Origin: a virus
Virus record (IMG/VR): IMGVR_UViG_3300025085_000023
Location: 1-58,367 of that record
Strand: one strand, 5' to 3'
DNA: 58,367 bases
In this document: positions 1-58,367 of the stretch, one piece after another
How the letters are laid out: every line of letters begins with the position of its first letter
Position numbering within the stretch: position 1 is the first letter of the stretch
Translations under genes and position numbers: made by a program
The notes under the pieces: model-generated
The model's input: only the letters and a program-made list of their open reading frames with translations
The model's database searches: none
Told to the model about the DNA's origin: nothing

Positions 1-618
1 ATCAACACCTTGACCGCCTCCACCGCCGCCTGAAGAACCGCCGCCTCCACCGCCGCCGCCTCCGCCGTCTCCACCACCAGGAGAACCGCCGCCGCCACCA
101 TTAGATAAACCAACACCACCAGATGAAAACCCACCACCAGTGCCGCCAGTGCCACCAGGACGTTGAGCACCACCACATGAGTAGGATCCACCTCCACCAC
201 CGCCACCGCCTCCAGCGGTAACTACAATATTTCCACCCAAATAAAATACAGATGCTGCTCCCCCACCTGCTCCACAACCAGACCATCCACTAGTTCCATC
301 ATCACCACCTTTGCCACCTTTGCCACTTCCACCAGCAATATTTCCGCCAGGACCACCAACAGCAGCACCAGATCCACCAGGACCATTACTACCTCTAGCA
401 CCCCATCTACCAAGAAAAGATCTATTGCTATTTGATGTTGGAATATTAAAATTACCAGATCTACCATTACCTCCACCGCCACCAGGACCACCAGAGTCAA
501 AACCTCCAGAACCTCCTGATCCTGCTGCAATACTTAAAGAAATATTTTGAGCACCACCAGGAATTGTTCCTGATTGACCCCCAAATGGTATGTTGTAACT
601 AACAGGTGATGAACTCAT
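1..618 (-). CDS. Glycine-rich tail adhesin-like protein (C-terminus outside window)
   Basis: An open frame of 206 codons runs from an ATG at 618 to the window edge without a stop, so the C-terminus is missing. The start overlaps the stop of the preceding gene by one base (TAATG). After a short non-repetitive N-terminus the protein becomes extremely glycine-rich, with long Gly runs broken by Ser, Pro, Asn and a few aromatic residues. Strings of this kind occur in distal tail-fibre adhesins of T-even phages (gp38-type polyglycine sandwich tips) and in other secreted Gly-rich proteins. It is the last gene seen in a block of tail-fibre genes, so a distal adhesin is the best inference. It could instead be a low-complexity structural protein. 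Confidence 0.7.
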   Translation of the reverse strand, partial: MSSSPVSYNIPFGGQSGTIPGGAQNISLSIAAGSGGSGGFDSGGPGGGGGNGRSGNFNIPTSNSNRSFLGRWGARGSNGPGGSGAAVGGPGGNIAGGSGKGGKGGDDGTSGWSGCGAGGGAASVFYLGGNIVVTAGGGGGGGGGSYSCGGAQRPGGTGGTGGGFSSGGVGLSNGGGGGSPGGGDGGGGGGGGGGSSGGGGGGQGVD

Positions 619-2447
619 TAAACGTCCCTACTTCTTACATCTTTCCAATTTGCTTCAATTAGAGGATCAGCATCGTCAAACCTAACTTGAATTGGTTTGT
701 CTGATCTAATTTCAACAGGAATATCAATATCCGTGACAACAATGGGGTCACTGAGAACAATATCAATTTCTGGTGCTTCTACGTCATCAGATGGTATTTG
801 TTCTAAACTATCTGGTATAGTAATATTATCAGGTAACTCATCAATTTCAATAGTTAATGTTGGAGTAACATTTACATTAGTTGTTCCACCACATCCCTGT
901 GCTGATAAACTATATGAAATAAACTCAGGTCCAAAATCAGTATATACAATGGATGAATTAAATGTTTCAGTTTTTTGTGTAATATTTTTGTCACTATCAT
1001 TGCCTGCCAAGTCAAATACAACATTAGCAACACTACCATCAGTATAAGTCATCAATGCTGTTACTTGAACAGTTGGTGCTGCAGCATATGTAATATCTAC
1101 ATTAAATTGTTCCCCATAATCTATATTAGCTGGGAAATTGGCACTAATTTGAGGTATTTGACAAACATTAGCTGTTACACTAGCAGTATCAGTACCTCCA
1201 GGACCACTAGCAGTAATAGTATATGTAGTTGATGTAGATGGACTAACAGGAGTATTTGATGTCAGTAGTACAGCACCAATACCTTGATTAATAGTTGCTG
1301 TATCAGCATCACCACTAACAACCCAAGACAAAGTTGGAGTTTGACCGACTGTAATTGGGTTAGGATTAATAAAAATAGTAGCAACTGTCGGTTCATAAAC
1401 AGTTAGATCTACACTTTTTGTAGTTGTAGATCCTAATGCACCACCGAAATTTTTTGCAGTTATAGTGTAAGTACGTGATACACTCGGATTAACTACTATA
1501 CTACCATTTAATCCAAGTGGTAAAACATTACCAATTCCATTATTAATTGATAGAAAATCAACATTAACACCAGTAACATCCCAACTTAACGTGGCAGAAC
1601 CAGGGTCAATATAGTTATTAGGAGTAATTGTAAACGTAACTGTTGGTGGAGGTGGAGGTAATACCGTAACAGTGACTTGTCGTGTCGTAGTACCAGCAGG
1701 ACCAACAACAGTTAAAGTATAATTTGTTGATGATGTTGGATTAACAGTAATAGTACCTGATGGATCAGAAACTACTCCTACATCTGGTAATATATTTGCT
1801 GATGTAGTGTCTCCAAATACAATCCACGATAGTACTGCAGTTCCATTATATGGAATAGTAACACCACTTTGCTCATTAAAGTTAGTCTGATGATTGGGAT
1901 CTGTAGAGAATGATGCCGATGGAGGAAAATCAACTGCCTGATCTGCAGACCATCTTTCACCTTGATCACTCTCTTCATAAACAACATTAATACCTTCTGC
2001 TGCACATCGTTCAATAAAATAGTTGTACGACGCTAGTACAGTAGATTTTCTCATCGAACCCGAAACGTCTAGCCACAAGGATACATAAGAACCTGGTGGT
2101 TGACTTCCTAGATTACAAATAGCAAACCAATCTGATCTTGAAGCAACGTTGCCGTTATCTCTAGCAACTGTAACAGTATGAGTTAATGAGTCATTAATAT
2201 AACTGGTTGGTCTTAATAGTTGAGACTGAGTTCGTCCTGGTTGTAGTAACCAAAACTCTCTACCAGTACCACTATTGTTGGGATATAAATCTCTAAATCT
2301 GGTCCAATCGTTAGCAATCGCCTGTGCGCTGCTACTTACACTTTGTGGATAAGGTGCTGGTGGTGGAAAACTATTATAATTATTTCTTGCCTGATTACCA
2401 ACCGATTCGTCAATAATTGATATACATTGTGTCCTTGGAACTACCAT
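618..2447 (-). CDS. VWA-like domain plus Ig-like repeat virion protein
   Basis: 609 aa. The N-terminal third contains a hydrophobic strand ending in LDVSGSM (Asp127, Ser129, Ser131), which matches the DxSxS MIDAS motif of von Willebrand A domains. From about residue 200 there are at least three immunoglobulin-like repeats of 75-90 residues with a shared pattern (LSW-V-G-A-T-I, then SP/NPS-S-TYTIT or TYTLT, then G-T). The last quarter is acidic. VWA and Ig-like domains usually mediate adhesion, and the gene lies between a tail-collar gene and a Gly-rich adhesin-like gene, so a host-contact role on the tail is inferred. A strong GAGGAGG ribosome site precedes the ATG. The product is not identified by homology I can name. 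Confidence 0.8.
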   Translation of the reverse strand: MVVPRTQCISIIDESVGNQARNNYNSFPPPAPYPQSVSSSAQAIANDWTRFRDLYPNNSGTGREFWLLQPGRTQSQLLRPTSYINDSLTHTVTVARDNGNVASRSDWFAICNLGSQPPGSYVSLWLDVSGSMRKSTVLASYNYFIERCAAEGINVVYEESDQGERWSADQAVDFPPSASFSTDPNHQTNFNEQSGVTIPYNGTAVLSWIVFGDTTSANILPDVGVVSDPSGTITVNPTSSTNYTLTVVGPAGTTTRQVTVTVLPPPPPTVTFTITPNNYIDPGSATLSWDVTGVNVDFLSINNGIGNVLPLGLNGSIVVNPSVSRTYTITAKNFGGALGSTTTKSVDLTVYEPTVATIFINPNPITVGQTPTLSWVVSGDADTATINQGIGAVLLTSNTPVSPSTSTTYTITASGPGGTDTASVTANVCQIPQISANFPANIDYGEQFNVDITYAAAPTVQVTALMTYTDGSVANVVFDLAGNDSDKNITQKTETFNSSIVYTDFGPEFISYSLSAQGCGGTTNVNVTPTLTIEIDELPDNITIPDSLEQIPSDDVEAPEIDIVLSDPIVVTDIDIPVEIRSDKPIQVRFDDADPLIEANWKDVRSRDV

Positions 2448-2459
2448 ATCTCAACCTCC

Positions 2460-3350
2460 TCAAATTTTAATAATGTAACTAACAATAATGAATGGAGTAA
2501 CCACATCATCCAACTTAGTGATTCTTTCTGTGGAAATATTTAATACAGTATTCACATTATCAGCAGGGATTGGAAATACAGTATGCTGATATTGAAAATT
2601 TTGAGTGTAAAGTGTTGGTTTGGCAATTTTATGTGTGTGCGATGATAATGCCGACGTATTTGAATTTGAAACGTCTAGAACATTACCAGAACCTGAGTTA
2701 CCAATATCTTGTCCATCATCTTTACCATCACCACCAACAATATGAGATGTAGTATAGTTTAGATATCCTACATCAGCATCATGAGCATGTCCTTGAAAGT
2801 TTTCGATATCAAGGAATTGTTCTGTTGATGTAGTTTCAAATTGATATTTGGGACTAGATTTAAAATCATAATTAGTTGAAACAGGAACTCCTTCAAAACT
2901 ACCAATAAAGTCACATGTTAGTTGAGTTCCTTCATTACAAATAACTTCTGCTGCTGGTCCTACTCTATATTCATCTGTATCACCAACAGTTGTTGAAAGA
3001 TAATCACCAACACTTCTGCTAGGAATAATAACTTTTGATCCTAAGTCAGGTAATTGAAATTGTCCTAGATCTCCAGTTTCTTCATCTGGTTCTCTAAGAT
3101 CAACATTTAGTTTTTTAAATTTAGATTCACTACCTACACCTAATACCTTACTTAAGGCAAGATATTTTTGAGCATTTTGAATTGACCCATCACACTTCAA
3201 AAATCCTGCGGGAATAATTTCCTGAAACGATGTAAAATTTGGATCATTTACACTACCAAGTGACGATGTTGCATGAGTTTGGATAGATCCAATAAATCCA
3301 CCAAAATGTGCTTTAATTTGAGAGTAGTTATTATTGGTATTAAATGCCAT
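2460..3350 (-). CDS. Phage tail collar domain protein (short)
   Basis: 296 aa. The segment IIPAGFLKCDGS (about residues 45-57) is the hallmark of the phage tail collar domain (gp12/microcystin-dependent-protein type), and a histidine-rich HAHDADVG stretch sits near residue 190, as in fibre proteins whose trimer axis binds metal ions. The rest is beta-rich and low in cysteine. It lies 1 nt downstream of the longer collar protein and 12 nt upstream of the VWA gene, all on the same strand. It is probably a tail-fibre or collar component. The exact T4 counterpart (gp12 or whisker-type) cannot be told from sequence alone. Confidence 0.8.
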   Translation of the reverse strand: MAFNTNNNYSQIKAHFGGFIGSIQTHATSSLGSVNDPNFTSFQEIIPAGFLKCDGSIQNAQKYLALSKVLGVGSESKFKKLNVDLREPDEETGDLGQFQLPDLGSKVIIPSRSVGDYLSTTVGDTDEYRVGPAAEVICNEGTQLTCDFIGSFEGVPVSTNYDFKSSPKYQFETTSTEQFLDIENFQGHAHDADVGYLNYTTSHIVGGDGKDDGQDIGNSGSGNVLDVSNSNTSALSSHTHKIAKPTLYTQNFQYQHTVFPIPADNVNTVLNISTERITKLDDVVTPFIIVSYIIKI

Positions 3351-3351
3351 T

Positions 3352-5046
3352 TTAATATGCTCGGATTACGTAGACACATGTCATGCCTGGTTGTGTCGTG
3401 TTGAGGTTTATTTGGAAAACACCAACATTTCTAGAATTATCTAGGTTTAAATTATCATTAGGAGCAGTAACATACACATTGATACTATTTTCTGGTCTCA
3501 TTCCTGCTCTATCAAAGTTAACATCAAATTCATCATGGGTATGAGCAAGAATTTGATCCTGTGTTGCTGTTGATGGACTTTTTACTCCAAAATCCCAACC
3601 AGGATTACTATTAAATGTATCATAAGTATCGAATGCAGAAGGCGCAGATAGTCCAGAATCTGACGTTCCAGCATATTCTAGAAGATCAGGATACCAGTTT
3701 GTAAGACCTGACCCTATATTTGCAATAGGAATTCCACCGATACCATAATCAACATCTCTTTTTTCTCCAGGACCTTTATTAAAACCAAAGATACCACCAG
3801 ACAGAGCACCCTTCTTCAAACCAACACCTTCATTAAATGTTCTGTGGTTTAGTGGTTGATTAAGCTCTGCTTGAATGGGAGTATAAGTAACCTGCTTTGG
3901 TGTCCAGTTAACTGGTGGACTTTCTGCATTAATGATAGCAAGCGTTCTGCCTGGTTGTCCACCACCAAGACCAGATCTGCCTCTATTGTAGTCTCCCATA
4001 GTATACTCTAGATCAAATTCATTATCATTTGTAATAAAAATATCACTATCACTAGTTTGAACTTCTGCAGTAAAGTTAAAGTTCAAAGATGACCATGGAA
4101 TAACACCTTCTCCAGGTTGTGTAGTAGGATTAACTTTAATAGTATCATATCTACCACCATGCCCATGTCCCTTAATATGTCCTCTACCCAATTTTCTAGG
4201 TCCAAAGAACATAACTTTACTACCTTCACCTGATCCAGGAATGACTATATTACCCTGTAACTTACCACCATAGTAATAATCTACTCCACCACCAGATCCA
4301 GGTGTTGTATTTCTTTCGTTTAATTCAAATACAACATCGGTTGCAACATCATTAAAAGATGTGGGCACACCAGTGTCGCTATTTGCTCCAATATATGGTG
4401 TAATTTGTGTAAATGCATCCGACTCTTGGTCAAATGCTCTGCCTGTAGGAGTACCAGGACCAAAATAATCTTCTTGAACATCAACCAATGGTCTGTTTAA
4501 AAGATTTGGAAGAACAATTTCGCCAGCATAATTCGGAAACTCTCCACCAAAAGTAGAAACAGATCCCTGCTTAATTGACTGAACAGCAACAGACATATCA
4601 GAACCATTACCAGAGTTACCTCCAGGAATACTTAATACATCACCAACAACATAATTAACACCTGGTGCTAAAAGTTGGAATGTAACTGTACCACCTACAC
4701 CATTAGGAGCATTGCCTGATTGGGTGCCAGCATCGCCTACAATGATAGCAAAGTTAGCTCCACCCCCACTACCATCTAAAGGTGAATAGATGTATGTTCC
4801 AGGTATTCTTCCTGCTTGTACTGCTGCAGTTCCAGCAAAATTTTCAATTAGACCTTCAGTTACTGCTGTTGATAGATTATATGTATCTCCAATTGCTCTA
4901 GACAGCAAAGGAAAATCACCTGCACTAATCTGTGATCCATCACAAGGAATCCACCCATTGGGGATACTTGAGATACCCCCTGTCCATGGCATGATTGTAC
5001 CAATAGCAGCTGCTTTGGCAGTTCTTATTTCCTGATAGAATGACAT
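3352..5046 (-). CDS. Phage tail collar domain protein (long)
   Basis: 564 aa. The N-terminus carries the collar motif IPNGWIPCDGS (about residues 27-37) followed by a FPLLSRAIGDTYN stretch, as in microcystin-dependent and tail-collar proteins. There is a Gly-rich segment near residues 90-150, and histidine-rich motifs (GHIKGHGHGGRYD; ILAHTHDEFDVNFD) that would suit metal coordination in a trimeric fibre. It is transcribed with the giant structural gene 3 nt upstream. It appears to be a second collar/fibre protein and shares the CDGS motif with its neighbour, so the two may be distant duplicates. Confidence 0.82.
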   Translation of the reverse strand: MSFYQEIRTAKAAAIGTIMPWTGGISSIPNGWIPCDGSQISAGDFPLLSRAIGDTYNLSTAVTEGLIENFAGTAAVQAGRIPGTYIYSPLDGSGGGANFAIIVGDAGTQSGNAPNGVGGTVTFQLLAPGVNYVVGDVLSIPGGNSGNGSDMSVAVQSIKQGSVSTFGGEFPNYAGEIVLPNLLNRPLVDVQEDYFGPGTPTGRAFDQESDAFTQITPYIGANSDTGVPTSFNDVATDVVFELNERNTTPGSGGGVDYYYGGKLQGNIVIPGSGEGSKVMFFGPRKLGRGHIKGHGHGGRYDTIKVNPTTQPGEGVIPWSSLNFNFTAEVQTSDSDIFITNDNEFDLEYTMGDYNRGRSGLGGGQPGRTLAIINAESPPVNWTPKQVTYTPIQAELNQPLNHRTFNEGVGLKKGALSGGIFGFNKGPGEKRDVDYGIGGIPIANIGSGLTNWYPDLLEYAGTSDSGLSAPSAFDTYDTFNSNPGWDFGVKSPSTATQDQILAHTHDEFDVNFDRAGMRPENSINVYVTAPNDNLNLDNSRNVGVFQINLNTTQPGMTCVYVIRAY

Positions 5047-5049
5047 TCC

Positions 5050-8000
5050 TTATACGTCCATTAGATACCAACCTGCTTTATTGGGGTTAGCGCCTCCGTT
5101 ACCATCGGCATCAACCTCACCACAGAACACAAGACCAAATGCAGCATTTGGAGTTTGAACAACCAATTCACCGCCGTTATGTGTTAGTGAGAAGTTTTCG
5201 CCAAGAGTGTTTCCTGTTACGGTAGTGCCTGTATTACTTTGAGATCCTTGAACATTGACTAGAGATTGTGCTCTAACAACCAAAGACTTATCGTAAGATA
5301 GGATACCACTAATATCTATAATGCGAACCATGTCGCCCATTTGAGCATTAACAGGTAACTTGAATAGTGTTGTACCAGAGACATCAACAAAGTAATTGAC
5401 ATTTGCATCAGCATTGATAATGCTAGTATTAGCAACAACCCACTTCATACCACCAGTAGGTGAGATGTAGTTAGAAATTCCAGCAATATTGAGGGATCCG
5501 TCATCGTCAACTGCAAAGACTTCATTACCATTTTGATTAACAACGAAGTCTCCACCATTGACTGTTAGGTCACCAGCAATTTGAACAGGACCACCGAATT
5601 TAGATAGTCCATCACCTTCAGCAGATAGAGAACCATAAACTGTAAGATCGCCTGCACCTGTAAGGGTTAAACGTTCAGTTGTACCATCAACAGCATAGAT
5701 GTTAAGGTTACCCCCGTTCATCGTTACATTGCCATTAGCAGTATCGATTTCAAATGTAGTTCTTAGCGGAGTAGCAACTGTAACACCATCGTTCTGGAAA
5801 GAAGGACCGCCATTGGTGATGGTAAAGAATTGCTGGTTAACAATCGTAGATCCATTTAGTGTCAGTGTATTTTCAATAGTCGTAGTGCCATTGATATTAG
5901 TGTTACCATTTGCACCATTGATAGTAAACTGATTGAATCCAAGTCCAATACCAACATTACCTGCAATAGTAGTGTCACCAGTAGTAGAGTTAACTCTAAA
6001 GTTTTCTACCGCAGGTGATCCACCATCGTTAACAATCAATGCTTGAACATCGGTGCTAATAACATCAGCAATACCAACAATTTCAGCGCCATCTAGTCTC
6101 AATAAGTCAAGAGTAGTTAGAACGCCACCAAACTCAGCAACACCAATTCTTACATTAGCAGTAGAGCTATCAATACCTGATCTAGGTTCGTCAATAATGC
6201 CATCTGGTACTGTTGGTTGACCAGGTGATCCAATATCCTTACCAGTAATGAAGGATGCAGCAGGTTGCTTATCAAGTTTAGCAATTACTGTGCCATCAGG
6301 GTGATCGATCCAACCAGAACGACCCAGAGAAGTTTGTGTTGTAGGATCACCAGTACCTTCTTCTGCTCTTGTAACAGAGATTCTGAATCCTTGACCATCA
6401 CTAGGATTAGTTACGTTATCTAATCCAACAACACGCATGATCTCAGACTTTGCTTGATCACGCAGACCTGTAATAGAACCGCCACCAGTAACAATAATGT
6501 TGTTAGGAGATGCAGAGTTACCACGATCAAGAAGAATTAGATCACCGATATCAAAGTCGCCAGCTCCAGGTGTACTGATTGGTAGGATGAATACATCACT
6601 AGAATCAGTAACTCCATTAATATCCAGAGTAATATCTGGAGCACCACCGCCACCAATTAAGGAGTCGGCAATCGTTAGTTGCTGATTATCAGCATATCCA
6701 GTACCAGTTGAAACAACCTCTACTGATACTGTTCCATCAAATGCAACCGAAATATCGAATGCAGCACCACTACCACTACCACCAGTAGCGAATCTAAACG
6801 CATATTGTCCAGAAACACGCAAGTTAGAAGGATCAGGTGCTTGTAGGTTATCAAATCCAGAGATTCTACCACCACCAGCAATGTCCTGACTACCACCCCA
6901 AAGTCTTACACCAGGAGTATCAATTACTCTACCAGTACTCTTATACTTGTAGAAGTCAATGTTAGGAGTATCAAGGGATCCTAGGTTGTGAAGACTAATA
7001 GGAGTAGAGAATCTTTCTCTTACAATTTCAATGATACCTGCAGTTGTACCACCATCAAGGATAATACTGGAATCAACTGTTGCAGATGCTTGAACTTTCA
7101 GGGAGTTTCTAATGGTAGTTGTACCACCAAGAGATGCAATTGTAATCTTATTTGCTTTAGTAAACGCTTCAACTTGTTGCGTTCTATCATCATCAAATAG
7201 TCTTGCTTTACCAGTTTGAGTGAAGATTCTTGCTTCACCAGTACCAGCAGCAACTTTACTGCCAACCTCTAATGTACCACCAGTGATAGTTTGTGCAGAT
7301 CCTAGAACAACCTTGGAGTCTGCATTTCCCCATGCACCACCGATGAAGACTTGAGAATCCTTATCAGCATCATCAGCAACTGTTGCAATGTCTACAAATG
7401 CATTTTCTGATAGAGCATGAACACTGAAGATTGATCTAGGTACGTTCGTACCAATTCTTACTGTTTGGAAGTCAGCATTAGCACCAATAGTGATCGTTTG
7501 ATCATTACTGGTATTACTGAACATATCAATCAGTTGTGCATCACCAGCAAAGTTCAGGATTGTAGCATTGTTATTAATTAGATTAAATGCTTGTGATGTA
7601 GTGTTAATATCACCACCATCGACACTGATGTCATCGGAGATCAAGAAATTACCAGTGATTCTACCATCACCAACAACAACCAAGTTACGATCTAGTTCTC
7701 TTTCAGGAGTAACACCAAGAGCAGTATTAATACCAACTCTACCACCAGCAGTGTAAGTAGTGCCAGGAGTTAAATCATCACTGGTTGCAACACGTAGAGT
7801 TGCAGGTTGATCAAGGTTATTACTATCACCACCGACTAGCAGTGCATTATCCTGAGGAATGAATCCCTTCTGGGTAAGTAGAGCACCTGTTAGACCTTCA
7901 CGCTGATCACTATTAAGATTACCAAGACCATTAATGTTGACTATGGTGTTTCCACCAGAATCTTGACCAACGTTATCGTAGCGGTTCTCTTGTACAACAC

Positions 8001-11000
8001 CATTGACATCGTATGAGACTAAAGTTTTACCAGAGATGAATGCAGTACCTACAACATCAAGGTTTGCGCGAGGAGTGGTGAACTCGTTAACATTGTTAGA
8101 GAGAACTGCATCAAAAGCAGTTCTTGCAACTGTGTTAACACCGAGTCTGTAATCTCCACGCTCATCTGTGTAAGTTCTGATTGTTTCAGCACCAAGAACA
8201 CCTTGTTCTTTCCATTGCTTGGAAGAAACTTGAATGTCTCCACCAGCCCAATCTGTAGCAGTGTAGATAGTACCAGCACCAATCTCAGTTGAAATCTGGA
8301 ATTGGAATGTAACACCTGTTTCAGACCAAGTACCATCAACAACTTCCCAGTCACCATTAAGAACGTTGTTAGAGAAGTTAATGATTCTAATCTGAGAATC
8401 TTGCAGAATCTTGACATTCTCGTTAGTAAAGGTTGCAGCAAACTCAACTGTTAGATTCTTTGTTCCATCTGCAGTAATTCTAAAGATTTTAGCAGCAAAA
8501 CTAGTGAATTTATTAGCAAGAATCCAACCAAGTGAACCAGACTCTCCAACATAGCTACCTTTGTATAGAAGATCGCCAGCGGCAGGATCTTTCAGTAGGT
8601 TGGCACCATACTCAACAACCTGAGTTCCATAGAATGCAGTATCTTCATCCTGCCAAGGTGTAAGGTTAGATGGTTCAGAACCAAGATAGTTAGTTCTCCA
8701 AGTGTAGGACTGACCATACTGAGCAGATGGTTTTGGACGAGCATTTAGAACAAATACAGCGGATCTAATCTTGTTACCAGAGAGTAAGATATCACCATCT
8801 GATTGAGTTCTCCAAGAACCAGCAAACAATGTTTGATCTTCATCAGCAGAAATATTAGAGAGTACTCTAAGTGCATCGCCTTCAGATGCTTCAACATTGA
8901 TCTCAACAGGTCCGTTCAATGAGGACTTGCCAGCAACTACAATTGTAGAATTAAACGTTACTGGAGAATCGAATGTCGTAACAAGCGTTCCGATGTTCTC
9001 ATCATCATCCTCAGAATCAATCAATGAAGCAGATTCAAGGAATGTCTCTTCGCCAGTGATAGCGTTGACTTTCTTGTTACCAATATAGAGGTCGCCGTTA
9101 GAGTTTAGACCTGTGTAGAAGACGATACCACCATCTTCACGTTTTGCCTGAGCGTAGAAGTCTTGCTTATCAGTAAGAACAACTTCTTGGCGAAGTGGGA
9201 AACCAGTTGAATAGTTACCAGGACCGAATCCAAGATACTCAAATGTGTGGTTACCAGATCTAGCAATAGATGGTCTACGAAGTTCGACGTAAAGTTTACG
9301 TTCTGTTGGGAACTGCGAGTCTCCAGAGATTGGAATCAATCTATCTTCAGAACCAGAAGTTGCATTACCTTCTTGTCCTTGAATTCTGTTATCAATAATG
9401 TTTCCATTACTATCTGTTGTTACATTGGTGTAAGTAAATCGATTTAGGAAAGAGTTAGAGATTGCATCGGTAATCATCTCTTTCGTTTCACTACCCTTAG
9501 CATCGTTAACTGTTACCAAACCATGTACATAGTTGTCAGCAGCAGAAATTGTAGCAGGAACATCAACAATAGAAGTATCTCTAACACCTGTACCACCATC
9601 AACTTGGAACCACAATGGGTCGTTCTTGTAGTTGATAGGATACAACTGAGAAATAGGTTGAGAGAACTTAAAGTTTCTGAAGTTCTCACCAACACCAGAT
9701 CCTTGTGGGAACGGAGAGATATTACCACGCAAGCAGGTTAGGTAGTAGATACCATCCTGTTGGTTTGCAATACGCTCTTGCAACGTATTAATATCAAAGA
9801 TGTAGAAGGAATCATCAAAGTTTCCTTGGTCTTCAATTGTTGCGACAAAGTATGCATTCTGACCAGTATCATCAGTAACAATATCACCAGGAGCAATAGT
9901 ATAAACGTTTGCTCCTTCTACTCTATAGAGGTAGTTGTCACGTTTTGCTTTGTCTAGTCTTGCAATATCACCGAACGAGTTAGGAGTCTCGACGAGTTGA
10001 ATTTGAACTGCACCTTGCTTGAACAGAACTACATTACCTGCAATGAAATCTAGTTCGCCAACAACACCTTTCAAGACTAAAACTGCTTGAGAAGTTTCAA
10101 TATCATTAATGTATGATTGTAGATATGCTTCACCTTGTACTGTGCCGCCACCTACTGTCTCCCACGTAATCTTATTAGCATCATTACTTTGAGTTGCATT
10201 AGCAGTGAAGAATCCACCTTGCAGGAAGTTACAACGAACAACTGTGAAGATCTCGTTCTTAACAGACTGATTAACGATCGTGTGATCAAAGAGTGTTACC
10301 TCTAGGAACTCATCACTGGATCCTAGAATGGGTTGAACTTTACGTGCAGATTGAATCGTAGCAGAAATCTTAGAATCAAATTCAATTACCTTCGGTTCTA
10401 GATATGGATCGTAAAGATTTTGCTGTTCTGGTAGTAGATCAACAACAGATGGATCAATTGTTCTTACTTGATCAGCAATCAATTCTGACTTGTTTAGACC
10501 AATTTGCTCACCAGCATTGGTGGGGTTAAAGAACGATGCAACATTATTTGGGTTACCAGGAATAGGCTTCAGCAATACTCTTTGTGGAACTAAGCGACGT
10601 TTGTCATCAGTTCTACATTTGATAACGAAACCATTAAGGGGATCACGTACTGTCTCCAAGTAGGAAGGAACAACATAACGCATTCTATAAACACGATCTT
10701 CCTTACCTCTTTCATCTTCAACACGAAGATAACGAGTATCAAGTGTAGGATCAGTCTTAGTTTGGAAATCATTGACCAGTTCTACACCACCATGGAATCT
10801 CGAAAGAATACTATAGCGATTATATGTGCCACTATTACCAGAATTTGACTCATCTTCAACATTAAGATACCACAAACCACTATTGTTTCCTGTTGTTGTA
10901 AACTCAGGGTCAAAGACTAGAGGTGATGGACGCTTATTAGCATAGAGATAGAAATTATTACCTGTTCCAGAAACAAACGTCAGTGCTCTGTCACCAGACT

Positions 11001-14000
11001 CAGCATCAGCTGCTGTTTCATGAAGAGTAACACGTTTGTTGGAAACGTAACGTACAAAGTATAAGGTGTTAGTGTTAATTGAAGCAGCAGAACCACTCAG
11101 TTGAGGTAGAGTAGATCCCGCAATGTCAGTAGCAATTCTGACAAATACTTGCTGTGAAGTTGTATTAGAAGCAGGAACGTCAAAGATATGAGCAACGTTT
11201 GTCTCAATCTCAGATGCACCAACAACATTGGACTTGTACTTATGAAGATCATAGTTGCCATCTAGTACATACTGCTCAATGTAGATCTCAACATCAGGAT
11301 CAACTGAGTCAGTCTCAGGAGAGTACATGTAGATACCTGCTGCTGCATTCTCAGGAGATGTAGCAAGCATCATCTTGTTAGTCTCAGTTCCATCGAATAC
11401 ACCAGGATATTCTGCTGTGGATACTGCAGTGATTTCAATCTCGATGTCAGGAGCACCAGTTCCACCTAGTTGACCATCACTAATAACAACAACGTCTCCA
11501 TTTTGATATCTAGAACCACCATTAGCGATTCCATCAAGATTTACGCCATCGCCAAGTTGTAGAGAACCATCAGCATTAACCTGAATGTTAAAGCGTAGTC
11601 CAGTACCAGATGCTAATGCAGTACCATCTCCAGCAACTTTAGGTTGTGCAACTAATGAACGATAGAGACCTGTTGCTGTTGCTCTTGTAGTATTAGGAGC
11701 AGTGAATGATGTACCAGCGGCTTCAGTAACAGAAACTGCGGTAGCAGATAGAGAGAAATTCTCTGGATAAAGATTTCTACCAGGAGCAATAACATAATAC
11801 TTTGTATTCGTCTTAAATCCATCAGGTAGTCTAACAACACGCTTATCAGGATTTTGACCTGCTTTTGCACGAGGAATCAATCTAACAGCAGTACCAGTTT
11901 CAAGGTCATGTGGGTTAGGATTGCCTGCAAAGGTGCCTGTAGCAAGCGTGAATAGCGTTGCGCGAGCAGATAGACCAGATAGGTTAGTATTAGGTTCAAC
12001 ACGTGTTACAGAAGCAAATGTAGGCATTGTAATGCTACCTACCAATGTACCTTGAATAGCAGAGGTAATTAGTGCAGTCAAAGTAGTAATGTTGTTTGCA
12101 ATACCAGCACATGGAGGTGTTACAAGGTTGCCATTTGCATCATAGTCAGGAATAATGGTGTTATCAATTACTTGAGTAAGACCATGTGTACCTTGAACTG
12201 TGATTGTTTCTTGACGCATCGCATTGATGGCAAGATCTCTCGCCAGATTAAATGCTGCAATAGATTCAGTTTGCTCACCAATAACTGATGCGCTAGTGAT
12301 ATAGAGTTCAGCAGCTGCATATACTTTGTTATTACCACCAAATCTAATGTTGTATGCAATCTCGTTAAGTACAGTTTCAACGTCATCAATACAAGCATCT
12401 TCGATTGTTTCGCCAGTAGATGCTAGTAGACCTTGACCTAATTTTGTTCCAGCATATGCGGGATCATTAGCAATTCTGAAAACTGCTTCTGAAGCAATGA
12501 AACGTGCATTATCAGTGATTGCATTAGAAGCATCAACTTCAGTACCACCCAGTACACTATAACCAGAGTTAAGTACCAAGAAGATCTGCTCAAAGTAACC
12601 ATCAATTGTGGTTGCAATGTTAGAGCACTCAGGCAGTGGATCACCAGAAATTGGATCAACTCTGCTATCTTGAGTGATTGTTGGATCAGTCGTAGGAGTG
12701 ATCGCAGACCATGAACCTTGAGGAAGAGTGAAGTATAGGAAAGAACTTGTAGTTCCAGGACTTGTAGATTGTACAGGTCTTGTAGATCCAAAACTCAATC
12801 TAGCACCAGGAACACCCAATTCAATTTGAGTATCACTAATAATTTGCTTAATGAAACTATTACCATCTAGGTTAGTTGTAATTTCAGTTGGTGAAGCATT
12901 AAGTTTACCATTAGTAAAGGAAGAAGGTGTGTACTCATTAACCTTCATTCCAATGATAAGACCAGATGTGTCTCCAACATTGACAATTGCCGAGTTAGGA
13001 GTTAGAGAACAATCTCTAATTAGGTAATCAAAATTACGCATTGCTGCGATCATCATGCTCTTAACATAATCAAGAGCATCCAAAGTTTCGTTCAACTCAT
13101 TAAAGATGTAAGAGAGTTGACCTTGAATGTAGTAACCTTCTGCTGCTTGAATAGAGTTGATGTTACCACCAAGTCTCAAGTCATTGACAACAGCATCAAC
13201 AAAATATCCGATGTCTCTTTCGCACTTACCAATAACAATGTTTGGATTAGAAAGAAGTTCTGGGTACTTAGTAACAATGTACTGATAAGATTCGTTCTGA
13301 ATCAGTTCTTTGTTATCTTCAATTCTGTTAGCAGCATCTTGTGCATAATTGTCAACTGCTGCGCTTGCAGGAGTTAGAGTTTCGATGCCAACTGTCCAAG
13401 ACTTAAATCCACTTGGAGAAATTTTTGATGTAAACTCAAGTGGACCAGCAGGTTCTGAAGGATAACGAGAAAGATCAACTGCTAGTGTCTCACCTGTTTT
13501 AGCACCAATTCTATATCCATTAATGGAAGATGCTGGACGGGATTCTGGATCATTAACGTCATCACCAGCAAGGTATAGTTTAGTATGGTTGTTTCTAGAC
13601 TTAGATGCACTAACATCTAAAGTATACCACTGGTTGATGATTGTCGTACTCTCATTAATTGTACCAGGTGGAATAATATCAGTAATGTATCCACCCTTAT
13701 CTTGGTTGAAGGAGAATCCTTTGAAACCAACAGAGTGAAGTGATGTATTACCGAAGTTAGAGTTCGAGTTCGTGATGGACATATCTCCACCACTTTCCAT
13801 TAGGAAGTGATCGAAGAAACCAACAGCAAAGACCGAGACGCACTGAACGAAAGAGTCATCCGAAGCACGGATGTGGAAGTTTCTCCAGTCATCTTTCCAG
13901 TATGCATCACCCTTAGTATGGTAAGGAATGGTAGCAAATGCGTCAGTAAGTGATGCTTGGTTCCAAGTATTGGTAAGTCTGTCGTAACGAATGAACGCAC

Positions 14001-17000
14001 GATCATCTTTTTGAAGGCTAACTCCAGTATATTGAGCTACGACCATTGACTTAAATCCAGTCGCCTTAGATCCATCCGCCCACATGCCGCATTGACCCCA
14101 AGTAGAGCGGATCGAGCAGTTAAACACATAAGGAGATGCGGACTCAACAGAGTCAATTTCCGCAAGAACTACCGCGTTTGTAGAGACTCCACCGACTTCA
14201 CCAGAGAAATAAGTTTGACCAGATACAAGTCCAAGTGATGCTGCGGTATTATTGTATACTTCATACTCAAATACCTTAGGATTAACCTGATCAATCTTGG
14301 TAACCTTCCAGGTTCCGTTGATTTCATCAGATAGTCCAGAGTTAATGATAGCAACGTACTGACCTTCAAAGTAACCATGATCAATCTTGGTGACAATGGT
14401 AATGTTTGAATAACCGAATTGCGAAACGAATGAAACTGAACCAGCACCACTAATTGCTTGAGTCAGGGTAACTGTGTTACCAGAGATAGATTCAATTCTA
14501 GTGTTAGGATTGATAACTACGCTTACATCACTAGATGTAACTGTTGCACCAACGTTGAGTTTGCTGGTATCAGATACATTAACTAGTTGATCCGTGCTGT
14601 TAGCAGTTCCGATGAATGTAGTGGAATCCTCAACTTTAATACTCTCGATAGTTCTGCTATCAGATAGAGGACCAACGATTCTGTTTTCTTGAACCAGTGC
14701 TTCTAGTCCACCATCATCGATAGTTGGTTGGAATTGCTGGAATGACTTACCTACTTTTTCGTAGTAGTTATCAAGATCTTTAGAATCTGCATACTCCATG
14801 ATGCAAATTTTATGGTGAGAATACTCAGGAATTGCTAGTTGAGTAGAACCACGCTTGTTATAAACTTTACCGACACCTGCAGTTGCATCATACAGAGGAG
14901 ATTGTGCAGAAAGATCACCATCTTTGATAGTGAACTGCCAGATATAACAACCACCAGTTAGGTTGAAGATACAAGTTCTGTCTTGTGTAGTATCAGCAGG
15001 ATCAGGAACATACAGAGGACGAACAACTGTACGACGTAGGTCATAACCGATTAGAGAACAACCTCTAGGAACGATACAACCACCTTTTTCTGCGTTAAAC
15101 TTATAGAGAACGTTGTCAGGATTGCTTAGATCAACAATTGAATTATCCTGCCACTCTTCCAGTGCTCTATTGTAATTGAAGGAAGGAAGAACACCAGTAA
15201 CTTTAACAGATGCCAGATCGTCAAGATTTCCGACTGAAATAACGTCAGTTAGAATCGTGATCAATGTATCAATAGTTGCCTGAACATCTTGACATGTTGC
15301 TAGATTGCCAGATCCAGTAAAAGGAATTACAGGAGTATTAGCACCAGCAATAGCAGGTCCAGGAGAGATTGTCAGATCTTTAGCAAACAATCTGTTGGTA
15401 ACTGCTCTCTTTGCCCAATAACCAATAGCACCAAATGCAGTGACAGATTCTGCTTCTTCGCCTAGAAGACCATTAGAAATTGGATTACCGAAGCGGTCAA
15501 AATATGCTTTAGTGTTAGTAATGGTGTTAGCATTACCATCAGTTCCTAGGTCATCAATCAAACCATCAACAATAATACCAGCATCACGCTTGCACTTAGC
15601 ATGACCAGTAGAGACTTGGGTAGAAATTGTTTCTGCGGGAAGTTGTGAAAGATTCTCGTCAGTAACAGCAGTGATAACAATAGCACCCAATGTGTCAATA
15701 GCAGACTGAACGTCAGCACATGCAGCAGGGTTACCAGATTGTAGGTTTTCCTGTGGGTTGTTGGTGTTACCAAAGATAGCATCACCAGGAGTGATACCAT
15801 TAGGACCAGAATCTTTGAAGTAAAGCTGATTAGTAATCGCTTTCTTCATCTCACCGATTGCAAAGTTAAATGCAGTCAGTGACTCAGCAGTTTCACCTTG
15901 GAGACCATTAGAAACCCAGTTAGTTCCAGACTCATCAAAGTAATTTTGTGCAAGTTTTCTCGTATATACGTTTCCACCTGCTTCATGAACATCAAGGGCA
16001 ATAGCGTCAACAAATTGACCAATGTCACGCTTACACTTGATCTCGCCATCAGGGAGAATTGTGGAACTCGTTTCTGCAGGTAGAAGAGAACTGAGTAGGA
16101 AAGTACCATTGTTTGCTGCTAGATTTGCATCATCGAAGATTGTATCAACGATAGCATATAGCGTATCCACCATGTTCTGAATATCAGTACAGGCATTAAC
16201 AGAAGTGTTAGCAACTACTCCGTTACCATCACCATAAACTGCTTCACCAGGAGTTACTGTCAGATCCTTATACTCATTACCAGGAGATGATGTAGAAGTG
16301 AAGTTATTAGTCATTGCTGACTTCATCAACTCAATTGCTTTAGCAAATGCAGTCAATGCAGAAACTTCTTCTCCACGAAGACCACTGGTTGCATCATGAA
16401 CAAGACCATTTGTTAATGCACTAACGAATGCATGTGTAGATTGTGGTTCGTGCTTAATTGCTTGAGCAGTTGCACTAACAAATGTATGAGCTGATGTATC
16501 AGAAGAAGTACCAACGTTAATTGTAAACGTACCATCTTGACGTTCAAAAGCACCAGTTCCACCAACAAAAGTGTGAGCACCAGTATACTCGGAAGGTCCT
16601 ACATCAATTGTAATTGTATTTGTATCAACAACCGTGATATCCAACCAACGACCTGATGGATAATCAATACCAGGACGAGGATAAGATTTAGTCTCTTGGT
16701 TGCCATCTAGGACACATGTATACTCCAAAGAGTTGTCTTCAATCTTGATGTAATCTCCAGTAGAGAATCCATGATTTGCAACTGTTAGGGTAACAATGTT
16801 AGTTGTTGCATCGTATGGAGCATCAGTTGCTGTATGTGATGTAGAACCAACACTAGCAATAGCAATAGACTTACCAGCGAAAGGATCACTACCAGGACGT
16901 GGATATGTCTTAGGTTGTGTAGGATCAGTTAGGCAAGTGAATGTAAAGGAGTTGTCTTCTAGAACAACACCACGACCAACACCTAGACCATGCTGTCCAA

Positions 17001-18120
17001 CGGTGACTTCCATGACACCAGTTGCAGGATCATATGTAGCAGCAGATGGTTGGAAATACTTATTAGGACCAGAAACACCACCATTGAATGTGATAGTATT
17101 ATTAGTAGTCTGAGTTACAGAGAATCCTTTAATTGCGCCAGGATCAATACCAGAACGAGGATAAGATTTAACTGCTTGATCACCATCCATGTCGCAAGTG
17201 AACGACAAAGCACCTGCTTCTAGGAATACTCTATCATTAACAGCAATGTTATGATCATTAGCAAAGGTAATTGTAGTGCTACCATTTGCGGGATTGTATG
17301 CTGCGTCAGTTGGAGTATAAGAAACTCTGCTTCCTACCCAATCAGTACCAGCATCATTAAAGTAATTAGTAATATACTTTCTAGTATACTTGTTACCACC
17401 ACCTTGCTTAACATCAAGTGAGATAGCATCAATCAAGAACTTGATGTCGCGAACACAACTACCAGAGTTATAACCAGGAGGTACAGGATCAGGACGAATA
17501 ATAGCATCCATATGATCGAATGCATCTTGTGCAATCAGATCTTTATTTCTTTGGATGAGATTATATCCATCATTAAATCTAGACCACTCACCAGTAGCAG
17601 CATCATTAGGGTATACAAAATCAGGGTGTTGAACAGAAATTTCAGCAGCAGATCTATCAATGATCTCTTCTCTGTTCTTCTGAATCAGACGATATGCGTC
17701 CTTATAACGAGACCATGCACCTGTTTGTGGATCACCAGGATAGAAAAAATCTGGATGTTGTACTGATACTTCTGCTACTCCACGATCAATAACTTCCTGA
17801 CGATTTGCCTTCAGGAGGTTAGATGCATCAAAATATCTTGCTTCTACTGCAGTTTCTGTTACAAGACCTGGGCGGTTATCAATATAGTGATTACCTGGCA
17901 TCAACATGATGCTGAACTGGTCAAACCTGTCGTTATTTGCTCCAGGTAGATATGAATATCTAGATACTTCGATAAATGCCCTTTGAATCGTCTTAAATGG
18001 ACGTAAAGGTGAATTTCCTCGGTTGTTCAGTTCATCAGTAGCATTAAAGTCATCTGGAGATACATAGAGGTATTTTCCAGTCTTACTTGAATACAAGTTA
18101 TCAAGTCTTGTTAGCGGCAT
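5050..18120 (-). CDS. Giant 4,356-residue tail/virion structural protein
   Basis: This single 13-kb frame is over a fifth of the window. The N-terminus (SPLRPFKTIQRAF near residue 37, GNHYIDN near 76) resembles the start of right-handed beta-helix phage proteins. Residues ~93-180 hold near-identical repeats around SVQHPDFxYP. Residues ~260-520 hold three beta repeats ending in SYPRPGxDP-type motifs. A helical repeat with CxxD...VDAI...GGN recurs at about 221, 695, 842, 1632 and 1908. The C-terminal ~1,000 residues are Thr/Asn/Gly-rich, with DLTVxG and GNVGI-type strands typical of fibre shafts, and end in a compact GWYLMDV. It is expressed from a late promoter. A long fibre or tail-surface protein is likely; no enzymatic motif was seen. 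Confidence 0.85.
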   Translation of the reverse strand: MPLTRLDNLYSSKTGKYLYVSPDDFNATDELNNRGNSPLRPFKTIQRAFIEVSRYSYLPGANNDRFDQFSIMLMPGNHYIDNRPGLVTETAVEARYFDASNLLKANRQEVIDRGVAEVSVQHPDFFYPGDPQTGAWSRYKDAYRLIQKNREEIIDRSAAEISVQHPDFVYPNDAATGEWSRFNDGYNLIQRNKDLIAQDAFDHMDAIIRPDPVPPGYNSGSCVRDIKFLIDAISLDVKQGGGNKYTRKYITNYFNDAGTDWVGSRVSYTPTDAAYNPANGSTTITFANDHNIAVNDRVFLEAGALSFTCDMDGDQAVKSYPRSGIDPGAIKGFSVTQTTNNTITFNGGVSGPNKYFQPSAATYDPATGVMEVTVGQHGLGVGRGVVLEDNSFTFTCLTDPTQPKTYPRPGSDPFAGKSIAIASVGSTSHTATDAPYDATTNIVTLTVANHGFSTGDYIKIEDNSLEYTCVLDGNQETKSYPRPGIDYPSGRWLDITVVDTNTITIDVGPSEYTGAHTFVGGTGAFERQDGTFTINVGTSSDTSAHTFVSATAQAIKHEPQSTHAFVSALTNGLVHDATSGLRGEEVSALTAFAKAIELMKSAMTNNFTSTSSPGNEYKDLTVTPGEAVYGDGNGVVANTSVNACTDIQNMVDTLYAIVDTIFDDANLAANNGTFLLSSLLPAETSSTILPDGEIKCKRDIGQFVDAIALDVHEAGGNVYTRKLAQNYFDESGTNWVSNGLQGETAESLTAFNFAIGEMKKAITNQLYFKDSGPNGITPGDAIFGNTNNPQENLQSGNPAACADVQSAIDTLGAIVITAVTDENLSQLPAETISTQVSTGHAKCKRDAGIIVDGLIDDLGTDGNANTITNTKAYFDRFGNPISNGLLGEEAESVTAFGAIGYWAKRAVTNRLFAKDLTISPGPAIAGANTPVIPFTGSGNLATCQDVQATIDTLITILTDVISVGNLDDLASVKVTGVLPSFNYNRALEEWQDNSIVDLSNPDNVLYKFNAEKGGCIVPRGCSLIGYDLRRTVVRPLYVPDPADTTQDRTCIFNLTGGCYIWQFTIKDGDLSAQSPLYDATAGVGKVYNKRGSTQLAIPEYSHHKICIMEYADSKDLDNYYEKVGKSFQQFQPTIDDGGLEALVQENRIVGPLSDSRTIESIKVEDSTTFIGTANSTDQLVNVSDTSKLNVGATVTSSDVSVVINPNTRIESISGNTVTLTQAISGAGSVSFVSQFGYSNITIVTKIDHGYFEGQYVAIINSGLSDEINGTWKVTKIDQVNPKVFEYEVYNNTAASLGLVSGQTYFSGEVGGVSTNAVVLAEIDSVESASPYVFNCSIRSTWGQCGMWADGSKATGFKSMVVAQYTGVSLQKDDRAFIRYDRLTNTWNQASLTDAFATIPYHTKGDAYWKDDWRNFHIRASDDSFVQCVSVFAVGFFDHFLMESGGDMSITNSNSNFGNTSLHSVGFKGFSFNQDKGGYITDIIPPGTINESTTIINQWYTLDVSASKSRNNHTKLYLAGDDVNDPESRPASSINGYRIGAKTGETLAVDLSRYPSEPAGPLEFTSKISPSGFKSWTVGIETLTPASAAVDNYAQDAANRIEDNKELIQNESYQYIVTKYPELLSNPNIVIGKCERDIGYFVDAVVNDLRLGGNINSIQAAEGYYIQGQLSYIFNELNETLDALDYVKSMMIAAMRNFDYLIRDCSLTPNSAIVNVGDTSGLIIGMKVNEYTPSSFTNGKLNASPTEITTNLDGNSFIKQIISDTQIELGVPGARLSFGSTRPVQSTSPGTTSSFLYFTLPQGSWSAITPTTDPTITQDSRVDPISGDPLPECSNIATTIDGYFEQIFLVLNSGYSVLGGTEVDASNAITDNARFIASEAVFRIANDPAYAGTKLGQGLLASTGETIEDACIDDVETVLNEIAYNIRFGGNNKVYAAAELYITSASVIGEQTESIAAFNLARDLAINAMRQETITVQGTHGLTQVIDNTIIPDYDANGNLVTPPCAGIANNITTLTALITSAIQGTLVGSITMPTFASVTRVEPNTNLSGLSARATLFTLATGTFAGNPNPHDLETGTAVRLIPRAKAGQNPDKRVVRLPDGFKTNTKYYVIAPGRNLYPENFSLSATAVSVTEAAGTSFTAPNTTRATATGLYRSLVAQPKVAGDGTALASGTGLRFNIQVNADGSLQLGDGVNLDGIANGGSRYQNGDVVVISDGQLGGTGAPDIEIEITAVSTAEYPGVFDGTETNKMMLATSPENAAAGIYMYSPETDSVDPDVEIYIEQYVLDGNYDLHKYKSNVVGASEIETNVAHIFDVPASNTTSQQVFVRIATDIAGSTLPQLSGSAASINTNTLYFVRYVSNKRVTLHETAADAESGDRALTFVSGTGNNFYLYANKRPSPLVFDPEFTTTGNNSGLWYLNVEDESNSGNSGTYNRYSILSRFHGGVELVNDFQTKTDPTLDTRYLRVEDERGKEDRVYRMRYVVPSYLETVRDPLNGFVIKCRTDDKRRLVPQRVLLKPIPGNPNNVASFFNPTNAGEQIGLNKSELIADQVRTIDPSVVDLLPEQQNLYDPYLEPKVIEFDSKISATIQSARKVQPILGSSDEFLEVTLFDHTIVNQSVKNEIFTVVRCNFLQGGFFTANATQSNDANKITWETVGGGTVQGEAYLQSYINDIETSQAVLVLKGVVGELDFIAGNVVLFKQGAVQIQLVETPNSFGDIARLDKAKRDNYLYRVEGANVYTIAPGDIVTDDTGQNAYFVATIEDQGNFDDSFYIFDINTLQERIANQQDGIYYLTCLRGNISPFPQGSGVGENFRNFKFSQPISQLYPINYKNDPLWFQVDGGTGVRDTSIVDVPATISAADNYVHGLVTVNDAKGSETKEMITDAISNSFLNRFTYTNVTTDSNGNIIDNRIQGQEGNATSGSEDRLIPISGDSQFPTERKLYVELRRPSIARSGNHTFEYLGFGPGNYSTGFPLRQEVVLTDKQDFYAQAKREDGGIVFYTGLNSNGDLYIGNKKVNAITGEETFLESASLIDSEDDDENIGTLVTTFDSPVTFNSTIVVAGKSSLNGPVEINVEASEGDALRVLSNISADEDQTLFAGSWRTQSDGDILLSGNKIRSAVFVLNARPKPSAQYGQSYTWRTNYLGSEPSNLTPWQDEDTAFYGTQVVEYGANLLKDPAAGDLLYKGSYVGESGSLGWILANKFTSFAAKIFRITADGTKNLTVEFAATFTNENVKILQDSQIRIINFSNNVLNGDWEVVDGTWSETGVTFQFQISTEIGAGTIYTATDWAGGDIQVSSKQWKEQGVLGAETIRTYTDERGDYRLGVNTVARTAFDAVLSNNVNEFTTPRANLDVVGTAFISGKTLVSYDVNGVVQENRYDNVGQDSGGNTIVNINGLGNLNSDQREGLTGALLTQKGFIPQDNALLVGGDSNNLDQPATLRVATSDDLTPGTTYTAGGRVGINTALGVTPERELDRNLVVVGDGRITGNFLISDDISVDGGDINTTSQAFNLINNNATILNFAGDAQLIDMFSNTSNDQTITIGANADFQTVRIGTNVPRSIFSVHALSENAFVDIATVADDADKDSQVFIGGAWGNADSKVVLGSAQTITGGTLEVGSKVAAGTGEARIFTQTGKARLFDDDRTQQVEAFTKANKITIASLGGTTTIRNSLKVQASATVDSSIILDGGTTAGIIEIVRERFSTPISLHNLGSLDTPNIDFYKYKSTGRVIDTPGVRLWGGSQDIAGGGRISGFDNLQAPDPSNLRVSGQYAFRFATGGSGSGAAFDISVAFDGTVSVEVVSTGTGYADNQQLTIADSLIGGGGAPDITLDINGVTDSSDVFILPISTPGAGDFDIGDLILLDRGNSASPNNIIVTGGGSITGLRDQAKSEIMRVVGLDNVTNPSDGQGFRISVTRAEEGTGDPTTQTSLGRSGWIDHPDGTVIAKLDKQPAASFITGKDIGSPGQPTVPDGIIDEPRSGIDSSTANVRIGVAEFGGVLTTLDLLRLDGAEIVGIADVISTDVQALIVNDGGSPAVENFRVNSTTGDTTIAGNVGIGLGFNQFTINGANGNTNINGTTTIENTLTLNGSTIVNQQFFTITNGGPSFQNDGVTVATPLRTTFEIDTANGNVTMNGGNLNIYAVDGTTERLTLTGAGDLTVYGSLSAEGDGLSKFGGPVQIAGDLTVNGGDFVVNQNGNEVFAVDDDGSLNIAGISNYISPTGGMKWVVANTSIINADANVNYFVDVSGTTLFKLPVNAQMGDMVRIIDISGILSYDKSLVVRAQSLVNVQGSQSNTGTTVTGNTLGENFSLTHNGGELVVQTPNAAFGLVFCGEVDADGNGGANPNKAGWYLMDV

Positions 18121-18153
18121 AACTACCCGAGCTTATTGTCGTTTTCCTTGATT

Positions 18154-18161
18154 TATTTATA
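18154..18161 (-). promoter_or_regulatory. T4-type late promoter for the giant structural gene
   Basis: TATAAATA on the minus strand, 34 nt upstream of the ATG at 18120, matches the T4/cyanophage late promoter consensus exactly. It is the only obvious signal between the tRNA and the giant gene. Confidence 0.75.
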
Positions 18162-18194
18162 CACATCACGTCTACCTATTCAGTAAACTAAGAA

Positions 18195-18266
18195 CTCCCA
18201 AGGCTGGATTTGAACCAGCGACCAGCCGATTAACAGTCGGCGGCTCTGCCACTGAGCTACTTGGGA
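18195..18266 (-). tRNA. tRNA-Asn (GTT)
   Basis: A 72-nt cloverleaf on the minus strand. The acceptor stem TCCCAAG pairs with CTTGGGA, the D-arm starts AGCTCAGTGGCAGAGC, the anticodon loop CTGTTAA gives anticodon GTT, and the T-arm loop is GGTTCAAATCC. The discriminator base is G and the CCA tail is not encoded. Cyanomyoviruses often carry a few tRNAs thought to help translate AT-rich late genes in hosts of different codon use. This is the only tRNA found in the window. Confidence 0.95.
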
Positions 18267-18271
18267 TTGTT

Positions 18272-18360
18272 AGGAGGATTTTAGGAGAAAGATGCACCAT
18301 GCAGGTGGACCACTCGCTCTTTATCAATCCTCCTTACTACCCTCTGCTATTAGAGAGGTT
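18272..18360 (-). ncRNA. Unassigned structured RNA element upstream of tRNA-Asn
   Basis: The 144-nt gap between the tRNA and the oxygenase gene has no ORF but two strong inverted repeats. A perfect 9-bp stem, AGGAGGATT/AATCCTCCT (18326-18334 with 18272-18280), encloses AAAGA/TCTTT and CACC/GGTG helices. Directly before it lies TACTAC..CCTCT pairing with AGAGG..GTAGTA (about 18335-18362). The size resembles a tRNA, but there is no T-loop or anticodon arm. Possible roles are a processing signal for the tRNA precursor, a terminator-like barrier, or a small RNA. Confidence 0.4.
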
Positions 18361-18410
18361 GTAGTATAGGGGCGCTTTCATATAAGAAAGATCTTTTGTA
18401 CTCCCCATAA

Positions 18411-18965
18411 TTACTCACGAAGTTCATCAAACGAATAATTGCAAGAAAAAGTTTTTCTTGTTTTTTTGCTATGATGAACATTTACTCCATGAAGAATTGT
18501 ACTAGGAAAGAAAATAATATCTCCAGGAGATACTTGTGGTGTCCATGTAGTACGGAACCCAAAGATTTCTTTCCATTTAGGTTTTAATGAATTGTTATAT
18601 CGATCATAAAAGAAAAATTGTCCAAAGTCATCTTCCTGTTGAGGGAAGAATACCGATGCAAAATCTACTTCTATATGATCATGTATTTCTTGATAAGAAC
18701 CACGTTCATAACAATTGATCCAAGGATCATGGAAAGTATATGAGAAAGATTTTCCCACAGACTCGCCAAACTTTTGCATGGATGGTTTAATTAACTGATC
18801 AGTTTCTTCCCAAGGACAAGCAATAGTTTGTACTTGGCACCCTTTAGTCCAATCAAAAGCAGTATAGTTTTCACTTTTGTTCAATACGTATGAAGTTAAT
18901 TCATCTGCATTGGGTGCTTGAAATTGAACAAAGAACTGATTAAATGAAAAAAGATCAGTTATCAT
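18411..18965 (-). CDS. 2OG-Fe(II) oxygenase family protein
   Basis: 184 aa from the ATG at 18965, which overlaps the cpeT stop by 11 nt; an upstream in-frame start would run far into cpeT. The C-terminal half shows the double-stranded beta-helix pattern: HDHIEVDFASVFF supplies the iron-binding His (and Asp), SPGDIIFFPSTILHGV supplies the second His, and R in KKTRKTF would bind the 2-oxoglutarate carboxylate. The substrate is unknown. Cyanophages usually carry several such enzymes, suggested to modify proteins or nucleic acids. It is one of three in this window. Confidence 0.85.
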   Translation of the reverse strand: MITDLFSFNQFFVQFQAPNADELTSYVLNKSENYTAFDWTKGCQVQTIACPWEETDQLIKPSMQKFGESVGKSFSYTFHDPWINCYERGSYQEIHDHIEVDFASVFFPQQEDDFGQFFFYDRYNNSLKPKWKEIFGFRTTWTPQVSPGDIIFFPSTILHGVNVHHSKKTRKTFSCNYSFDELRE

Positions 18966-19488
18966 ATTTTTTAAATAAGAAGCATCCGTGCTGAGATCCC
19001 CAGACTTGTTTTTTTGACTCAGGGTCAAACCCCTTGTCCTCTACATTATACCACCCTTCGCCCAAAAATGCAACGTTTTCTAAGTAGGTTTCGTTATCGC
19101 CTTGCATGACGACACAAGAACATCCTGGTTCGATGCGACCTGCATAGTGTCCATTCTTGAACTCAAATATTGTATCACATCCTACCTTGTGTGTCAAGAC
19201 CATATTTAAAAGACTCTCTAGGTTTTTAAACCCAAGATGACGACTTTTATCTTCGATTTCGTAATTTTGTACTACGATATTACCTGTGCTATCGTCTGCT
19301 ACTATATTCAGCAAAAATTGACGATATGGTTTATGTGTCTTATTAAAATATGCTTGCTCACCATAAAACCACCCATCTTTAACCTTACGATGAGTAACTA
19401 CAATATAAGCATACCGAGAGGGGTATGTAAATGCTTGTATTTTATTATTGAACGTTCCTTCAAACCATTTACAAAAATTTTCAATCAT
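18955..19488 (-). CDS. cpeT: CpeT-like phycobiliprotein lyase
   Basis: 177 aa with features of the CpeT/CpcT chromophore lyase family: an N-terminal helix with CKWFEGTFNNKIQA, strands through YAYIVVTHRKV, the GRIEPGCSCVV segment, then KGFDPESKKQVWGSQHG, a conserved family signature. These enzymes have a lipocalin-like barrel and attach bilins to cysteines of phycoerythrin or phycocyanin. Phage copies are known auxiliary metabolic genes of cyanomyoviruses. It sits between a small unknown gene (8-nt overlap) and a 2OG oxygenase (11-nt overlap). Catalytic activity cannot be judged from sequence. Confidence 0.88.
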   Translation of the reverse strand: MIENFCKWFEGTFNNKIQAFTYPSRYAYIVVTHRKVKDGWFYGEQAYFNKTHKPYRQFLLNIVADDSTGNIVVQNYEIEDKSRHLGFKNLESLLNMVLTHKVGCDTIFEFKNGHYAGRIEPGCSCVVMQGDNETYLENVAFLGEGWYNVEDKGFDPESKKQVWGSQHGCFLFKKYDN

Positions 19489-19750
19489 CTTGTGGTAACA
19501 AAGTTTTATCGTTTACTTGAAGATCAAATACCAATGGGTGTAGTTCTTCTTCCATCAAATATGATGATAATTTGTATAGATCTTCCATATCCCAATCCTT
19601 TCCTTCCAGTGCTTGTGTCTGAACAGTTGGGTGATCTTGTATAATTAATGGCAATTCATCAAAAGTGTATGGAATTCCCTGAATGAAGTACATACGTACA
19701 ACACTTCCTTCTAAAAATTGATATAGTTGGGAAAGTTGATATGCTTTCAT
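19481..19750 (-). CDS. Hypothetical protein upstream of cpeT
   Basis: 89 aa, acidic, no cysteines, no membrane segment. The ATG follows an AAAGAAAG-type site and the stop overlaps the cpeT start (ATGATTGA). It appears to be co-transcribed with cpeT and a 2OG oxygenase. I do not recognise the family. A late-promoter-like AATAAATA lies 23 nt upstream of its start. Confidence 0.7.
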   Translation of the reverse strand: MKAYQLSQLYQFLEGSVVRMYFIQGIPYTFDELPLIIQDHPTVQTQALEGKDWDMEDLYKLSSYLMEEELHPLVFDLQVNDKTLLPQDD

Positions 19751-19772
19751 CTTTCTTTAATCACTTACGAAT

Positions 19773-19780
19773 TATTTATT
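19773..19780 (-). promoter_or_regulatory. Late promoter-like element before the cpeT gene group
   Basis: AATAAATA on the minus strand overlaps the stop codon of the upstream oxygenase gene and lies 23 nt before the ATG at 19750. It fits the cyanophage xATAAATA late motif. AT-rich sequence makes chance occurrence possible. Confidence 0.45.
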
Positions 19781-20414
19781 CATATTGTAAGTAATCATAT
19801 TCTGACACAGATATGTTTGTTATAGAATCATGCATTCCAAATATACCATTTGGTAAAATATTAAATGCAAGAGAATATCTATTTTTATTAGTTCTGTTAA
19901 GAGAAACTTGATGTCCCAAATGACTTGGAAATAATAGTAATGATCTTTTACTAGGTTCAAAAATTACTTCATTTGAATGCTCAGGTGTTATTCTATCTAC
20001 ATCCTGATCTAATACAATTTGATTTAATATTGGTTTATGAAATAGTATAGGATTTGTATAATCAGCAAAATATAGACAACCAGACCAAAACGAATTGCAA
20101 TGAGAATGTCTATTCGACATACCACCAGGTGGAGTCATAGTTGACCACGAACCCATTATTTTAAAATCACATGTTCGTTTTACTGTAAGTGTGTTATACG
20201 CAAAATCAGTAAATAAGGACTCAATTGATGTTTTTAGTTCTGGGAAATATTTCCCCAAAACATTACGTTCTTCTGATCGATATGATTTTGCTTCTGTAGT
20301 TTTTTTATAGTAGTCAAGTGCCGCACTTATATCTGCTAATCTAATACAATCGTTTTCTGATAAAAAATTGTCTTGTTTCGCAATAGGTATCGGAAAAATT
20401 CCTAAAGTATCCAT
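19776..20414 (-). CDS. Putative 2OG-Fe(II) oxygenase (TIGR02466-like)
   Basis: 212 aa from the ATG at 20414, 7 nt after the glutaredoxin stop; a start 10 codons earlier would overlap that gene. MSNRHSHCNSFWSGCLYF gives the first His cluster, RSLLLFPSHLGHQV the distal His, and NRYSLAFNI the Arg/Ser strand. This arrangement is the one seen in the putative 2OG-Fe(II) oxygenase family TIGR02466. The substrate is unknown. It is the second oxygenase in this operon. Confidence 0.85.
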   Translation of the reverse strand: MDTLGIFPIPIAKQDNFLSENDCIRLADISAALDYYKKTTEAKSYRSEERNVLGKYFPELKTSIESLFTDFAYNTLTVKRTCDFKIMGSWSTMTPPGGMSNRHSHCNSFWSGCLYFADYTNPILFHKPILNQIVLDQDVDRITPEHSNEVIFEPSKRSLLLFPSHLGHQVSLNRTNKNRYSLAFNILPNGIFGMHDSITNISVSEYDYLQYE

Positions 20415-20421
20415 AATTATA

Positions 20422-20658
20422 TCACACCAGTAAACCTTTATCACTCATGTAATGAAGTGTATCGTGCATGTTACCAAGATGCTTAGCACCAATAGCAACC
20501 TGAGGATATGTTGCCCCAGATCCGAACTCTGCTTCAAATGCTCTTTGAGTAAAGTGTTCGTTAAGTTTGTATTCTAGGAATTCACCACCTAATGATTTAA
20601 GTAGTGAGGTCATACGCTCACACTCTTGACTGCCGTTAGAATAAATTACTGCTTGCAT
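20422..20658 (-). CDS. Monothiol glutaredoxin-like protein
   Basis: 78 aa with a glutaredoxin fold: strand AVIYSN, active-site region SQEC, cis-Pro strand TYPQVAIG and a GN-DTLHYM C-terminal helix. The N-terminal active-site cysteine is replaced by Ser, leaving only the second Cys, so classic dithiol chemistry is not possible. It could act as a glutathione-dependent monothiol enzyme or bind a cluster. T4 NrdC-type proteins donate electrons to ribonucleotide reductase, but the lost Cys makes this uncertain. It overlaps the upstream 67-aa gene by 13 nt. Confidence 0.82.
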   Translation of the reverse strand: MQAVIYSNGSQECERMTSLLKSLGGEFLEYKLNEHFTQRAFEAEFGSGATYPQVAIGAKHLGNMHDTLHYMSDKGLLV

Positions 20659-20849
20659 GGGGGTTCTTTATATGTGATAGTGATTTGTTTATATACTTCA
20701 TCTCGATTGTCGCTGTTATAAACATTACATCGATCGATTTTAGCATTTAATATATTCACTACATTATCTAGTTGATGTTCAACTATAAACTTTTTAAATC
20801 CATCATCCATCCAACTCTTGTTAGATCCTGGTGCGTTAAAATCATCCAT
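20646..20849 (-). CDS. Hypothetical protein between purS and glutaredoxin
   Basis: 67 aa, charged, two Cys, no signal or membrane segment. Its ATG overlaps the purS stop by one base (TAATG), which indicates translational coupling. The family is not recognised. Confidence 0.65.
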   Translation of the reverse strand: MDDFNAPGSNKSWMDDGFKKFIVEHQLDNVVNILNAKIDRCNVYNSDNRDEVYKQITITYKEPPCKQ

Positions 20850-21124
20850 TACTCAATACCTTTGGGAAATTCTTCAATCTCAGTTAATTCATAGTCCCAG
20901 TCTTCCATAACTGTATTGGCATAGAAACGATCAGAAAGCATTTCGATTTCTTTCTCGGCATACTCTCTGGTTTCTGCTTCCAACCAAATATCAATCACCT
21001 TACCAAGTCTAAGTTTCTTGATATCCAACTCAGACAATCGTCTACTACCATCTCTCACAGCATTACCAGGAGAGTCATCAACTTGTGATCGTAGTCGGAT
21101 GAATACTAGTGCTTTAAACTTCAT
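20849..21124 (-). CDS. purS: PurS-like subunit of FGAM synthase
   Basis: 91 aa, close to the usual size of PurS. The motif order fits the family: an N-terminal strand, DDSPGNAVRDGSRRL, then LRLGKVIDIWLEA, a central helix and RFYANTVMEDWDYEL (the LANPVIE region). PurS dimers bridge PurL and PurQ in phosphoribosylformylglycinamidine synthase, step 4 of purine synthesis. purM (step 5) and purC (step 7) are in the same operon; no purL or purQ lies in this window. The ATG overlaps the preceding stop (ATGA). Confidence 0.8.
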   Translation of the reverse strand: MKFKALVFIRLRSQVDDSPGNAVRDGSRRLSELDIKKLRLGKVIDIWLEAETREYAEKEIEMLSDRFYANTVMEDWDYELTEIEEFPKGIE

Positions 21125-21342
21125 TCAAATAATTCCTTCAAATCTTTCGCAAATGTGTCGTTTTTCAATTCCACGGGATCAGGACGTTCTCTAGCATCAA
21201 GTACTTCATTGAAGATCTGCTTCAACTCTTCACGTTCTTCTGGTGTGAAGATTGTGCGAATTTTTACTGGCATAGGTTCATAACTACTTGGTCTCTTTGA
21301 TTTACCAGGAAGACTCATGCCTTGTGTGTCAATTTTGTCCAT
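21121..21342 (-). CDS. Hypothetical protein upstream of purS
   Basis: 73 aa from the ATG at 21342. The frame stays open much further upstream, but that part is a shadow of the next gene, which ends at 21347. The C-terminal half is helical and charged (TPEEREELKQIFNEVLDA). The stop overlaps the purS ATG. Family not recognised. Confidence 0.65.
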   Translation of the reverse strand: MDKIDTQGMSLPGKSKRPSSYEPMPVKIRTIFTPEEREELKQIFNEVLDARERPDPVELKNDTFAKDLKELFE

Positions 21343-21346
21343 TATA

Positions 21347-21859
21347 CTATACCCAATCAGGTTTGTTGTGTGGTAGTCGTAGGTAGTTATCAGATACCCA
21401 TGGTTTAGATGCAATGTACATCTTATATGCTTCAATGGTAGAGATACTATCATCGAACTTATACTCCTCAGGCATTGCACGAACAAAAGGAGTGTGATCA
21501 TCCCATGATACATCAGGAATGATTTCGTCAGCAGCAAGGAGAGTTTTAAAGCAAGTATGGCATTTGCCATATCGAGTGAAATACTCTTCGCATAGAGCAA
21601 TACCATGCTCAAGCAACCATCTAGCATTTGCTACAGATTCGTTTGCCCACTTAGTGCATGGATGATTACGGAATGCTCCCTTCTCTGTAGCATAAGGTGT
21701 GCCGTCTTTCTTAGGCAATGTGCCATAACCATGCCCCCACTTGTCAGAACATACAATAGCAAGCATCTGACAGGTTTCTAAGGGCATCTTGACGATGTGC
21801 TTGTCTGGTAAGACAGCAGCAGATCTCCAAGGTGATTCATTCGTGACAAAAATATTCAT
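21347..21859 (-). CDS. Conserved phage protein, possible pyrimidine-dimer glycosylase-like
   Basis: 170 aa. The pattern NIFVTNESPWRSAAVLPDKH, VKMPLETCQML, FRNHPCTKWANES, RWLLEHGIALCEEY and RYGKCHT belongs to a family widespread in phages that is often labelled pyrimidine dimer DNA glycosylase-like, though I cannot confirm that function. Conserved His, Lys and Glu residues could be catalytic. The ATG overlaps the stop of the 47-aa zinc-ribbon gene (ATGA). DNA repair of UV damage would suit a surface-ocean phage, but this is inference. Confidence 0.6.
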   Translation of the reverse strand: MNIFVTNESPWRSAAVLPDKHIVKMPLETCQMLAIVCSDKWGHGYGTLPKKDGTPYATEKGAFRNHPCTKWANESVANARWLLEHGIALCEEYFTRYGKCHTCFKTLLAADEIIPDVSWDDHTPFVRAMPEEYKFDDSISTIEAYKMYIASKPWVSDNYLRLPHNKPDWV

Positions 21860-21999
21860 TTTTTTGACTTAACCCAACAAGGTTTACATAACGAATTTTT
21901 ATATCTTTTCTCGGATGGGACATAGCATCCAACCTGAGGGCATTGATTCGCTGGTATCATCTTACCACAACCAACGCACTTTGTCTCCCACATCTTCAT
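21856..21999 (-). CDS. Zinc-ribbon-like microprotein (47 aa)
   Basis: A short gene fitted exactly between its neighbours: the ATG at 21999 overlaps the upstream stop (ATGA) and its own TGA overlaps the next ATG (ATGA). It starts MKMWETKCVGCGKMIP and has CxxC, a spaced Cys pair (CPQVGC) and a second CxxC near the C-terminus, six cysteines in 47 residues. This suggests one or two structural zinc sites. It is basic, so nucleic-acid or protein binding is possible. Confidence 0.72.
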   Translation of the reverse strand: MKMWETKCVGCGKMIPANQCPQVGCYVPSEKRYKNSLCKPCWVKSKK

Positions 22000-22295
22000 A
22001 ATGTTCTCTCTAATCTATTTGTTGCTTGATCTGGGAAGTCTCTTGGTCTACTATCAGTAGCATTATCAGTTCTAGGTGAACCTTCGTTCGCCTTCATTGT
22101 ATGCTGATAGTTTGGTCTTGGGTATCTAATACAGAATGGATCAGGCATCCAGTATGTTACCTGCCATTCTTGTTCAGGACATAACTCAAGGTGCTTCTCT
22201 ACACTATGAGAAAAGATACCTAGTTGAATATGACCATCATGACTGACACATCTGTCATTACCGATATCAACTAGGAATAGCATCTTACTACTCAT
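21996..22295 (-). CDS. Hypothetical protein downstream of purM
   Basis: 99 aa from the ATG at 22295, which overlaps the purM stop by 8 nt (ATGAGTAG). The N-terminal half is a beta-rich SKMLFLVDIGNDRCVSH segment with CPEQEWQVTYWMPDPFCIRY after it; the C-terminal third is hydrophilic and probably disordered. No family recognised. Confidence 0.65.
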   Translation of the reverse strand: MSSKMLFLVDIGNDRCVSHDGHIQLGIFSHSVEKHLELCPEQEWQVTYWMPDPFCIRYPRPNYQHTMKANEGSPRTDNATDSRPRDFPDQATNRLERTL

Positions 22296-23223
22296 AAACT
22301 TTACCAATAACCCAAGATTTCATACCATATGGGGTATCGGCAATGAGAGTCTGGGTCAACGTTGCTACCTCTTCAGGTACAACCAAACAGAATCCAATAC
22401 CTAGATTGAATACATTTCTCATTTCCTCCTCAGCAATGTCTCCTGCCTGTTGGAGTTTGTTAAAGATCTCTGGTCTCTCCCATGCATCATAGTTAACATC
22501 AACTTTCATCGAAGCGGGAAGGCATCGTGGGAGGTTCTCAGGGATGCCACCACCAGTAATGTGTGCCATGCCTAGGATAGGAACCTCATCTAACAGGTGC
22601 TGTACCAGTGGAGAATAGATGGTGGTTGGTGTTAGCAACTCAGGCATCTCTTTGTAGAAAATGTAATTTCTCCACAGCATATCATTGACAAGAGTGTATC
22701 CATTACTATGAAGACCACTACTCTCAATACCAATGACTACATCACCTGGTCTAATATTCTGACCATCAACAACCTCATTCTTCTCTACAACACCAGTACA
22801 GAAACCAGCAAGGTCATAGTCAGTTGCTCTGTAATGTTCTGCAGTTTCTCCACCGAGGAGATCCATTCCAGAGAGTCCACATCCAGTAACAACTCCATAC
22901 ACAATGTCACTGACATTAGCATCAAGTGATTTGGTAGAGATATAGTCTAGAAAGTATAGTGGTTTAGCACCACTGCAGATCACATCGTTGACACACATGG
23001 CAACCAAATCGATACCGATAGTAGTATAATCAGCAGCAATTCTACAAATGTTAATCTTAGTACCCACACCATCAGCACCAGATACAAGTACAGGTTGATC
23101 ATATCCTGGCGGGACATGAATCATTCCATTAAACCCACCAATTCTAGGTGCCAATACTTTGAGATACTCTGTAAAGGATCGTCCTTTAATAATGTCAACG
23201 CCAGAAGTTTTATAGTCCATCAT
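22288..23223 (-). CDS. purM: Phosphoribosylformylglycinamidine cyclo-ligase (AIR synthase)
   Basis: 311 aa (310 if the second ATG at 23220 is used). The N-terminus MDYKTSGVDIIKG and the loop SGADGVGTKINI are PurM signatures for ATP and FGAM binding; VAMCVNDVICSGAKPLYFLDY and GLSGMDLLGGETAEHY are further family blocks, and HITGGGIPENLPR is the C-terminal motif. It converts FGAM to AIR, step 5 of purine synthesis. Length is slightly below the bacterial norm of about 345. Phage purM would boost purine supply together with purS and purC here. Confidence 0.96.
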   Translation of the reverse strand: MMDYKTSGVDIIKGRSFTEYLKVLAPRIGGFNGMIHVPPGYDQPVLVSGADGVGTKINICRIAADYTTIGIDLVAMCVNDVICSGAKPLYFLDYISTKSLDANVSDIVYGVVTGCGLSGMDLLGGETAEHYRATDYDLAGFCTGVVEKNEVVDGQNIRPGDVVIGIESSGLHSNGYTLVNDMLWRNYIFYKEMPELLTPTTIYSPLVQHLLDEVPILGMAHITGGGIPENLPRCLPASMKVDVNYDAWERPEIFNKLQQAGDIAEEEMRNVFNLGIGFCLVVPEEVATLTQTLIADTPYGMKSWVIGKVYE

Positions 23224-23420
23224 TGATTTTTAACATCCGTAAGTGAGTCAAGTGAGTCAAGAAGTTCGTCATAAGATCCGATACTCTCAATGTCACCAAT
23301 CAACTTGGAAATTTGGGTACAAGCAATGGGACGTTCTTGTCTAGCAGCAAATGCTAGAGCATTACGTAGTGATGATTCTGCTTCATTGAGCGAGTCTTGA
23401 ACTGATTTTGATAGTGCCAT
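23220..23420 (-). CDS. Conserved small cyanophage protein
   Basis: 66 aa, predicted all-helical. The start overlaps the preceding stop by one base (TAATG) and the stop overlaps the purM start. No known domain. The tight coupling suggests it is translated with purM. Confidence 0.68.
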   Translation of the reverse strand: MALSKSVQDSLNEAESSLRNALAFAARQERPIACTQISKLIGDIESIGSYDELLDSLDSLTDVKNQ

Positions 23421-23590
23421 TAGTCTCTTCCTAAACGAATGTATAATGTAATGAGTGATTGTGAGATAAGGTCACAAGAATAGGTGAATCCAATCTTACC
23501 TTCCTTGTCCCAATGCTCTCTTTGACTTTTGAGAAGTGTAGAGAACTCTTTGATCTTAGTTCTCATCTCATCTTTTGATAACTTATCCAA
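23420..23590 (-). CDS. Hypothetical helical protein, TTG start likely
   Basis: 56 aa from TTG at 23590, which has AGAGG 7 nt upstream and overlaps the previous stop by 8 nt. Longer alternatives are GTG at 23599 or 23617; a shorter one is ATG at 23566. The protein is charged and helical (MRTKIKEFSTLLKSQREH). No family recognised. Confidence 0.55.
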   Translation of the reverse strand: MDKLSKDEMRTKIKEFSTLLKSQREHWDKEGKIGFTYSCDLISQSLITLYIRLGRD

Positions 23591-23855
23591 TGATTTCACC
23601 TCTAGCAATTTTTCCACGACGATCTAGTTTCCATACAATGTATTCCATGGTAGGGACACATATAGGGTTCCAACCTACAAACCCATGTGTCTCTCCAGAA
23701 TTCATAACCCAACAGGGAGCATCATCATTCTCAAGGTCTAATGACTCTCTATAAGCATCATCACCAAGTAGAACAACTGCTCGCTCTGCTTCATTCAAAC
23801 TAGTGAAGCAGGTGAATGCATTCTTTCTAATCTCATCAGGAATGTGAAATTTCAT
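23583..23855 (-). CDS. Hypothetical protein downstream of purC
   Basis: 90 aa. The ATG overlaps the purC stop (ATGA). It contains TSLNEAERAVVLLGDDAY and WVMNSGETHGFVGWNP, with a Trp/Gly-rich centre and two Cys. No known family; possibly a small nucleotide-metabolism accessory judging only from its place between purM and purC. Confidence 0.66.
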   Translation of the reverse strand: MKFHIPDEIRKNAFTCFTSLNEAERAVVLLGDDAYRESLDLENDDAPCWVMNSGETHGFVGWNPICVPTMEYIVWKLDRRGKIARGEIIG

Positions 23856-24550
23856 TGAATAGCAAGAGGTTGTAGTCGGTCAAGGATCTCACGATAAGCA
23901 GGTACAATATCCCCCTCATCGTTTCTGAACAGATCCTTATCAAATCGTTCATCACCACCAATCTTCCAGAGTCTCATGCAGTCAGGACTGATCTCATCAG
24001 CAAGTAGCAACTCACCATGGGCAGTATAACCGAATTCGATCTTAAAGTCAACTAGGTCAATACCTAAGATGTAGAACAATGAACGAAGGATGTCATTGAT
24101 ACGTAGTGTCATCTCAATGAAAGGTTCGGGATTATATCCCATTAGTTTCACACGATCAGGTGTAAGCAAAGGATCATGCTTACTATCATCTTTCAGAAAG
24201 AACTCTACAATAGGATGTGGTAGTGAGTACCCTTCGCGAAGAGTTGTCTCACGAACAATAGATCCAGCAGCACGATTGCGACAAATAACTTCTAGTGGAA
24301 CAATATCCACCTTCTTACAGATCATCTTGTTAGCACCAACCATATTAATGTAATGAGTTGGAATATGTTCTTTAGCAAGTTTCTCAAAGATAAGAGCAGA
24401 GATACTACAGCAGAGGGATCCTTTTCCTAAAGGATGATCTACCATCTCACCATTACCTGCGGTCACTCTATCATGATACTCAATGATGACACGATCAGCA
24501 TCATCACCTGCGTATACAGTTTTGACCTTACCTTCAATAATTACTTCCAT
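23852..24550 (-). CDS. purC: SAICAR synthetase
   Basis: 232 aa, the usual bacterial size. GKVKTVYAG is the N-terminal nucleotide loop; GNGEMVDHPLGKGSLCCSIS, VPLEVICRNRAAGSIVRE and DFKIEFGYTAHGELLLADEISPD are diagnostic blocks of PurC. It joins CAIR and aspartate to form SAICAR, step 7 of purine synthesis. The start overlaps the stop of a 48-aa gene. It is part of the operon from the promoter at 25158-25186. Confidence 0.97.
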   Translation of the reverse strand: MEVIIEGKVKTVYAGDDADRVIIEYHDRVTAGNGEMVDHPLGKGSLCCSISALIFEKLAKEHIPTHYINMVGANKMICKKVDIVPLEVICRNRAAGSIVRETTLREGYSLPHPIVEFFLKDDSKHDPLLTPDRVKLMGYNPEPFIEMTLRINDILRSLFYILGIDLVDFKIEFGYTAHGELLLADEISPDCMRLWKIGGDERFDKDLFRNDEGDIVPAYREILDRLQPLAIQ

Positions 24551-24687
24551 GTTGTTTCAAGATGTATTTCATTTGGATTAAGATTTTTTACAAACCCTAC
24601 AGGATCTTTTTCAGTTTTGTGTACCCAATGGTAGCGCATCATTTCCAGTACTGGATCCCATGTCTGGATACTGACATAATCCTTCAC
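24541..24687 (-). CDS. Small protein (48 aa), GTG start, upstream of purC
   Basis: A short frame from GTG at 24687 with GAGG 8 nt upstream. It begins KDYVSIQTWDPVLEMMRYHW and ends just inside the purC start (10-nt overlap). Both overlaps fit the coupling style of this operon. No known family. Confidence 0.6.
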   Translation of the reverse strand: MKDYVSIQTWDPVLEMMRYHWVHKTEKDPVGFVKNLNPNEIHLETTWK

Positions 24688-24788
24688 GTATGCCTCGATG
24701 CAAGTTCCTTCAGTTCCTTTATTGTGAGTTTATTCAACCTCTCAGTAAAGTGGTCTAGCAGCAATTGCTTATATTGTTTCTTAGTCAC
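24684..24788 (-). CDS. Very small protein (34 aa), GTG start
   Basis: GTG at 24788 has GGAGA 6 nt upstream and overlaps the preceding stop by 8 nt; its TGA overlaps the next GTG (GTGA). The sequence is basic and helical (TKKQYKQLLLDHFTERLNKL). Its size and lack of known family leave some doubt, but the frame fills the gap exactly. Confidence 0.5.
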   Translation of the reverse strand: MTKKQYKQLLLDHFTERLNKLTIKELKELASRHT

Positions 24789-25095
24789 GTTGTCTCCAGT
24801 CGTCAGGTTTGTCTTGCTGGAACCATTCTAACACATCATCTGCAGATGTAAACCCCTTTTTGTGGTTGGATGGATCGGGATCTCCTAAACCCATCCTATT
24901 CATAAAATCATCCATACTACCTTCTTCAATTTTGTTAGTAATCTGGCGACGTGCCATCTTTAACATTTCATTAGCAGTAGTATTTGCTTTAGCAAGTTTA
25001 TTTGCCCAAATCATATCGGACAATTTCACTTCTTCCCCATTCGCAATACATTTACAAATAAATTCCAGTCGTAGTCGGTATTGTGTAGATAGCAT
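24781..25095 (-). CDS. First gene of the purine operon, unknown function
   Basis: 104 aa, helical and charged, with a Trp-rich acidic C-terminus (EWFQQDKPDDWRQ). It is the first coding region after the sigma-70 promoter at 25158-25186, so it is probably expressed early. No recognised domain; a DNA- or protein-binding role is possible from its helical nature but not shown. Confidence 0.68.
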   Translation of the reverse strand: MLSTQYRLRLEFICKCIANGEEVKLSDMIWANKLAKANTTANEMLKMARRQITNKIEEGSMDDFMNRMGLGDPDPSNHKKGFTSADDVLEWFQQDKPDDWRQRD

Positions 25096-25157
25096 CTGCT
25101 CACTCGATTTCCTTAAGTATTTAGAGCTACAATAACCTTTGAACCCTTAACAGAGTC

Positions 25158-25186
25158 ATCCTACTGGGGTTTTGCGGTTTTGTCAA
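25158..25186 (-). promoter_or_regulatory. Sigma-70-type promoter of the purine/cpeT operon
   Basis: On the minus strand TTGACA (25181-25186), a 17-nt spacer and TAGGAT (25158-25163). It faces the run of genes from 25095 down to 18411. A CTAAATAC string 20-30 nt downstream resembles the late motif, so dual timing is possible. Confidence 0.75.
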
Positions 25187-25244
25187 GCTCGACTTTTTGA
25201 GGCATTTTTGGGCAGAGAATTTTTTTCGGAATTTCCGTAATCAG
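25187..25244 (-). repeat. Intergenic repeat, copy A
   Basis: About 57 nt between the needle-like gene and the purine promoter. It shares GCTCGAC, TTTTTG, GGAGA/CAGAGA, a T-run and CGGAATTT in the same order with the stretch at 32806-32863. No ORF. The inner TTCGGAATTTCCG can form a weak hairpin, and the A-tract on the minus strand lies upstream of the promoter, like an UP element. Confidence 0.55.
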
Positions 25245-26317
25245 TTTAAGAAAATTGATTTACCCGTCATGGTGATTGCTGCTTTTGCAACCAGGTTGAT
25301 GGCAGTGCTATCCAGGATCGTAGTGCCCTTGAAGGACCCTTTAAAGAAGGATGCAGCTTTGATATCCAGTGATCCCCCTACAGAACTGCCTAGGACCATC
25401 TTGTATGCCGCTGGGGGATCCTCTAGGTTGATTGCCTTGCCGATTACTGTCAGATTCTTGAGACCCCTTACAGTCTTGCTTTCGTCCCCATTGAGGGTTG
25501 TTGCTGATCCACCTTTGGTTGCTTTATACAATAGGTGACCAAAATCAGATTCTAACTGAATGTTACCCGTTGCCCTGATATTAAGGTCGCCCTTCATCAC
25601 TTGATTAATTGTACCAAGAGTATTGAATGCAACTTGACCACCAGTTTTATTTTTCTGGTTGACACTGAATTCACCACTACCATCAACGTAGAATCCTCCA
25701 CTAGTAGTAAATCTAGAAAAAGACGAGTCAACGTTAAAATCTGTACACACAGCAGTAATTTTACCTTGACCTTCTGCGGGTTCTAGGTTAATATTCTCTC
25801 CTGAACGTAAAATAAGATTATTAAGAGCATTTAGTGTGATATTGTCACCTTTTAGTCCAATATCACCACCTTGTGCTTCAATAGCAACATCCCCCTCAAC
25901 ATAAATTGAATATGGTGCCGATTTCGTGACACTACCATCTTCTTCTTTTGTATCTTCATCATCGTTGCCACGTACATGCAACGCATACGAATCAGTTTTT
26001 TCGTGATGATCTTTAGCATGAATTACAACTTTACCACCACAACCTGATTGTCCTGGTTTACCAGTTGCTAATACTATGTTACCATTGACATCAAAGTGGA
26101 ACATGGACTGACCATTAGTCATGATGAATCCAGTGGTTCCATCTTCATTTTCATATGAACCCATAGTCCAACCATGTTTGGTTGCTATGACATGAAAATT
26201 ACCACTAGTAAACTGACCTTCATCTAAAGCATCAGCACCTTCAGGTCTTGCTGGACCTTTTTTCTGAAGATCTGCTTGTTTTGTGCTCGCGTTGTTGCTT
26301 GTATTTTTAATGGCCAT
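25241..26317 (-). CDS. Baseplate needle-like beta-helix protein (gp5 C-domain type)
   Basis: 358 aa from the ATG at 26317 (TAATG overlap with the hub gene). The N-terminus is disordered and charged. The middle contains DGTTGFIMTNGQSMFHFDVN and many short strands such as YSIYVEGDVAIEAQGG, GDIGLKGDNITLNALNNLIL and GDLNIRATGNIQLES, a regular beta-helix pattern typical of phage spike/needle proteins (T4 gp5 C-terminal domain, VgrG-like). It is separated from the OB-fold part, which is the upstream gene. It probably forms the membrane-piercing shaft. Confidence 0.75.
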   Translation of the reverse strand: MAIKNTSNNASTKQADLQKKGPARPEGADALDEGQFTSGNFHVIATKHGWTMGSYENEDGTTGFIMTNGQSMFHFDVNGNIVLATGKPGQSGCGGKVVIHAKDHHEKTDSYALHVRGNDDEDTKEEDGSVTKSAPYSIYVEGDVAIEAQGGDIGLKGDNITLNALNNLILRSGENINLEPAEGQGKITAVCTDFNVDSSFSRFTTSGGFYVDGSGEFSVNQKNKTGGQVAFNTLGTINQVMKGDLNIRATGNIQLESDFGHLLYKATKGGSATTLNGDESKTVRGLKNLTVIGKAINLEDPPAAYKMVLGSSVGGSLDIKAASFFKGSFKGTTILDSTAINLVAKAAITMTGKSIFLN

Positions 26318-29232
26318 TATGGACAATCAATGTAAGAACCCGTTCCAATCTTGGCGTAACCTCTACGCTCAAGTTCAATACTATCTAGGCATGCCATATT
26401 AGGTAAGAATCTAGCACCAGCACCATTACCACCTATAATACTAACAGCTGGCATTGATTTAAATCTTCTGTTTCTATCTAATGTCCTAATACTAACAACA
26501 AAACCTCTAGTATCAATAGTTGCTTCCGCAACTCCCGCTTCTCCATTGATATAAACTTCAGGAACTTCAGTGTATCCAACGCCAGGAGCAAGGAGAGTAA
26601 AGGAGTCGATAATACATTCCACTCCATTGTTATCTGATGTATTTGCTGTGTAGTTAACACCTTGACGAGTGACTCTAACCTCACTAACAAATCCTGCATC
26701 ATCTAGAAGTGCAATAGCACCTGCACCATAACCACCGCCACTAATGATAACTTGAGGGGGTGTCTGATATGGACCACCAGGATATACGATAGGAATATAA
26801 ACTAACGAACCATTATCATCAGTGATAGGTTCTCCTGCTACTGGTTTAGTGATAGTAAACTCATCTTCATCACTACCACCATCACTACCAGTATCATCTT
26901 CATTCTCTCCACCAGTTCCAGTCTCAGTTATATTGAATGATGTTTCAACTCCTTTACCAACTAAAATAATAGTTGCTTGCTCAACACCTTCTACAACTGT
27001 GTCATCTTCAATGCCAAGAATAAATACGGCAACATTATTTTTAATTACTAGGGTTTGTGATAAAGATTGAGTTACAAAATCAGAAGCACTAATTCCACTA
27101 CCAATCATGTAGTATGTTACTTCAGTATTATCAGGAACATTTTCAGTTGTAATTGTTACTAGTACGTCTTCACCCTCTTGATATGAATTCTTATCTGTAG
27201 TAATATTCCAAACTTGTACTTGAGATGGATCAGGTGCAACTGGTGCTCCGATATTGGAATCAATAACTACATCAGTGATTGCTTCTGGAGTAAAGTCAGT
27301 ACCATCAACTGTAATTGCATTAGCAGATGCAACGACCATTCTCAATAGTTCTGGTACTAGTTCTGTTACGTTGTCGTTAGCAATAACGACAGGAACTTCA
27401 GCAGCATTATTATTCATAGTAACTTGACCACCCAGATCACCAACAATATCCGTAGTGGTGATAGCAGGACCAGAAAGTTGCCAGTCTAGAATAGTTCCGT
27501 TAGGAATATTAAGACCTGTAATTAGATAGGTTACACTTTCTCCCTCTTGATAGACTGACTTAGCAGTTTCAATTGTCAAGAATGGTTCGTCACCTACTGG
27601 TAATACAGGTTGTGGAAGCACATCATCATCAATAACAATAGGATCTTCTAATACATCTTCTGGAACATCCTCGTCATCAAACTCATCATCATCGTCTGGC
27701 GGGAAGTACTCAATAACTTCATCTCCCGAAGGAACTTCATTCTTTTCTGACGGAGTGAAGTCGTTAGGTACACCACCTACAAAATTAATATCTGTAGTTG
27801 GTGGTGGTGGAACTTGTTTTGATTCTTGACATACAAACAAAGATTGATCGCCAATGCCTTCTTCAATTTTCTTCAGTAATTTGTCAAGATCATCACCTCC
27901 ATCATCTGTAGCACAATCAGTACACTTCTGAGAAATTGGTTCACACTTCTGTCCAGGTCCAGTACATGTAATACCGAGCAACTTCATGAACTTATTGATG
28001 ATGCCACCGATGAAATTCAATGGTGCAGCAATTGCTTCTAGAATTGCTTGAATTGGTGCAAGAATTTTGTTTACTAACTCATCAAATTTTGCTAGAATTT
28101 CATTTAGAATACCATCAACCAAGGTATCAATAAAACATGCAGCATTGTTGAATACGTCTGTAATATATCCGAGAAGCAAATCTGTAATGAACTTAGAAAT
28201 AGTGTCAGTGATGTCAGCAATACTACATCCAAGTTCTTTAAAAATATCATCAAATATTTCTTTAATTTTTTTGAACCTGTTACCTTTTTCTTTGATTGGT
28301 TTGAATGCTTTCTCTGGATCTGCAAGCGGTCCAGTATTACCAACAACAGTTTCTTCAGTTAGTAGAGCATTAGTGAGAAAATCAACTGCACCACGTAGTG
28401 CCTTCGTTACTTCTGTTTTTCCCCTAGCAATGAAACTTTTTGCCAGTCTAACAACACGATTAATATGATATCTTGCGATACCTACACCATCATATAACAA
28501 TCCGTTAACTTTACTAATATAATAATCACCAATGTTACCACCTGATGCTTGGTTAGCAGCAAGCATATCTCCTATAATTTTAGTAAGACCAGACTTTAGG
28601 TTATTTTCTTGACCGCAATTAGGATTAGCAATAGTAATACAACTTTGCCCACCAGTGGGATTAGATTCTGAATGCTTAGCATATGCTGCTAGTAATGCAG
28701 GCGGAGCTCCGTTCTTAACATCTGCTCTATCAGCATCAACTACACCCTTATCAGTGTTACCATCATCTTCATTTTTTCCACTCTGGTTCTCAGTAGATCT
28801 ATGTTGTTTTGGATTGGTTTTAGGATCTACAAAAGGAGTAAAGTTTAATGGTCCAGAACCAGGATCATCATTGGTTATCTTAGTTGCTCCCTTGACACCA
28901 CCAACAGAACCCATGATAATAGGTTTCTGCTTATCGTTGTCCAGGTAAAATCCAATAACAAAACAACCACGCTGAAGTCCAGGTGATGCTCCACCAGTAC
29001 CACCCTCAATGAATGGTGTGGTGACAGGCATCATTAAATGTGCCCATGGCAACTCTTCAGTTGCGGTAGCATTCTCACCAGTCTTTAGATGCTGACCAAT
29101 AATACGCACACGAAAGCGACCAGACCTTTTAGGGTCATCTTTTTTATCGCTTTCTACTTGACCGATCCACCAGGAGAATCCGTCAGAACCAATCTGGTGT
29201 ATGGGGTATAGTGATGATAATGATTGATCCAT
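26317..29232 (-). CDS. Baseplate hub protein with gp5-like OB-fold
   Basis: 971 aa. Residues ~18-115 (FSWWIGQVESDKKDD, RFRVRIIGQH, LPWAHLMMPVTTPF, RGCFVIGFYLDNDKQKPIIMG) match the OB-fold hub domain of gp5/VgrG-like proteins. A hydrophobic helical part follows (~330-430), then acidic linkers and two Calx-beta-like modules (YQEGESVTYLIT, YQEGEDVLVTIT), and a C-terminal Gly-rich beta part. No lysozyme domain was seen; lysozyme-like and peptidase domains lie on the tail genes upstream. It is translationally coupled to the needle gene. Confidence 0.82.
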   Translation of the reverse strand: MDQSLSSLYPIHQIGSDGFSWWIGQVESDKKDDPKRSGRFRVRIIGQHLKTGENATATEELPWAHLMMPVTTPFIEGGTGGASPGLQRGCFVIGFYLDNDKQKPIIMGSVGGVKGATKITNDDPGSGPLNFTPFVDPKTNPKQHRSTENQSGKNEDDGNTDKGVVDADRADVKNGAPPALLAAYAKHSESNPTGGQSCITIANPNCGQENNLKSGLTKIIGDMLAANQASGGNIGDYYISKVNGLLYDGVGIARYHINRVVRLAKSFIARGKTEVTKALRGAVDFLTNALLTEETVVGNTGPLADPEKAFKPIKEKGNRFKKIKEIFDDIFKELGCSIADITDTISKFITDLLLGYITDVFNNAACFIDTLVDGILNEILAKFDELVNKILAPIQAILEAIAAPLNFIGGIINKFMKLLGITCTGPGQKCEPISQKCTDCATDDGGDDLDKLLKKIEEGIGDQSLFVCQESKQVPPPPTTDINFVGGVPNDFTPSEKNEVPSGDEVIEYFPPDDDDEFDDEDVPEDVLEDPIVIDDDVLPQPVLPVGDEPFLTIETAKSVYQEGESVTYLITGLNIPNGTILDWQLSGPAITTTDIVGDLGGQVTMNNNAAEVPVVIANDNVTELVPELLRMVVASANAITVDGTDFTPEAITDVVIDSNIGAPVAPDPSQVQVWNITTDKNSYQEGEDVLVTITTENVPDNTEVTYYMIGSGISASDFVTQSLSQTLVIKNNVAVFILGIEDDTVVEGVEQATIILVGKGVETSFNITETGTGGENEDDTGSDGGSDEDEFTITKPVAGEPITDDNGSLVYIPIVYPGGPYQTPPQVIISGGGYGAGAIALLDDAGFVSEVRVTRQGVNYTANTSDNNGVECIIDSFTLLAPGVGYTEVPEVYINGEAGVAEATIDTRGFVVSIRTLDRNRRFKSMPAVSIIGGNGAGARFLPNMACLDSIELERRGYAKIGTGSYIDCP

Positions 29233-29251
29233 CTTTTAATAACTCCTACTC

Positions 29252-30649
29252 TTATTTAACGTTCGAGTCGTATTCTTTCATACCATAGGTATCACGGATT
29301 AAATTCACCATGGTGGTAAACTCAGGTTCGCCGCTTTCTTTTACTAGTTGATAGTTATGTGACAATTGAGCAATAAGATATGTACCACTATTTTCTTCAT
29401 CATATTGACTAGAGTTTCTAAGAGCTTCTGCTGATACGTTAGGAAGCATAACTTTAACCTTATCTCCCACTTTAAGATCTGAATTTCCAGGGATCATGAT
29501 CTCTAACTTCTGATTCTCCATCAAGTAACGTCTACCAATTGCCTGTGCAGTATAATATTTGGCAAAATCAGGAAACTCAGCATCACCATCTTCTTCTGGG
29601 TTTGCAATACCTGCTCCGTCATACCACATCTCAGAATCTAATAGAATTGTCATGACTCTACTAGGTTTAGAACTCAATTCTTTTTGGAATTTAGGTACAT
29701 CAATTTGACTACCCAAATGAGACATGGTATCAAATGTTTCTTTCATATTATAATTATACTCTTCATATTTTTGAGCAGCAAGATCAAAGTAGCACATGTG
29801 AGTTGAATATATTCCATTGTTCATTTTATCCATGATATCAATTTCATCTATAAACTTATAAAATTCAATAGTGTTAAACGAAGACTCCGTAATAGAATCT
29901 ACTGCTGGTCGCGAGTAATACTCTGCTATTGGTGGTTTACCACCAAAAGTATCAGTACCATCAGAACATAACCTATCCATAGATTCAAATACAAAACCAT
30001 CTTTATTCTGGAAGAATAGATATCCTGCTGTACCAGATGATTTAGTTGCATTAGTTCCAAGTTCTCCGCTGGGTTTCGCGTCACTTACTCCACCACCTTT
30101 CCTGAACTTAGCAGATTTAGGAACACAACGTGCCATCAATGATTGTATAACTGCATGTGGTTTCCTTCCATTGGGAAACATGTTTATTTTAAACTTAGAT
30201 GTCTCTGTAATAATATTATCTGCCTTTACACCAAGATCTTCAGTTAAAATTTTCCTAACAATTTGATCAGGTAAATCTTTTTGTTTCTGTAAGCATCGTG
30301 TTTTCTCATTAATCATTGCTTCTTTCGATAGCATTGCAAGGCAGTAAGTTTGTTTGTTACTCATTACCTGTCTATTGTATACCTTATAAACACAAAACTC
30401 ATAAGTTACTAGTTGTTTTTTTACATTTTCTAACTTAAAGGTGACAATTTCTCCACCTTGAATAGGCAAAGTACCAATAAAGTTTTGACCACTATCCATC
30501 ACTACCATACTAGCAGAGATGAATGGTTTGTAGATATCTTCATAATATGAAAACGCTCCTACTGCAGAAGTAAGATCAAAGGATACACCATCAACCGAAG
30601 TAATAAAAACCGAGTGTGGTGTAAAAAATTTAGAAGAATTAGTTGCCAT
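29252..30649 (-). CDS. Baseplate hub protein, gp27-like
   Basis: 465 aa. The N-terminal beta domain (SVFITSVDGVSFDLTSAVG, FISASMVVMDSGQNFIG) and the later part (IPGNSDLKVGDKVKVMLP, GTYLIAQLSHNY) fit the hub/gpD-gp44 barrel group to which T4 gp27 belongs. It lies directly upstream of the OB-fold protein, as 27 neighbours hub genes in related phages. The start overlaps the M23 gene stop (TAATG). Assignment is by fold pattern and position. Confidence 0.6.
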   Translation of the reverse strand: MATNSSKFFTPHSVFITSVDGVSFDLTSAVGAFSYYEDIYKPFISASMVVMDSGQNFIGTLPIQGGEIVTFKLENVKKQLVTYEFCVYKVYNRQVMSNKQTYCLAMLSKEAMINEKTRCLQKQKDLPDQIVRKILTEDLGVKADNIITETSKFKINMFPNGRKPHAVIQSLMARCVPKSAKFRKGGGVSDAKPSGELGTNATKSSGTAGYLFFQNKDGFVFESMDRLCSDGTDTFGGKPPIAEYYSRPAVDSITESSFNTIEFYKFIDEIDIMDKMNNGIYSTHMCYFDLAAQKYEEYNYNMKETFDTMSHLGSQIDVPKFQKELSSKPSRVMTILLDSEMWYDGAGIANPEEDGDAEFPDFAKYYTAQAIGRRYLMENQKLEIMIPGNSDLKVGDKVKVMLPNVSAEALRNSSQYDEENSGTYLIAQLSHNYQLVKESGEPEFTTMVNLIRDTYGMKEYDSNVK

Positions 30650-32805
30650 TAGAAAGCGGGGCCCATGTATGGATTGTTTGCATCCTCAGTAGGATACGCT
30701 GGTGTTACTGCTGTTGTACTAATTGGTTTAGCACTATTACGAGGTTTAGGTAATCTTGAAGTGTCTGGTGCGGTGACGGCAGGAAGAATGATAGGGTCTC
30801 CACTAGCAGTTGTATCATCTGCTGGTGTTACTGGGGCAGCTGCTGGATCAGCAGCAACTGGTGGTGCTGCGGGAGCACCTTGATCAATAGTTCCACCTAC
30901 AGTAAAGTACGATGAAGCAACTCTAGATCCGTCAACAGGACCACCAGTACTAGATGGATAGTATTCAAAGTGTAGGTGTGCGCCATTAGTAGGACCAGCA
31001 CCTGGTGTTCCTGGTTCTCCACCTGTTTTACCAATTACAGTTCCACTGGTAACAAGTTGACCAGGAGTAACTGCAATTTTACTCATGTGTAGATATCTAG
31101 ATCTAGTCCCATCATCATGCTTAACAAATATTGCACCCAGATTACCCATTGCAGGTACAGTAGTTTCAATAACTTTTCCTGGTTTCTTCAGTGCGATTGC
31201 TGTACCCTGAGGAACACCATAGTCAACACCCTGATGATTTCTAGAAGCACCTGGTATACCAGTATTGCGAGGACCAAAAGGAGATGTGATTCTATATCCA
31301 TCGACAGATCCACCATTAGATATCATTCCAGGTGCCATGAATCCAGTAGCTCCACCGCCAGTAGTTGAACTTGCAGAACTATTTTGTGTTGATGATTTAC
31401 CTTTACCACCTCCACCTTTGGTATCAGTGGTCTTTGCGTTAGCAGGTCCACCAAAGAATGCAGAAACTAATGATCCAGGAATACCAAATGCTGCTGCAGC
31501 AGGTTCAAATAATTTCTGAACTACTGGACGGAAAATTTTTCCGATACCACCCATGTGGTTGATTACATTACTCGCAGTGCCCATCATGATAGCACCTGCT
31601 GCCATCGTAGGCAGTTGTAATGCTTTAGCAAATGGAGATGATTTTTTTACATTTTCAGGATCAGTTTTGACAGCACTCTCTAATTTATTTTTAGGAATGA
31701 TTGCTTGATCACTAGCACCACCAACTGCAGTTGGATTATCAAGGACTCCACCTGATGCAAGTTTTTCTGGTGGTTTTTCTGGGTTTTTAGCTAGTACTCC
31801 ACCCGATGCCAATCCTTTTCTTCCAGGAAGCACCCTAGATCGCATACGAGGAGAGAATCCACCCATTCCAGCGCCACCACGGGCTCTTGCCCATGGTTGA
31901 GAAGATCCTCTGCCTAAAGGTCCAATAGGATTGCTGTATTGTCTACCCTTAGACATACGGGGCATTCTATTTCTACCACCCCTTCTACCTCTTCTTTTTG
32001 AGAGTAATCCTAGACCAAAATCTAATGCTGTACCAAAAAGACCCTTTTTCTTTTTACCTTTCTTTCTACGATTATCAATGGCATTTGTGCCAGCAGAATC
32101 TGATGTACCTTCTCCTCGATTTTCAATAGCAGAAGATTCTGCTGCATCTTTTGCTTTAATTTGTTCAGCAAGAGTCTCTTCTGCTACCTTAGTTTGTTGC
32201 TCTTCAATTTGATTGTTTTTAGTAAAGAATGTACCAACACCCTTTATATTTTCTGCTAGTTTTACAACTACAGATGGAGTTTTATCCTCGTCTTCCTTCT
32301 TTCTTAACTGATCTACCTTTGCACTAAGAATGGCAAATTTTTCTGCTATATCTGCAGATAGTTTACCTACAACACCTTGTTCTTGATATCCAGCAGAAGA
32401 AAGATCAAGTTCACCCTGCTTAACTCCTTCTACTTTAGCAGGTTGTGCTGCTACTAGAGCATCAAATCTTTTTTGTTTGTCTAGTGCTGGATCATTTTGT
32501 TCTTCGGGATTTGTTTGGAAGAACCCCATGGTTCTTCTTTTAAAATCTCCACCAAACTCAGTGCCCAGTGCCTTCTTCATGAAGAAAGCGTTACCTTGTT
32601 CTTCTTTTTGAGCTTTTAATTCTTGATAACGTTCTTCTTCTTCGTCAGTTCTATTATCACCTAATTCTTCTAACTCTTGTAATTCATCGTTCTGTCTTTT
32701 CCTAGCTCCTGCTGCCAATTGAATGGCACTACCAAGTTTCTCGCCCATTGCGCCAGCGAGACTACCATATTCTGGTTTCTTATAACTTTCCGTCCCTGCG
32801 CCCAT
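30649..32805 (-). CDS. Tail protein with C-terminal M23 peptidase domain
   Basis: 718 aa. N-terminal: SLAGAMGEKLGSAIQLAAGA and FGGDFKRRTMGFF, also found in the neighbouring 870-aa protein. Middle: basic, disordered, with two ASGGVL motifs. Residues ~500-625: M23 endopeptidase domain (SPFGPRN, HQGVDYG with His~520 and Asp~524, YLHMSKIAVTPGQ, AHLHFEYYP with the distal His pair ~608-610), which would bind zinc and cut peptidoglycan cross-links during infection. The C-terminal tail is Pro/Ala-rich. Intergenic repeat B ends at the start codon. Confidence 0.88.
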   Translation of the reverse strand: MGAGTESYKKPEYGSLAGAMGEKLGSAIQLAAGARKRQNDELQELEELGDNRTDEEEERYQELKAQKEEQGNAFFMKKALGTEFGGDFKRRTMGFFQTNPEEQNDPALDKQKRFDALVAAQPAKVEGVKQGELDLSSAGYQEQGVVGKLSADIAEKFAILSAKVDQLRKKEDEDKTPSVVVKLAENIKGVGTFFTKNNQIEEQQTKVAEETLAEQIKAKDAAESSAIENRGEGTSDSAGTNAIDNRRKKGKKKKGLFGTALDFGLGLLSKRRGRRGGRNRMPRMSKGRQYSNPIGPLGRGSSQPWARARGGAGMGGFSPRMRSRVLPGRKGLASGGVLAKNPEKPPEKLASGGVLDNPTAVGGASDQAIIPKNKLESAVKTDPENVKKSSPFAKALQLPTMAAGAIMMGTASNVINHMGGIGKIFRPVVQKLFEPAAAAFGIPGSLVSAFFGGPANAKTTDTKGGGGKGKSSTQNSSASSTTGGGATGFMAPGMISNGGSVDGYRITSPFGPRNTGIPGASRNHQGVDYGVPQGTAIALKKPGKVIETTVPAMGNLGAIFVKHDDGTRSRYLHMSKIAVTPGQLVTSGTVIGKTGGEPGTPGAGPTNGAHLHFEYYPSSTGGPVDGSRVASSYFTVGGTIDQGAPAAPPVAADPAAAPVTPADDTTASGDPIILPAVTAPDTSRLPKPRNSAKPISTTAVTPAYPTEDANNPYMGPAF

Positions 32806-32863
32806 GCTCGACCTTTTTGCTTATTTTTTTACGGAGATTTTTTTTCGGAATTTAGGTAACTAG
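32806..32863 (-). repeat. Intergenic repeat, copy B
   Basis: Non-coding stretch upstream of the M23 gene, sharing order and spacing of motifs with 25187-25244 (GCTCGAC, TTTTTG, GGAGA, a T-run, CGGAATTT, GTAA). Same orientation as copy A. Identity is imperfect, with several substitutions in the middle. Confidence 0.5.
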
Positions 32864-32887
32864 GATTACGATTTTGAATACCTTAGG

Positions 32888-32895
32888 TATTTATC
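32888..32895 (-). promoter_or_regulatory. Late promoter for the M23 tail gene
   Basis: GATAAATA on the minus strand at the end of the upstream gene, 83 nt before the ATG at 32805. It fits the xATAAATA late motif. Confidence 0.55.
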
Positions 32896-35506
32896 AACTT
32901 CTTTGCAACCTAGCACGCTTTAGTTTTTCAAGTGTAGTTCTGTTTCCAGTTTTATCATAGAAGAAGTTACTAGTACTTTCGGAATCAAGGTATGTATTTT
33001 TTTGAAACCCAACAGGTTGTGACTGACCTTGAATAATAATTGGTTGGAAGGTCACCCTACCACCTCCTCGTTCTTTCATACCTTGCAAGTTTTTTGGCAA
33101 TGGTATTACTTGAACTGGTGCGGGAGGTTCTAAAGTTTCGGATGAATCTGGTGGTGATGTTTCTGGTGCGGGTCTTGCGTCTGAAGGTCCAGGATTATTA
33201 GCATCATGTCCCCCGTTATCTTCTGCATCTTCTTCTGGTGTATCCGTTCTCGGAGGAGGAGGTGGGTTCATGGGATCAGCAGAAGCAGGTGCATTCATTA
33301 CAGACTGAGCAGCACCAACCCTCTTTGACATAGAACTTTGTAATTCTCCTGCTCCTGCTCGCTCTACTTCATATGCAAATCCTCTAGTCTTATCTGCAAT
33401 TGTTGGACCATATGCCATTGCTTTCTGGAACTGTGCACTTTCATATTGATTGCCACCTTTCAATTCCCATGCAATATAATCTAATTGTACTTCTAAATCG
33501 CTAGCAGGTTTGTTTTTCTCTGCTGCAAATGCTAGTAGTTTATCGTAACGACCACCCAACCATTGCATCAAACCATATGCACCTGACGTTGGATTCCGAG
33601 CACCAGTGCTAAAACCAGACTCTGCCCATAGATTACCAACAATAGCAGCTGCTTCTTCTCTAGTAAATCCTCGACGTACTAGACCAGCATGTAAAGTCTG
33701 ACCAGTGGCAGTATCTCCTTCGCCCAATGGGATACCTGTAACAGGAGTAGATGATGGTCCTCCTGCCATAGTTTCTCCTGATGATGCATTTTTATCACCA
33801 TTTCCACCCATGTTTACATCAAACTTTGTACCTACAGATTGAATTGCTTCCAATCCTTTACCAACCATACCCTGAACATTAAATTCTGCTAGACCAAACA
33901 ATCTTGCAAGTGGTCCTATCTCTTGATCTAAGAATGGTTTAACCGCACTGCCACCAACTTGACCAACAATCTTATCAACAATACCAAGAATAAATGGTAT
34001 ACCTGACAGAGCAGAGTTGTCTACATTAGCTACATTTTTTACAACTTTCTTACCACTCTCCGATGACAAATCAAATTTATATTCTGGACCTGCTTCTCCT
34101 GCAAGATATCCACCTGATGCCAATTTTTCTGGTGGTGCTGGTGTTTCTGATGGTGCTTCGATCGCTTCTGCTGATTCTTCTGGTGTTGGTGGTTCCTCTT
34201 TACTTTCTGGTTTTTTAGATGGTTCACCACCCCCACTACCACCAGTAAGTGCATCATAAACAGCACCACCAACCATGTCACCAAGGAAACCACCAAGAAT
34301 GGTTCCAGCAAACGGGACAGGAATTAGTGTGCCTAATGCTCCACCAAGTGTAGCACCAACTGCTTTTGCTGCTGCTCTACCAAGTGGTTCACCTAACATA
34401 AGTGACACCGCAAAGTCAATCAGACCACCAATAAGCGGAATGCGTTTAATAAGTGGTCGCATTAAACCTAGTGCTGCTTTCTTAATAAATGCTTGAGATG
34501 CTTTAACTGCAGCAGTCTTGGCAAGTTTCCTACCACCTAACTTTATTGCTGTTCTTGTGACTGCTCTGCCTGCACCACGTCTTCCGACTCTACCTGCAAC
34601 TCTTTCACCAATGTCTCCAGCAATATCAGACCCTGTAAAGAAATCAAGACCGCGATCCAGTAGACTTGGCTGTTCCTGATCTTCTTCTTTATCTTCTTCT
34701 GGTTCATCAGGTCTTTTGTTGTCTATTGCTTCTGTGTCTGCTGCATCAACAATTTGTTCACTATCATTTTCAATTGCTTCTGCTTGTTTAGTATCTTTTT
34801 CATCTGCTTGAAGACTAATGAATTTCTTTTGAACTTCAATTGCTTTCTTTTTAATCTTCGTGCTTTCTTTTATATGTTTTTCGACATTCTCTGTTGTAGT
34901 TTCTTGAATGTCTAATGAAAGTTCTAGTTGCTCCTGCTTATTATCTTTAGATTTAATTAAGTCATCAAATTTTGTTACCAGATTTGCAAATGCTTTTCCG
35001 ATGCCATTATCATTATCATTTTCAGGTGCAGGTAGTGGTCCCTGCTGCATCTCAAAATCTGGTTGTACTTCTGCAGAAAATCTACCTGACTTACCTAGTG
35101 CTGGGTCTTGAACATCAGTAGGATCTGAAGAGAACGTTCCCTTGGTTCTATTAACTAAGTCTCCACCAAAATTAAAAGCTGCTGCTTTTTTTAGGTAATG
35201 AAATTTATCTTTCTTAATTTTGTTTGGATCAGCAGCACGTGCTTGCGCTGCCATTTTAAAAGATTCGCCAACCTTACCGCCAAGAAATCCTGCTAGACTA
35301 TCACCTTGAGCGGTAGGAGCAACCTTAATTACTTGAAATTTTTTCTTCTTATACTTTACCTTTGATTCACTAGGTAAAGCATCTTCTTCTGGATCATTGT
35401 AAATGGATTCCAACAAAGGATCAAGCATGTTCTCATCAAAACCCTTCTCCATGCGAGAGATGAGTTCACTAAGTTGCTTTTGCTTTTGTGGGTTAACCTC
35501 AGGCAT
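32894..35506 (-). CDS. Large tail protein with lysozyme-like domain, possible tape measure
   Basis: 870 aa from the ATG at 35506, which overlaps the small chaperone-like ORF by 8 nt; a longer frame upstream is a shadow. N-terminal repeat DSLAGFLGGKVGESFKMAAQA plus FGGDLVNRTKGTF is shared with the 718-aa protein. Helical and coiled acidic parts follow, then a hydrophobic Gly/Ala-rich segment (AAKAVGATLGGALGTLIPVP) like those of tape measures, an ASGGYLAGEAGPE motif and, at ~600-715, a lysozyme-like domain (AAAIVGNLWAESGF with catalytic-type Glu~629; GAYGLMQWLGGRYDKLLAF). It follows the gp26/gp51-type pair, as tape measures do. Confidence 0.78.
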   Translation of the reverse strand: MPEVNPQKQKQLSELISRMEKGFDENMLDPLLESIYNDPEEDALPSESKVKYKKKKFQVIKVAPTAQGDSLAGFLGGKVGESFKMAAQARAADPNKIKKDKFHYLKKAAAFNFGGDLVNRTKGTFSSDPTDVQDPALGKSGRFSAEVQPDFEMQQGPLPAPENDNDNGIGKAFANLVTKFDDLIKSKDNKQEQLELSLDIQETTTENVEKHIKESTKIKKKAIEVQKKFISLQADEKDTKQAEAIENDSEQIVDAADTEAIDNKRPDEPEEDKEEDQEQPSLLDRGLDFFTGSDIAGDIGERVAGRVGRRGAGRAVTRTAIKLGGRKLAKTAAVKASQAFIKKAALGLMRPLIKRIPLIGGLIDFAVSLMLGEPLGRAAAKAVGATLGGALGTLIPVPFAGTILGGFLGDMVGGAVYDALTGGSGGGEPSKKPESKEEPPTPEESAEAIEAPSETPAPPEKLASGGYLAGEAGPEYKFDLSSESGKKVVKNVANVDNSALSGIPFILGIVDKIVGQVGGSAVKPFLDQEIGPLARLFGLAEFNVQGMVGKGLEAIQSVGTKFDVNMGGNGDKNASSGETMAGGPSSTPVTGIPLGEGDTATGQTLHAGLVRRGFTREEAAAIVGNLWAESGFSTGARNPTSGAYGLMQWLGGRYDKLLAFAAEKNKPASDLEVQLDYIAWELKGGNQYESAQFQKAMAYGPTIADKTRGFAYEVERAGAGELQSSMSKRVGAAQSVMNAPASADPMNPPPPPRTDTPEEDAEDNGGHDANNPGPSDARPAPETSPPDSSETLEPPAPVQVIPLPKNLQGMKERGGGRVTFQPIIIQGQSQPVGFQKNTYLDSESTSNFFYDKTGNRTTLEKLKRARLQRS

Positions 35507-35675
35507 TTTGTTGTTTTTGCTTTTCTTCTTGTTCTTTGATGTATTGGTTAAGCAAAGACACATATACCGTGCGTTCCCACGGCATCATATGTTCAATTTC
35601 AGTCAAACTGTATTTATGATGCTGCATAAGAGCAAAGTTAGTTCTATAATAATTCTCTAGTGTATTGTAGAACAT
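35499..35675 (-). CDS. gp51-like / tail assembly chaperone C-part, reached by -1 frameshift
   Basis: A 58-codon frame (ATG at 35675) follows the gp26-like gene. It is rich in helix-formers and ends EEKQKQQNA; its core FALMQHHKYSLTEIEHMMPW resembles the second part of tail assembly chaperones. No ribosome site precedes the ATG. Its frame is -1 to gp26, and the slippery heptamer at 35684-35690 sits inside the last gp26 codons. The most likely product is the fused gp26-gp51 protein of about 298 residues. The T4 order 26-51 supports the identity. Confidence 0.68.
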   Translation of the reverse strand: MFYNTLENYYRTNFALMQHHKYSLTEIEHMMPWERTVYVSLLNQYIKEQEEKQKQQNA

Positions 35676-35677
35676 GC

Positions 35678-36394
35678 TTATCCGAAAAAAGATTGCAAAC
35701 CCTCCAACGTATAAGAAGATGTGACCTTAGTATTCGGATTAGTGATCTCAAATCTATGGCGAAGAACAGGCATAGTATTAAAGAATTTTTGAACATGTTC
35801 AAATTGTTTCTGCGTAAGACTCTCGATAAATTGTACCTTTTCTTTTTCAGTGGTTGTGGAGTCATCAAAAACTTCATCACCTTCATAGATTTGATCAATA
35901 CATTTAGCAATGACACCAAAGATCTCATCAGGATCATCAGGATTTTGTCCTAACATAGTATAGTTAACAAACTCATCCATACCAGGATATCTCATAATCA
36001 TACCAACATTATCAGTCAGTTCAATTTTATTACTATGTCCTTCAGGAATTTCTACTTTAACTGTTGAAAGGTCAACCACATAATCTACTTTAGTTTTGTT
36101 ATCATCCAAGCATGTGATTTTCATTGGGACATCTTCACCAACAGATGCTGCACGAATCTTCAAGAAAAGATATTCTAAATCAAATGATGTTAAAGATTCT
36201 AATTTAATTCTAGACAGCACACAAGATTTAGTAATCTGTCTTACTGCATCTTGTACTTCTTTTGGTTCAGTACTTTGTGTTGCGAGTAGTAAAACTTTCT
36301 CCTCTTTAACTAGAAAAGGTCTGTACTTAATTTTCTTTTTGGTGGATGGCAACTCAAGTTCATAAGTTGGAGTAGCAATAGATGGTAATGCCAT
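35678..36394 (-). CDS. Baseplate hub subunit / tape-measure chaperone, gp26-like
   Basis: 238 aa (T4 gp26 is 208). The N-terminus (YELELPSTKKKIKYRPFLVK, EEKVLLLATQS) and the IRAASVGEDV-type centre belong to the T4 gp26 family. T4 gp26 was long called a hub subunit; together with gp51 it is now often considered a tail assembly chaperone pair. Here it is followed, in a -1 frame, by a gp51-like 58-codon ORF, and next by the probable tape-measure gene. The ATG is 6 nt after the stop of the gp19/gp54-fold gene. Confidence 0.8.
   Translation of the reverse strand: MALPSIATPTYELELPSTKKKIKYRPFLVKEEKVLLLATQSTEPKEVQDAVRQITKSCVLSRIKLESLTSFDLEYLFLKIRAASVGEDVPMKITCLDDNKTKVDYVVDLSTVKVEIPEGHSNKIELTDNVGMIMRYPGMDEFVNYTMLGQNPDDPDEIFGVIAKCIDQIYEGDEVFDDSTTTEKEKVQFIESLTQKQFEHVQKFFNTMPVLRHRFEITNPNTKVTSSYTLEGLQSFFG
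35684..35690 (-). promoter_or_regulatory. Programmed -1 frameshift site (T TTT TTC)
   Basis: On the minus strand the last gp26-like codons are TCT TTT TTC GGA TAA. The heptamer T TTT TTC fits X XXY YYZ, with both P- and A-site tRNAs able to re-pair. A -1 slip gives CGG ATA AGC ATG, which enters the downstream frame directly. About 10 nt later GTTCTA and TAGAAC can pair as a weak stem. Confidence 0.6.
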
Positions 36395-36399
36395 AATAA

Positions 36400-37137
36400 T
36401 TAACCTCGATAAGACGAAATATTGTTGTAGGTAATAGAGTGTTTGGAATAATAAAAGTTTGCTGTTACCTTTGTTGCCTGTGATGTACCAGCAGACATTG
36501 GAATAGCATCAATAGAATAAGGAAAACATTGTAACATGGTATACGAAATAGATGCCCTAGAATTAGAGGCATTCTTTCCTTTCTCTGCTTTAGTTATTAT
36601 ACAAGTTGCTTGATATTGTGATGGATAAGATAATCTAACAGATCTATCTGGAGAAATTTTATCAGCAGAAGAACTAGCTTCATTTTTTACTTGTGATAAT
36701 GAATTATTAGTTAGACTATCGATAGGAACAATGTCCTCTTCATCGCCAATATATTCATTGAAGATGGTATTATACCACACGTTCAAGAATTTAAGTGGAG
36801 TCATATCTGCATCACAGATCCACCCCAACGAAAAGTCTGTAAAAATTCTAGTGTGTGGGTAGTTTACTTGACCCTCACCAAGAAATTTGCCAGTGGTCTG
36901 TCCAGTAGAGGCAGACACATTAGGTAGTTGAGCTTCATCGCAAAATAATTTTACAACATCACCTCTATAGTTTGCTAAAGTTCCTCCTTTATCTCCTCCA
37001 GTAGTTTGAATTCCTACTTTTGTTAGATTTGCCGCCAGCAAAGATCCTTCAGGAAAGACCCATTCTATATCATAAGTATTACTATAAGATAGACCACCGC
37101 TTTTAACGATAAGATCCATAAAGTTTTGTACTGACAC
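36400..37137 (-). CDS. Tail-tube-fold baseplate protein, gp54-like
   Basis: 245 aa, starting at GTG (37137). FCDEAQLPNVSASTGQTTGK, PHTRIFTDFSLGWICDADMT and PLKFLNVWYNTIFNEYIG are hallmarks of the tail tube fold shared by T4 gp19, gp48 and gp54. Position next to gp26 and opposite gp48/gp53 suggests the tube initiator gp54; true gp19 is usually near gp18 and gp20. I saw no ribosome site before GTG; an ATG six codons in (37119) is possible. It is driven by the late promoter at 37166-37173. Confidence 0.6.
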   Translation of the reverse strand: MSVQNFMDLIVKSGGLSYSNTYDIEWVFPEGSLLAANLTKVGIQTTGGDKGGTLANYRGDVVKLFCDEAQLPNVSASTGQTTGKFLGEGQVNYPHTRIFTDFSLGWICDADMTPLKFLNVWYNTIFNEYIGDEEDIVPIDSLTNNSLSQVKNEASSSADKISPDRSVRLSYPSQYQATCIITKAEKGKNASNSRASISYTMLQCFPYSIDAIPMSAGTSQATKVTANFYYSKHSITYNNISSYRG

Positions 37138-37138
37138 G

Positions 37139-37146
37139 CTAAATAA
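37139..37146 (+). promoter_or_regulatory. Late promoter-like motif for gp4-gp53
   Basis: CTAAATAA on the plus strand, 25 nt before the gp4 ATG. It differs at one position from the xATAAATA consensus and sits next to the GTG of the divergent gene. Confidence 0.5.
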
Positions 37147-37165
37147 AGATGGTGGTTTATATCTA

Positions 37166-37173
37166 TATTTATG
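37166..37173 (-). promoter_or_regulatory. Late promoter for the hub block, overlapping gp4 start
   Basis: CATAAATA on the minus strand fits the late consensus and overlaps the ATG of gp4 on the other strand. It lies about 30 nt before the GTG at 37137. Confidence 0.6.
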
Positions 37174-37608
37174 GCGTACTCAGGTGTTTATAAACCTGTG
37201 AACCCACAAAAGTATAAAGGCAATCCTACGAGGATAGTCTTTCGTTCCTTGTGGGAGAGAAAATTCATGCACTTTTGTGATCACAATAAAAGCATCGTAC
37301 AATGGGGTAGCGAGGAAGTAATCATTCCTTATCGTTGTCCAACAGACGGACGAGTCCACCGCTACTACCCTGACTTCTACATTAAAGTTGTATCTAAGTC
37401 AGGCATGGTCAGTAAATATCTGATCGAAGTTAAACCAAAAAAACAAACACAAGCACCGAATGAGAAACCGAAACGTAAGACTGCCTCTTGGAGAAGAGAA
37501 GTTCTAACTTACGCTAAGAACCGCGCTAAGTGGTCTGCAGCTGAGGACTTCTGTGAGGACAGGCAGATGAAATTTTTAATCCTCACCGAAGATCACTTAG
37601 GAGTCTAA
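37171..37608 (+). CDS. 4: Head completion protein gp4
   Basis: 145 aa (T4 gp4 is 150). PQKYKGNPTRIVFRSLWERK, FMHFCDHN, WGSEEVIIPYRCPTDGRVHR and YYPDFYI plus YLIEVKPKKQ are diagnostic of gp4. The DF/EVK pattern is that of the PD-(D/E)XK nuclease fold. gp4 completes DNA-filled heads before tail joining. It starts the short plus-strand operon of four genes. Confidence 0.93.
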   Translation: MAYSGVYKPVNPQKYKGNPTRIVFRSLWERKFMHFCDHNKSIVQWGSEEVIIPYRCPTDGRVHRYYPDFYIKVVSKSGMVSKYLIEVKPKKQTQAPNEKPKRKTASWRREVLTYAKNRAKWSAAEDFCEDRQMKFLILTEDHLGV

Positions 37609-37609
37609 A

Positions 37610-38242
37610 ATGGCACAAGGATTTAAGTCAATCCAACGTACCAAAACGTACAACAAATCAAACACATTGTTTGAAAAAATTAGTAACATGGCAGGCGGAG
37701 AGAAGAAATCTCTCAGTTGGTACAAGTCTACTGTCAAGCAAGTTGCTTCATCTTATGGGAAGAATTTAGATAAGTATGTGAGAGATGAACTAGCATCTAA
37801 TGAAGATGAGAACACTCTTCGTAGGTATACAAAAGAGGGACACCTCTACATGTTTGAATACAAAGCAAAGATGAAACACCTACCATACTATGATAAGAAT
37901 CCTCTTGTCTATGTTATTAAGTCAGGACCATCTGAATTTTTTGGAGCAAACCTCCACTACATGAACCCAAAGAAAAGAATTTTGGTAGTACAAAAGTTAA
38001 TGGAAGGAAGAATAGACATTCCTAAAAAATGCTTCCATAAATACTTGCAGAATCATGTAGATGGTTTTTTGCTTGATCTAAGCAAAACAGAATGGGATAC
38101 TGCTATCCTTCTACCAACTGAAGACTTCGTTAAAAATATTGGTTCTACCGCCTTCCCGTATGATAAAGAATTAGTTTGGGAAGAAACTAGTGAATCCTAT
38201 TATGATAAAATTAAAGGACGACACGTAGTAAAGAGTTACTAA
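37610..38242 (+). CDS. Conserved T4-like cyanophage structural/assembly protein
   Basis: 210 aa, basic. EGHLYMFEYKAKMKHLPYYD, NPLVYVIKSGPSEFFGANLH and the following HYMNPKKRIL form a pattern seen in T4-like marine phages, sometimes linked to DNA-end protection (gp2), but I cannot confirm that. It lies 1 nt after gp4, and its stop overlaps the gp48 ATG. Its position between head-completion and tube-cap genes favours a role in assembly or DNA end handling. Confidence 0.7.
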   Translation: MAQGFKSIQRTKTYNKSNTLFEKISNMAGGEKKSLSWYKSTVKQVASSYGKNLDKYVRDELASNEDENTLRRYTKEGHLYMFEYKAKMKHLPYYDKNPLVYVIKSGPSEFFGANLHYMNPKKRILVVQKLMEGRIDIPKKCFHKYLQNHVDGFLLDLSKTEWDTAILLPTEDFVKNIGSTAFPYDKELVWEETSESYYDKIKGRHVVKSY

Positions 38243-39258
38243 TGACTATAAAATTCAATCTTATAGGTAATAGGTCATCAAAACCTGTCAATGCAAAACG
38301 ACTTTCCTATCCACAAGATAAAGTCTACGAGTCGCACACAGACTATGTAAAATTTCAGTTTGTTCAATACAAACCACCTTTTGCAAATATAGATGGTGGT
38401 AACTACGTAGGTATAGATGGTAACAAACAAAAAGGCGATGAATCATTAAACATATACAACAATAGTCTTACGCAGTTCATCTCAGCAGGTCTGCCAGATA
38501 TTTTCATGTATATGCCTGAGGATATTCAGACAGAGTATGGTGCTGAATGGGGTGGTAAAGGTTTCACCAATACTGGTGCTGGTATGATGAGAAAAGCGGG
38601 TGCAGCGGTGAATGCTGATAATGCAGTAACAGCTGCTGGAACACTTGCTCAGGGATTTGGTAACATGATGCAACGTGGTCCAGCACTAGTTGCTGATGGT
38701 CTTGCACAAGCAATGAATGCTTTGCCTGGTAAGATTGGTGGATCGGTTGATTTGAATGATGTACTAGGTGGTATTGGTGGCGTTATTCTTAACCCCAATG
38801 CAGAATTAATGTTCACTGGATTTGAACTGAGAAATTTTAATCTTTCATTTAAGATGTCTCCAAGAGATGCAACGGAAGCAAAACATGTTCGTGATATTTG
38901 TACTACATTTAAAAGAGCATCCCTTCCTAGGCTAGGTTCTAGTCCAGGAAATACAATTAACAATTGGATGAAAGGAGAAGCTGCAGATGGTGAAGCAGCT
39001 CCAGACAACAACAGCAACTTTATTGGTATCCCCAATATGTGCATCGTTAGTTTCATGAAAGGGGGGAAAGTACATCCATTCCTTACTCAATATAAACCAT
39101 GTGCTATATCGTCTGTAGCAATTGGATACACACCTGATGGTCAGTATTCTACATATACTGATGGTTCTCCTGTTGCCACGTCACTTGGACTGAGTTTTAA
39201 AGAGAGCAAACTTGTTTATAGTAATGAGATTTCTTACGGAGAGGATGGAAGCTTCTAA
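38242..39258 (+). CDS. 48: Baseplate tail tube cap gp48
   Basis: 338 aa (T4 gp48 is 364). The N-terminal half contains LTQFISAGLPDIFMYMPEDI, a hydrophobic Ala/Gly-rich middle and a C-terminal tube-fold part NPNAELMFTGFELRNFNLSF, KMSPRDATEAKHVRDICTTF, matching gp48. It caps the baseplate for tube growth. Coupled with gp53 by a one-base overlap (TAATG). Confidence 0.88.
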   Translation: MTIKFNLIGNRSSKPVNAKRLSYPQDKVYESHTDYVKFQFVQYKPPFANIDGGNYVGIDGNKQKGDESLNIYNNSLTQFISAGLPDIFMYMPEDIQTEYGAEWGGKGFTNTGAGMMRKAGAAVNADNAVTAAGTLAQGFGNMMQRGPALVADGLAQAMNALPGKIGGSVDLNDVLGGIGGVILNPNAELMFTGFELRNFNLSFKMSPRDATEAKHVRDICTTFKRASLPRLGSSPGNTINNWMKGEAADGEAAPDNNSNFIGIPNMCIVSFMKGGKVHPFLTQYKPCAISSVAIGYTPDGQYSTYTDGSPVATSLGLSFKESKLVYSNEISYGEDGSF

Positions 39259-39917
39259 TGCCATACTTTAATTACTTACCAGATATTAAATACGATCAGA
39301 AACCAATCAGTTATCCTTTTTCGGAATCTGATTTTGTTGTAGCGAAAAATTTCTTTCGTAGGTTTAAACTTGGCGAAGAGTTTGAAAAGTATGCAGTATT
39401 TTTTAGAAAATATCAAGTAAGTGACTTTGAAAAACCATGGCAGGTTGCAAACTTAGTGTATGGTGATCCAAACAAAGATTGGATTGTGTTATTGACTAAC
39501 AATACATTCAATCCATTGTTTGATTGGCCACAAGATTCTTATACTTTTAGAAAAATTATGGAAGGGAAATATGATGATCCCTATGGAACAATTAAACACT
39601 ATAAAACTTTTGAAGTAAAAGATTCTGCTGGTATTGTAATACAAAATGCAGGATTAATTGTTGACGAAGCATTCTATAGTGGGTCTCATAAATTCTATGA
39701 CTCTGGTACACAAAGTGTGATCACTAGATCAGGTAATGTATTATCAACCTCTGTGACAATATATGAGTATGAAGAAGAGGTAAACGAAAGTAAAAAAACT
39801 ATCTCAATATTGAAACCAAGATACGTTGAAGATTTTATTACTAGTTTTCGTAAAGCAAATAAGTATAACGACTCTACTGATACTATTAGCAGCAGACTTA
39901 AAAAGACTGGAGTTTGA
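39258..39917 (+). CDS. 53: Baseplate wedge protein gp53
   Basis: 219 aa (T4 gp53 is 196). EKPWQVANLVYGDPNKDWIV, LLTNNTFNPLFDWPQDSY and the C-terminal SILKPRYVEDFI region are typical of gp53, which binds wedges to the hub in baseplate assembly. It is the last gene of the plus-strand unit and is followed by a hairpin terminator. Confidence 0.9.
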   Translation: MPYFNYLPDIKYDQKPISYPFSESDFVVAKNFFRRFKLGEEFEKYAVFFRKYQVSDFEKPWQVANLVYGDPNKDWIVLLTNNTFNPLFDWPQDSYTFRKIMEGKYDDPYGTIKHYKTFEVKDSAGIVIQNAGLIVDEAFYSGSHKFYDSGTQSVITRSGNVLSTSVTIYEYEEEVNESKKTISILKPRYVEDFITSFRKANKYNDSTDTISSRLKKTGV

Positions 39918-39932
39918 TCGACTTTTTTAGAC

Positions 39933-39962
39933 AAAAAAATGGGGGAAAAAATTTCCCCCATT
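39933..39962. terminator. Bidirectional intrinsic terminator between gp53 and the gp32 unit
   Basis: AATGGGGGAAA pairs with TTTCCCCCATT (39938-39962). On the minus strand it is followed by a seven-T run (39939-39933), so it best serves the minus gene ending at 39965. For plus-strand gp53 transcription the T-tract is poorer. Confidence 0.75.
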
Positions 39963-39964
39963 CA

Positions 39965-40171
39965 TCATTTTGAAAACCCCATTTTGTAGCAAGCAGATGT
40001 TGCTAGTTGTGGATTCTTTTTTAATACTCTGTAAGCATGACCATGAACGTCTGATTCTAAAGTAAGATGTGCTTTAGTGTGAACGATCTGAATCACCAAC
40101 AGCATCCCAACAAACGTAAGGTTTATCATTGTGACTGGATGAGTCAGACCTTTCCAGAGATACTTAATCAA
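39965..40171 (-). CDS. Small membrane protein downstream of gp32
   Basis: 68 aa if translated from TTG at 40171, whose bases overlap the gp32 stop (TTGA). An ATG at 40129 would give 54 aa. One hydrophobic segment (VTMINLTFVGMLLVIQIV) spans about 20 residues, so it probably anchors in the membrane with a short soluble C-terminus. Function unknown. Confidence 0.6.
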   Translation of the reverse strand: MIKYLWKGLTHPVTMINLTFVGMLLVIQIVHTKAHLTLESDVHGHAYRVLKKNPQLATSACYKMGFSK

Positions 40172-41106
40172 TCTTCTGAAGCAAGTTTAGCGAAGTATGA
40201 CAGAGCATCATCGTCATCAGACGAATCAGACTTTGCCAAGAAAGGTGATGAACTAGTTACATTGCTGGTTGCAGTGATGTCTGGTGCATTAAAGTCTACA
40301 GCAGGAGTAGACTCAGTGAAAGCATCCATTACAGGAGCAGGAGTGTACTCTTCTTCTTCGATCACAGGACGTGAACTGATTTGACCCAAGACCATACCCA
40401 TGCGGTTGTCAAGTGCCTCGTAGGACTTGAACTGATCATCAGTAGTGTATGATTCTAGAGAGTATGCTTGCTTCCAGATTGATTCCATCTCATCTTCATC
40501 TGCACTCAATGCAGCAGGAGATGCAAATTCACTGGAATCATAGTTCCAGTAACCTGCTACAGTTTTGATCTTCAGTTTGAAGTTAGCACCTTCCCAAAGA
40601 TCAAAGACATTTACTGGTGTCTCATCTTGGAACTCAGGTTGCATGGCAGCAAGGATCTTGTCGTGGATCTTCTTACCATACTTGTAAAGGAATACTTTAC
40701 CTTCGTTGTCAGGGTTTGCCTTATCAGTAACAACATAAACGTTGCTGTAGTAAGAGAGTTTGCGCTTGCGGTTACGTGCGATCTCTTTATCACTTTCAAC
40801 TCCGCTGTTCCAGAGTTTATTATTGGCAGCGCAGACAGGACACTGCTCACCTTTAGTTGTGGGGCAGTTATCAATCAACCAACCACCAGGACCTTGGAAA
40901 GCATGACTCCAAACTTTTGCCCATGGGAGAGACTCTCCATCGGGAGCAGGGAGGAAGCGAAGAACAGCATAACCATTGCCTGAAGGGTCAAGTTTTGCTT
41001 TCCAGATGCGCTCATCAGCACCTCCTTCATTAGAGGACTTAGTGAGTTCCTTCTGGAGGAAATCAAAATTGGACTGCGACTTGCGCTTTAGATCTGCGAA
41101 TGACAT
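40168..41106 (-). CDS. 32: Single-stranded DNA-binding protein gp32
   Basis: 312 aa (T4 gp32 is 301). N-terminal basic ADLKRKSQSNFDFLQKEL for cooperative binding; core with YAVLRFLPAP and a zinc site of the type His, CP, CPVC (SHAFQG; CPTTKGEQCPVC). The acidic C-terminus DSSDDDDALSYF is the partner-binding tail. It protects ssDNA in phage replication and recombination. It has its own sigma-70 promoter at 41172-41200. Confidence 0.95.
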   Translation of the reverse strand: MSFADLKRKSQSNFDFLQKELTKSSNEGGADERIWKAKLDPSGNGYAVLRFLPAPDGESLPWAKVWSHAFQGPGGWLIDNCPTTKGEQCPVCAANNKLWNSGVESDKEIARNRKRKLSYYSNVYVVTDKANPDNEGKVFLYKYGKKIHDKILAAMQPEFQDETPVNVFDLWEGANFKLKIKTVAGYWNYDSSEFASPAALSADEDEMESIWKQAYSLESYTTDDQFKSYEALDNRMGMVLGQISSRPVIEEEEYTPAPVMDAFTESTPAVDFNAPDITATSNVTSSSPFLAKSDSSDDDDALSYFAKLASED

Positions 41107-41171
41107 GTTAGATTTGTTAGATTTGGTTTACGTTGGGTCTTACGCTAAGTACTGTGCTGCCCAACAAAGAT

Positions 41172-41200
41172 ATTATAACAGAGCTGGTGAGGAGCGTCAA
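41172..41200 (-). promoter_or_regulatory. Sigma-70-type promoter for gp32
   Basis: TTGACG (41195-41200), 17-nt spacer, TATAAT (41172-41177) on the minus strand, leaving a leader of about 60 nt. The -35 element overlaps the stop codon of the DUF1825-like gene. Confidence 0.8.
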
Positions 41201-41547
41201 CCCCCTTGTGCCAATCTCTTTTCTGCTTCTTCTTTAAGTTTATCAACCTTCAGAATGAGTCCGTCAAACATCTCCATGATGTCGTCGGATGGATCTCCGC
41301 CAAGGAGAACGACAGAATCTTTCATTGATTCTACCATGTCCCTTGCCTCTTCATCATCGGAAAGGATGAGTCTGGTGTAGAAGATCTTTTGTTTCTCGAT
41401 TAGATCACCAAGAACATTAAAATAGTCTAGTTGTTTTTGTGTAGACAGCACAGGAAATGTCATCATGGAACGCATACAAAATTCTTGTAGTTGCGCCATT
41501 TCTTGCAGGTCCCCACGAACCATTTCTGATTGGAAAAAATTACTCAT
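41197..41547 (-). CDS. DUF1825-like protein between gp33 and gp32
   Basis: 116 aa, helical. SNFFQSEMVRGDLQEM near the N-terminus, then LGDLIEKQKIFYTRLILSDD and EARDM match the order of the DUF1825 family of cyanobacteria and cyanophages (FF.SE.V; K.IF..R..LSDD). Its position corresponds to gp59 in T4, but it is shorter and I see no gp59 features. Function unknown. Confidence 0.6.
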   Translation of the reverse strand: MSNFFQSEMVRGDLQEMAQLQEFCMRSMMTFPVLSTQKQLDYFNVLGDLIEKQKIFYTRLILSDDEEARDMVESMKDSVVLLGGDPSDDIMEMFDGLILKVDKLKEEAEKRLAQGG

Positions 41548-41792
41548 ACTAGCATTAGTTTAGCTCTACTTGTTTTCTTCATAAAGTTTAACTTCTGAGC
41601 ATCGAACTTAAGTTTTTCCTTAAGTGGTTTGCTTATAAGTTTTGAACATGATTCAATTTCAATTTCATTCATTTCGCAGTAATGTATAACTGCATCAATA
41701 TAATTCATGTCAGAATTATTTAACACTAGTTTTTCCACATCCTGCGAGAATCTCGCAGCGGTCATAAAATTATCCTCTAAATTCTTTGCCAT
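41544..41792 (-). CDS. 33: Late transcription coactivator gp33
   Basis: 82 aa. FSQDVEKLVLNNSDMNYIDA, VIHYCEMNEIEIES and KPLKEKLKFDAQKLNFMKK match cyanophage gp33. gp33 binds host RNA polymerase and the sliding clamp and activates late promoters, the class of xATAAATA sites seen here. The stop overlaps the DUF1825 start (ATGA). Confidence 0.82.
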   Translation of the reverse strand: MAKNLEDNFMTAARFSQDVEKLVLNNSDMNYIDAVIHYCEMNEIEIESCSKLISKPLKEKLKFDAQKLNFMKKTSRAKLMLV

Positions 41793-42483
41793 GCTTTTGT
41801 TGGTATTCGGTGATGTACTCTTGAAGTCTTAAGAAGTATTCTTTTTTGGGAGTAACTACTGAAACTTGAACATCACTATTCTCACAAGCAACAATCGTCA
41901 CTAGTTTCTTAACTGTAATGCCGTACAACTCTTGCAAACAACATGCATAGGCAGTCTCTTGCACATAATAATCATACAACCACGCTTCTTTTTTTGGTTC
42001 AGCAGAAGTTTTGAAATCAATAATGGCGAGTTCTCCGTCGTATTCTGCGATGCAGTCAACACGACCAGCAACTTTAAGGAAATCAGAATATAACGCTGCT
42101 TCTTGTAGGTATACTTTATTTATCTTACCTAAAATATCCTTGCTGGCGTGGAACATTAACCAAGGAAGAGGCATGTCTTTATACTTTGTAGTGTCCAACT
42201 CATTGTTAATGTAGTCTTCTACTAGTTTGTGATAACGAGTGCCTCTACCTGAAGCACGACTAGACTTTGCTTGTGCTGCTTCTTGACCAACTCTCTTACG
42301 CCACTTAGCAAGACCTGCTTGCTTCTTAGCATTGTTTCCAATCACTGTCGTGATAGATGGATACTGATTTCCACTAGGAGTGAGGTAGTATCTTTTCCCA
42401 TCAATCATTTCGGCATTCATCTCAACGGGATCTAACCCAACATGATTAAAAGTGTGGGAAGAACCCATCATTCGATTACGCAT
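41770..42483 (-). CDS. PD-(D/E)XK exonuclease
   Basis: 237 aa. YPSITTVIGNN, GRGTRYHKLVEDYI, LKVAGRVDCIAEYDGELAII followed by DFKTS, and ETAYACCLQELYG fit the RecB-type PD-(D/E)XK fold: Asp in GRVD, Asp in IIDFK, Lys in FKTS. Such exonucleases occur at this place in cyanophage genomes. The start is tied to phoH by TAATG, and the gene overlaps gp33 by 23 nt. Confidence 0.82.
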   Translation of the reverse strand: MRNRMMGSSHTFNHVGLDPVEMNAEMIDGKRYYLTPSGNQYPSITTVIGNNAKKQAGLAKWRKRVGQEAAQAKSSRASGRGTRYHKLVEDYINNELDTTKYKDMPLPWLMFHASKDILGKINKVYLQEAALYSDFLKVAGRVDCIAEYDGELAIIDFKTSAEPKKEAWLYDYYVQETAYACCLQELYGITVKKLVTIVACENSDVQVSVVTPKKEYFLRLQEYITEYQQKHGKEFRG

Positions 42484-43238
42484 TAAAATCCCAAGTTTAG
42501 TTTAGCAATTAGATAGTTTTTGACAAGACCCGAACGAACAATGTCTTCGATACCATGTTCAATAAGAACAAAATCATCTGGCATATTAGCAATAATTTTT
42601 TGGAAGTCAATGACTCCACTACGCTCATTGTTTTTCTGTAGGTCAGATTGATTAGCATCACCACAGAACATGATCTTTGTGTCTTGACCACAACGTGTCA
42701 TGATTGAATCAAGTTCGTGGAAGTTCAGGTTCTGACACTCATCAATGATAACAATAGAGTTGTCTAGTGTAGTACCACGAAGGAATGATGTAGACCAGAA
42801 CGATACAGTTTCTTGTGCCTTCAAGTTCTCATACAGCATCTCGAAAGAAGCATCATCTGGCATCTCAAACATTCTCTGTACCATATTTTTATATGGAATC
42901 TGATATAGAGATGCTTTATCTTCATGGGTTCCAGGTAGGAAACCAATCTCTCTAGTAGCAACTAAAGAACGAACGATGTATACTTTTTCATAAGGTGTAT
43001 ACTCACTGAGAACATCACGTAGTGCTAGATACAAAGCAACGAAAGTTTTACCTGTGCCAGCACAACCATACGTATACAGATTTTTTCCTGCATCATACTG
43101 CTCAAACATCAAGCGTTGATTGTCTGTCAGTGGTTCAATGTTGAGAAGATAATCGGAACTAATTGGTTTCTTTCTCTTCATCTGTTTAGATGACATACCA
43201 TTGATGTCTGGTTGTGTCTTCTTTCTTGATCTAGGCAT
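42483..43238 (-). CDS. phoH: PhoH-like ATPase
   Basis: 251 aa. GCAGTGKTFVALYLAL is the Walker A motif, IVIIDECQN the Walker B motif and MFCGDANQSDLQ the sensor; VYIVRSLVATREIGFLPG is a PhoH-family block. The protein is widespread in marine phages and used as a diversity marker, but its role in phage infection is not established. The basic N-terminus (PRSRKKTQPD) may bind nucleic acid. Confidence 0.93.
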   Translation of the reverse strand: MPRSRKKTQPDINGMSSKQMKRKKPISSDYLLNIEPLTDNQRLMFEQYDAGKNLYTYGCAGTGKTFVALYLALRDVLSEYTPYEKVYIVRSLVATREIGFLPGTHEDKASLYQIPYKNMVQRMFEMPDDASFEMLYENLKAQETVSFWSTSFLRGTTLDNSIVIIDECQNLNFHELDSIMTRCGQDTKIMFCGDANQSDLQKNNERSGVIDFQKIIANMPDDFVLIEHGIEDIVRSGLVKNYLIAKLNLGF

Positions 43239-43241
43239 AGG

Positions 43242-43481
43242 TTACCACTCCACCTGTGATCCAGGCATTTTTGCCATCTTATTCATGTGTTCACTCCATC
43301 CAGGATGAGTCTTGTTCATTTTGTTACGCCAGTCTCCGACTTCTCCGACACCAGCACAACCTTGCGACCAATCTTTATCCCATTCAGGATTCTCATCCTT
43401 CCAAGAACAATATTCTTTCATGGTCATGTGGAGTGTCTGTGTTTCTCCAGTAGATTTATTTATGACAGGGTATGTAGGCAT
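43242..43481 (-). CDS. Conserved small cyanophage protein
   Basis: 79 aa from the ATG at 43481 (one-base overlap with the thyX stop). PTYPVINKSTGETQTLHMTM, KEYCSWKDENPEWDKDW and a Met/Trp-rich end. The N-terminus looks like small MPTYxVxNKxTGE proteins of marine phages whose function is not known. Confidence 0.68.
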   Translation of the reverse strand: MPTYPVINKSTGETQTLHMTMKEYCSWKDENPEWDKDWSQGCAGVGEVGDWRNKMNKTHPGWSEHMNKMAKMPGSQVEW

Positions 43482-44116
43482 TAGTTCCACTCCATTGCTT
43501 CGGATACGATAGGAAATTGTTCAATAAAAATTTGCTTGCATTCGTTTGCAATATCCATGTGTTCTTTTTGTGTGCCGTTAGAAGATCTTAGATCTATATA
43601 ATGCATCCATGAACGCAGATTTCCCGTCATAAAAATACGAGTACCAACAGCAAGAGGAAGCACGAAACGAGCACATTCTTTAGCAACCCCTTGACGCAGA
43701 AGCTCATTATAGAGATCAATGCTCTCGGCAAAATGTCTTGCAATCGTCCCTTGTAATGCAAGTTTCTTTTCGGGGCTGATATCATCCACTGAGTTCTGTC
43801 TATTCTTATGATCTTGAGATCGAAGATCTGGGACAGGTATCTCTTCACTAAGGAGATTCGTATCTGCATAGCGTTGAGAAAATTCTTGGAATGTGAAACT
43901 TCTATGACGTAAGATTTGAGCTGCAATTCCACGGCTAGTATTTATTTCAAGAGTCATGTGTGCTTGCTCAAACACAGACCAGTGACCATGCTTGATACAA
44001 TACTTCAGTAGACCTGCATACTTTTCATTGTTTTGATTGCTTGGATTACTTACTCTAGCAATGTAAGCAATCATTTTCTCAGCATCAGGAGTGACAGATA
44101 CTAGTTTAACATTCAT
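43481..44116 (-). CDS. thyX: Flavin-dependent thymidylate synthase
   Basis: 211 aa from the ATG at 44116 (an ATG four codons earlier at 44128 is possible). VKLVSVTPDAEKMIAYIARV, EQAHMTLEINTSRGIAAQIL and RHRSFTFQEFSQRY, the ThyX motif, are clear. The enzyme makes dTMP from dUMP with FAD and NADPH and serves phage DNA synthesis. Cyanomyoviruses use ThyX rather than the ThyA of T4. Confidence 0.95.
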   Translation of the reverse strand: MNVKLVSVTPDAEKMIAYIARVSNPSNQNNEKYAGLLKYCIKHGHWSVFEQAHMTLEINTSRGIAAQILRHRSFTFQEFSQRYADTNLLSEEIPVPDLRSQDHKNRQNSVDDISPEKKLALQGTIARHFAESIDLYNELLRQGVAKECARFVLPLAVGTRIFMTGNLRSWMHYIDLRSSNGTQKEHMDIANECKQIFIEQFPIVSEAMEWN

Positions 44117-44120
44117 ATTA

Positions 44121-44351
44121 TTATTCATCAAATACTTTACACATAGGTGAACCAGGGTGGTCATCACAGAATTTATCTAGAACTTTATCTTGATGTCTGT
44201 TCTGTGGGTCAGCAATCTTACCTTCTGTCTTTGGATCCCACTCATCAGGTGAGTGTTCTTCATTAGCATGAAAGTCTACCTTGTATTCATTCCATTTATC
44301 ATTAGGATCATAGAGTGGATCGGATGGATCTTTCTGGCGTGGTGATGACAT
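44121..44351 (-). CDS. Hypothetical acidic protein upstream of thyX
   Basis: 76 aa, hydrophilic, rich in Asp/Pro/Lys with no domain seen; likely disordered (DPSDPLYDPNDKWNEYKV). One-base overlap (TAATG) with the 59-aa gene. Confidence 0.66.
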   Translation of the reverse strand: MSSPRQKDPSDPLYDPNDKWNEYKVDFHANEEHSPDEWDPKTEGKIADPQNRHQDKVLDKFCDDHPGSPMCKVFDE

Positions 44352-44530
44352 TATGCTTGCTCCTTGTTGAATAGTTTACGACACTTTTTAACTTCTTTGA
44401 GTTCATCCTTGATCATTTGATAAGCATCTTCAGGAGTGATACGTCTTGACATTTCCATGGCAATAGTGTATTCAACTCTTGTACCAAAGTGTTTAAGTGC
44501 TTCTTCAAATGAGTTTAGTTCCTCATACAT
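44351..44530 (-). CDS. Small helical protein (59 aa)
   Basis: A short frame that fills the gap between its neighbours with TAATG overlaps on both sides. It is a charged helical protein (FEEALKHFGTRVEYTIAMEM; EDAYQMIKDELKEVKKC). No family name known to me. Confidence 0.68.
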   Translation of the reverse strand: MYEELNSFEEALKHFGTRVEYTIAMEMSRRITPEDAYQMIKDELKEVKKCRKLFNKEQA

Positions 44531-44691
44531 TAGTCAGGGTCTCCATCATCGTCATATTGTTCACCGTATTTATATCTTCCTTCTACATCTTCATGTAGAT
44601 ATGAACTAGTATCAGAATAAACCTCAGTTTTTAATGACTCTATTAGTAACTCTAGATTATGAACAATTAATTTAAGTTTACTTTTTTCCAT
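44530..44691 (-). CDS. Small acidic protein (53 aa), first in the thyX unit
   Basis: 53 aa from the ATG at 44691; an in-frame ATG at 44706 gives 58 aa but would be close to the transcription start. Helical N-terminus (KSKLKLIVHNLELLIESLK), acidic C-terminus (EQYDDDGDPD). The stop overlaps the next start (TAATG). It follows the promoter at 44713-44741 directly. Confidence 0.62.
   Translation of the reverse strand: MEKSKLKLIVHNLELLIESLKTEVYSDTSSYLHEDVEGRYKYGEQYDDDGDPD
44567..44574 (-). promoter_or_regulatory. Late promoter-like motif inside coding sequence
   Basis: A perfect TATAAATA on the minus strand, inside the 53-aa gene and 37 nt before the ATG at 44530. It may add late expression of the thyX unit. 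Confidence 0.35.
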
Positions 44692-44712
44692 AGGAGTTTT
44701 TACCATGCACCT

Positions 44713-44741
44713 ATGTTACCATAAAAAAAGAAGGGTGTCAA
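44713..44741 (-). promoter_or_regulatory. Promoter of the thyX-phoH unit, -35 in terminator loop
   Basis: TTGACA (44736-44741), 17-nt spacer, TAACAT (44713-44718) on the minus strand. The -35 hexamer is the complete loop of the terminator hairpin at 44729-44748. Confidence 0.7.
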
Positions 44742-44748
44742 CCCTTCT
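44723..44748 (-). terminator. Intrinsic terminator with TTGACA loop
   Basis: AGAAGGG-TTGACA-CCCTTCT followed by a seven-T run (44729-44723) on the minus strand. It ends the transcript of the DUF4278-like gene (stop at 44766) 18 nt after the stop. Confidence 0.82.
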
Positions 44749-44765
44749 CAATTACTTGTAAGTTA

Positions 44766-44933
44766 TCACTTGCTGTAGGTCTTCCCACGATAGCAGAATG
44801 TGCCATGGGTTTCCTTTGATTCAACACAACGTGTAGTATACTCAACACCACGATATGAAGTGTGTGTAATCTGTGCGTCGTGCAAAGCAGATACTTTTTT
44901 GATCTGCTTTCTGATCATGTTTAGTGTGTTCAT
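44766..44933 (-). CDS. DUF4278-like small protein
   Basis: 55 aa from the ATG at 44933, which has AGGAGA 9 nt upstream; a longer in-frame ORF runs into the gene upstream and is not used. Two YRG motifs (TSYRGVEYTT and FCYRGKTYSK) fit the DUF4278 pattern common in cyanobacteria. Basic, two Cys. Function unknown. Confidence 0.65.
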   Translation of the reverse strand: MNTLNMIRKQIKKVSALHDAQITHTSYRGVEYTTRCVESKETHGTFCYRGKTYSK

Positions 44934-44973
44934 TGTCAGTCTCCTGAAGTTAGGGTTTTTAATCCCCGTTCCT

Positions 44974-45141
44974 TCAGTCGTGTGCGTCCCAATACCACTG
45001 GCATTCTGGTGCTGAGTCCTTAAGGGTCTCAATCAACTCTACCTTCAAGACAGAAGATAGATTCGCATTGTTCTCAATCTTCAGCATGATAGCATCAGTT
45101 TGAGTACATGAGAGTGTTGTATAGAATAATAGTTCTAGCAT
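44974..45141 (-). CDS. Small protein (55 aa) with GC-rich leader
   Basis: 55 aa starting LELLFYTTLSCTQTDAIMLK and ending PECQWYWDAHD. Two Cys and a Trp/Asp-rich end. The first 12 residues are hydrophobic but short for a membrane segment. It is the first gene after the promoter at 45205-45233, and has an unusual GC-rich leader. No family known to me by name. Confidence 0.65.
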   Translation of the reverse strand: MLELLFYTTLSCTQTDAIMLKIENNANLSSVLKVELIETLKDSAPECQWYWDAHD

Positions 45142-45200
45142 GGGATGAACGGCTCCGTTCCGCGACTTACTTGCGTCCTCCTTACGGGGGATGAACGTGT
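45142..45200 (-). promoter_or_regulatory. GC-rich 5' leader with repeat and hairpin
   Basis: About 60 nt between the -10 box and the ATG at 45141 are notably GC-rich for this genome. CGTTCATCCC occurs twice, flanking AAGGAGGACGC and the hairpin GAACG/CGTTC. The inner AGGAGG is not at ribosome-site distance from the ATG. Confidence 0.45.
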
Positions 45201-45204
45201 GGTA

Positions 45205-45233
45205 ATTATACCATATTATATAGAATATGTAAA
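45205..45233 (-). promoter_or_regulatory. Sigma-70-type promoter downstream of speD
   Basis: TTTACA (45228-45233), 17-nt spacer, TATAAT (45205-45210) on the minus strand. The -35 element overlaps the 3' arm of the speD terminator hairpin. Confidence 0.75.
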
Positions 45234-45254
45234 GTGTATTATTTGATACACTTT
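45231..45254 (-). terminator. Hairpin terminator of speD
   Basis: AAAGTGTAT pairs perfectly with ATACACTTT (9 bp, 6-nt loop) right after the speD stop. The T-tract after it is poor, so termination may be partial. Confidence 0.6.
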
Positions 45255-45255
45255 A

Positions 45256-45585
45256 TTATCTTTTAAGATGCTGCATGTCATGCTCCAGGGCAGACAATTG
45301 ATATCTAATCACATCACATGCCAAACGTGCATCACTAGGATTGCCACAGGTGTATACATCACATGCTGCAGTGCCTTCTTCTGGCCATGTGTGAATGCTA
45401 ATGTGACTCTCGGCAAGGAGAAGCACACAAGTCACTCCTTGTGGATAGAATTTATGTGACGCAACGTTCAACACAGACATCTTAGCACAATATGCTGCGT
45501 TGTCAAGAGTCTCTCTAATGAATGTTTCGTCATCTAATTTTTGTTCGTCACACCCAAATAAGTTTAATAAAAAATGATCGCCCAT
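45256..45585 (-). CDS. speD: S-adenosylmethionine decarboxylase proenzyme
   Basis: 109 aa from the ATG at 45585 (TGATG overlap with the upstream stop). LLAESHISIHTWPEEGTAAC is the class 1B SpeD motif; the Ser in AESHIS becomes the pyruvoyl group upon self-cleavage, and the His and Cys are catalytic. It decarboxylates AdoMet for spermidine synthesis. Cyanophage speD is known as an auxiliary gene; polyamines may aid DNA packing or photosystem stability. Confidence 0.94.
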   Translation of the reverse strand: MGDHFLLNLFGCDEQKLDDETFIRETLDNAAYCAKMSVLNVASHKFYPQGVTCVLLLAESHISIHTWPEEGTAACDVYTCGNPSDARLACDVIRYQLSALEHDMQHLKR

Positions 45586-45848
45586 CAAATCAACCAGAAC
45601 TTATTATTTCTTGCTAGATTACATTTTCTGATCTTAATATCAAAACCATTTTCTTGCAACCATTTTGCATCGGGAAATGCTTTCTGCAAGTTTGAATAAA
45701 AGAATACTTCGTCATATGTTTTTGCAGACACTACCATGCCATCAGAATTTATACGACGCATTACTTTTGGATTAGCAGAGTCGCCTTGTTTCCAATACTG
45801 AATACAAAAAGTATTTGTTGTGCTACTATGCTGACCCGTAATACTCAT
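45585..45848 (-). CDS. Hypothetical protein upstream of speD
   Basis: 87 aa, mixed alpha/beta look (NTFCIQYWKQGDSANPKVMR; VVSAKTYDEVFFYSNLQKAF), basic, two Cys. Coupled on both sides by ATGA/TGATG overlaps. No family recognised. Confidence 0.65.
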   Translation of the reverse strand: MSITGQHSSTTNTFCIQYWKQGDSANPKVMRRINSDGMVVSAKTYDEVFFYSNLQKAFPDAKWLQENGFDIKIRKCNLARNNKFWLI

Positions 45849-46096
45849 GACTTGCTAGGCGGATTCCAGTTTTTAGGATTGACACGACCCTCGGTGGGAG
45901 TCATGTTGATTAAATCACTATGGTATTTATCCCAATAGTCATCAAAAATATCTACTTGACCAGCACCAGAAGCAATATCAAACTTCGTAAGATCTGCTAC
46001 AACATATTCAATCAAGAAACTATTATAGGGAAGAGATCTATCTTGACCTAAGGTTGGGTCACAATCTTGATGAAGAATCTTACAACCTTTACCCAT
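45845..46096 (-). CDS. Hypothetical protein
   Basis: 83 aa from the ATG at 46096 (TGATG overlap). GKGCKILHQDCDPTLGQDRS, YNSFLIEYVVADLTKFDIAS and a Pro-rich end (NPKNWNPPSKS). The frame opens a little further upstream but into the preceding gene. Unknown function; repeated in T4-like cyanophages near rnh by my recollection, not verified. Confidence 0.62.
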   Translation of the reverse strand: MGKGCKILHQDCDPTLGQDRSLPYNSFLIEYVVADLTKFDIASGAGQVDIFDDYWDKYHSDLINMTPTEGRVNPKNWNPPSKS

Positions 46097-46530
46097 CAGG
46101 AACGACCTCCCCATTTAATTTGGGGGAACGCTTCTTCTACGCAAGCGCGAGTAATCTTATACTTCTTCTGTAGTTTCTTATCTTTGACGAGACATAGCAC
46201 TTGTGCTTCCTCTTCACACAAACCTTCTAGTAGTTGAATGAAAAGGTTTTCGCGTTGTGATTGTTTCAAAGAAGAGTTACCACCCTTAAAGAACAAATAC
46301 AAACGGCGAAACTCTTTTTCTAGAACACTATGATCAGTTCCTTTGGGTGCATCGTTAGGAACGTATGGAACATCACCTTCGGGAATCATAGAAATAATAC
46401 TCTCGTCATAGTTAGCTACTAAAATAGATCGCAAGGCAGGAGTATTATAGTCGCGAAGGATCTTGATTTTTTGTGGTTTGGTTTTCGCGTTGCTCACTTT
46501 TTGGAGCACTTCAGATACTAATAGTTTCAT
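46096..46530 (-). CDS. Conserved T4-like phage protein (DUF6433-like)
   Basis: 144 aa, helical. SEVLQKVSNAKTKPQKIKIL, NTPALRSILVANYDESIISM, IPEGDVPYVPNDAPKGTDHS and ENLFIQLLEGLCEEEAQVLC form a well-conserved pattern of T4-like phages (DUF6433). Function unknown. Its ATG overlaps the RNase H stop (ATGA), which points to expression with replication genes. Confidence 0.68.
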   Translation of the reverse strand: MKLLVSEVLQKVSNAKTKPQKIKILRDYNTPALRSILVANYDESIISMIPEGDVPYVPNDAPKGTDHSVLEKEFRRLYLFFKGGNSSLKQSQRENLFIQLLEGLCEEEAQVLCLVKDKKLQKKYKITRACVEEAFPQIKWGGRS

Positions 46531-47390
46531 TTTTTAAAGCTTGTTGTAGTGCGAAAGAAATAATCCTGCATCAAGTCATTCAATTGATGCTTCTGGAAAT
46601 ACTCCAGTGGTACTTGTTTCCCTGTAATATTTATGGAGTTAAATTCATCTAAAATTTGGGACTCAATTTCATCAGGAACATAATCAAAGTCAATCAACTT
46701 ACGATTGCGATGGAAGTTTGCTAACTGAGCATCGTTAATACAAAACTTTGTCGGGTCTTGCTCGATCCATATTGATAAGTTTTTCTGACTAATAGGTTTC
46801 TGTCTTATTCCATTAACAAAACAATCATCAGGTGATAGGAAGTTAGGAATTCCGTCTGACTTGTCTCCCTTAATGACATGCTCCTTTATAAAAGCATGGG
46901 GATTATCATAAGCAATAAACTTCTTAGTTACAGGATTGAACTGATGAACTCCAGGATATTTTTGTAGTTGAATGAAATCTTTGTCGCCAGATAGAATTAG
47001 TATAAGTTCTTTTGGACCTTTGTTTTTACACAGGGTAGAGATGACATCATCTGCCTCTGCGCCAAGAACTTCTACTACTTTGTACGGAAAATGTGTTTTG
47101 ATCTCGTCTCTAATTTTATTAAGTAGATCAAAAATTGCTGACCAATCATGACCAGATTTTGCTCGGTCTTTTTTTCTGTTTTGTTTGTAGTATGGGAAGT
47201 AAGTCTTTCTCCAATATTGTTTAGAGTCATAGGCGAGAACCATCTCGCCATACTTCCCACCATACTTTTGTTCATATGCTTTGAGAGAACTTAGTACCAT
47301 ATGTCGTACTAGTTTTTCATTCAGTTTGTCGCTTTTCAATTGTGCCATCAGATTACTAATCATAATCTGATTCATGTCAATGATGATCAT
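46527..47390 (-). CDS. rnh: T4-type RNase H (5'-3' exonuclease)
   Basis: 287 aa (T4 Rnh is 305). MIIIDMNQIMISN, MVLAYDSKQYWRKTYFPYYK, VEVLGAEADDVISTLC and LILSGDKDFIQLQKYPGV match the FEN1/T4 RNase H nuclease: metal-binding Asp residues lie in IDMN, YDSK, EADD and SGDKDF. VIKGDKSDGIPN is the H3TH-type DNA-binding motif. It removes RNA primers from lagging-strand fragments. Confidence 0.94.
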   Translation of the reverse strand: MIIIDMNQIMISNLMAQLKSDKLNEKLVRHMVLSSLKAYEQKYGGKYGEMVLAYDSKQYWRKTYFPYYKQNRKKDRAKSGHDWSAIFDLLNKIRDEIKTHFPYKVVEVLGAEADDVISTLCKNKGPKELILILSGDKDFIQLQKYPGVHQFNPVTKKFIAYDNPHAFIKEHVIKGDKSDGIPNFLSPDDCFVNGIRQKPISQKNLSIWIEQDPTKFCINDAQLANFHRNRKLIDFDYVPDEIESQILDEFNSINITGKQVPLEYFQKHQLNDLMQDYFFRTTTSFKK

Positions 47391-47598
47391 CCTCCTCCTC
47401 GTCTACAAAACGTACTGATAATAGTTCTTCGTTGATCCATACTCCATTTGCGTCATACATCTCTGGGTGTCCATCTTGTTCGTCCTTATTAGTTAATTGA
47501 AAGATTACATCATTAAGATGCCAACCAGCAATAATACCAACTACGAATGATAAAAATACGAACGCACCTGAGAAAAAAAGAATGACGGATGTCTGCAT
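47377..47598 (-). CDS. Small membrane protein upstream of rnh
   Basis: 73 aa with an N-terminal membrane helix (VILFFSGAFVFLSFVVGIIA) and an acidic cytoplasmic part ending in EEEDDHH. A strong AAGGAG ribosome site lies 7 nt before the ATG. It overlaps the rnh start by 14 nt. Function unknown. Confidence 0.72.
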   Translation of the reverse strand: MQTSVILFFSGAFVFLSFVVGIIAGWHLNDVIFQLTNKDEQDGHPEMYDANGVWINEELLSVRFVDEEEDDHH

Positions 47599-47601
47599 GA
47601 C

Positions 47602-47739
47602 TTACTCCTTAAGGATTTTATCCCAAGAAAATTCCAATTTGAAATGGAATGTTTTTCTCAGGAAAGTTATTGTTTGATTAAAAAATACACCACGTTTTTC
47701 TGGTGTTACTTTTTCTCTCCTGAGCATAAGCTCTGTGCC
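47602..47739 (-). promoter_or_regulatory. Structured leader between glutaredoxin and membrane protein genes
   Basis: Three inverted repeats in a row on the minus strand: an outer CTCAGGA/TCCTGAG; within it ACACCA/TGGTGT followed by ATTTTTT, a terminator shape; then ATTCCA/TGGAAT. A frame of 41 codons (ATG at 47727, stop at 47602) also spans it, so it may be a short gene instead. It follows a GATAAATA late motif. Confidence 0.4.
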
Positions 47740-47741
47740 TT

Positions 47742-47749
47742 TATTTATC
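47742..47749 (-). promoter_or_regulatory. Late promoter-like motif after glutaredoxin
   Basis: GATAAATA on the minus strand, 10 nt after the glutaredoxin stop, fits the xATAAATA late motif and would drive the membrane protein and rnh. Confidence 0.5.
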
Positions 47750-47758
47750 TGTGGTGAA

Positions 47759-48007
47759 TCATTTTCTAGATTTGACAAGGCCATTTACCACAAACATCTT
47801 AGCAGTTTCGACCAAACCACCAACCACTTCTTCATCAATAATAACAAAAGGAAACGTAGATGCCTCAGGATATTTTGATTTAAAGTTCTCTTTAAGTTCT
47901 GGTGTGTTTACCAGGAACTCTTCATACTCTAGGTCTGCACGTACAATTAACTCTTTAAGTTGAGTACAATACTTGCAACCAGGTGTGGTGTAAATTTTAA
48001 TATCCAT
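47759..48007 (-). CDS. Glutaredoxin with CxxC active site
   Basis: 82 aa, full-length glutaredoxin: KIYTTPGCKYCTQLKEL has the CxxC dithiol, TFPFVIIDEEVVGGLVE has the cis-Pro strand and the GG turn. It would reduce ribonucleotide reductase or other targets, like T4 NrdC. It differs from the second, monothiol copy at 20422-20658, so the phage holds two distinct redox proteins. Confidence 0.92.
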   Translation of the reverse strand: MDIKIYTTPGCKYCTQLKELIVRADLEYEEFLVNTPELKENFKSKYPEASTFPFVIIDEEVVGGLVETAKMFVVNGLVKSRK

Positions 48008-48018
48008 TTAAATTTTTG

Positions 48019-48549
48019 TTATTTACTACGAACGAAAGATATGTTACCAGCTACAACAATTCTGTTGCCTTCTCTTTCTGCAGGTTCTACACCATGAAGT
48101 GCCCATGAAGGGAAAGCAAACATTCTACCAGTCTCTTGTGGTGGATATGTTTTATCACCACTTGAGTTAACAAAGTAAAAACTTTCTAGTTGATCTGGTA
48201 ATGCCTTGATTACATGAACCCACGAAACAAAAGATCCTTGACCATGATGATCATGTACTGGATGAGAATTGGTGTGTTGGTTATTCATCTGTATCCAGAT
48301 GTCATATGGTTTCACTTCATATTTAATGTACCCATCGATGCCAACATCTTTCATCATCTCCACAGATTTATCTTCATAGAAAGAAAAAACTTCTTTAGAA
48401 AGTTCTTCACTTATTAAGTCAGGGGGATGATCCCAATCACTATATGTAGAATAGAACTTACTATCACTTTTTAAGTTACTCAAAATTTGTGATTCTAATC
48501 GGTTAACAAAAGACTCCTCATGTAAAATTTGCTGTGACCAAAGGATCAT
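48019..48549 (-). CDS. 2OG-Fe(II) oxygenase family protein
   Basis: 176 aa from the ATG at 48549; the frame opens upstream into the terminator, which cannot be coding. IWIQMNNQHTNSHPVHDHHG, QGSFVSWVHVIKAL, GRMFAFPSWALHGVEPA and EREGNRIVVAGNISF give the first His/Asp, the distal His and the Arg of this fold. Sequence differs clearly from the two oxygenases at 18411 and 19776. First gene after the promoter at 48575-48603. Confidence 0.85.
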   Translation of the reverse strand: MILWSQQILHEESFVNRLESQILSNLKSDSKFYSTYSDWDHPPDLISEELSKEVFSFYEDKSVEMMKDVGIDGYIKYEVKPYDIWIQMNNQHTNSHPVHDHHGQGSFVSWVHVIKALPDQLESFYFVNSSGDKTYPPQETGRMFAFPSWALHGVEPAEREGNRIVVAGNISFVRSK

Positions 48550-48574
48550 ATTGTTATGGTTGCTTTGTCTCCGT

Positions 48575-48603
48575 ATTATACAATAAAAAACCACCCCTGT
48601 CAA
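48575..48603 (-). promoter_or_regulatory. Consensus sigma-70 promoter, -35 in terminator loop
   Basis: TTGACA (48598-48603), 17-nt spacer, TATAAT (48575-48580) on the minus strand: a full consensus promoter. The -35 hexamer is exactly the loop of the terminator at 48590-48611. It drives the 2OG oxygenase, glutaredoxin and perhaps rnh. Confidence 0.85.
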
Positions 48604-48611
48604 GGAGTGGT
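48585..48611 (-). terminator. Intrinsic terminator with TTGACA loop
   Basis: ACCACTCC-TTGACA-GGGGTGGT (8 bp with one G-U) followed by a six-T run on the minus strand. It ends the transcript of the 73-aa gene stopping at 48670. Same design as the terminator at 44723-44748. Confidence 0.82.
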
Positions 48612-48669
48612 GGTCGGTCTAGGAGGTGGTCTGAATGGGCAGTCGCGACACCCAGCACCACAACATCCT

Positions 48670-48891
48670 CTAGTCATGCTCAGCGAAGTGCTTTCCGATA
48701 ACTTCAATACGTTCTTCTTCATGAGCAATGATATCTAATTGTTCTTGAATAGCACCAAGGACATCTGGATGCTCACCAATACCAACAGGGTTGTGTAAGT
48801 ATATTTCTATGTTTGCTTTTGCTTTGGCAATATTACCTAAAGCATCACCAACTAGAGCATCTAATACTTTTTCGCGAAGATTGCAAGACAT
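48670..48891 (-). CDS. Conserved small cyanophage protein
   Basis: 73 aa, helical, one Cys. LREKVLDALVGDALGNIAKA and a His/Glu-rich C-terminal helix (DIIAHEEERIEVIGKHFAEH). It follows the psbA/psbD block but has its own late-promoter-like AATAAATA 19 nt upstream. Function unknown. Confidence 0.7.
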   Translation of the reverse strand: MSCNLREKVLDALVGDALGNIAKAKANIEIYLHNPVGIGEHPDVLGAIQEQLDIIAHEEERIEVIGKHFAEHD

Positions 48892-48908
48892 AATAATTCA
48901 GATTTCTT

Positions 48909-49118
48909 TTATTTATTGTATAGGTCTTCCAATTTTTCTTTGGATAGATCTACATACATAACCTCTTCACCTGGTTCAGGTGCTTCAGGATGTTTTGGTT
49001 TTGCTGGAGGTTGTGGTTTCATATCAAGTGACATGATATTTGCCCACACCATTGCGAATGCTGCACCCCCAATGAGAGCGAAGCATACGCCATAAACAAA
49101 TACTAGATAATGATTCAC
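48909..49118 (-). CDS. Small membrane protein next to psbD
   Basis: 69 aa with an N-terminal membrane helix ([20 protein letters not shown]) and a Pro-rich soluble tail. The ATG overlaps the psbD stop (ATGA), so it is translated with D2. It may sit in the thylakoid or cytoplasmic membrane; a photosystem role is suggested only by position. Confidence 0.75.
48910..48917 (-). promoter_or_regulatory. Late promoter-like motif downstream of psbD block
   Basis: AATAAATA on the minus strand, overlapping the last codons of the 69-aa gene and 19 nt before the ATG at 48891. Fits the late motif; the AT-rich stop region makes chance possible. Confidence 0.4.
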
Positions 49119-50170
49119 AATGCGTTTCCACGAGGAAGAACTTCTTCAGGGAAGATGAAGTTCTCATGTGGTTGGTCAGCAGGTGCCATCCAAGCACGTA
49201 GTCCTTCATTCAATAGGATGTTCTTTGTGTAGAACGTCTCGAACTCAGGATCTTCTGCTGCTCTAATCTCCTGACTTACAAAATCATAAGCACGAAGATT
49301 AAGAGCAAGCCCAATGATGCCAATGCTTGAGACCCAGAGACCCATGACAGGAACAAACAGCATAAAGAAGTGCAACCAACGCTTATTGCTAAACGCAATG
49401 CCGAAGATTTGTGACCAAAAACGATTCGCTGTAACCATCGAATACGTCTCTTCTTCTTGAGTGGAATCGAACGCAGTGAATGTGTTGTTCTGTTCACCAT
49501 CTTCATACAATGTATTCTCTACTGTAACGCCATGGATTGCTGACAGCAATGCCCCACCCAGTATACCAGCAACTCCCATCATATGGAAGGGGTTGAGTGT
49601 CCAGTTGTGGAAACCCTGAAGGAACAACAGGAATCTAAAGATTGCTGCTACCCCGAAACTAGGTGCAAAGAACCATGAAGACTGACCCAGTGGATACAAA
49701 AGGAATACACTGACAAAGACAGCAATAGGACCAGAGAACGCAATAGCATTGTAAGGACGGATACCAATGAGACGTGCCAGTTCAAACTGACGGAGCATGA
49801 AACCAATTAGGGCGAAGGCACCGTGGAGAGCAACAAAGGACCAAAGCCCTCCAAGTTGGCACCAGCGTTGGAAGTCGCCTTGAGACTCAGGACCCCAAAG
49901 TAGAAGAAGAGAATGACCCATAGCATCAGCAGGCGTCGAGACAGCTGCTGTGAGAAAGTTAGCACCTTCAAGGTAGGAACTAGCAAGACCATGGGTGTAC
50001 CAACTCGTAACAAAAGTCGTGCCAGTAAGCCAGCCACCAATGGCCAAATAAGCAGTGGGAAGAAGTAGGAGTCCAGACCAGCCCACAAAGACAAAGCGAT
50101 CTCGTTTAACCCAGTCGTCCAGGACATCGAACCACCCCCTCGTTGGTGTTGTTAGTGTACTTGTTGTCAT
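49115..50170 (-). CDS. psbD: Photosystem II D2 protein
   Basis: 351 aa, full length (cyanobacterial D2 is 351-352). [24 protein letters not shown]-like loop region [40 protein letters not shown] with the chlorophyll/iron His, and [20 protein letters not shown] are typical. D2 pairs with D1 in the PSII reaction centre. The phage copy keeps photosynthesis running while host transcription stops. It lies downstream of psbA, separated by a terminator hairpin, so its expression may depend on read-through. Confidence 0.98.
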
Positions 50171-50210
50171 TTTTTATTTACCTTAGACATAAAACTTTAC
50201 AATAATAAAG

Positions 50211-50237
50211 AAAAAAATAGGGGTCGTAATGACCCCT
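50211..50237 (-). terminator. Terminator between psbA and psbD
   Basis: AGGGGTC-ATTAC-GACCCCT (7 bp, 5-nt loop) followed by TA and seven T on the minus strand, 24 nt after the psbA stop. It would lower psbD transcription relative to psbA. Confidence 0.8.
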
Positions 50238-50260
50238 GAATTATACCACAGGTTGAGTGA

Positions 50261-51337
50261 TCAACCAACAGATGGAGCAATCAAGGCCACAGGTGTGGAC
50301 TCAGCTGCTGCAAGATCAAGCGGGAAGTTATGCGCGTTTCTTTCGTGCATGACTTCCATTCCGAGACCTGCTCTGTTGAGCACGTCTGCCCAGGTGTTGA
50401 GCACACGTCCTTGTCCGTCGAGGATGGACTGGTTGAAGTTGAATCCATTGAGGTTAAATGCCATGGTGCTTACGCCCAGTGCGGTGAACCAGATTCCAAC
50501 TACAGGCCATGCTGCGAGGAAGAAGTGCAGTGAACGGGAGTTGTTGAATGATGCATATTGGAAGATCAAACGACCGAAGTAACCATGGGCTGCGACGATG
50601 TTGTATGTTTCTTCTTCTTGACCGAACTTGTAACCATAGTTCTGTGACTCTGTTTCAGTCGTTTCACGAACGAGTGAGGAAGTAACGAGACTTCCATGCA
50701 TAGCAGAGAAAAGAGATCCACCGAATACCCCAGCAACACCGAGCATATGGAACGGGTGCATAAGGATGTTGTGTTCTGCTTGGAATACAAGCATGTAGTT
50801 AAAAGTACCAGAGATACCAAGAGGCATAGCATCGGAGAATGAACCTTGACCGAACGGATAGACTAGGAATACTGCACTTGCTGCAGCGACTGGAGCAGAA
50901 TATGCTACACAGATCCAGGGGCGCATACCAAGGCGGTATGAGAGTTCCCATTCACGTCCCATGTATGCGTAGATACCAATGAGGAAGTGAAAGACTACCA
51001 GTTGGAAAGGACCGCCGTTATACAACCACTCATCGAGTGATGCGGCTTCCCAGATGGGATAGAAGTGAAGACCAATTGCGTTGGAGGATGGGACAACTGC
51101 ACCAGAGATGATGTTGTTTCCATACATGAGTGAACCAGCGACTGGTTCGCGGATGCCGTCGATATCGACAGGAGGTGCTGCTACGAAAGCAACGATGAAG
51201 CAGATGGTTGCCGCCAACAGAGTTGGGATCATCAGTACACCAAACCAACCGACATAGAGACGATTGTTAGTTGATGTCACCCACTCACAGAAATTCTGCC
51301 ATGGGGATGTTTGTTGTCTTGAGAGAGTTGTAGCCAT
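50261..51337 (-). CDS. psbA: Photosystem II D1 protein
   Basis: 358 aa from the ATG at 51337; a TTG four codons earlier is unlikely. [55 protein letters not shown] with the redox Tyr, and [14 protein letters not shown] with the C-terminal cleavage site after Ala are typical. [10 protein letters not shown] shows Glu at the position equivalent to residue 130, the high-light D1:2 type. D1 is the fast-turnover PSII subunit. No intron. Upstream lies a consensus promoter and a leader of about 165 nt. Confidence 0.99.
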
Positions 51338-51507
51338 TGTTTTAAACAAAAAAGTAAGACCATCAGGGAAATGGTGGAGTTACTATTCCTATGCCACCCT
51401 TAGGCACAGGTATGAAAGACTATTGTTTAGACACGCTGTTTAGTCTTGGTAAGGCGTGTAAAGAAGCGTTAAGAAATGTGTTGGTTCCTTAACCTGCCGA
51501 TGTATTT

Positions 51508-51536
51508 AGTATAGCAGATGAGGTGTTGTCTGTCAA
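51508..51536 (-). promoter_or_regulatory. psbA promoter
   Basis: TTGACA (51531-51536), 17-nt spacer, TATACT (51508-51513) on the minus strand, with CTAAATAC overlapping its 3' end as a late-like motif. The leader to the ATG has inverted repeats (ACCAT/ATGGT; TGCC/GGCA). Confidence 0.82.
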
Positions 51537-51565
51537 GCTCTTAAAGATGAGCATTTGTACTCAAG

Positions 51566-51596
51566 TTGACAGGCGTCTCAACCACCCAGTTATTAT
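51566..51596 (+). promoter_or_regulatory. Possible early promoter for the plus-strand fibre genes
   Basis: TTGACA (51566-51571) on the plus strand with TATTAT 19 nt further (51591-51596). The spacer is longer than ideal. It is back to back with the psbA promoter, 30 nt apart. Confidence 0.4.
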
Positions 51597-51653
51597 AGCG
51601 CATAATCAAAGAGAGTGCGAGCATGTGTGCCAGTACCTCACCTGGCATACTCC

Positions 51654-51661
51654 TATAAATA
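51654..51661 (+). promoter_or_regulatory. T4-type late promoter for the fibre genes
   Basis: TATAAATA on the plus strand, 33 nt before the ATG at 51695, matches the late consensus exactly. A hairpin TGCCAG/CTGGCA lies just upstream. Confidence 0.75.
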
Positions 51662-51694
51662 ATGTTAGAAATAAAGCACCTCGGCACCTGAGAC

Positions 51695-54600
51695 ATGGCA
51701 GATCGTTTTCCACTAATTGTTAATGCTACAAGTAGAAAGATTGAAGAACTTGTAGCAGGTGACAATCTAGATCTAACGGGTAACGGAATTGTTATCGCTG
51801 GTAACTCAGGAACCACTGGACAATACCTCAAAGTTGATTCTGGTTTTGTTACTTGGGATAATCCAGGTGATGTCTATCTAACATTAGGACAGACAATAAC
51901 CAATAAGACATTCGAGACGTGTGTTTTTAATGGTTCTGTTAACACAATCACAAACTTACCCAATAGTTCCCTGTCAAATTCTTCCATTACTATTAATGGA
52001 ATTCAAGTTGCATTAGGTGGTGTTGTTTCTACTCCTGATAATAATACAACCTTTGCCCTATCAGCTGATGATGGTAGTACATCTTTAAGAAAAAGTATTG
52101 TACTTACAGATAGCATTGGTTCTACAGATGAAGTTATTTTTGAAGTTGGAACTCCTGCAAGTGTTCCTAGTGGATCTAATGCTCTGTCATTAGAACTGGC
52201 AAGAGTCAACAACATCATTACTATTTCTGGTAGTGTAGTTGATAACGATACAGTTACAACCATTCAAGCATCAACTGGTGGTCAGGCACAGACAGGTGCA
52301 ATGCAGTTTTCTGGTACTGGTGGCGCAACAGTCAGTCAAGATACTGGCACCAAAACTATTACAATCAACTCTCTTAATGATGATACGATCACCAAAATTA
52401 GATCTGGATCTGGTGGATCATATGCTGATGGAGACTTCACTTTCTTAGCGGGATCCCAAGTTAGTATTAATCAAGCACCTAATGGATCTACAGGAGACCC
52501 TGAGATTACAATCTCCTCCGTTGATACCATCACCAACATTAAAGGTGGTGTTTCTGGAACACTTACTAATGGTGATATAACACTCACTGGTGGTAGTGGT
52601 GGTAATGTAACTGTTAGTCAAACTGGAACAACAATCGAAATTGATTCCCAAAATGATGATACTATTACAAAGGTTGGATCTGGTACTGAAGTACTATCTG
52701 ATGGTAACTTCCGATTCAAGCAATCAGGTGCTACCACAATCACACAATCAACTAATGCATCAGGTGAAATTGAAATTGAGATCAGTTCTCTCAACTCTGA
52801 CACAGGTGCATCTCTTAGTGCAGGTGAAGGTCTTGCTCTTAATAATTCTTCTGGAACATTCTCAGTTAAGAATTCTGGAAACCTGATTGATAATAGAGTT
52901 TCTAAATGGGATAACGGCAACTCTCAGTTTGCTAATAGTATTATTACTGATGATGGTAGTACAGTAACTATCAATGGTGACCTTCAGATCACAGGTAACA
53001 ATACTATTATTGACACTACCACTCTACAGGTAGAAGATAATGTAATTGAACTTAGAAAGGGTGCAAGCATCACTGGTGCTGATGGTGGTATCCAGGTTAA
53101 CAGAACTACTCAACCAGACGGAGCGATTGCAACATTCAATAGACTTGAATGGTATGAAGCAGGTGCTTACTGGAGATCATTCGACAATGGTGGTATTGCA
53201 AAAAGGTTTGTTACAGAAACTGAAACACAAACCCTCACTAATAAAACTTTAACAGCACCTGAACTAACCAACCCCACAATTGGAACTGCAACTGCTACCA
53301 CGATTAATGGTCTAACCATTACAGCAACTTCAGGTTCTACCTTCACACTATCTGACCTAAAAACATTTAGTGTCTCCAATACTCTAACATTTACTGGTGT
53401 TGACGGAAGTAGTATTAACTTTGGAACTGGTGGTGGTGCTGGTGCAACTGTTGCCTACTCATCCAATACACTTGGTGCATTTGCTACAACAACTTCCACT
53501 CAATTAAGAGGTGTTGTATCTGATAGTACAGGTACTGGATCACTGATGTTTGCTAACAATGCTGTAGTATCCACCACTCTTAATACAAGTAGTTCAACTT
53601 TTGACCTACTCAATACATCAGCACTAACAATTAACTTTGCTGGTGCTGCCACAGCATTGAATATAGGTGCTGGCAGTGGTACTACAACGATTAGCAACTC
53701 TGTATCAATTGCTAAGAGTGCAACCCTTGGAACTCTAGTATCAGATACACTGACAGTCAATGGAAGAGCAGACTTTGTAAATGCAGACATTACTATTAGA
53801 GATGCTGGTGGATTTGGTATCGGTATTGGTAGAGGTGGCGGTGAAGTTCAAACAAATACTCGCGTTGGTTATGCAGCACTGAATGCTAACCAATCTGGTA
53901 TTCATCAAACAGCTTTTGGTTACTCTGCTCTACAGGGAGTAACTTCTGGTTCTGGTAATACCGCCGTAGGTTACAGATCACAGGCTAATCTAGATGATGG
54001 AGACAACAACGTTTCCATTGGTAAAGATTCATTGTACCAACTAGATTCTGGTGAGGGTAACGTTGCAGTAGGAAGAAGTTCTCTAGAGAATAATACTGCA
54101 GGAGACTACAATGTATGTCTGGGACACTATGCAGGTTACGCACAAACTGGTAGTGGTAATGTTCTGATCGGTCCTGCATCTACAGAAGATAGTACTAGTG
54201 CAACCTATGCAGCATCTTCTGCTGGTGGTGATAATCAATTGATCATTGGTTCTGGTACTGGAACATGGATTAAAGGTGATAGTTCATATAATCTTACGGT
54301 ACCAAATGACTTTAGAGTTCAAGGAACCGCAACCATCGATGGTGATTTGGTGGTTCAAGGAACTACTACTAGTATTAATTCGGCAAACATCACGATCGAT
54401 GATAAGAGTCTAGAACTTGCTGCTGTTACAAACCAAACGTTTACAGCAGACTATGTTAGCGGAAGTGCCAACGTAACCAACATTGATCCTGTTGTTGGTT
54501 TGATTGAAGGTATGGAAATTACCATACCAAGTGCTGGTGTGAGTACTCCTGCTGGTACATACATCGTTGCCTTTGATGGTGCTGCAAAAACAGCAACTCT

Positions 54601-55327
54601 ATCTACTGCTATCACTGGTTCTACTGGTGATGCAACATTCATTGCTACTGGTCCAACAGATCTTGGTGCAAATGGTGGTGGAATAGTCCTGAAAGGTACA
54701 CCTGTTGCATCTGGAGGCACGGGAGATAAGACTCTACTATATGATCACAGCAGAACAGATAAGTATTGGGTCTCTACAGAAAACTTTGAACTTAATTCTG
54801 GTAAGAAATTTGCTATTGGTAACCAATTAATTATTGATTCTACAGGTCTTGGTAATAGTGTTGTTGATTCTTCACTAACATCAGTTGGTACACTTACTAG
54901 TCTATCTGTTGATGGTCCTATCGTTCTTGGAGGACGTTCTATAGAAAAAGTATTCTCTACTTTTGCTACCAACTTTAGTATGACAGGCAATACATTGAGT
55001 ATTAGTACTGCTGCTGCAAATACTATCGTAGGCACTACACCAACTACTTCTATTGATACATGGGACTTGAGTACAGCAGATGCTTCTGGTACTATTTTAC
55101 AAAACGGACAATCAATTACAATTACTTTAATTATTGATGCCAATACCGCAGCTATATATGGTGATGCATGTAATGTAGACGGAAACGCAGTCACTAACGG
55201 AGTTAGTTGGTCAGGAGGTTCTCCTCCAATTGCTACATCAAATACTGATATCCTAACTTTTCTTATTGTTAGAGACACTGGTGGTATCACCAGAGTATAT
55301 GGTCAAGGAAACACAGACTTTAGCTAA
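51695..55327 (+). CDS. Tail fibre-like protein with YadA-head-like repeats
   Basis: 1,210 aa, Thr/Ser/Asn/Gly-rich, almost no Cys. Residues ~180-400 contain repeated strands DDTITKIRSGSGGSYADGDF, DTITNIKGGVSGTLTNGDIT and DDTITKVGSGTEVLSDGNFR, a shaft repeat of about 43 residues. Residues ~720-826 show YadA-head-like units (NTRVGYAALNANQSGIHQTA, GNTAVGYRSQAN, NNVSIGKDS, GNVAVGRSSL, GNVLIG). The C-terminal domain is globular. Such repeats form trimeric beta-roll stalks. A virion fibre for host contact is the best guess. Confidence 0.8.
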   Translation: MADRFPLIVNATSRKIEELVAGDNLDLTGNGIVIAGNSGTTGQYLKVDSGFVTWDNPGDVYLTLGQTITNKTFETCVFNGSVNTITNLPNSSLSNSSITINGIQVALGGVVSTPDNNTTFALSADDGSTSLRKSIVLTDSIGSTDEVIFEVGTPASVPSGSNALSLELARVNNIITISGSVVDNDTVTTIQASTGGQAQTGAMQFSGTGGATVSQDTGTKTITINSLNDDTITKIRSGSGGSYADGDFTFLAGSQVSINQAPNGSTGDPEITISSVDTITNIKGGVSGTLTNGDITLTGGSGGNVTVSQTGTTIEIDSQNDDTITKVGSGTEVLSDGNFRFKQSGATTITQSTNASGEIEIEISSLNSDTGASLSAGEGLALNNSSGTFSVKNSGNLIDNRVSKWDNGNSQFANSIITDDGSTVTINGDLQITGNNTIIDTTTLQVEDNVIELRKGASITGADGGIQVNRTTQPDGAIATFNRLEWYEAGAYWRSFDNGGIAKRFVTETETQTLTNKTLTAPELTNPTIGTATATTINGLTITATSGSTFTLSDLKTFSVSNTLTFTGVDGSSINFGTGGGAGATVAYSSNTLGAFATTTSTQLRGVVSDSTGTGSLMFANNAVVSTTLNTSSSTFDLLNTSALTINFAGAATALNIGAGSGTTTISNSVSIAKSATLGTLVSDTLTVNGRADFVNADITIRDAGGFGIGIGRGGGEVQTNTRVGYAALNANQSGIHQTAFGYSALQGVTSGSGNTAVGYRSQANLDDGDNNVSIGKDSLYQLDSGEGNVAVGRSSLENNTAGDYNVCLGHYAGYAQTGSGNVLIGPASTEDSTSATYAASSAGGDNQLIIGSGTGTWIKGDSSYNLTVPNDFRVQGTATIDGDLVVQGTTTSINSANITIDDKSLELAAVTNQTFTADYVSGSANVTNIDPVVGLIEGMEITIPSAGVSTPAGTYIVAFDGAAKTATLSTAITGSTGDATFIATGPTDLGANGGGIVLKGTPVASGGTGDKTLLYDHSRTDKYWVSTENFELNSGKKFAIGNQLIIDSTGLGNSVVDSSLTSVGTLTSLSVDGPIVLGGRSIEKVFSTFATNFSMTGNTLSISTAAANTIVGTTPTTSIDTWDLSTADASGTILQNGQSITITLIIDANTAAIYGDACNVDGNAVTNGVSWSGGSPPIATSNTDILTFLIVRDTGGITRVYGQGNTDFS

Positions 55328-55337
55328 GGATAGATAG

Positions 55338-58300
55338 ATGCCAGTAGGATTTAGTAGTGCTGCCAGAAACCTTTTTCTTTTAGGTTCGTCTGGAGCAGAC
55401 GCAGTAACCAATTTTTTTAAAGCAATTGATAAGTCCTCCAATCCAAATGAAGGATATTATACTCCCAGTCAAATTAAATATAATTATTCAGATGGAAAAT
55501 TTCTTCTATCGGGTACGGGATTAGGAAATGATTCATTTGGTTGGGTAGAAAAAAGAGATTACGATGGGAGTAATAGTACATCAACCGAAGAGTGGGGAGT
55601 TAGAATATCCCCTGCTGTATACAGCAGTGCTCTAACTCTAACTACCATGGAGTTAGATAGTAATGATAATGTAATTGTTGTTGGTAAATATGGTGGTGTG
55701 AATGGTGACTATGGATTAGAAGCACCTTATATTGCTAAGTATTCTAATGCTGGTGTGCTTGACTGGCAATCAACATCTTCTACTGGTGACCTAGAGTATA
55801 CAGGTGTTACATCAGATAGTAGCGGAAACTATTATGCTTGTGGTAATACACCTGACACTCAAATATCAGCATTAGGATCAGATGTCGCAATAGCATACGT
55901 AGAAAAGTTTGATAGTAATGGCAACCCTGGATGGGGTAAGGCAGCATCGATGCCTAATAGAGATGCTGTTCTTACTAAGATTGCTTCTAATAATAAAGGA
56001 GCAGTAATTGCTGTTGGTTATCTGGAAGACGATAGTGCCAAAAAAGGATACATTGTTAAGATTGATTCTAGCACAGGAGAAGTTCTATGGGATAGAACTA
56101 TCAAATCACAATATGATCCTGATGGATTGAATTCATACCAAGATGTTGAGTGTAAAGATATTTTTATTGATTCTAGTGGTCAAATTTATATCGTAGGAAA
56201 CAAATTTAATCATGGATTTATTATTAAATATACAGCAGAAGGTAATATTATTTGGCAAAAACAAACTGACGAAGGACTTTTTAATAATTTTACTTTTGAA
56301 CAAGTATTTTCAGATGGCGAGACAGAACAAGCAGTTGTTTTTGGAACAGTTTCAGGTGGACTAGGCGTTAAGAGAGGACTCTTAAGTAAATATTCTAAGA
56401 ATGGAGATCTTGTTTGGAGAAGGTTTCTTGAAAGTTCGAGAGATTCAGGACTTCAATTTGATAACGTAAGTTTAGATGCCGACCCATCTTTTTATTACCT
56501 ACTTTTTTGTGATCAAGTAACTTCTGGTATGAACCCTACTAAGTATACTTTTGGTAAAGTAAGTTCTTCTGGTAATGGACTTGGAGATTTTCAATATTCT
56601 TCTGATGGTTCTACAACTATTGACTATAAAGTCCTAAACGCTCCAGATCAAATTGGTAGACTATCAGATGGTTCTGTTAGCAATAGCAGTAGTGATCTAA
56701 TGTCATATCCATTCACTGCCAACAAACTTCTCTTTGATGACCTTGCTACTAATATCTCTAACAAGAAGAGACAGATGGATAGTGCTGATAACTTTGAGTA
56801 TAGTGGTAGTCCTGCTATTAGAGTTAATGACTTCCAAGAACTGAACCTGTTGGGTGATGTCTATTCTGGTAGTGGGAACTGGTTAGACCAATCTGGTAAA
56901 GGAAATGATGGAATTATTTCTTTATCTGGTCCTTTTGCTGGTTCTGGATATGGTTCTGGATCTTTAAATTTTCCAGGAGGTAGCACAGATCGTTTAGAAA
57001 TTGCTAATAGTGCTGACTTTAATTTTGGAACTGGAGCATATACTATTGAAATGTTTATCAAAACCACGGCATCTGCTGGGTGGTTATATCACGAAAACGA
57101 CCCAAATGATAGTGGTATGAGGTTGTGTGTTGGAACTAATGGATCTACTGGATCAAATGACGGAAGAATAGAATTTAACGAACAAGTGTCTAATGCTGAT
57201 AATGCTATTCAAGGTTCCACTCAAATAAATGACGGACAGTGGCATCATATTGCTGTTGTTAGGGGTGCTTCTGGAGATGCTACAAAATTATATGTTGATG
57301 GAGTATTAGATGCTACTGGATCTGCTAACAGAAACTTTGATAGTAGTGACACTCTTTACATAGGTGCTAGGGGAACTTATGGTGGTAATGAATATGCTGG
57401 TGAAATTTCTAATTTGAGAGTTGTGAAAGGAGTTCAAGTATATACAGGAAACTTCACTCCGCCATCAGCACCACTTGATGATGTATCTGGAACTTCTTTA
57501 ATTATTGATGGTAGTTCCATTACAGATACAAGTTCAAATAATAGAACTATTACTTTGGTTGGAGGAATTACCGCTAAAAATCCATCTCCTACCCACAACG
57601 CCGCTGGATACTGGGAGTTTGATAGAGTAGATGATTATATATCTGTAGATACACTACCCGATTTTGATACTATAACTGTCGAGATGTGGAGTACCATGAA
57701 TGGAAGCGCGACAGCACCCATTTACAGGGTTGGTGTAATAAAAACTAGCGATGCGGATTGGCCTGATGGTTTTGGAATGTACGAAAGGGTGACCAATTTG
57801 GGTGGTGGTGCGTTCTCGAATACATTTAACTGGTTTGTAAACCAATGGAACGGTAGTCATATTATTTCAGTTGATGTAAACAGTTCTGAATACACACAAT
57901 TTACCCATTGGGTTGGAACATATGATGGAAGCAATATGAGATTATATAAGAATGGTGTGCTACTAGATAGCTCCGCTTACACAGATACTATAGTTAATTC
58001 AGATAGACCTCTTTACATAGGCGGAGGAGAAACAGCTCCTTATGTAGTTGCTGCATGGGGTGATCATCATTGGTGGTGGGATGGAGACATCGGTGATGTT
58101 CGTGTCTATCCAAGAGCACTAACACCAGCACAAGTCTACCAGAACTACAACGCTACCAAGTCTAAGTATACCTATGAAGCATCTTCCACAGCACCTATGA
58201 TTGGTCCTGGTACTTCAGCTTCTAGTAATTTGCTTCTGAACTATGACTTTGGAAACAGAGCAACTTATGATCCTGCTACGAATAAATTCTCAAATAGTTC

Positions 58301-58367
58301 TGATATAACAGGTAGTAGTTGGAGTTGGTTGGGTGCTACTCCCCCCACAATTACACCAAATGCAGCA
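55338..58367 (+). CDS. Tail fibre-like protein with propeller-like repeats and LamG domains (C-terminus outside window)
   Basis: A frame of 1,010 codons from the ATG at 55338 (AAGGA 8 nt upstream) to the window edge without a stop. The first ~430 residues have repeated blocks of the type DSNDNVIVVGKYGG, AKYSNAGVLDWQ, VKIDSSTGEVLWD and DSSGQIYIVGN, like SBBP/beta-propeller repeats. Two concanavalin/LamG-type domains follow: one with YTIEMFIKT, DGQWHHIAVVRG, KLYVDGVLDA, and one with ITVEMWST, MRLYKNGVLLDSS, GDIGDVRVYPRALTP. LamG domains bind sugars, so receptor binding is inferred. Confidence 0.82.
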   Translation, partial: MPVGFSSAARNLFLLGSSGADAVTNFFKAIDKSSNPNEGYYTPSQIKYNYSDGKFLLSGTGLGNDSFGWVEKRDYDGSNSTSTEEWGVRISPAVYSSALTLTTMELDSNDNVIVVGKYGGVNGDYGLEAPYIAKYSNAGVLDWQSTSSTGDLEYTGVTSDSSGNYYACGNTPDTQISALGSDVAIAYVEKFDSNGNPGWGKAASMPNRDAVLTKIASNNKGAVIAVGYLEDDSAKKGYIVKIDSSTGEVLWDRTIKSQYDPDGLNSYQDVECKDIFIDSSGQIYIVGNKFNHGFIIKYTAEGNIIWQKQTDEGLFNNFTFEQVFSDGETEQAVVFGTVSGGLGVKRGLLSKYSKNGDLVWRRFLESSRDSGLQFDNVSLDADPSFYYLLFCDQVTSGMNPTKYTFGKVSSSGNGLGDFQYSSDGSTTIDYKVLNAPDQIGRLSDGSVSNSSSDLMSYPFTANKLLFDDLATNISNKKRQMDSADNFEYSGSPAIRVNDFQELNLLGDVYSGSGNWLDQSGKGNDGIISLSGPFAGSGYGSGSLNFPGGSTDRLEIANSADFNFGTGAYTIEMFIKTTASAGWLYHENDPNDSGMRLCVGTNGSTGSNDGRIEFNEQVSNADNAIQGSTQINDGQWHHIAVVRGASGDATKLYVDGVLDATGSANRNFDSSDTLYIGARGTYGGNEYAGEISNLRVVKGVQVYTGNFTPPSAPLDDVSGTSLIIDGSSITDTSSNNRTITLVGGITAKNPSPTHNAAGYWEFDRVDDYISVDTLPDFDTITVEMWSTMNGSATAPIYRVGVIKTSDADWPDGFGMYERVTNLGGGAFSNTFNWFVNQWNGSHIISVDVNSSEYTQFTHWVGTYDGSNMRLYKNGVLLDSSAYTDTIVNSDRPLYIGGGETAPYVVAAWGDHHWWWDGDIGDVRVYPRALTPAQVYQNYNATKSKYTYEASSTAPMIGPGTSASSNLLLNYDFGNRATYDPATNKFSNSSDITGSSWSWLGATPPTITPNAA

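Follow-up and report, generated by a model that had tools for sequence, protein, structure and literature searches.

The gp26-like gene and its neighbours

The window analysed here, that is the whole stretch of 58,367 nucleotides of DNA from a cyanobacterial virus, carries on its minus strand a gp26-like gene (36394-35678) whose zero-frame product of 238 aa is predicted to be the short form of a tail assembly chaperone. Profile searches matched this protein to PF12322 (T4_baseplate, E 1.6e-69) and to phrog_150 (E 3.9e-76), and among named phages its closest kin infect Synechococcus, for example Sf-CH11 (82%) and S-RIM44 (77%). On the minus strand the 3' end of the gene reads TTG GAG GGT TTG CAA TCT TTT TTC GGA TAA, in which T TTT TTC (35690-35684) is a canonical X_XXY_YYZ slippery heptamer in the gp26-like zero frame, followed 3 nt later by the zero-frame stop TAA (35678-35680; TAG, TAA or TGA in relatives). 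A sequence-only reading of the window had pointed to the end TCT TTT TTC GGA TAA and to its heptamer, and sequence, frame and coordinates are as it gave them. Its distance of 7 nt before the stop is slightly off, the heptamer beginning 10 nt and ending 3 nt before it.

We also confirmed in the sequence that a -1 slip would be followed by CGG ATA AGC ATG and lead into a 58-codon gp51-like frame (35675-35499), as had been claimed. The whole -1 frame extension (35499-35684, minus strand) consists of R-I-S, 58 codons and a stop, and would form the C-terminal domain of a predicted long form, a frameshift fusion of 298 aa in which the predicted peptide spanning the slip site of the window is ...LQSFFRISMFYN. 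The extension matched phrog_634 (E 2.6e-28) and positions 240-281 of phrog_150 (E 2.9e-6). No in-frame 26+51 fusion is present in the window, where the C-domain sits in the -1 frame. In relatives, the counterpart of this extension is currently annotated "gp51". The 58-codon ORF with its own ATG ("gp51", 35499-35675, minus strand) has a weak Shine-Dalgarno (SD) sequence; that a ribosome site is missing, as the sequence-only reading had it, is roughly correct, the strongest SD match before ATG 35675 being CGGATAAG, at -3.3 kcal/mol vs -6.6 for gp26.

The upstream neighbour on the same strand encodes a tail tube protein (36400-37137; PF23849 Phage_TTP_2, E 1.9e-50). Downstream lies a candidate tape measure or tail lysozyme protein (32894-35506, minus strand) that matched PF18013 (Phage_lysozyme2, E 6.5e-26) as well as the tape measure family phrog_9570 (E 9.5e-21), the latter match being confined to the lysozyme region; its probable start, ATG 35506, overlaps the gp51 stop. 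The order of the genes is tail tube, 26, 51 and tape measure candidate, S-PM2 and Cr30 have a similar order, and the large downstream protein is presumably the tape measure.

Conservation of the putative slip site and of its flanking elements

The motif itself is not rare, as TTTTTTC was found 20 times in the window vs 17.6 expected. Only 1 of the 20 copies, the one at the gp26 end, is in phase with an ORF of at least 100 aa, adjoins its stop and opens a -1 frame, here of 63 codons. We looked for relatives with peptide patterns taken from the interior of gp26, none from its end, and this first scan showed NNT TTT TTC NNN stop at the same position, with an open -1 frame, in 80/80 loci (48-100% identity). 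A second scan and reference genomes brought the total to 182 sequences, and with 5 exceptions their -1 frame stays open over 54-67 codons; four of these exceptions reach the contig end and one is a natural fusion, L154. Codons were then aligned for 144 distinct gp26 alleles of the cyanomyovirus type, a set that excludes the distant phages, the in-frame fusion L154 and L149. In L149, a stop follows directly after the heptamer.

Results showed that codons 236 and 237 (Phe Phe) are TTT TTC in 144/144 alleles, and that each of the other nine conserved Phe columns contains both TTT and TTC, with the minor codon in at least 8% of alleles. Silent sites were tested by counting Fitch changes on a tree with a total length of 27 substitutions per site: the third positions of codons 236 and 237 had 0 and 0 changes, and the 30 other two-fold columns had a mean of 19.5 and a minimum of 7. 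The codon before the Phe pair encodes Ser, Asn, Ala or Asp, with at least 23 amino-acid changes and 30 changes at its first two bases, and its third base had 0, the final T being kept. As these third bases are frozen while the preceding amino acid varies, the selected unit is the nucleotide heptamer and not the protein alone.

In many alleles, including that of the window, an ATG lies 2 nt past the gp26 stop or overlaps it, and a separate gp51 could be made in addition by re-initiation there. On the other hand, about a quarter of the distinct junctions (39/150) have no ATG, GTG or TTG within the first six -1 codons. For S-RIM2, the annotated gp51 is a truncated protein of 45 aa that begins at an internal start.

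An element absent from the sequence-only reading lies upstream of the slip site. This is an internal SD-like GGAGGG (35700-35705, minus strand), 9 nt before the heptamer, which we predict to be a stimulator. In 116/144 alleles, a 9-nt spacer separates GAGGG from the first T of the heptamer, and the eight-mers at this site pair with the anti-Shine-Dalgarno at a mean of -7.4 kcal/mol, the strongest pairing in the last 300 nt of the gene, where the mean across positions is +0.1 (sd of positions 1.6). The codon of Glu 231 is GAG in 86% of alleles vs 32% for Glu overall; a small clade of seven alleles has Ser in place of Glu at 231 and no good SD. Judging from usual SD spacing, GGAGGG is probably too distant from ATG 35675 to drive gp51 initiation. 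The dnaX and IS911 signals also use an internal SD upstream of the slip motif. In E. coli, a GAGG located 6-17 nt upstream of the motif has been proven to stimulate frameshifting (PMC4066793), and the GGAGGG of the window, with its 9-nt spacer, falls within that range.

A possible stem GTTCTA/TAGAAC had been proposed downstream of the slip site. It exists and extends to 10 bp with one C.A mismatch in the window; its 5' arm (35664-35673, minus strand) starts 10 nt past the heptamer, and its 3' arm occupies 35641-35650 (minus strand). Ten pairs form the stem GTTCTATAAT/ATTATAGAAC of the window's clade, with 94% of cells paired, and three relatives show a compensatory change from C-G to U-A. Folded alone, the window stem is not significant (z +0.43 for a 91-nt fold, z -1.9 for 44 nt, and z -0.25 against synonymous recoding), and significance came from relatives. 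The z of +0.43 of the single-sequence fold had led us to regard the stem as chance; folding all alleles reversed this for two clades. In the two largest clades, the 44 nt from the stop gave mean z of -4.3 and -3.9 vs dinucleotide shuffles, and -4.2 and -2.5 vs synonymous recodings of the -1 frame. The same folding of all alleles revealed no hairpin in two smaller clades. When all 117 distinct downstream sequences were folded to a consensus, no shared structure emerged, the two clades having their hairpins in different registers, and an Rfam search returned nothing above the gathering score. As the hairpin is found in some clades only and the heptamer is universal in the set, the hairpin looks like a lineage-specific addition.

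The putative slip site in phages of other hosts and its absence from T4

Phages infecting other hosts also carry a heptamer at the gp26 end (TTTTTTC, TTTTTTT, TTTTTTG or TTTTTTA). We found it in Caulobacter phage Cr30 and Pseudomonas phage pf16, both with seven T's at the slip site, in Vibrio phages ValKK3, K566 and EniLVp02, Stenotrophomonas phage Ps15, Xanthomonas phage X1, Aeromonas phage AS-yj, Rhizobium phages RHph_I34 and LG08, and Pseudoalteromonas phage XG4. Where tested, a phrog_634-type domain lies in the -1 frame of these phages, weakly so for Ps15, and in the Vibrio phages stop and start overlap as TAATG. When viral_contigs was scanned, the proteins of Cr30 and ValKK3 each brought up only two loci. 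Six Ackermannviridae-type phages have no heptamer and keep T_TTY at the same codon position. In E. coli, few tetramers are as prone to shifting as U_UU.[U,C] (PMC4066793). Considering whether the heptamer is lost while both ORFs are kept, it is invariant in the 144 cyanomyovirus-type alleles and held in the sampled relatives from other hosts, and such a loss was seen only in the sampled Ackermannviridae-type phages, with the tetramer at the same codon.

T4 gp51 contains in one frame all of PF12322 (residues 1-201) and phrog_634 (147-246). Judged by its sequence, it is therefore the in-frame version of the predicted frameshift product, and T4 gp26 is the short form alone. The heptamer is absent from gp26 in 8/8 phages with a separate fused long gene, namely T4, PG7, a Klebsiella Jiaodavirus, MX01, fHyAci03, kvi, Rgz1 and AhMtk13a; these phages often keep GLKEFF while the codons differ (GAG TTC TTT in T4). 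The putative slip site is present where it would be needed and gone where a fused gene exists. Tail assembly in T4 needs gp51, which is missing from the particle, and both gp26 and gp51 appear in a list of hub assembly chaperones (PMC3004832); a protein that is essential for assembly yet not in the particle fits the chaperone reading. The gene order and the identity of T4 gp51 as an in-frame 26+51 protein support the chaperone role that had been suggested for the gp26/gp51 pair. That link is already published (Vladimirov et al. 2022, as cited in passages of PMC10885494 and PMC12846349), and T4 itself, which had been named as an equivalent, is without frameshifting here. The same passages attribute to Vladimirov et al. 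2022 T4-like phages with a short and a fused long chaperone gene (PMC10885494) and poly-T slip signals in T4-like phages (PMC12846349).

The natural fusion L154 was considered as a T4-like second copy; this was rejected, as the contig search found one copy only. The fusion appears to stem from the loss of 2 nt at the heptamer, either true or a sequencing error. Its AlphaFold model is mostly confident (mean pLDDT 88), with low values at the junction. Among the 50 Foldseek matches listed, the HK97 tail assembly chaperone 2ob9 had the highest probability (0.51, TMt 0.50), at a non-significant E of 1.9, and a sequence search of the PDB found no relative.

A predicted frameshift in a putative tail assembly chaperone gene

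Taken together, we consider it very likely, with a probability of roughly 0.92, that the end of the gp26-like gene is a programmed -1 frameshift signal making the long form of a tail assembly chaperone. This reading is based on sequence, phase, conservation, the pattern of gain and loss and the homology to T4 gp26/gp51, from which we infer the slippage itself, its efficiency and the chaperone function. The majority of ribosomes would terminate at TAA and give the 238-aa short protein. Pausing of some ribosomes would be favored by base pairing between GGAGGG and the 16S rRNA 3' end, and in many relatives also by a hairpin just downstream. While their P site holds TTT and their A site TTC, these ribosomes may slip back one base, so that both tRNA-Phe would re-pair on TTT TTT, and they would then produce the 298-aa protein carrying the gp51-like domain. 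Short and long chaperones, of the lambda G/GT type, would coat the tape measure protein during polymerisation of the tail tube.

Could gp51 instead be a separate small protein, whose translation begins at the ATG that follows the gp26 stop, by termination-reinitiation or independently, the T-run being incidental? The ATG placed 2 nt past the stop or overlapping it in many alleles, the TAATG of the Vibrio phages and a weak GGA ahead of ATG 35675 are in its favor. Nevertheless, we regard it as quite unlikely, considering that it leaves unexplained the frozen heptamer, the SD-like site too far upstream of the ATG and the 39/150 junctions without a start codon; moreover, a hairpin of about -18 kcal/mol encloses the ATG in the largest clade, and in T4 the C-domain is encoded only as a fusion to a gp26-type domain.

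The same protein products as by programmed frameshifting would result if RNA polymerase slipped on the six T's, some mRNA with an extra base then encoding the fusion, and the homopolymer run, with seven T's in Cr30 and pf16, is what such a mechanism would use. Six T's are a short run for transcriptional slippage, the final C of the heptamer is frozen too, and the SD-like element and the hairpin stand at distances typical of ribosomal signals, all of which makes transcriptional slippage highly improbable. As Phe-Phe is conserved even in T4 gp26, which has no slip site, the motif could also be thought a functionless by-product of a conserved protein sequence (GLxSFF) and codon bias. On the contrary, where a fused long gene exists Phe-Phe is often kept but its codons change (8/8 without the heptamer), and codon bias leaves the other Phe codons unfrozen. 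We give this last explanation a probability close to negligible, already contradicted as it is by the silent-site data.

As to origin, we lean towards a T TTT TTC signal, with the SD-like GAGGG and in some clades the hairpin, that is ancestral across the wider T4-like superfamily. In the T4 subgroup, the signal would have been replaced by gene duplication and in-frame fusion (gp51), followed by decay of the slip site, and in the Ackermannviridae the signal would be reduced to an A-site tetramer, T_TTY, at the same codon. The cyanophage "gene 51" would accordingly be a domain and not a gene.

Frameshifted chaperones are a known kind. Xu, Hendrix and Duda reportedly described lambda G/GT and related tail assembly chaperone genes in 2004. 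As is predicted for the window, lambda G/GT has two overlapping ORFs between the tail tube and tape measure genes, and a -1 slip shortly before the end of the first gives access to the second; the window differs in the protein family (PF12322), in the slippery site T TTT TTC and in the upstream SD-like element. With dnaX and IS911 of E. coli the window shares a heptamer preceded at about 10 nt by an internal SD, and the hairpin that follows in those signals has a strong counterpart in two clades of relatives and a weak one in the window; in the window and its relatives, however, the run is of T's and not of A's, the hairpin is weak or missing in several clades and the SD is absent in one small clade. 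The T4 gp26/gp51 family has the same PF12322 N-domain and phrog_634 C-domain, but in T4 the long form is a separate in-frame gene and the heptamer is lost (see above), while in the window one gene is predicted to serve both forms. T4-like chaperone genes of this kind were named by Vladimirov et al. 2022, according to the passages that cite them. In the locus of phage Adele (Vandenendeviridae/Andersonviridae), as presented in passages of PMC12846349, a T-run -1 shift likewise ends the short chaperone gene in front of an open -1 frame, and a "hypothetical" ORF is the C-domain; unlike in the window, the motif is GTTTTT, the families are different and those passages report no SD element.

In cyanophage genomes, gp26 and gp51 are annotated as separate genes of the baseplate hub. 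Our analysis suggests that what passes for a second gene extends the first; if true, cyanophage gp26 and gp51 would be one recoded chaperone gene, and hundreds of genomes would need reannotation. The poorly understood T4 hub proteins gp26 and gp51 would also be tied to the lambda G/GT paradigm. Moreover, these phages would represent a natural experiment, in which most lineages would obtain the same protein pair through frameshifting and T4 through gene duplication, the slip site having been lost where it became superfluous.

Variants of the gp26 end around the slip site

Among the relatives whose gp26 loci were compared with the window, the clade formed by L025 and L027-L032 has kept the slippery heptamer T TTT TTC and has lost the internal Shine-Dalgarno-like GAGGG, carrying Ser at position 231 of gp26 instead of Glu. 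At the gp26 end of another relative, L149, which reads TTT TTC TGA, a stop codon immediately follows the heptamer, and the -1 frame nonetheless stays open.

gp26 and gp51 are joined in a single frame in L154 (positions 2001-2891 of this locus), which lies on a 236-kb viral contig. This fusion arises via a 2-nt deletion at the heptamer and is either a true variant or a sequencing error; a search of this contig found one copy of the gene.

gp26 ends in Ackermannviridae-type phages

The heptamer is absent from the gp26 ends of the Ackermannviridae-type phages L094, L192, L193, L087, L088 and L098, where a T_TTY tetramer forms the second-last codon context of the gene. The head of the -1 ORF lacks a start codon in Vi01 and PWKp5, phages of the same type, and T_TTY possibly allows an A-site-only slip.

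Other genes in the window

A gene for a 145-aa protein that matches the TnsA-like endonuclease N-terminal domain (37171-37608, plus strand; PF08722, E 9.6e-22) occupies the slot that in relatives holds a gene annotated as gp4, head completion or head closure. On the minus strand, a 4356-aa open reading frame spans position ~17749, and a 718-aa protein with a Peptidase_M23 domain (30649-32805, minus strand; E 1.6e-17) adjoins the tail-lysozyme/tape measure candidate, giving two consecutive predicted cell-wall enzymes.

Follow-up and report, generated by a model that had tools for sequence, protein, structure and literature searches.

The window, that is, the whole 58,367-nucleotide stretch of DNA analyzed here, covers positions 1–58,367 of the IMG/VR record IMGVR_UViG_3300025085_000023 and comes from a cyanobacterial virus. 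On its minus strand, positions 44749–44713 read GAGAAGGG-TTGACA-CCCTTCTTTTTTTATGG-TAACAT and lie between two minus-strand genes. The upstream gene (44769–44933; stop codon, 44766–44768) encodes 55 amino acids and is the last gene of the upstream operon. Its product had been described as DUF4278-like: a resemblance to PF14105 is present, but the match (22.5 bits) falls below the Pfam cut-off (25.3 bits), and the label is used here in this weak sense. The downstream gene (44530–44691) encodes 53 amino acids from a conserved ATGGAAAA start at 44691, or 58 amino acids from an in-frame ATG upstream at 44706, and is the first of a thyX–phoH–gp32 gene run.

Hairpin and promoter at the operon boundary

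The segment at 44728–44749 (minus strand), which starts 16 nt past the stop codon of the DUF4278-like gene, forms the hairpin of a predicted intrinsic terminator, a class defined by a GC-rich hairpin of at least 5–6 bp with a short loop and a U tract directly on its 3′ side. Folding yields −12.1 kcal/mol (z −3.7) with four GC pairs. In the most stable fold, the first T and the last A of TTGACA pair with each other, resulting in a 9-bp stem with a UGAC tetraloop. The tract at 44723–44729 (minus strand) has seven T in all, one of which is paired by the stem in the 7-bp reading and two in the 9-bp reading, and the 3′ end of the upstream RNA would be expected here. The notation CCCTTCT-T7 of the preliminary description had counted one T twice; its formula of a hairpin with a TTGACA loop before a T tract was otherwise sound, except for the strand, which is the minus strand.

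The same sequence includes a putative sigma70-type promoter, a class in which near-consensus hexamers are separated by 16–18 nt. The −35 box TTGACA (44736–44741, minus strand) is located in the hairpin loop, and the −10 box TAACAT (44713–44718, minus strand; 4/6 matches) follows it at 17 nt, after TGG, in the manner of an extended −10. The promoter scores 10/12 with TG ahead of the −10, and the T tract lies within the −35/−10 spacer. Re-reading of the sequence agreed with the preliminary description as to the existence and position of the element, its TTGACA loop, and the spacing of exactly 17 nt. The −10 of this copy is weaker than in most of the composites described below.

A second composite is present at 48575–48611 (minus strand), where ACCACTCC-TTGACA-GGGGTGGT-TTTTTATTG-TATAAT forms a 12/12 promoter (TTGACA-17-TATAAT), a better match than the copy at 44749–44713. 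It is located between the psbA–psbD side (psbA, 50261–51349; psbD, 49115–50170; both upstream of it and identified by sequence) and the RNase H/speD operon, whose end is at 44749. The genes between the two copies are 2OG oxygenase-like, RNase H, speD, and DUF4278-like; as the two composites flank this run, it would begin at the 48611–48575 copy and end at the 44749–44713 copy. The arms of the two copies are unrelated in sequence. Among the 38 TTGACA hexamers in the window, 9-bp hairpins surround only two (2/38), and in both cases a T tract follows and a −10 is located at 17 nt. A separate strong promoter within the run (TTTACA-17-TATAAT, 11/12 with TG; minus strand, 45205–45233) is located upstream of the two small genes that precede the 44749–44713 element, and the scans report no hairpin there.

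Distribution among phages and cellular genomes

The preliminary description had proposed a search of cyanophage genomes for inverted repeats that enclose TTGACA and are followed by a T run and a −10 box. In ten stretches of 40–58 kb (the window, S-H9-2, Syn1, S-RIM44, Syn9 twice, S-PM2, ACG-2014h, P-SSM2, and S-CAM8), a scan recovered 60 strict terminators, 13 of which are composite, with a spacer of 17 nt in all 13. The antisense control on the same stretches gave 0/60 (p = 1e-4). When the downstream halves were permuted among the terminators, 9.7 ± 2.1 composites were obtained, a value not set apart from the 13 observed, since the score was lenient and composites share one register. By the strict scan, the Syn9 and P-SSM2 stretches lack composites, and the S-CAM8 stretch has one. 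Six of eight other Kyanoviridae examined carry one to three composites within the 40–90 kb read. Composites are located directly ahead of hli genes in four phages (S-H9-2, Syn1, S-RIM44, and S-PM2) and, in Syn1, also after psbD.

Similar elements are found beyond this family. In the Herelleviridae, the Staphylococcus phages phiSA_BS2 and RSM-J51Sa carry AAGAAGGG-TATTGACA-CCCTTCTTTTTTTATGT-TAAAAT, which in the annotated phiSA_BS2 genome lies between a lysin gene and the next gene; no additional composite was detected in the 42 kb of phiSA_BS2 beyond the matched region. Several hairpin-bearing IMG/VR contigs that have no close cyanophage relatives contain a clamp-loader-like gene, recognized by eye, and hence look like other T4-like phages. 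The composite is thus not a rare single case: it occurs in a second copy in the window, in Kyanoviridae, in Herelleviridae, and in these apparently T4-like contigs. A group of ten contigs with composites (for example, AAAGGGTC-TTGACA-GACCCTTTTTTT..TATAAT) share genes with one another, and several of them have the clamp-loader-like gene.

When the hairpin was used as the query, RGGG-TTGACA-CCCY-T5 was found in 22 viral contigs, and in all 22 a −10 with at least 4/6 matches is located at 16–17 nt. The anagram loop TCAGTA in the identical hairpin pattern was found in 0 viral contigs. The reverse-complement loop TGTCAA was found in 13, nine of which are the opposite strand of A-tract/T-tract hairpins bearing TTGACA, so that this loop serves as a control only in part (4 of its contigs are independent, vs 22 for TTGACA). 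In nine contigs, the TTGACA hairpin is preceded by an A tract and followed by a T tract; these are possible bidirectional terminators with a −35 in the loop, and their best −10 is at a spacer of 16.

A looser scan for GGG-TTGACA-CCC gave 48 non-redundant elements with divergent arms. TATAAT with at least 5/6 matches is present at a spacer of 17 in 28 of these and at 16 in 8, with no more than 2 at each remaining spacer between 8 and 25; as the scan required TANNNT within roughly 10–18 nt, the contrast is independent only within that range. The outer pairs 4, 5, and 6, which the pattern left free, are paired in 48/48, 46/48, and 42/48 elements, respectively, the pairs being of the GC, AT, and GT types with occasional CG or TA. 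The −35 in the loop and the −10 at 17 nt are kept despite the divergence of the arms.

In the converse approach, promoters matching TTGACA-N6-9-T5-N2-7-TATAAT were gathered from IMG/VR blind to hairpins, spacers of 16–18 were counted, and a score of at least 12 defined a strong hairpin around the −35. Among the matches listed (120 contigs), the −35 lies within a strong hairpin at 31/120 viral sites, compared with 1/111 among the matches listed for bacterial and archaeal genomes in the identical scan (Fisher p = 3e-9), frequencies that hold for those matches and for a cellular sample composed mostly of Firmicutes-type MAGs. The sole cellular case is all A-T. After near-duplicates were collapsed, the matches listed gave 24/107 viral and 1/108 bacterial or archaeal sites. 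Other TTGACA hexamers in the listed viral contigs have a strong hairpin in 4/783 cases, and in 388 cyanobacterial genomes, which represent the host clade, 26 promoter sites were found with a strong hairpin at none (0/26). In these samples, roughly one in four comparable strong viral promoters has the fusion, which is nearly missing from the sampled bacterial genomes; this near-absence suggests a virus-specific pressure.

The orthologous site after the DUF4278-like gene

The DUF4278-like gene was used to gather 80 IMG/VR loci, and 35 non-redundant terminators, named phages included, were compared. Downstream of this gene the terminator is almost always kept, and its arms vary widely. At some loci, a −10 at 17 nt accompanies the loop TTGACA, TTGACG, TTGACT, or TTGCGA, whereas others have the loops TTTCGA, TTCCGA, or GAAA and no such −10. 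The −35 score of the loop rises with the score of the −10 placed at exactly 17 nt (Spearman 0.51, p = 0.0016, n = 35), and the association is also found by Fisher test (p = 0.0045, n = 35), both values ignoring shared descent. In these comparisons, the terminator is the constant part of the site, and the −35 and −10 are variable parts that tend to appear and vanish jointly. The sixth base of the −35 is often changed so as to pair with the base just ahead of the hexamer, as where C precedes TTGACG; judged by eye, such changes fit the prediction from structural constraint. The proposal of a double constraint on stem, loop, and T tract finds good support in the divergence of the arms, the constancy of the −35 core and of the 17-nt spacing, and the tendency of a loop −35 and a −10 to occur jointly.

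In other orthologues, the promoter is located ahead of the hairpin or there is apparently none at the site, and since the loop of many orthologous terminators contains no promoter, the fusion is not needed for phage viability. Eight loci have the reversed order downstream of the DUF4278-like gene: a promoter (e.g., TTGACT-N17-TAGAAT) precedes a hairpin of terminator type at about +1, after which come a T run and, immediately behind it, the ATG of the next gene. RNA made from such a promoter would carry the terminator hairpin at its start, and the order resembles that of the M13 VIII/III region.

A probable composite terminator–promoter and its alternatives

The element is, with high probability, a composite in which the terminator that ends the preceding operon is joined to an insulated promoter read by the host sigma70-type RNA polymerase (RNAP). 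T4-like cyanophages use host RNAP, in contrast to N4, whose hairpin promoters are used by a virion RNAP. This reading draws on features evident in the sequences, namely the hairpin and the promoter, each a strong signal on its own, the 17-nt register, the arms that remain paired while diverging, the recurrence in viruses, and the near-absence from the sampled bacterial genomes. During transcription of the upstream operon, the arms and TTGACA would form the RNA hairpin, and the RNA would be released at the U tract. As double-stranded DNA, the same loop would serve as the −35, and the T tract would be part of the sigma70-type spacer, such that the holoenzyme would start the thyX–phoH–gp32 run at about 44706, downstream of the hairpin. 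A 3′ end and a start site are thus both predicted for the 44713–44749 element. With the promoter starting within the terminator, the hairpin would be missing from the new transcript, transcription reading through from the previous operon would be stopped at the very point at which the new operon begins, and hardly any additional DNA would be used. The benefit is probably insulation plus compactness in a gene-dense phage genome. The earlier view that the end of one operon and the promoter of the next share about 36 bp is upheld by the divergent arms, the fixed −35 core, and the 17-nt spacing.

A terminator and a promoter might also coincide by chance, given that TTGACA is a short motif and T tracts occur frequently; this was rejected by the controls and has close to no probability, as the number expected by chance in the window is 0.02 for the 20-nt hairpin with up to three mismatches, the window has two copies with a spacer of 17, and the viral scans are strongly enriched over the genomic ones. 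The inverted repeat, which is perfect and centered on the −35, might instead be the operator of a phage or host repressor rather than a terminator. Conserved arms were found neither between the two window copies nor among relatives, whose arms differ while the pairing is kept, and this candidate was likewise rejected; the T tract is on one side, terminators without a −35 occupy the same site, and the operator reading is very improbable.

Pure compaction, in which the loop and the T tract are free sequence into which a promoter drifts and the overlap merely saves DNA, is a credible explanation to which we give somewhat less than an even chance. It is favored by the short intergenic space and by the orthologous site, where the terminator is kept and the promoter is optional, placed before the hairpin, or apparently absent. 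However, the occurrence of the fusion in about a quarter of the scan-defined strong viral promoters, in unrelated families and mostly at 17 nt, suggests a positive use, an argument that still allows selection for compactness alone. A further proposal is that the terminated RNAP stays on the DNA with its active site within the promoter spacer, keeps or regains sigma, and moves straight into the promoter that overlaps the terminator, one operon thereby supplying polymerase to the following one. The 3′ end is predicted to fall within the spacer, about 20 bp upstream of the start site, two composites bracket one operon in the window, and E. coli RNAP usually remains on DNA after termination, diffuses, and re-initiates at nearby promoters in vitro (Kang, 2020, PMC6978380; Harden et al., 2020, PMC6978322). 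However, a re-initiating RNAP that can diffuse far makes the overlap unnecessary, restarts usually occur in the reverse direction (Harden et al., 2020, PMC6978322), and the plain terminators at the orthologous site show that the arrangement is dispensable. We regard this handover as attractive but unlikely, and hold similarly doubtful its extension to large phages of several families, in which polymerases passed from terminators to overlapping promoters would make the operons a termination-paced transcription relay. Polymerases that pass the site would clear the promoter, and any coupling could therefore be negative. The earlier suggestion that termination is tied to re-initiation is compatible with the anatomy of the element.

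The composite resembles intrinsic (Rho-independent) terminators in its GC-rich hairpin, the U tract directly after it, and its position just past a stop codon, and differs from them in that its loop is a −35 kept at a 17-nt spacing from a −10 located past the U tract. Similarly, it belongs with the early host-read sigma70-type promoters of T4-like cyanophages (TTGACA-17-TATAAT class, at operon starts), except that its −35 is inside an inverted repeat and a terminator T tract occupies its spacer. The intergenic region of M13 genes VIII and III, the site of the central terminator and of the gene III promoter, also combines these two signals within one short stretch; there, the sequence has a −10-like TACAAT before the hairpin, whereas the promoter of the present element extends downstream and shares the loop. 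Post-termination re-initiation offers a possible route for a terminated polymerase into the overlapping promoter, although those studies used other templates, unlike the phage composite, and E. coli RNAP (PMC6978380; PMC6978322). In Staphylococcus phage vB_SauM-515A1, the weak early promoter p98 is reported to be located immediately after the terminator t97 (PMC7698491), and this pair is from the Herelleviridae, a family that also has a composite. The passages on p98 and t97 do not mention a −35 in the terminator loop, the characteristic feature of the composite (PMC7698491).

The component parts are standard, and no earlier description of a terminator–promoter fusion of this architecture was found in the open-licence literature searched. 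Terminators and promoters are usually annotated separately, and a promoter lying inside a terminator may escape notice. Should the element function as proposed here, it would represent a recurrent phage design that punctuates operons in about 36 bp, would provide natural substrates for the in vivo question of RNAP recycling after termination, and would constitute a compact insulated-promoter part.

Follow-up and report, generated by a model that had tools for sequence, protein, structure and literature searches.

The locus and the anatomy of the element

The window, that is, the whole stretch of 58,367 nucleotides analysed here, derives from a T4-like Synechococcus cyanophage, its nearest matches being S-RIM44 and Syn1 (~81% identity). 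On its minus strand, psbA and psbD are followed by two small ORFs, a composite element of 37 bases and a gene for a 2OG-Fe(II) oxygenase-like protein (Table 1). The only Rfam matches in the window were to tRNA and PhotoRC-II, with none at the composite. The PhotoRC-II RNA (RF01717, E 2.7e-8) lies at 51375-51471 (-), between a promoter at 51536 (TTGACA-17-TATACT) and psbA.

Table 1. Features at and around the composite element (window coordinates)
Feature	Position	Strand	Description or basis
psbD	49115..50170	-	upstream gene, in the transcription unit predicted to end at the hairpin
Small ORF after psbD	48909-49118	-	
Upstream ORF	48670..48891	-	73 aa, ends ahead of the hairpin
Conserved micro-ORF	48600..48677	-	MTRGCCGAGCRDCPFRPPPRPTTTP, 25 codons; TGA stop inside the loop TTGACA
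Composite element	48611-48575	-	ACCACTCC TTGACA GGGGTGGT TTTTT ATTG TATAAT; read from sequence
Intrinsic-terminator-like hairpin	48590..48611	-	ACCACTCCT-TGAC-AGGGGTGGT; sequence, terminator scan, RNA fold, stem covariation
-35 hexamer TTGACA	48598..48603	-	in hairpin loop; sequence and consensus scan
T-run (U-tract)	48585..48590	-	after the stem, within the 17-nt promoter spacer; sequence, positions nearly invariant in relatives
-10 hexamer TATAAT	48575..48580	-	17 nt from -35; sequence and consensus scan
2OG-Fe(II) oxygenase-like protein	48019..48549	-	176 aa, putative ATG 48549; PHROG 81, weak Pfam match
Companion composite hairpin and T-run	44728..44749	-	GAGAAGGGT-TGAC-ACCCTTCTT; same position below speD in relatives
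Companion -10 TAACAT	44713..44718	-	weak (4/6), 17 nt from TTGACA, TG upstream
AT-rich dyad near speD	45231-45254	-	AAGTGTAT...ATACACTT; overlaps a TTTACA -35, TATAAT 17 nt on, without T-run

The consensus scan found a promoter at 48603-48575 (-) with 12/12 matches and a spacer of 17, and it separately listed 48611-48590 (-) as a terminator-like site. Folding of the latter as RNA gave a hairpin of -12.9 kcal/mol (z -3.45), one of its stem pairs being G-T. The first-pass annotation had described TTGACA as the full loop of this hairpin, with TATAAT at 17 nt. The location of the hexamer in the hairpin loop and the spacing were confirmed, but in the RNA the outer T of TTGACA pairs with its outer A as the ninth stem pair, leaving TGAC as the strict loop. 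Intrinsic terminators are expected to have a G+C-rich stem with a minimum of 5-8 pairs and a U-run directly behind it, and here a stem of nine pairs is followed by TTTTT. From a sigma70 promoter one expects -35 and -10 hexamers 16-18 bp apart and a co-directional start codon shortly downstream; the element has the hexamers at such a spacing, and an ATG at 48549 lies 25 nt past the -10. Transcription is predicted to start near 48568, ~7 bp past TATAAT, and the composite would drive the 2OG-Fe(II) oxygenase-like gene, with ATG 48549 as its likely start codon.

Phage promoters of other types were considered and discarded. A T4 late promoter would carry TATAAATA at -10 and need no -35, and TATAAT followed by ACGG was found instead. 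The N4-type promoter is a small hairpin near -11 that is read single-stranded by the virion RNA polymerase. The geometry does not fit this type, with the hairpin at about -43 to -22 from the predicted start and sigma70 hexamers present.

The only other TTGACA hairpin in the window was the companion at 44749-44728 (-), which reads GAGAAGGG TTGACA CCCTTCTT T5. Comparison in sequence showed that the two stems are unrelated, in agreement with the earlier description. A dyad near speD had been put forward as a third case; being AT-rich and without a T-run, it has a different architecture and was set aside as such, and it could be an operator. A site at 41200 (GGGGGT TGAC GCTCCT) was likewise rejected as a composite, having a weak stem and no T-run.

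Excess over chance, promoter spacing and lineage

We have assembled a cyanophage set of 3.68 Mb, comprising psbD, speD and phoH loci from virus contigs (80, 26 and 80, respectively), isolates and the window. The isolates were nine genomes, eight of them complete and P-HM1 taken to 180 kb. The virus contigs were partly redundant, and distinct counts were made with a k-mer filter. Among 483 distinct terminators of this set, 50 had TTGAC in the loop region, compared with a mean of 2.6 for the other 59 anagrams of TTGAC and 7 for its reverse complement. The four control phages T4, KVP40, PB1 and FelixO1 had together 0/101 terminators with a TTGAC loop. A nearby TATAAT or TATACT accompanied 29/50 TTGAC-loop terminators vs. 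47/433 others (odds ratio 11, P 2e-13). Counted against shuffled controls, as the first-pass annotation had proposed, TTGAC-loop terminators numbered 86 vs. 0.5, and those with a -10 numbered 52 vs. 0 (12 dinucleotide shuffles, raw counts that still include near-duplicates). When all terminators were considered, a consensus -10 lay within 21 nt of the stem in 32/156 in the nine isolate genomes, with 3.2 expected, and in 0/105 in the four control phages.

The composite is not obligatory, because the first terminator after psbD had neither TTGAC nor a nearby -10 in 38/79 psbD loci. A scan of the Syn9 genome, for which a transcript map has reportedly been published, showed no composite element. 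The commonest terminator loop in cyanophages was TTCG (28/232 distinct hairpins).

Virus contigs were then searched with patterns permitting spacers of 11-22 nt. The pattern GGG-TTGAC-N-CCC followed by T5 and TATAAT occurred in at least 120 stretches and its counterpart with swapped arms (CCC-TTGAC-N-GGG) in 111. No stretch matched when the loop of the former pattern was scrambled. The spacer was of 16-18 nt in 119/120 of the GGG-TTGAC matches listed and in 104/112 with the arms swapped, together 223/232 places. This spacing is that of a sigma70 promoter and would be unexplained if the hexamers were incidental. The best -10 fell at 16-18 nt in 49/56 TTGAC-loop elements, in a search that resolves ties toward 16-17; the pattern scans are free of tie-breaking. 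A negative correlation between arm and linker length was also seen and was dropped as evidence because the elements had been preselected for a spacing of 16-18. The idea that an extended -10 substitutes for the -35 in composites lacking TTGAC was abandoned as well, the TG frequencies (20/47 vs. 8/29) not differing significantly.

Cyanomyovirus-like proteins were encoded on 220/228 loci (~96%) among the pattern matches listed. Bacterial and archaeal genomes totalling 257 Gb contained the GGG-TTGAC-CCC pattern in only 9 stretches, and one of the 9 is on a contig with cyanomyovirus-like proteins. A contig of the bacterial genome set (L498, NZZM01000018.1), binned as Formosa sp., has cyanomyovirus proteins with 72% identity over 753 aa and is probably phage contamination of the Formosa sp. 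MAG. The interleaved hairpin-promoter pattern was also present in virus contigs without cyanomyovirus proteins (L504, L521, L532, L564, L568, L603 and L395), which suggests an occasional independent origin. As judged from these scans, the design is heavily concentrated in the T4-like cyanophage lineage, arises occasionally elsewhere and is close to absent in the remaining genomes that were searched. The earlier proposal that an architecture rather than a sequence is repeated was thus supported, through the large excess, the lineage enrichment and the precise sigma70 spacing in related phages. The proposal of a design principle was also supported, except that it is not limited to one genome and is common to T4-like cyanophages as a group.

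Conservation, gene context and the stop codon in the loop

In the psbD-side family, 8/9 stem pairs vary on both sides and 95% of the cells are paired, in an alignment that takes in three unrelated stems, which add variation; the AGCAC/GTGCT exchange is within-family. This covariation exceeded that of all shuffles and slid versions. The T-run and the -10 are kept in these relatives, and the sequence past the -10 varies freely. Conservation near psbD is due in part to common descent, and the stem at this site also encodes the end of the micro-ORF described below. Below speD, the hairpins of relatives at the same position have different stems, with TTGAC, TTGCG or other loops.

The elements were found at gene boundaries. 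Flanking sequence was sufficient for 26 distinct elements that combine TTGAC with a -10. A same-strand stop lay just upstream in all 26, at a median of 8 nt from the stem, and a start codon followed the stem in 22 (median ~36 nt). The annotated genomes S-RIM44, S-SM2 and S-PM2 have the element between co-directional genes, ahead of hli. In Syn1, terminators with a -10 and without TTGAC follow gp46 and regA and precede cobS, again between co-directional genes. A-runs preceded the stem in 7/46 elements, no more often than in other terminators, and the reading of the element as a bidirectional terminator was dropped.

Further motifs were noticed near these boundaries. A TGTAAANNTTTACA-like palindrome lies near the predicted composite start in S-SM2 (167141), S-RIM44 (174368), L038 and L048, directly ahead of hli genes in the first two, and is a possible operator. 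Downstream of psbD, a number of loci (L016, L021, L053, L037, L040, L015 and others) have hairpins whose T-run enters the next start codon (TTTTTTATG), and 52/366 non-composite terminators had a start no more than 10 nt from the stem. Such hairpins may possibly serve attenuation or start-codon masking.

A third overlap concerns translation. The last codons of the micro-ORF at 48600..48677 (-) encode the 5' arm of the hairpin. Its product of ~25 aa is unannotated, has the form M(T/S)RGCCGAGC(R/P)DCPFRPPP (motif CCGAGCxDCPFRPPP) and resembles the C-terminal half of DUF5522, in a weak match below the Pfam cut-off. The micro-ORF is also present in L002, L004, L006, L031, L217, L233, L236 and others, where its stop is often the TGA of the terminator loop. 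More generally, the TGA within TTGACA ends an ORF of 40 codons or more in 16/50 distinct elements, some of which may be chance frames. S-PM2 gene 169, ending at 124312, is an annotated case. This gene and the micro-ORF of the window are, from sequence, the best supported instances of a stop codon in the loop.

A probable stop-and-restart element and its alternatives

The 37-base element is, very probably, an intrinsic terminator interleaved with a host-type sigma70 promoter, forming a stop-and-restart element. What the DNA itself shows is the anatomy of the element, its large excess over chance and its spacing, the covariation of its stem, its gene context and its enrichment in the lineage. 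We infer that termination and initiation both occur in infected cells. A polymerase coming from psbA/psbD and the small genes past psbD would form the hairpin and U-run and release its transcript, while the same DNA would recruit a sigma70 polymerase to transcribe the 2OG-Fe(II) oxygenase gene and the genes behind it. The incoming transcript would finish at the U-run, and the new one would begin ~15 bp downstream and lack the hairpin. The part of the terminator that is free to vary, the loop, would house the fixed -35, and the free 17-bp spacer of the promoter would house the 3' arm and the T-run. Both signals would fit in ~37 bp because what is fixed in one is free in the other. In a minority of elements, the TGA in TTGACA would double as the stop codon for the gene ahead of it.

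According to one study, cyanomyoviruses are without homologues of alt, modA/B, motA and asi, and their early genes are probably transcribed by a host polymerase that is left unmodified (PMC2984593). In the absence of these T4 polymerase-redirecting factors, host promoters of the consensus type may remain usable while infection proceeds. This could be why the cyanomyovirus lineage, and not T4 or KVP40, has the design.

The hairpin might instead be an operator or a cruciform at the -35 that controls the promoter, as proteins can bind to inverted repeats surrounding a -35. We consider this improbable, since the T-run follows the stem in one direction only and A-runs precede the stem no more often than in terminators at large; moreover, the stems differ between sites, each being self-complementary, and the elements sit between co-directional genes. 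It is very improbable that the TTGAC loop is favoured for RNA reasons, such as loop stability or a loop-binding protein, with the promoter being incidental. Such a preference would be compatible with the 21/50 TTGAC-loop terminators lacking a clear TATAAT or TATACT, but most of these terminators retain a weaker -10 (49/56 above), and a fixed distance to a DNA hexamer past the transcript end is not explained by RNA. The homology of the psbD-side element among relatives could point to a terminator alone, with TTGACA and TATAAT inherited or present by chance. That account is hardly credible, as many other sites with unrelated stems share the loop and spacing and neither the scrambled loop nor the shuffles gave any match.

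The two activities could also be coupled. A terminating polymerase would halt between the -35 and the -10 and, with sigma70, immediately restart on the next gene, or a promoter-bound polymerase would block the incoming one. The U-run end ~15 bp before the predicted start is compatible with such a relay, and a bacterial polymerase that has terminated can remain on the DNA and begin again from the nearest promoter (PMC11347151). Simple packing of the two signals, however, predicts the sequence pattern equally, and the recycling was shown in vitro and, in the words of the cited work, not yet in vivo (PMC11347151). We regard the relay as possible but unlikely. Its corollary, that downstream-gene expression depends on upstream traffic and that T4-like cyanophages chain separate transcripts genome-wide, is doubtful.

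Under the preferred reading of an interleaved terminator and promoter, the two signals can share ~37 bp without conflict, and the design should let cyanophages turn genes off, then on again, within very little DNA. Early and middle gene control in these cyanophages is described as unclear (PMC2984593). With the element, transcript boundaries in some of the ocean's commonest viruses would be recognisable by a simple signature in the sequence. It would also serve as a natural test bed for how polymerase restarts once it has terminated, and as a compact stop-start part in the engineering of cyanobacteria.

Overlap of promoter and terminator is known in general. At E. coli frd/ampC, a single DNA stretch also closes one operon and opens the next, with a promoter that precedes the hairpin and a hairpin that attenuates ampC. 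In the cyanophage element, unlike there, the -35 is in the loop, the start lies past the hairpin and the new RNA is without it. A phage early promoter right behind a terminator is found in Kayvirus, where p98 immediately follows t97 and late transcription reads through (PMC7698491); these signals are described as adjacent and as a single case, whereas the cyanophage element is interleaved and recurring. T4-like cyanophages themselves have early sigma70 promoters of the same host-type class, and terminators and promoters were predicted around pstS (PMC2984593, PMC3037559); no passage on a -35 within terminator loops was found in these papers. Searches of the searchable literature with phrasing on overlapping promoter and terminator returned nothing relevant, and the recurrent interleaved form appears undescribed there. 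A further parallel is recycling termination, in which a terminator beside a promoter could favour restart: there the terminators lie up to ~1000 bp from the promoter, whereas in the cyanophage element the two are interleaved (PMC11347151).
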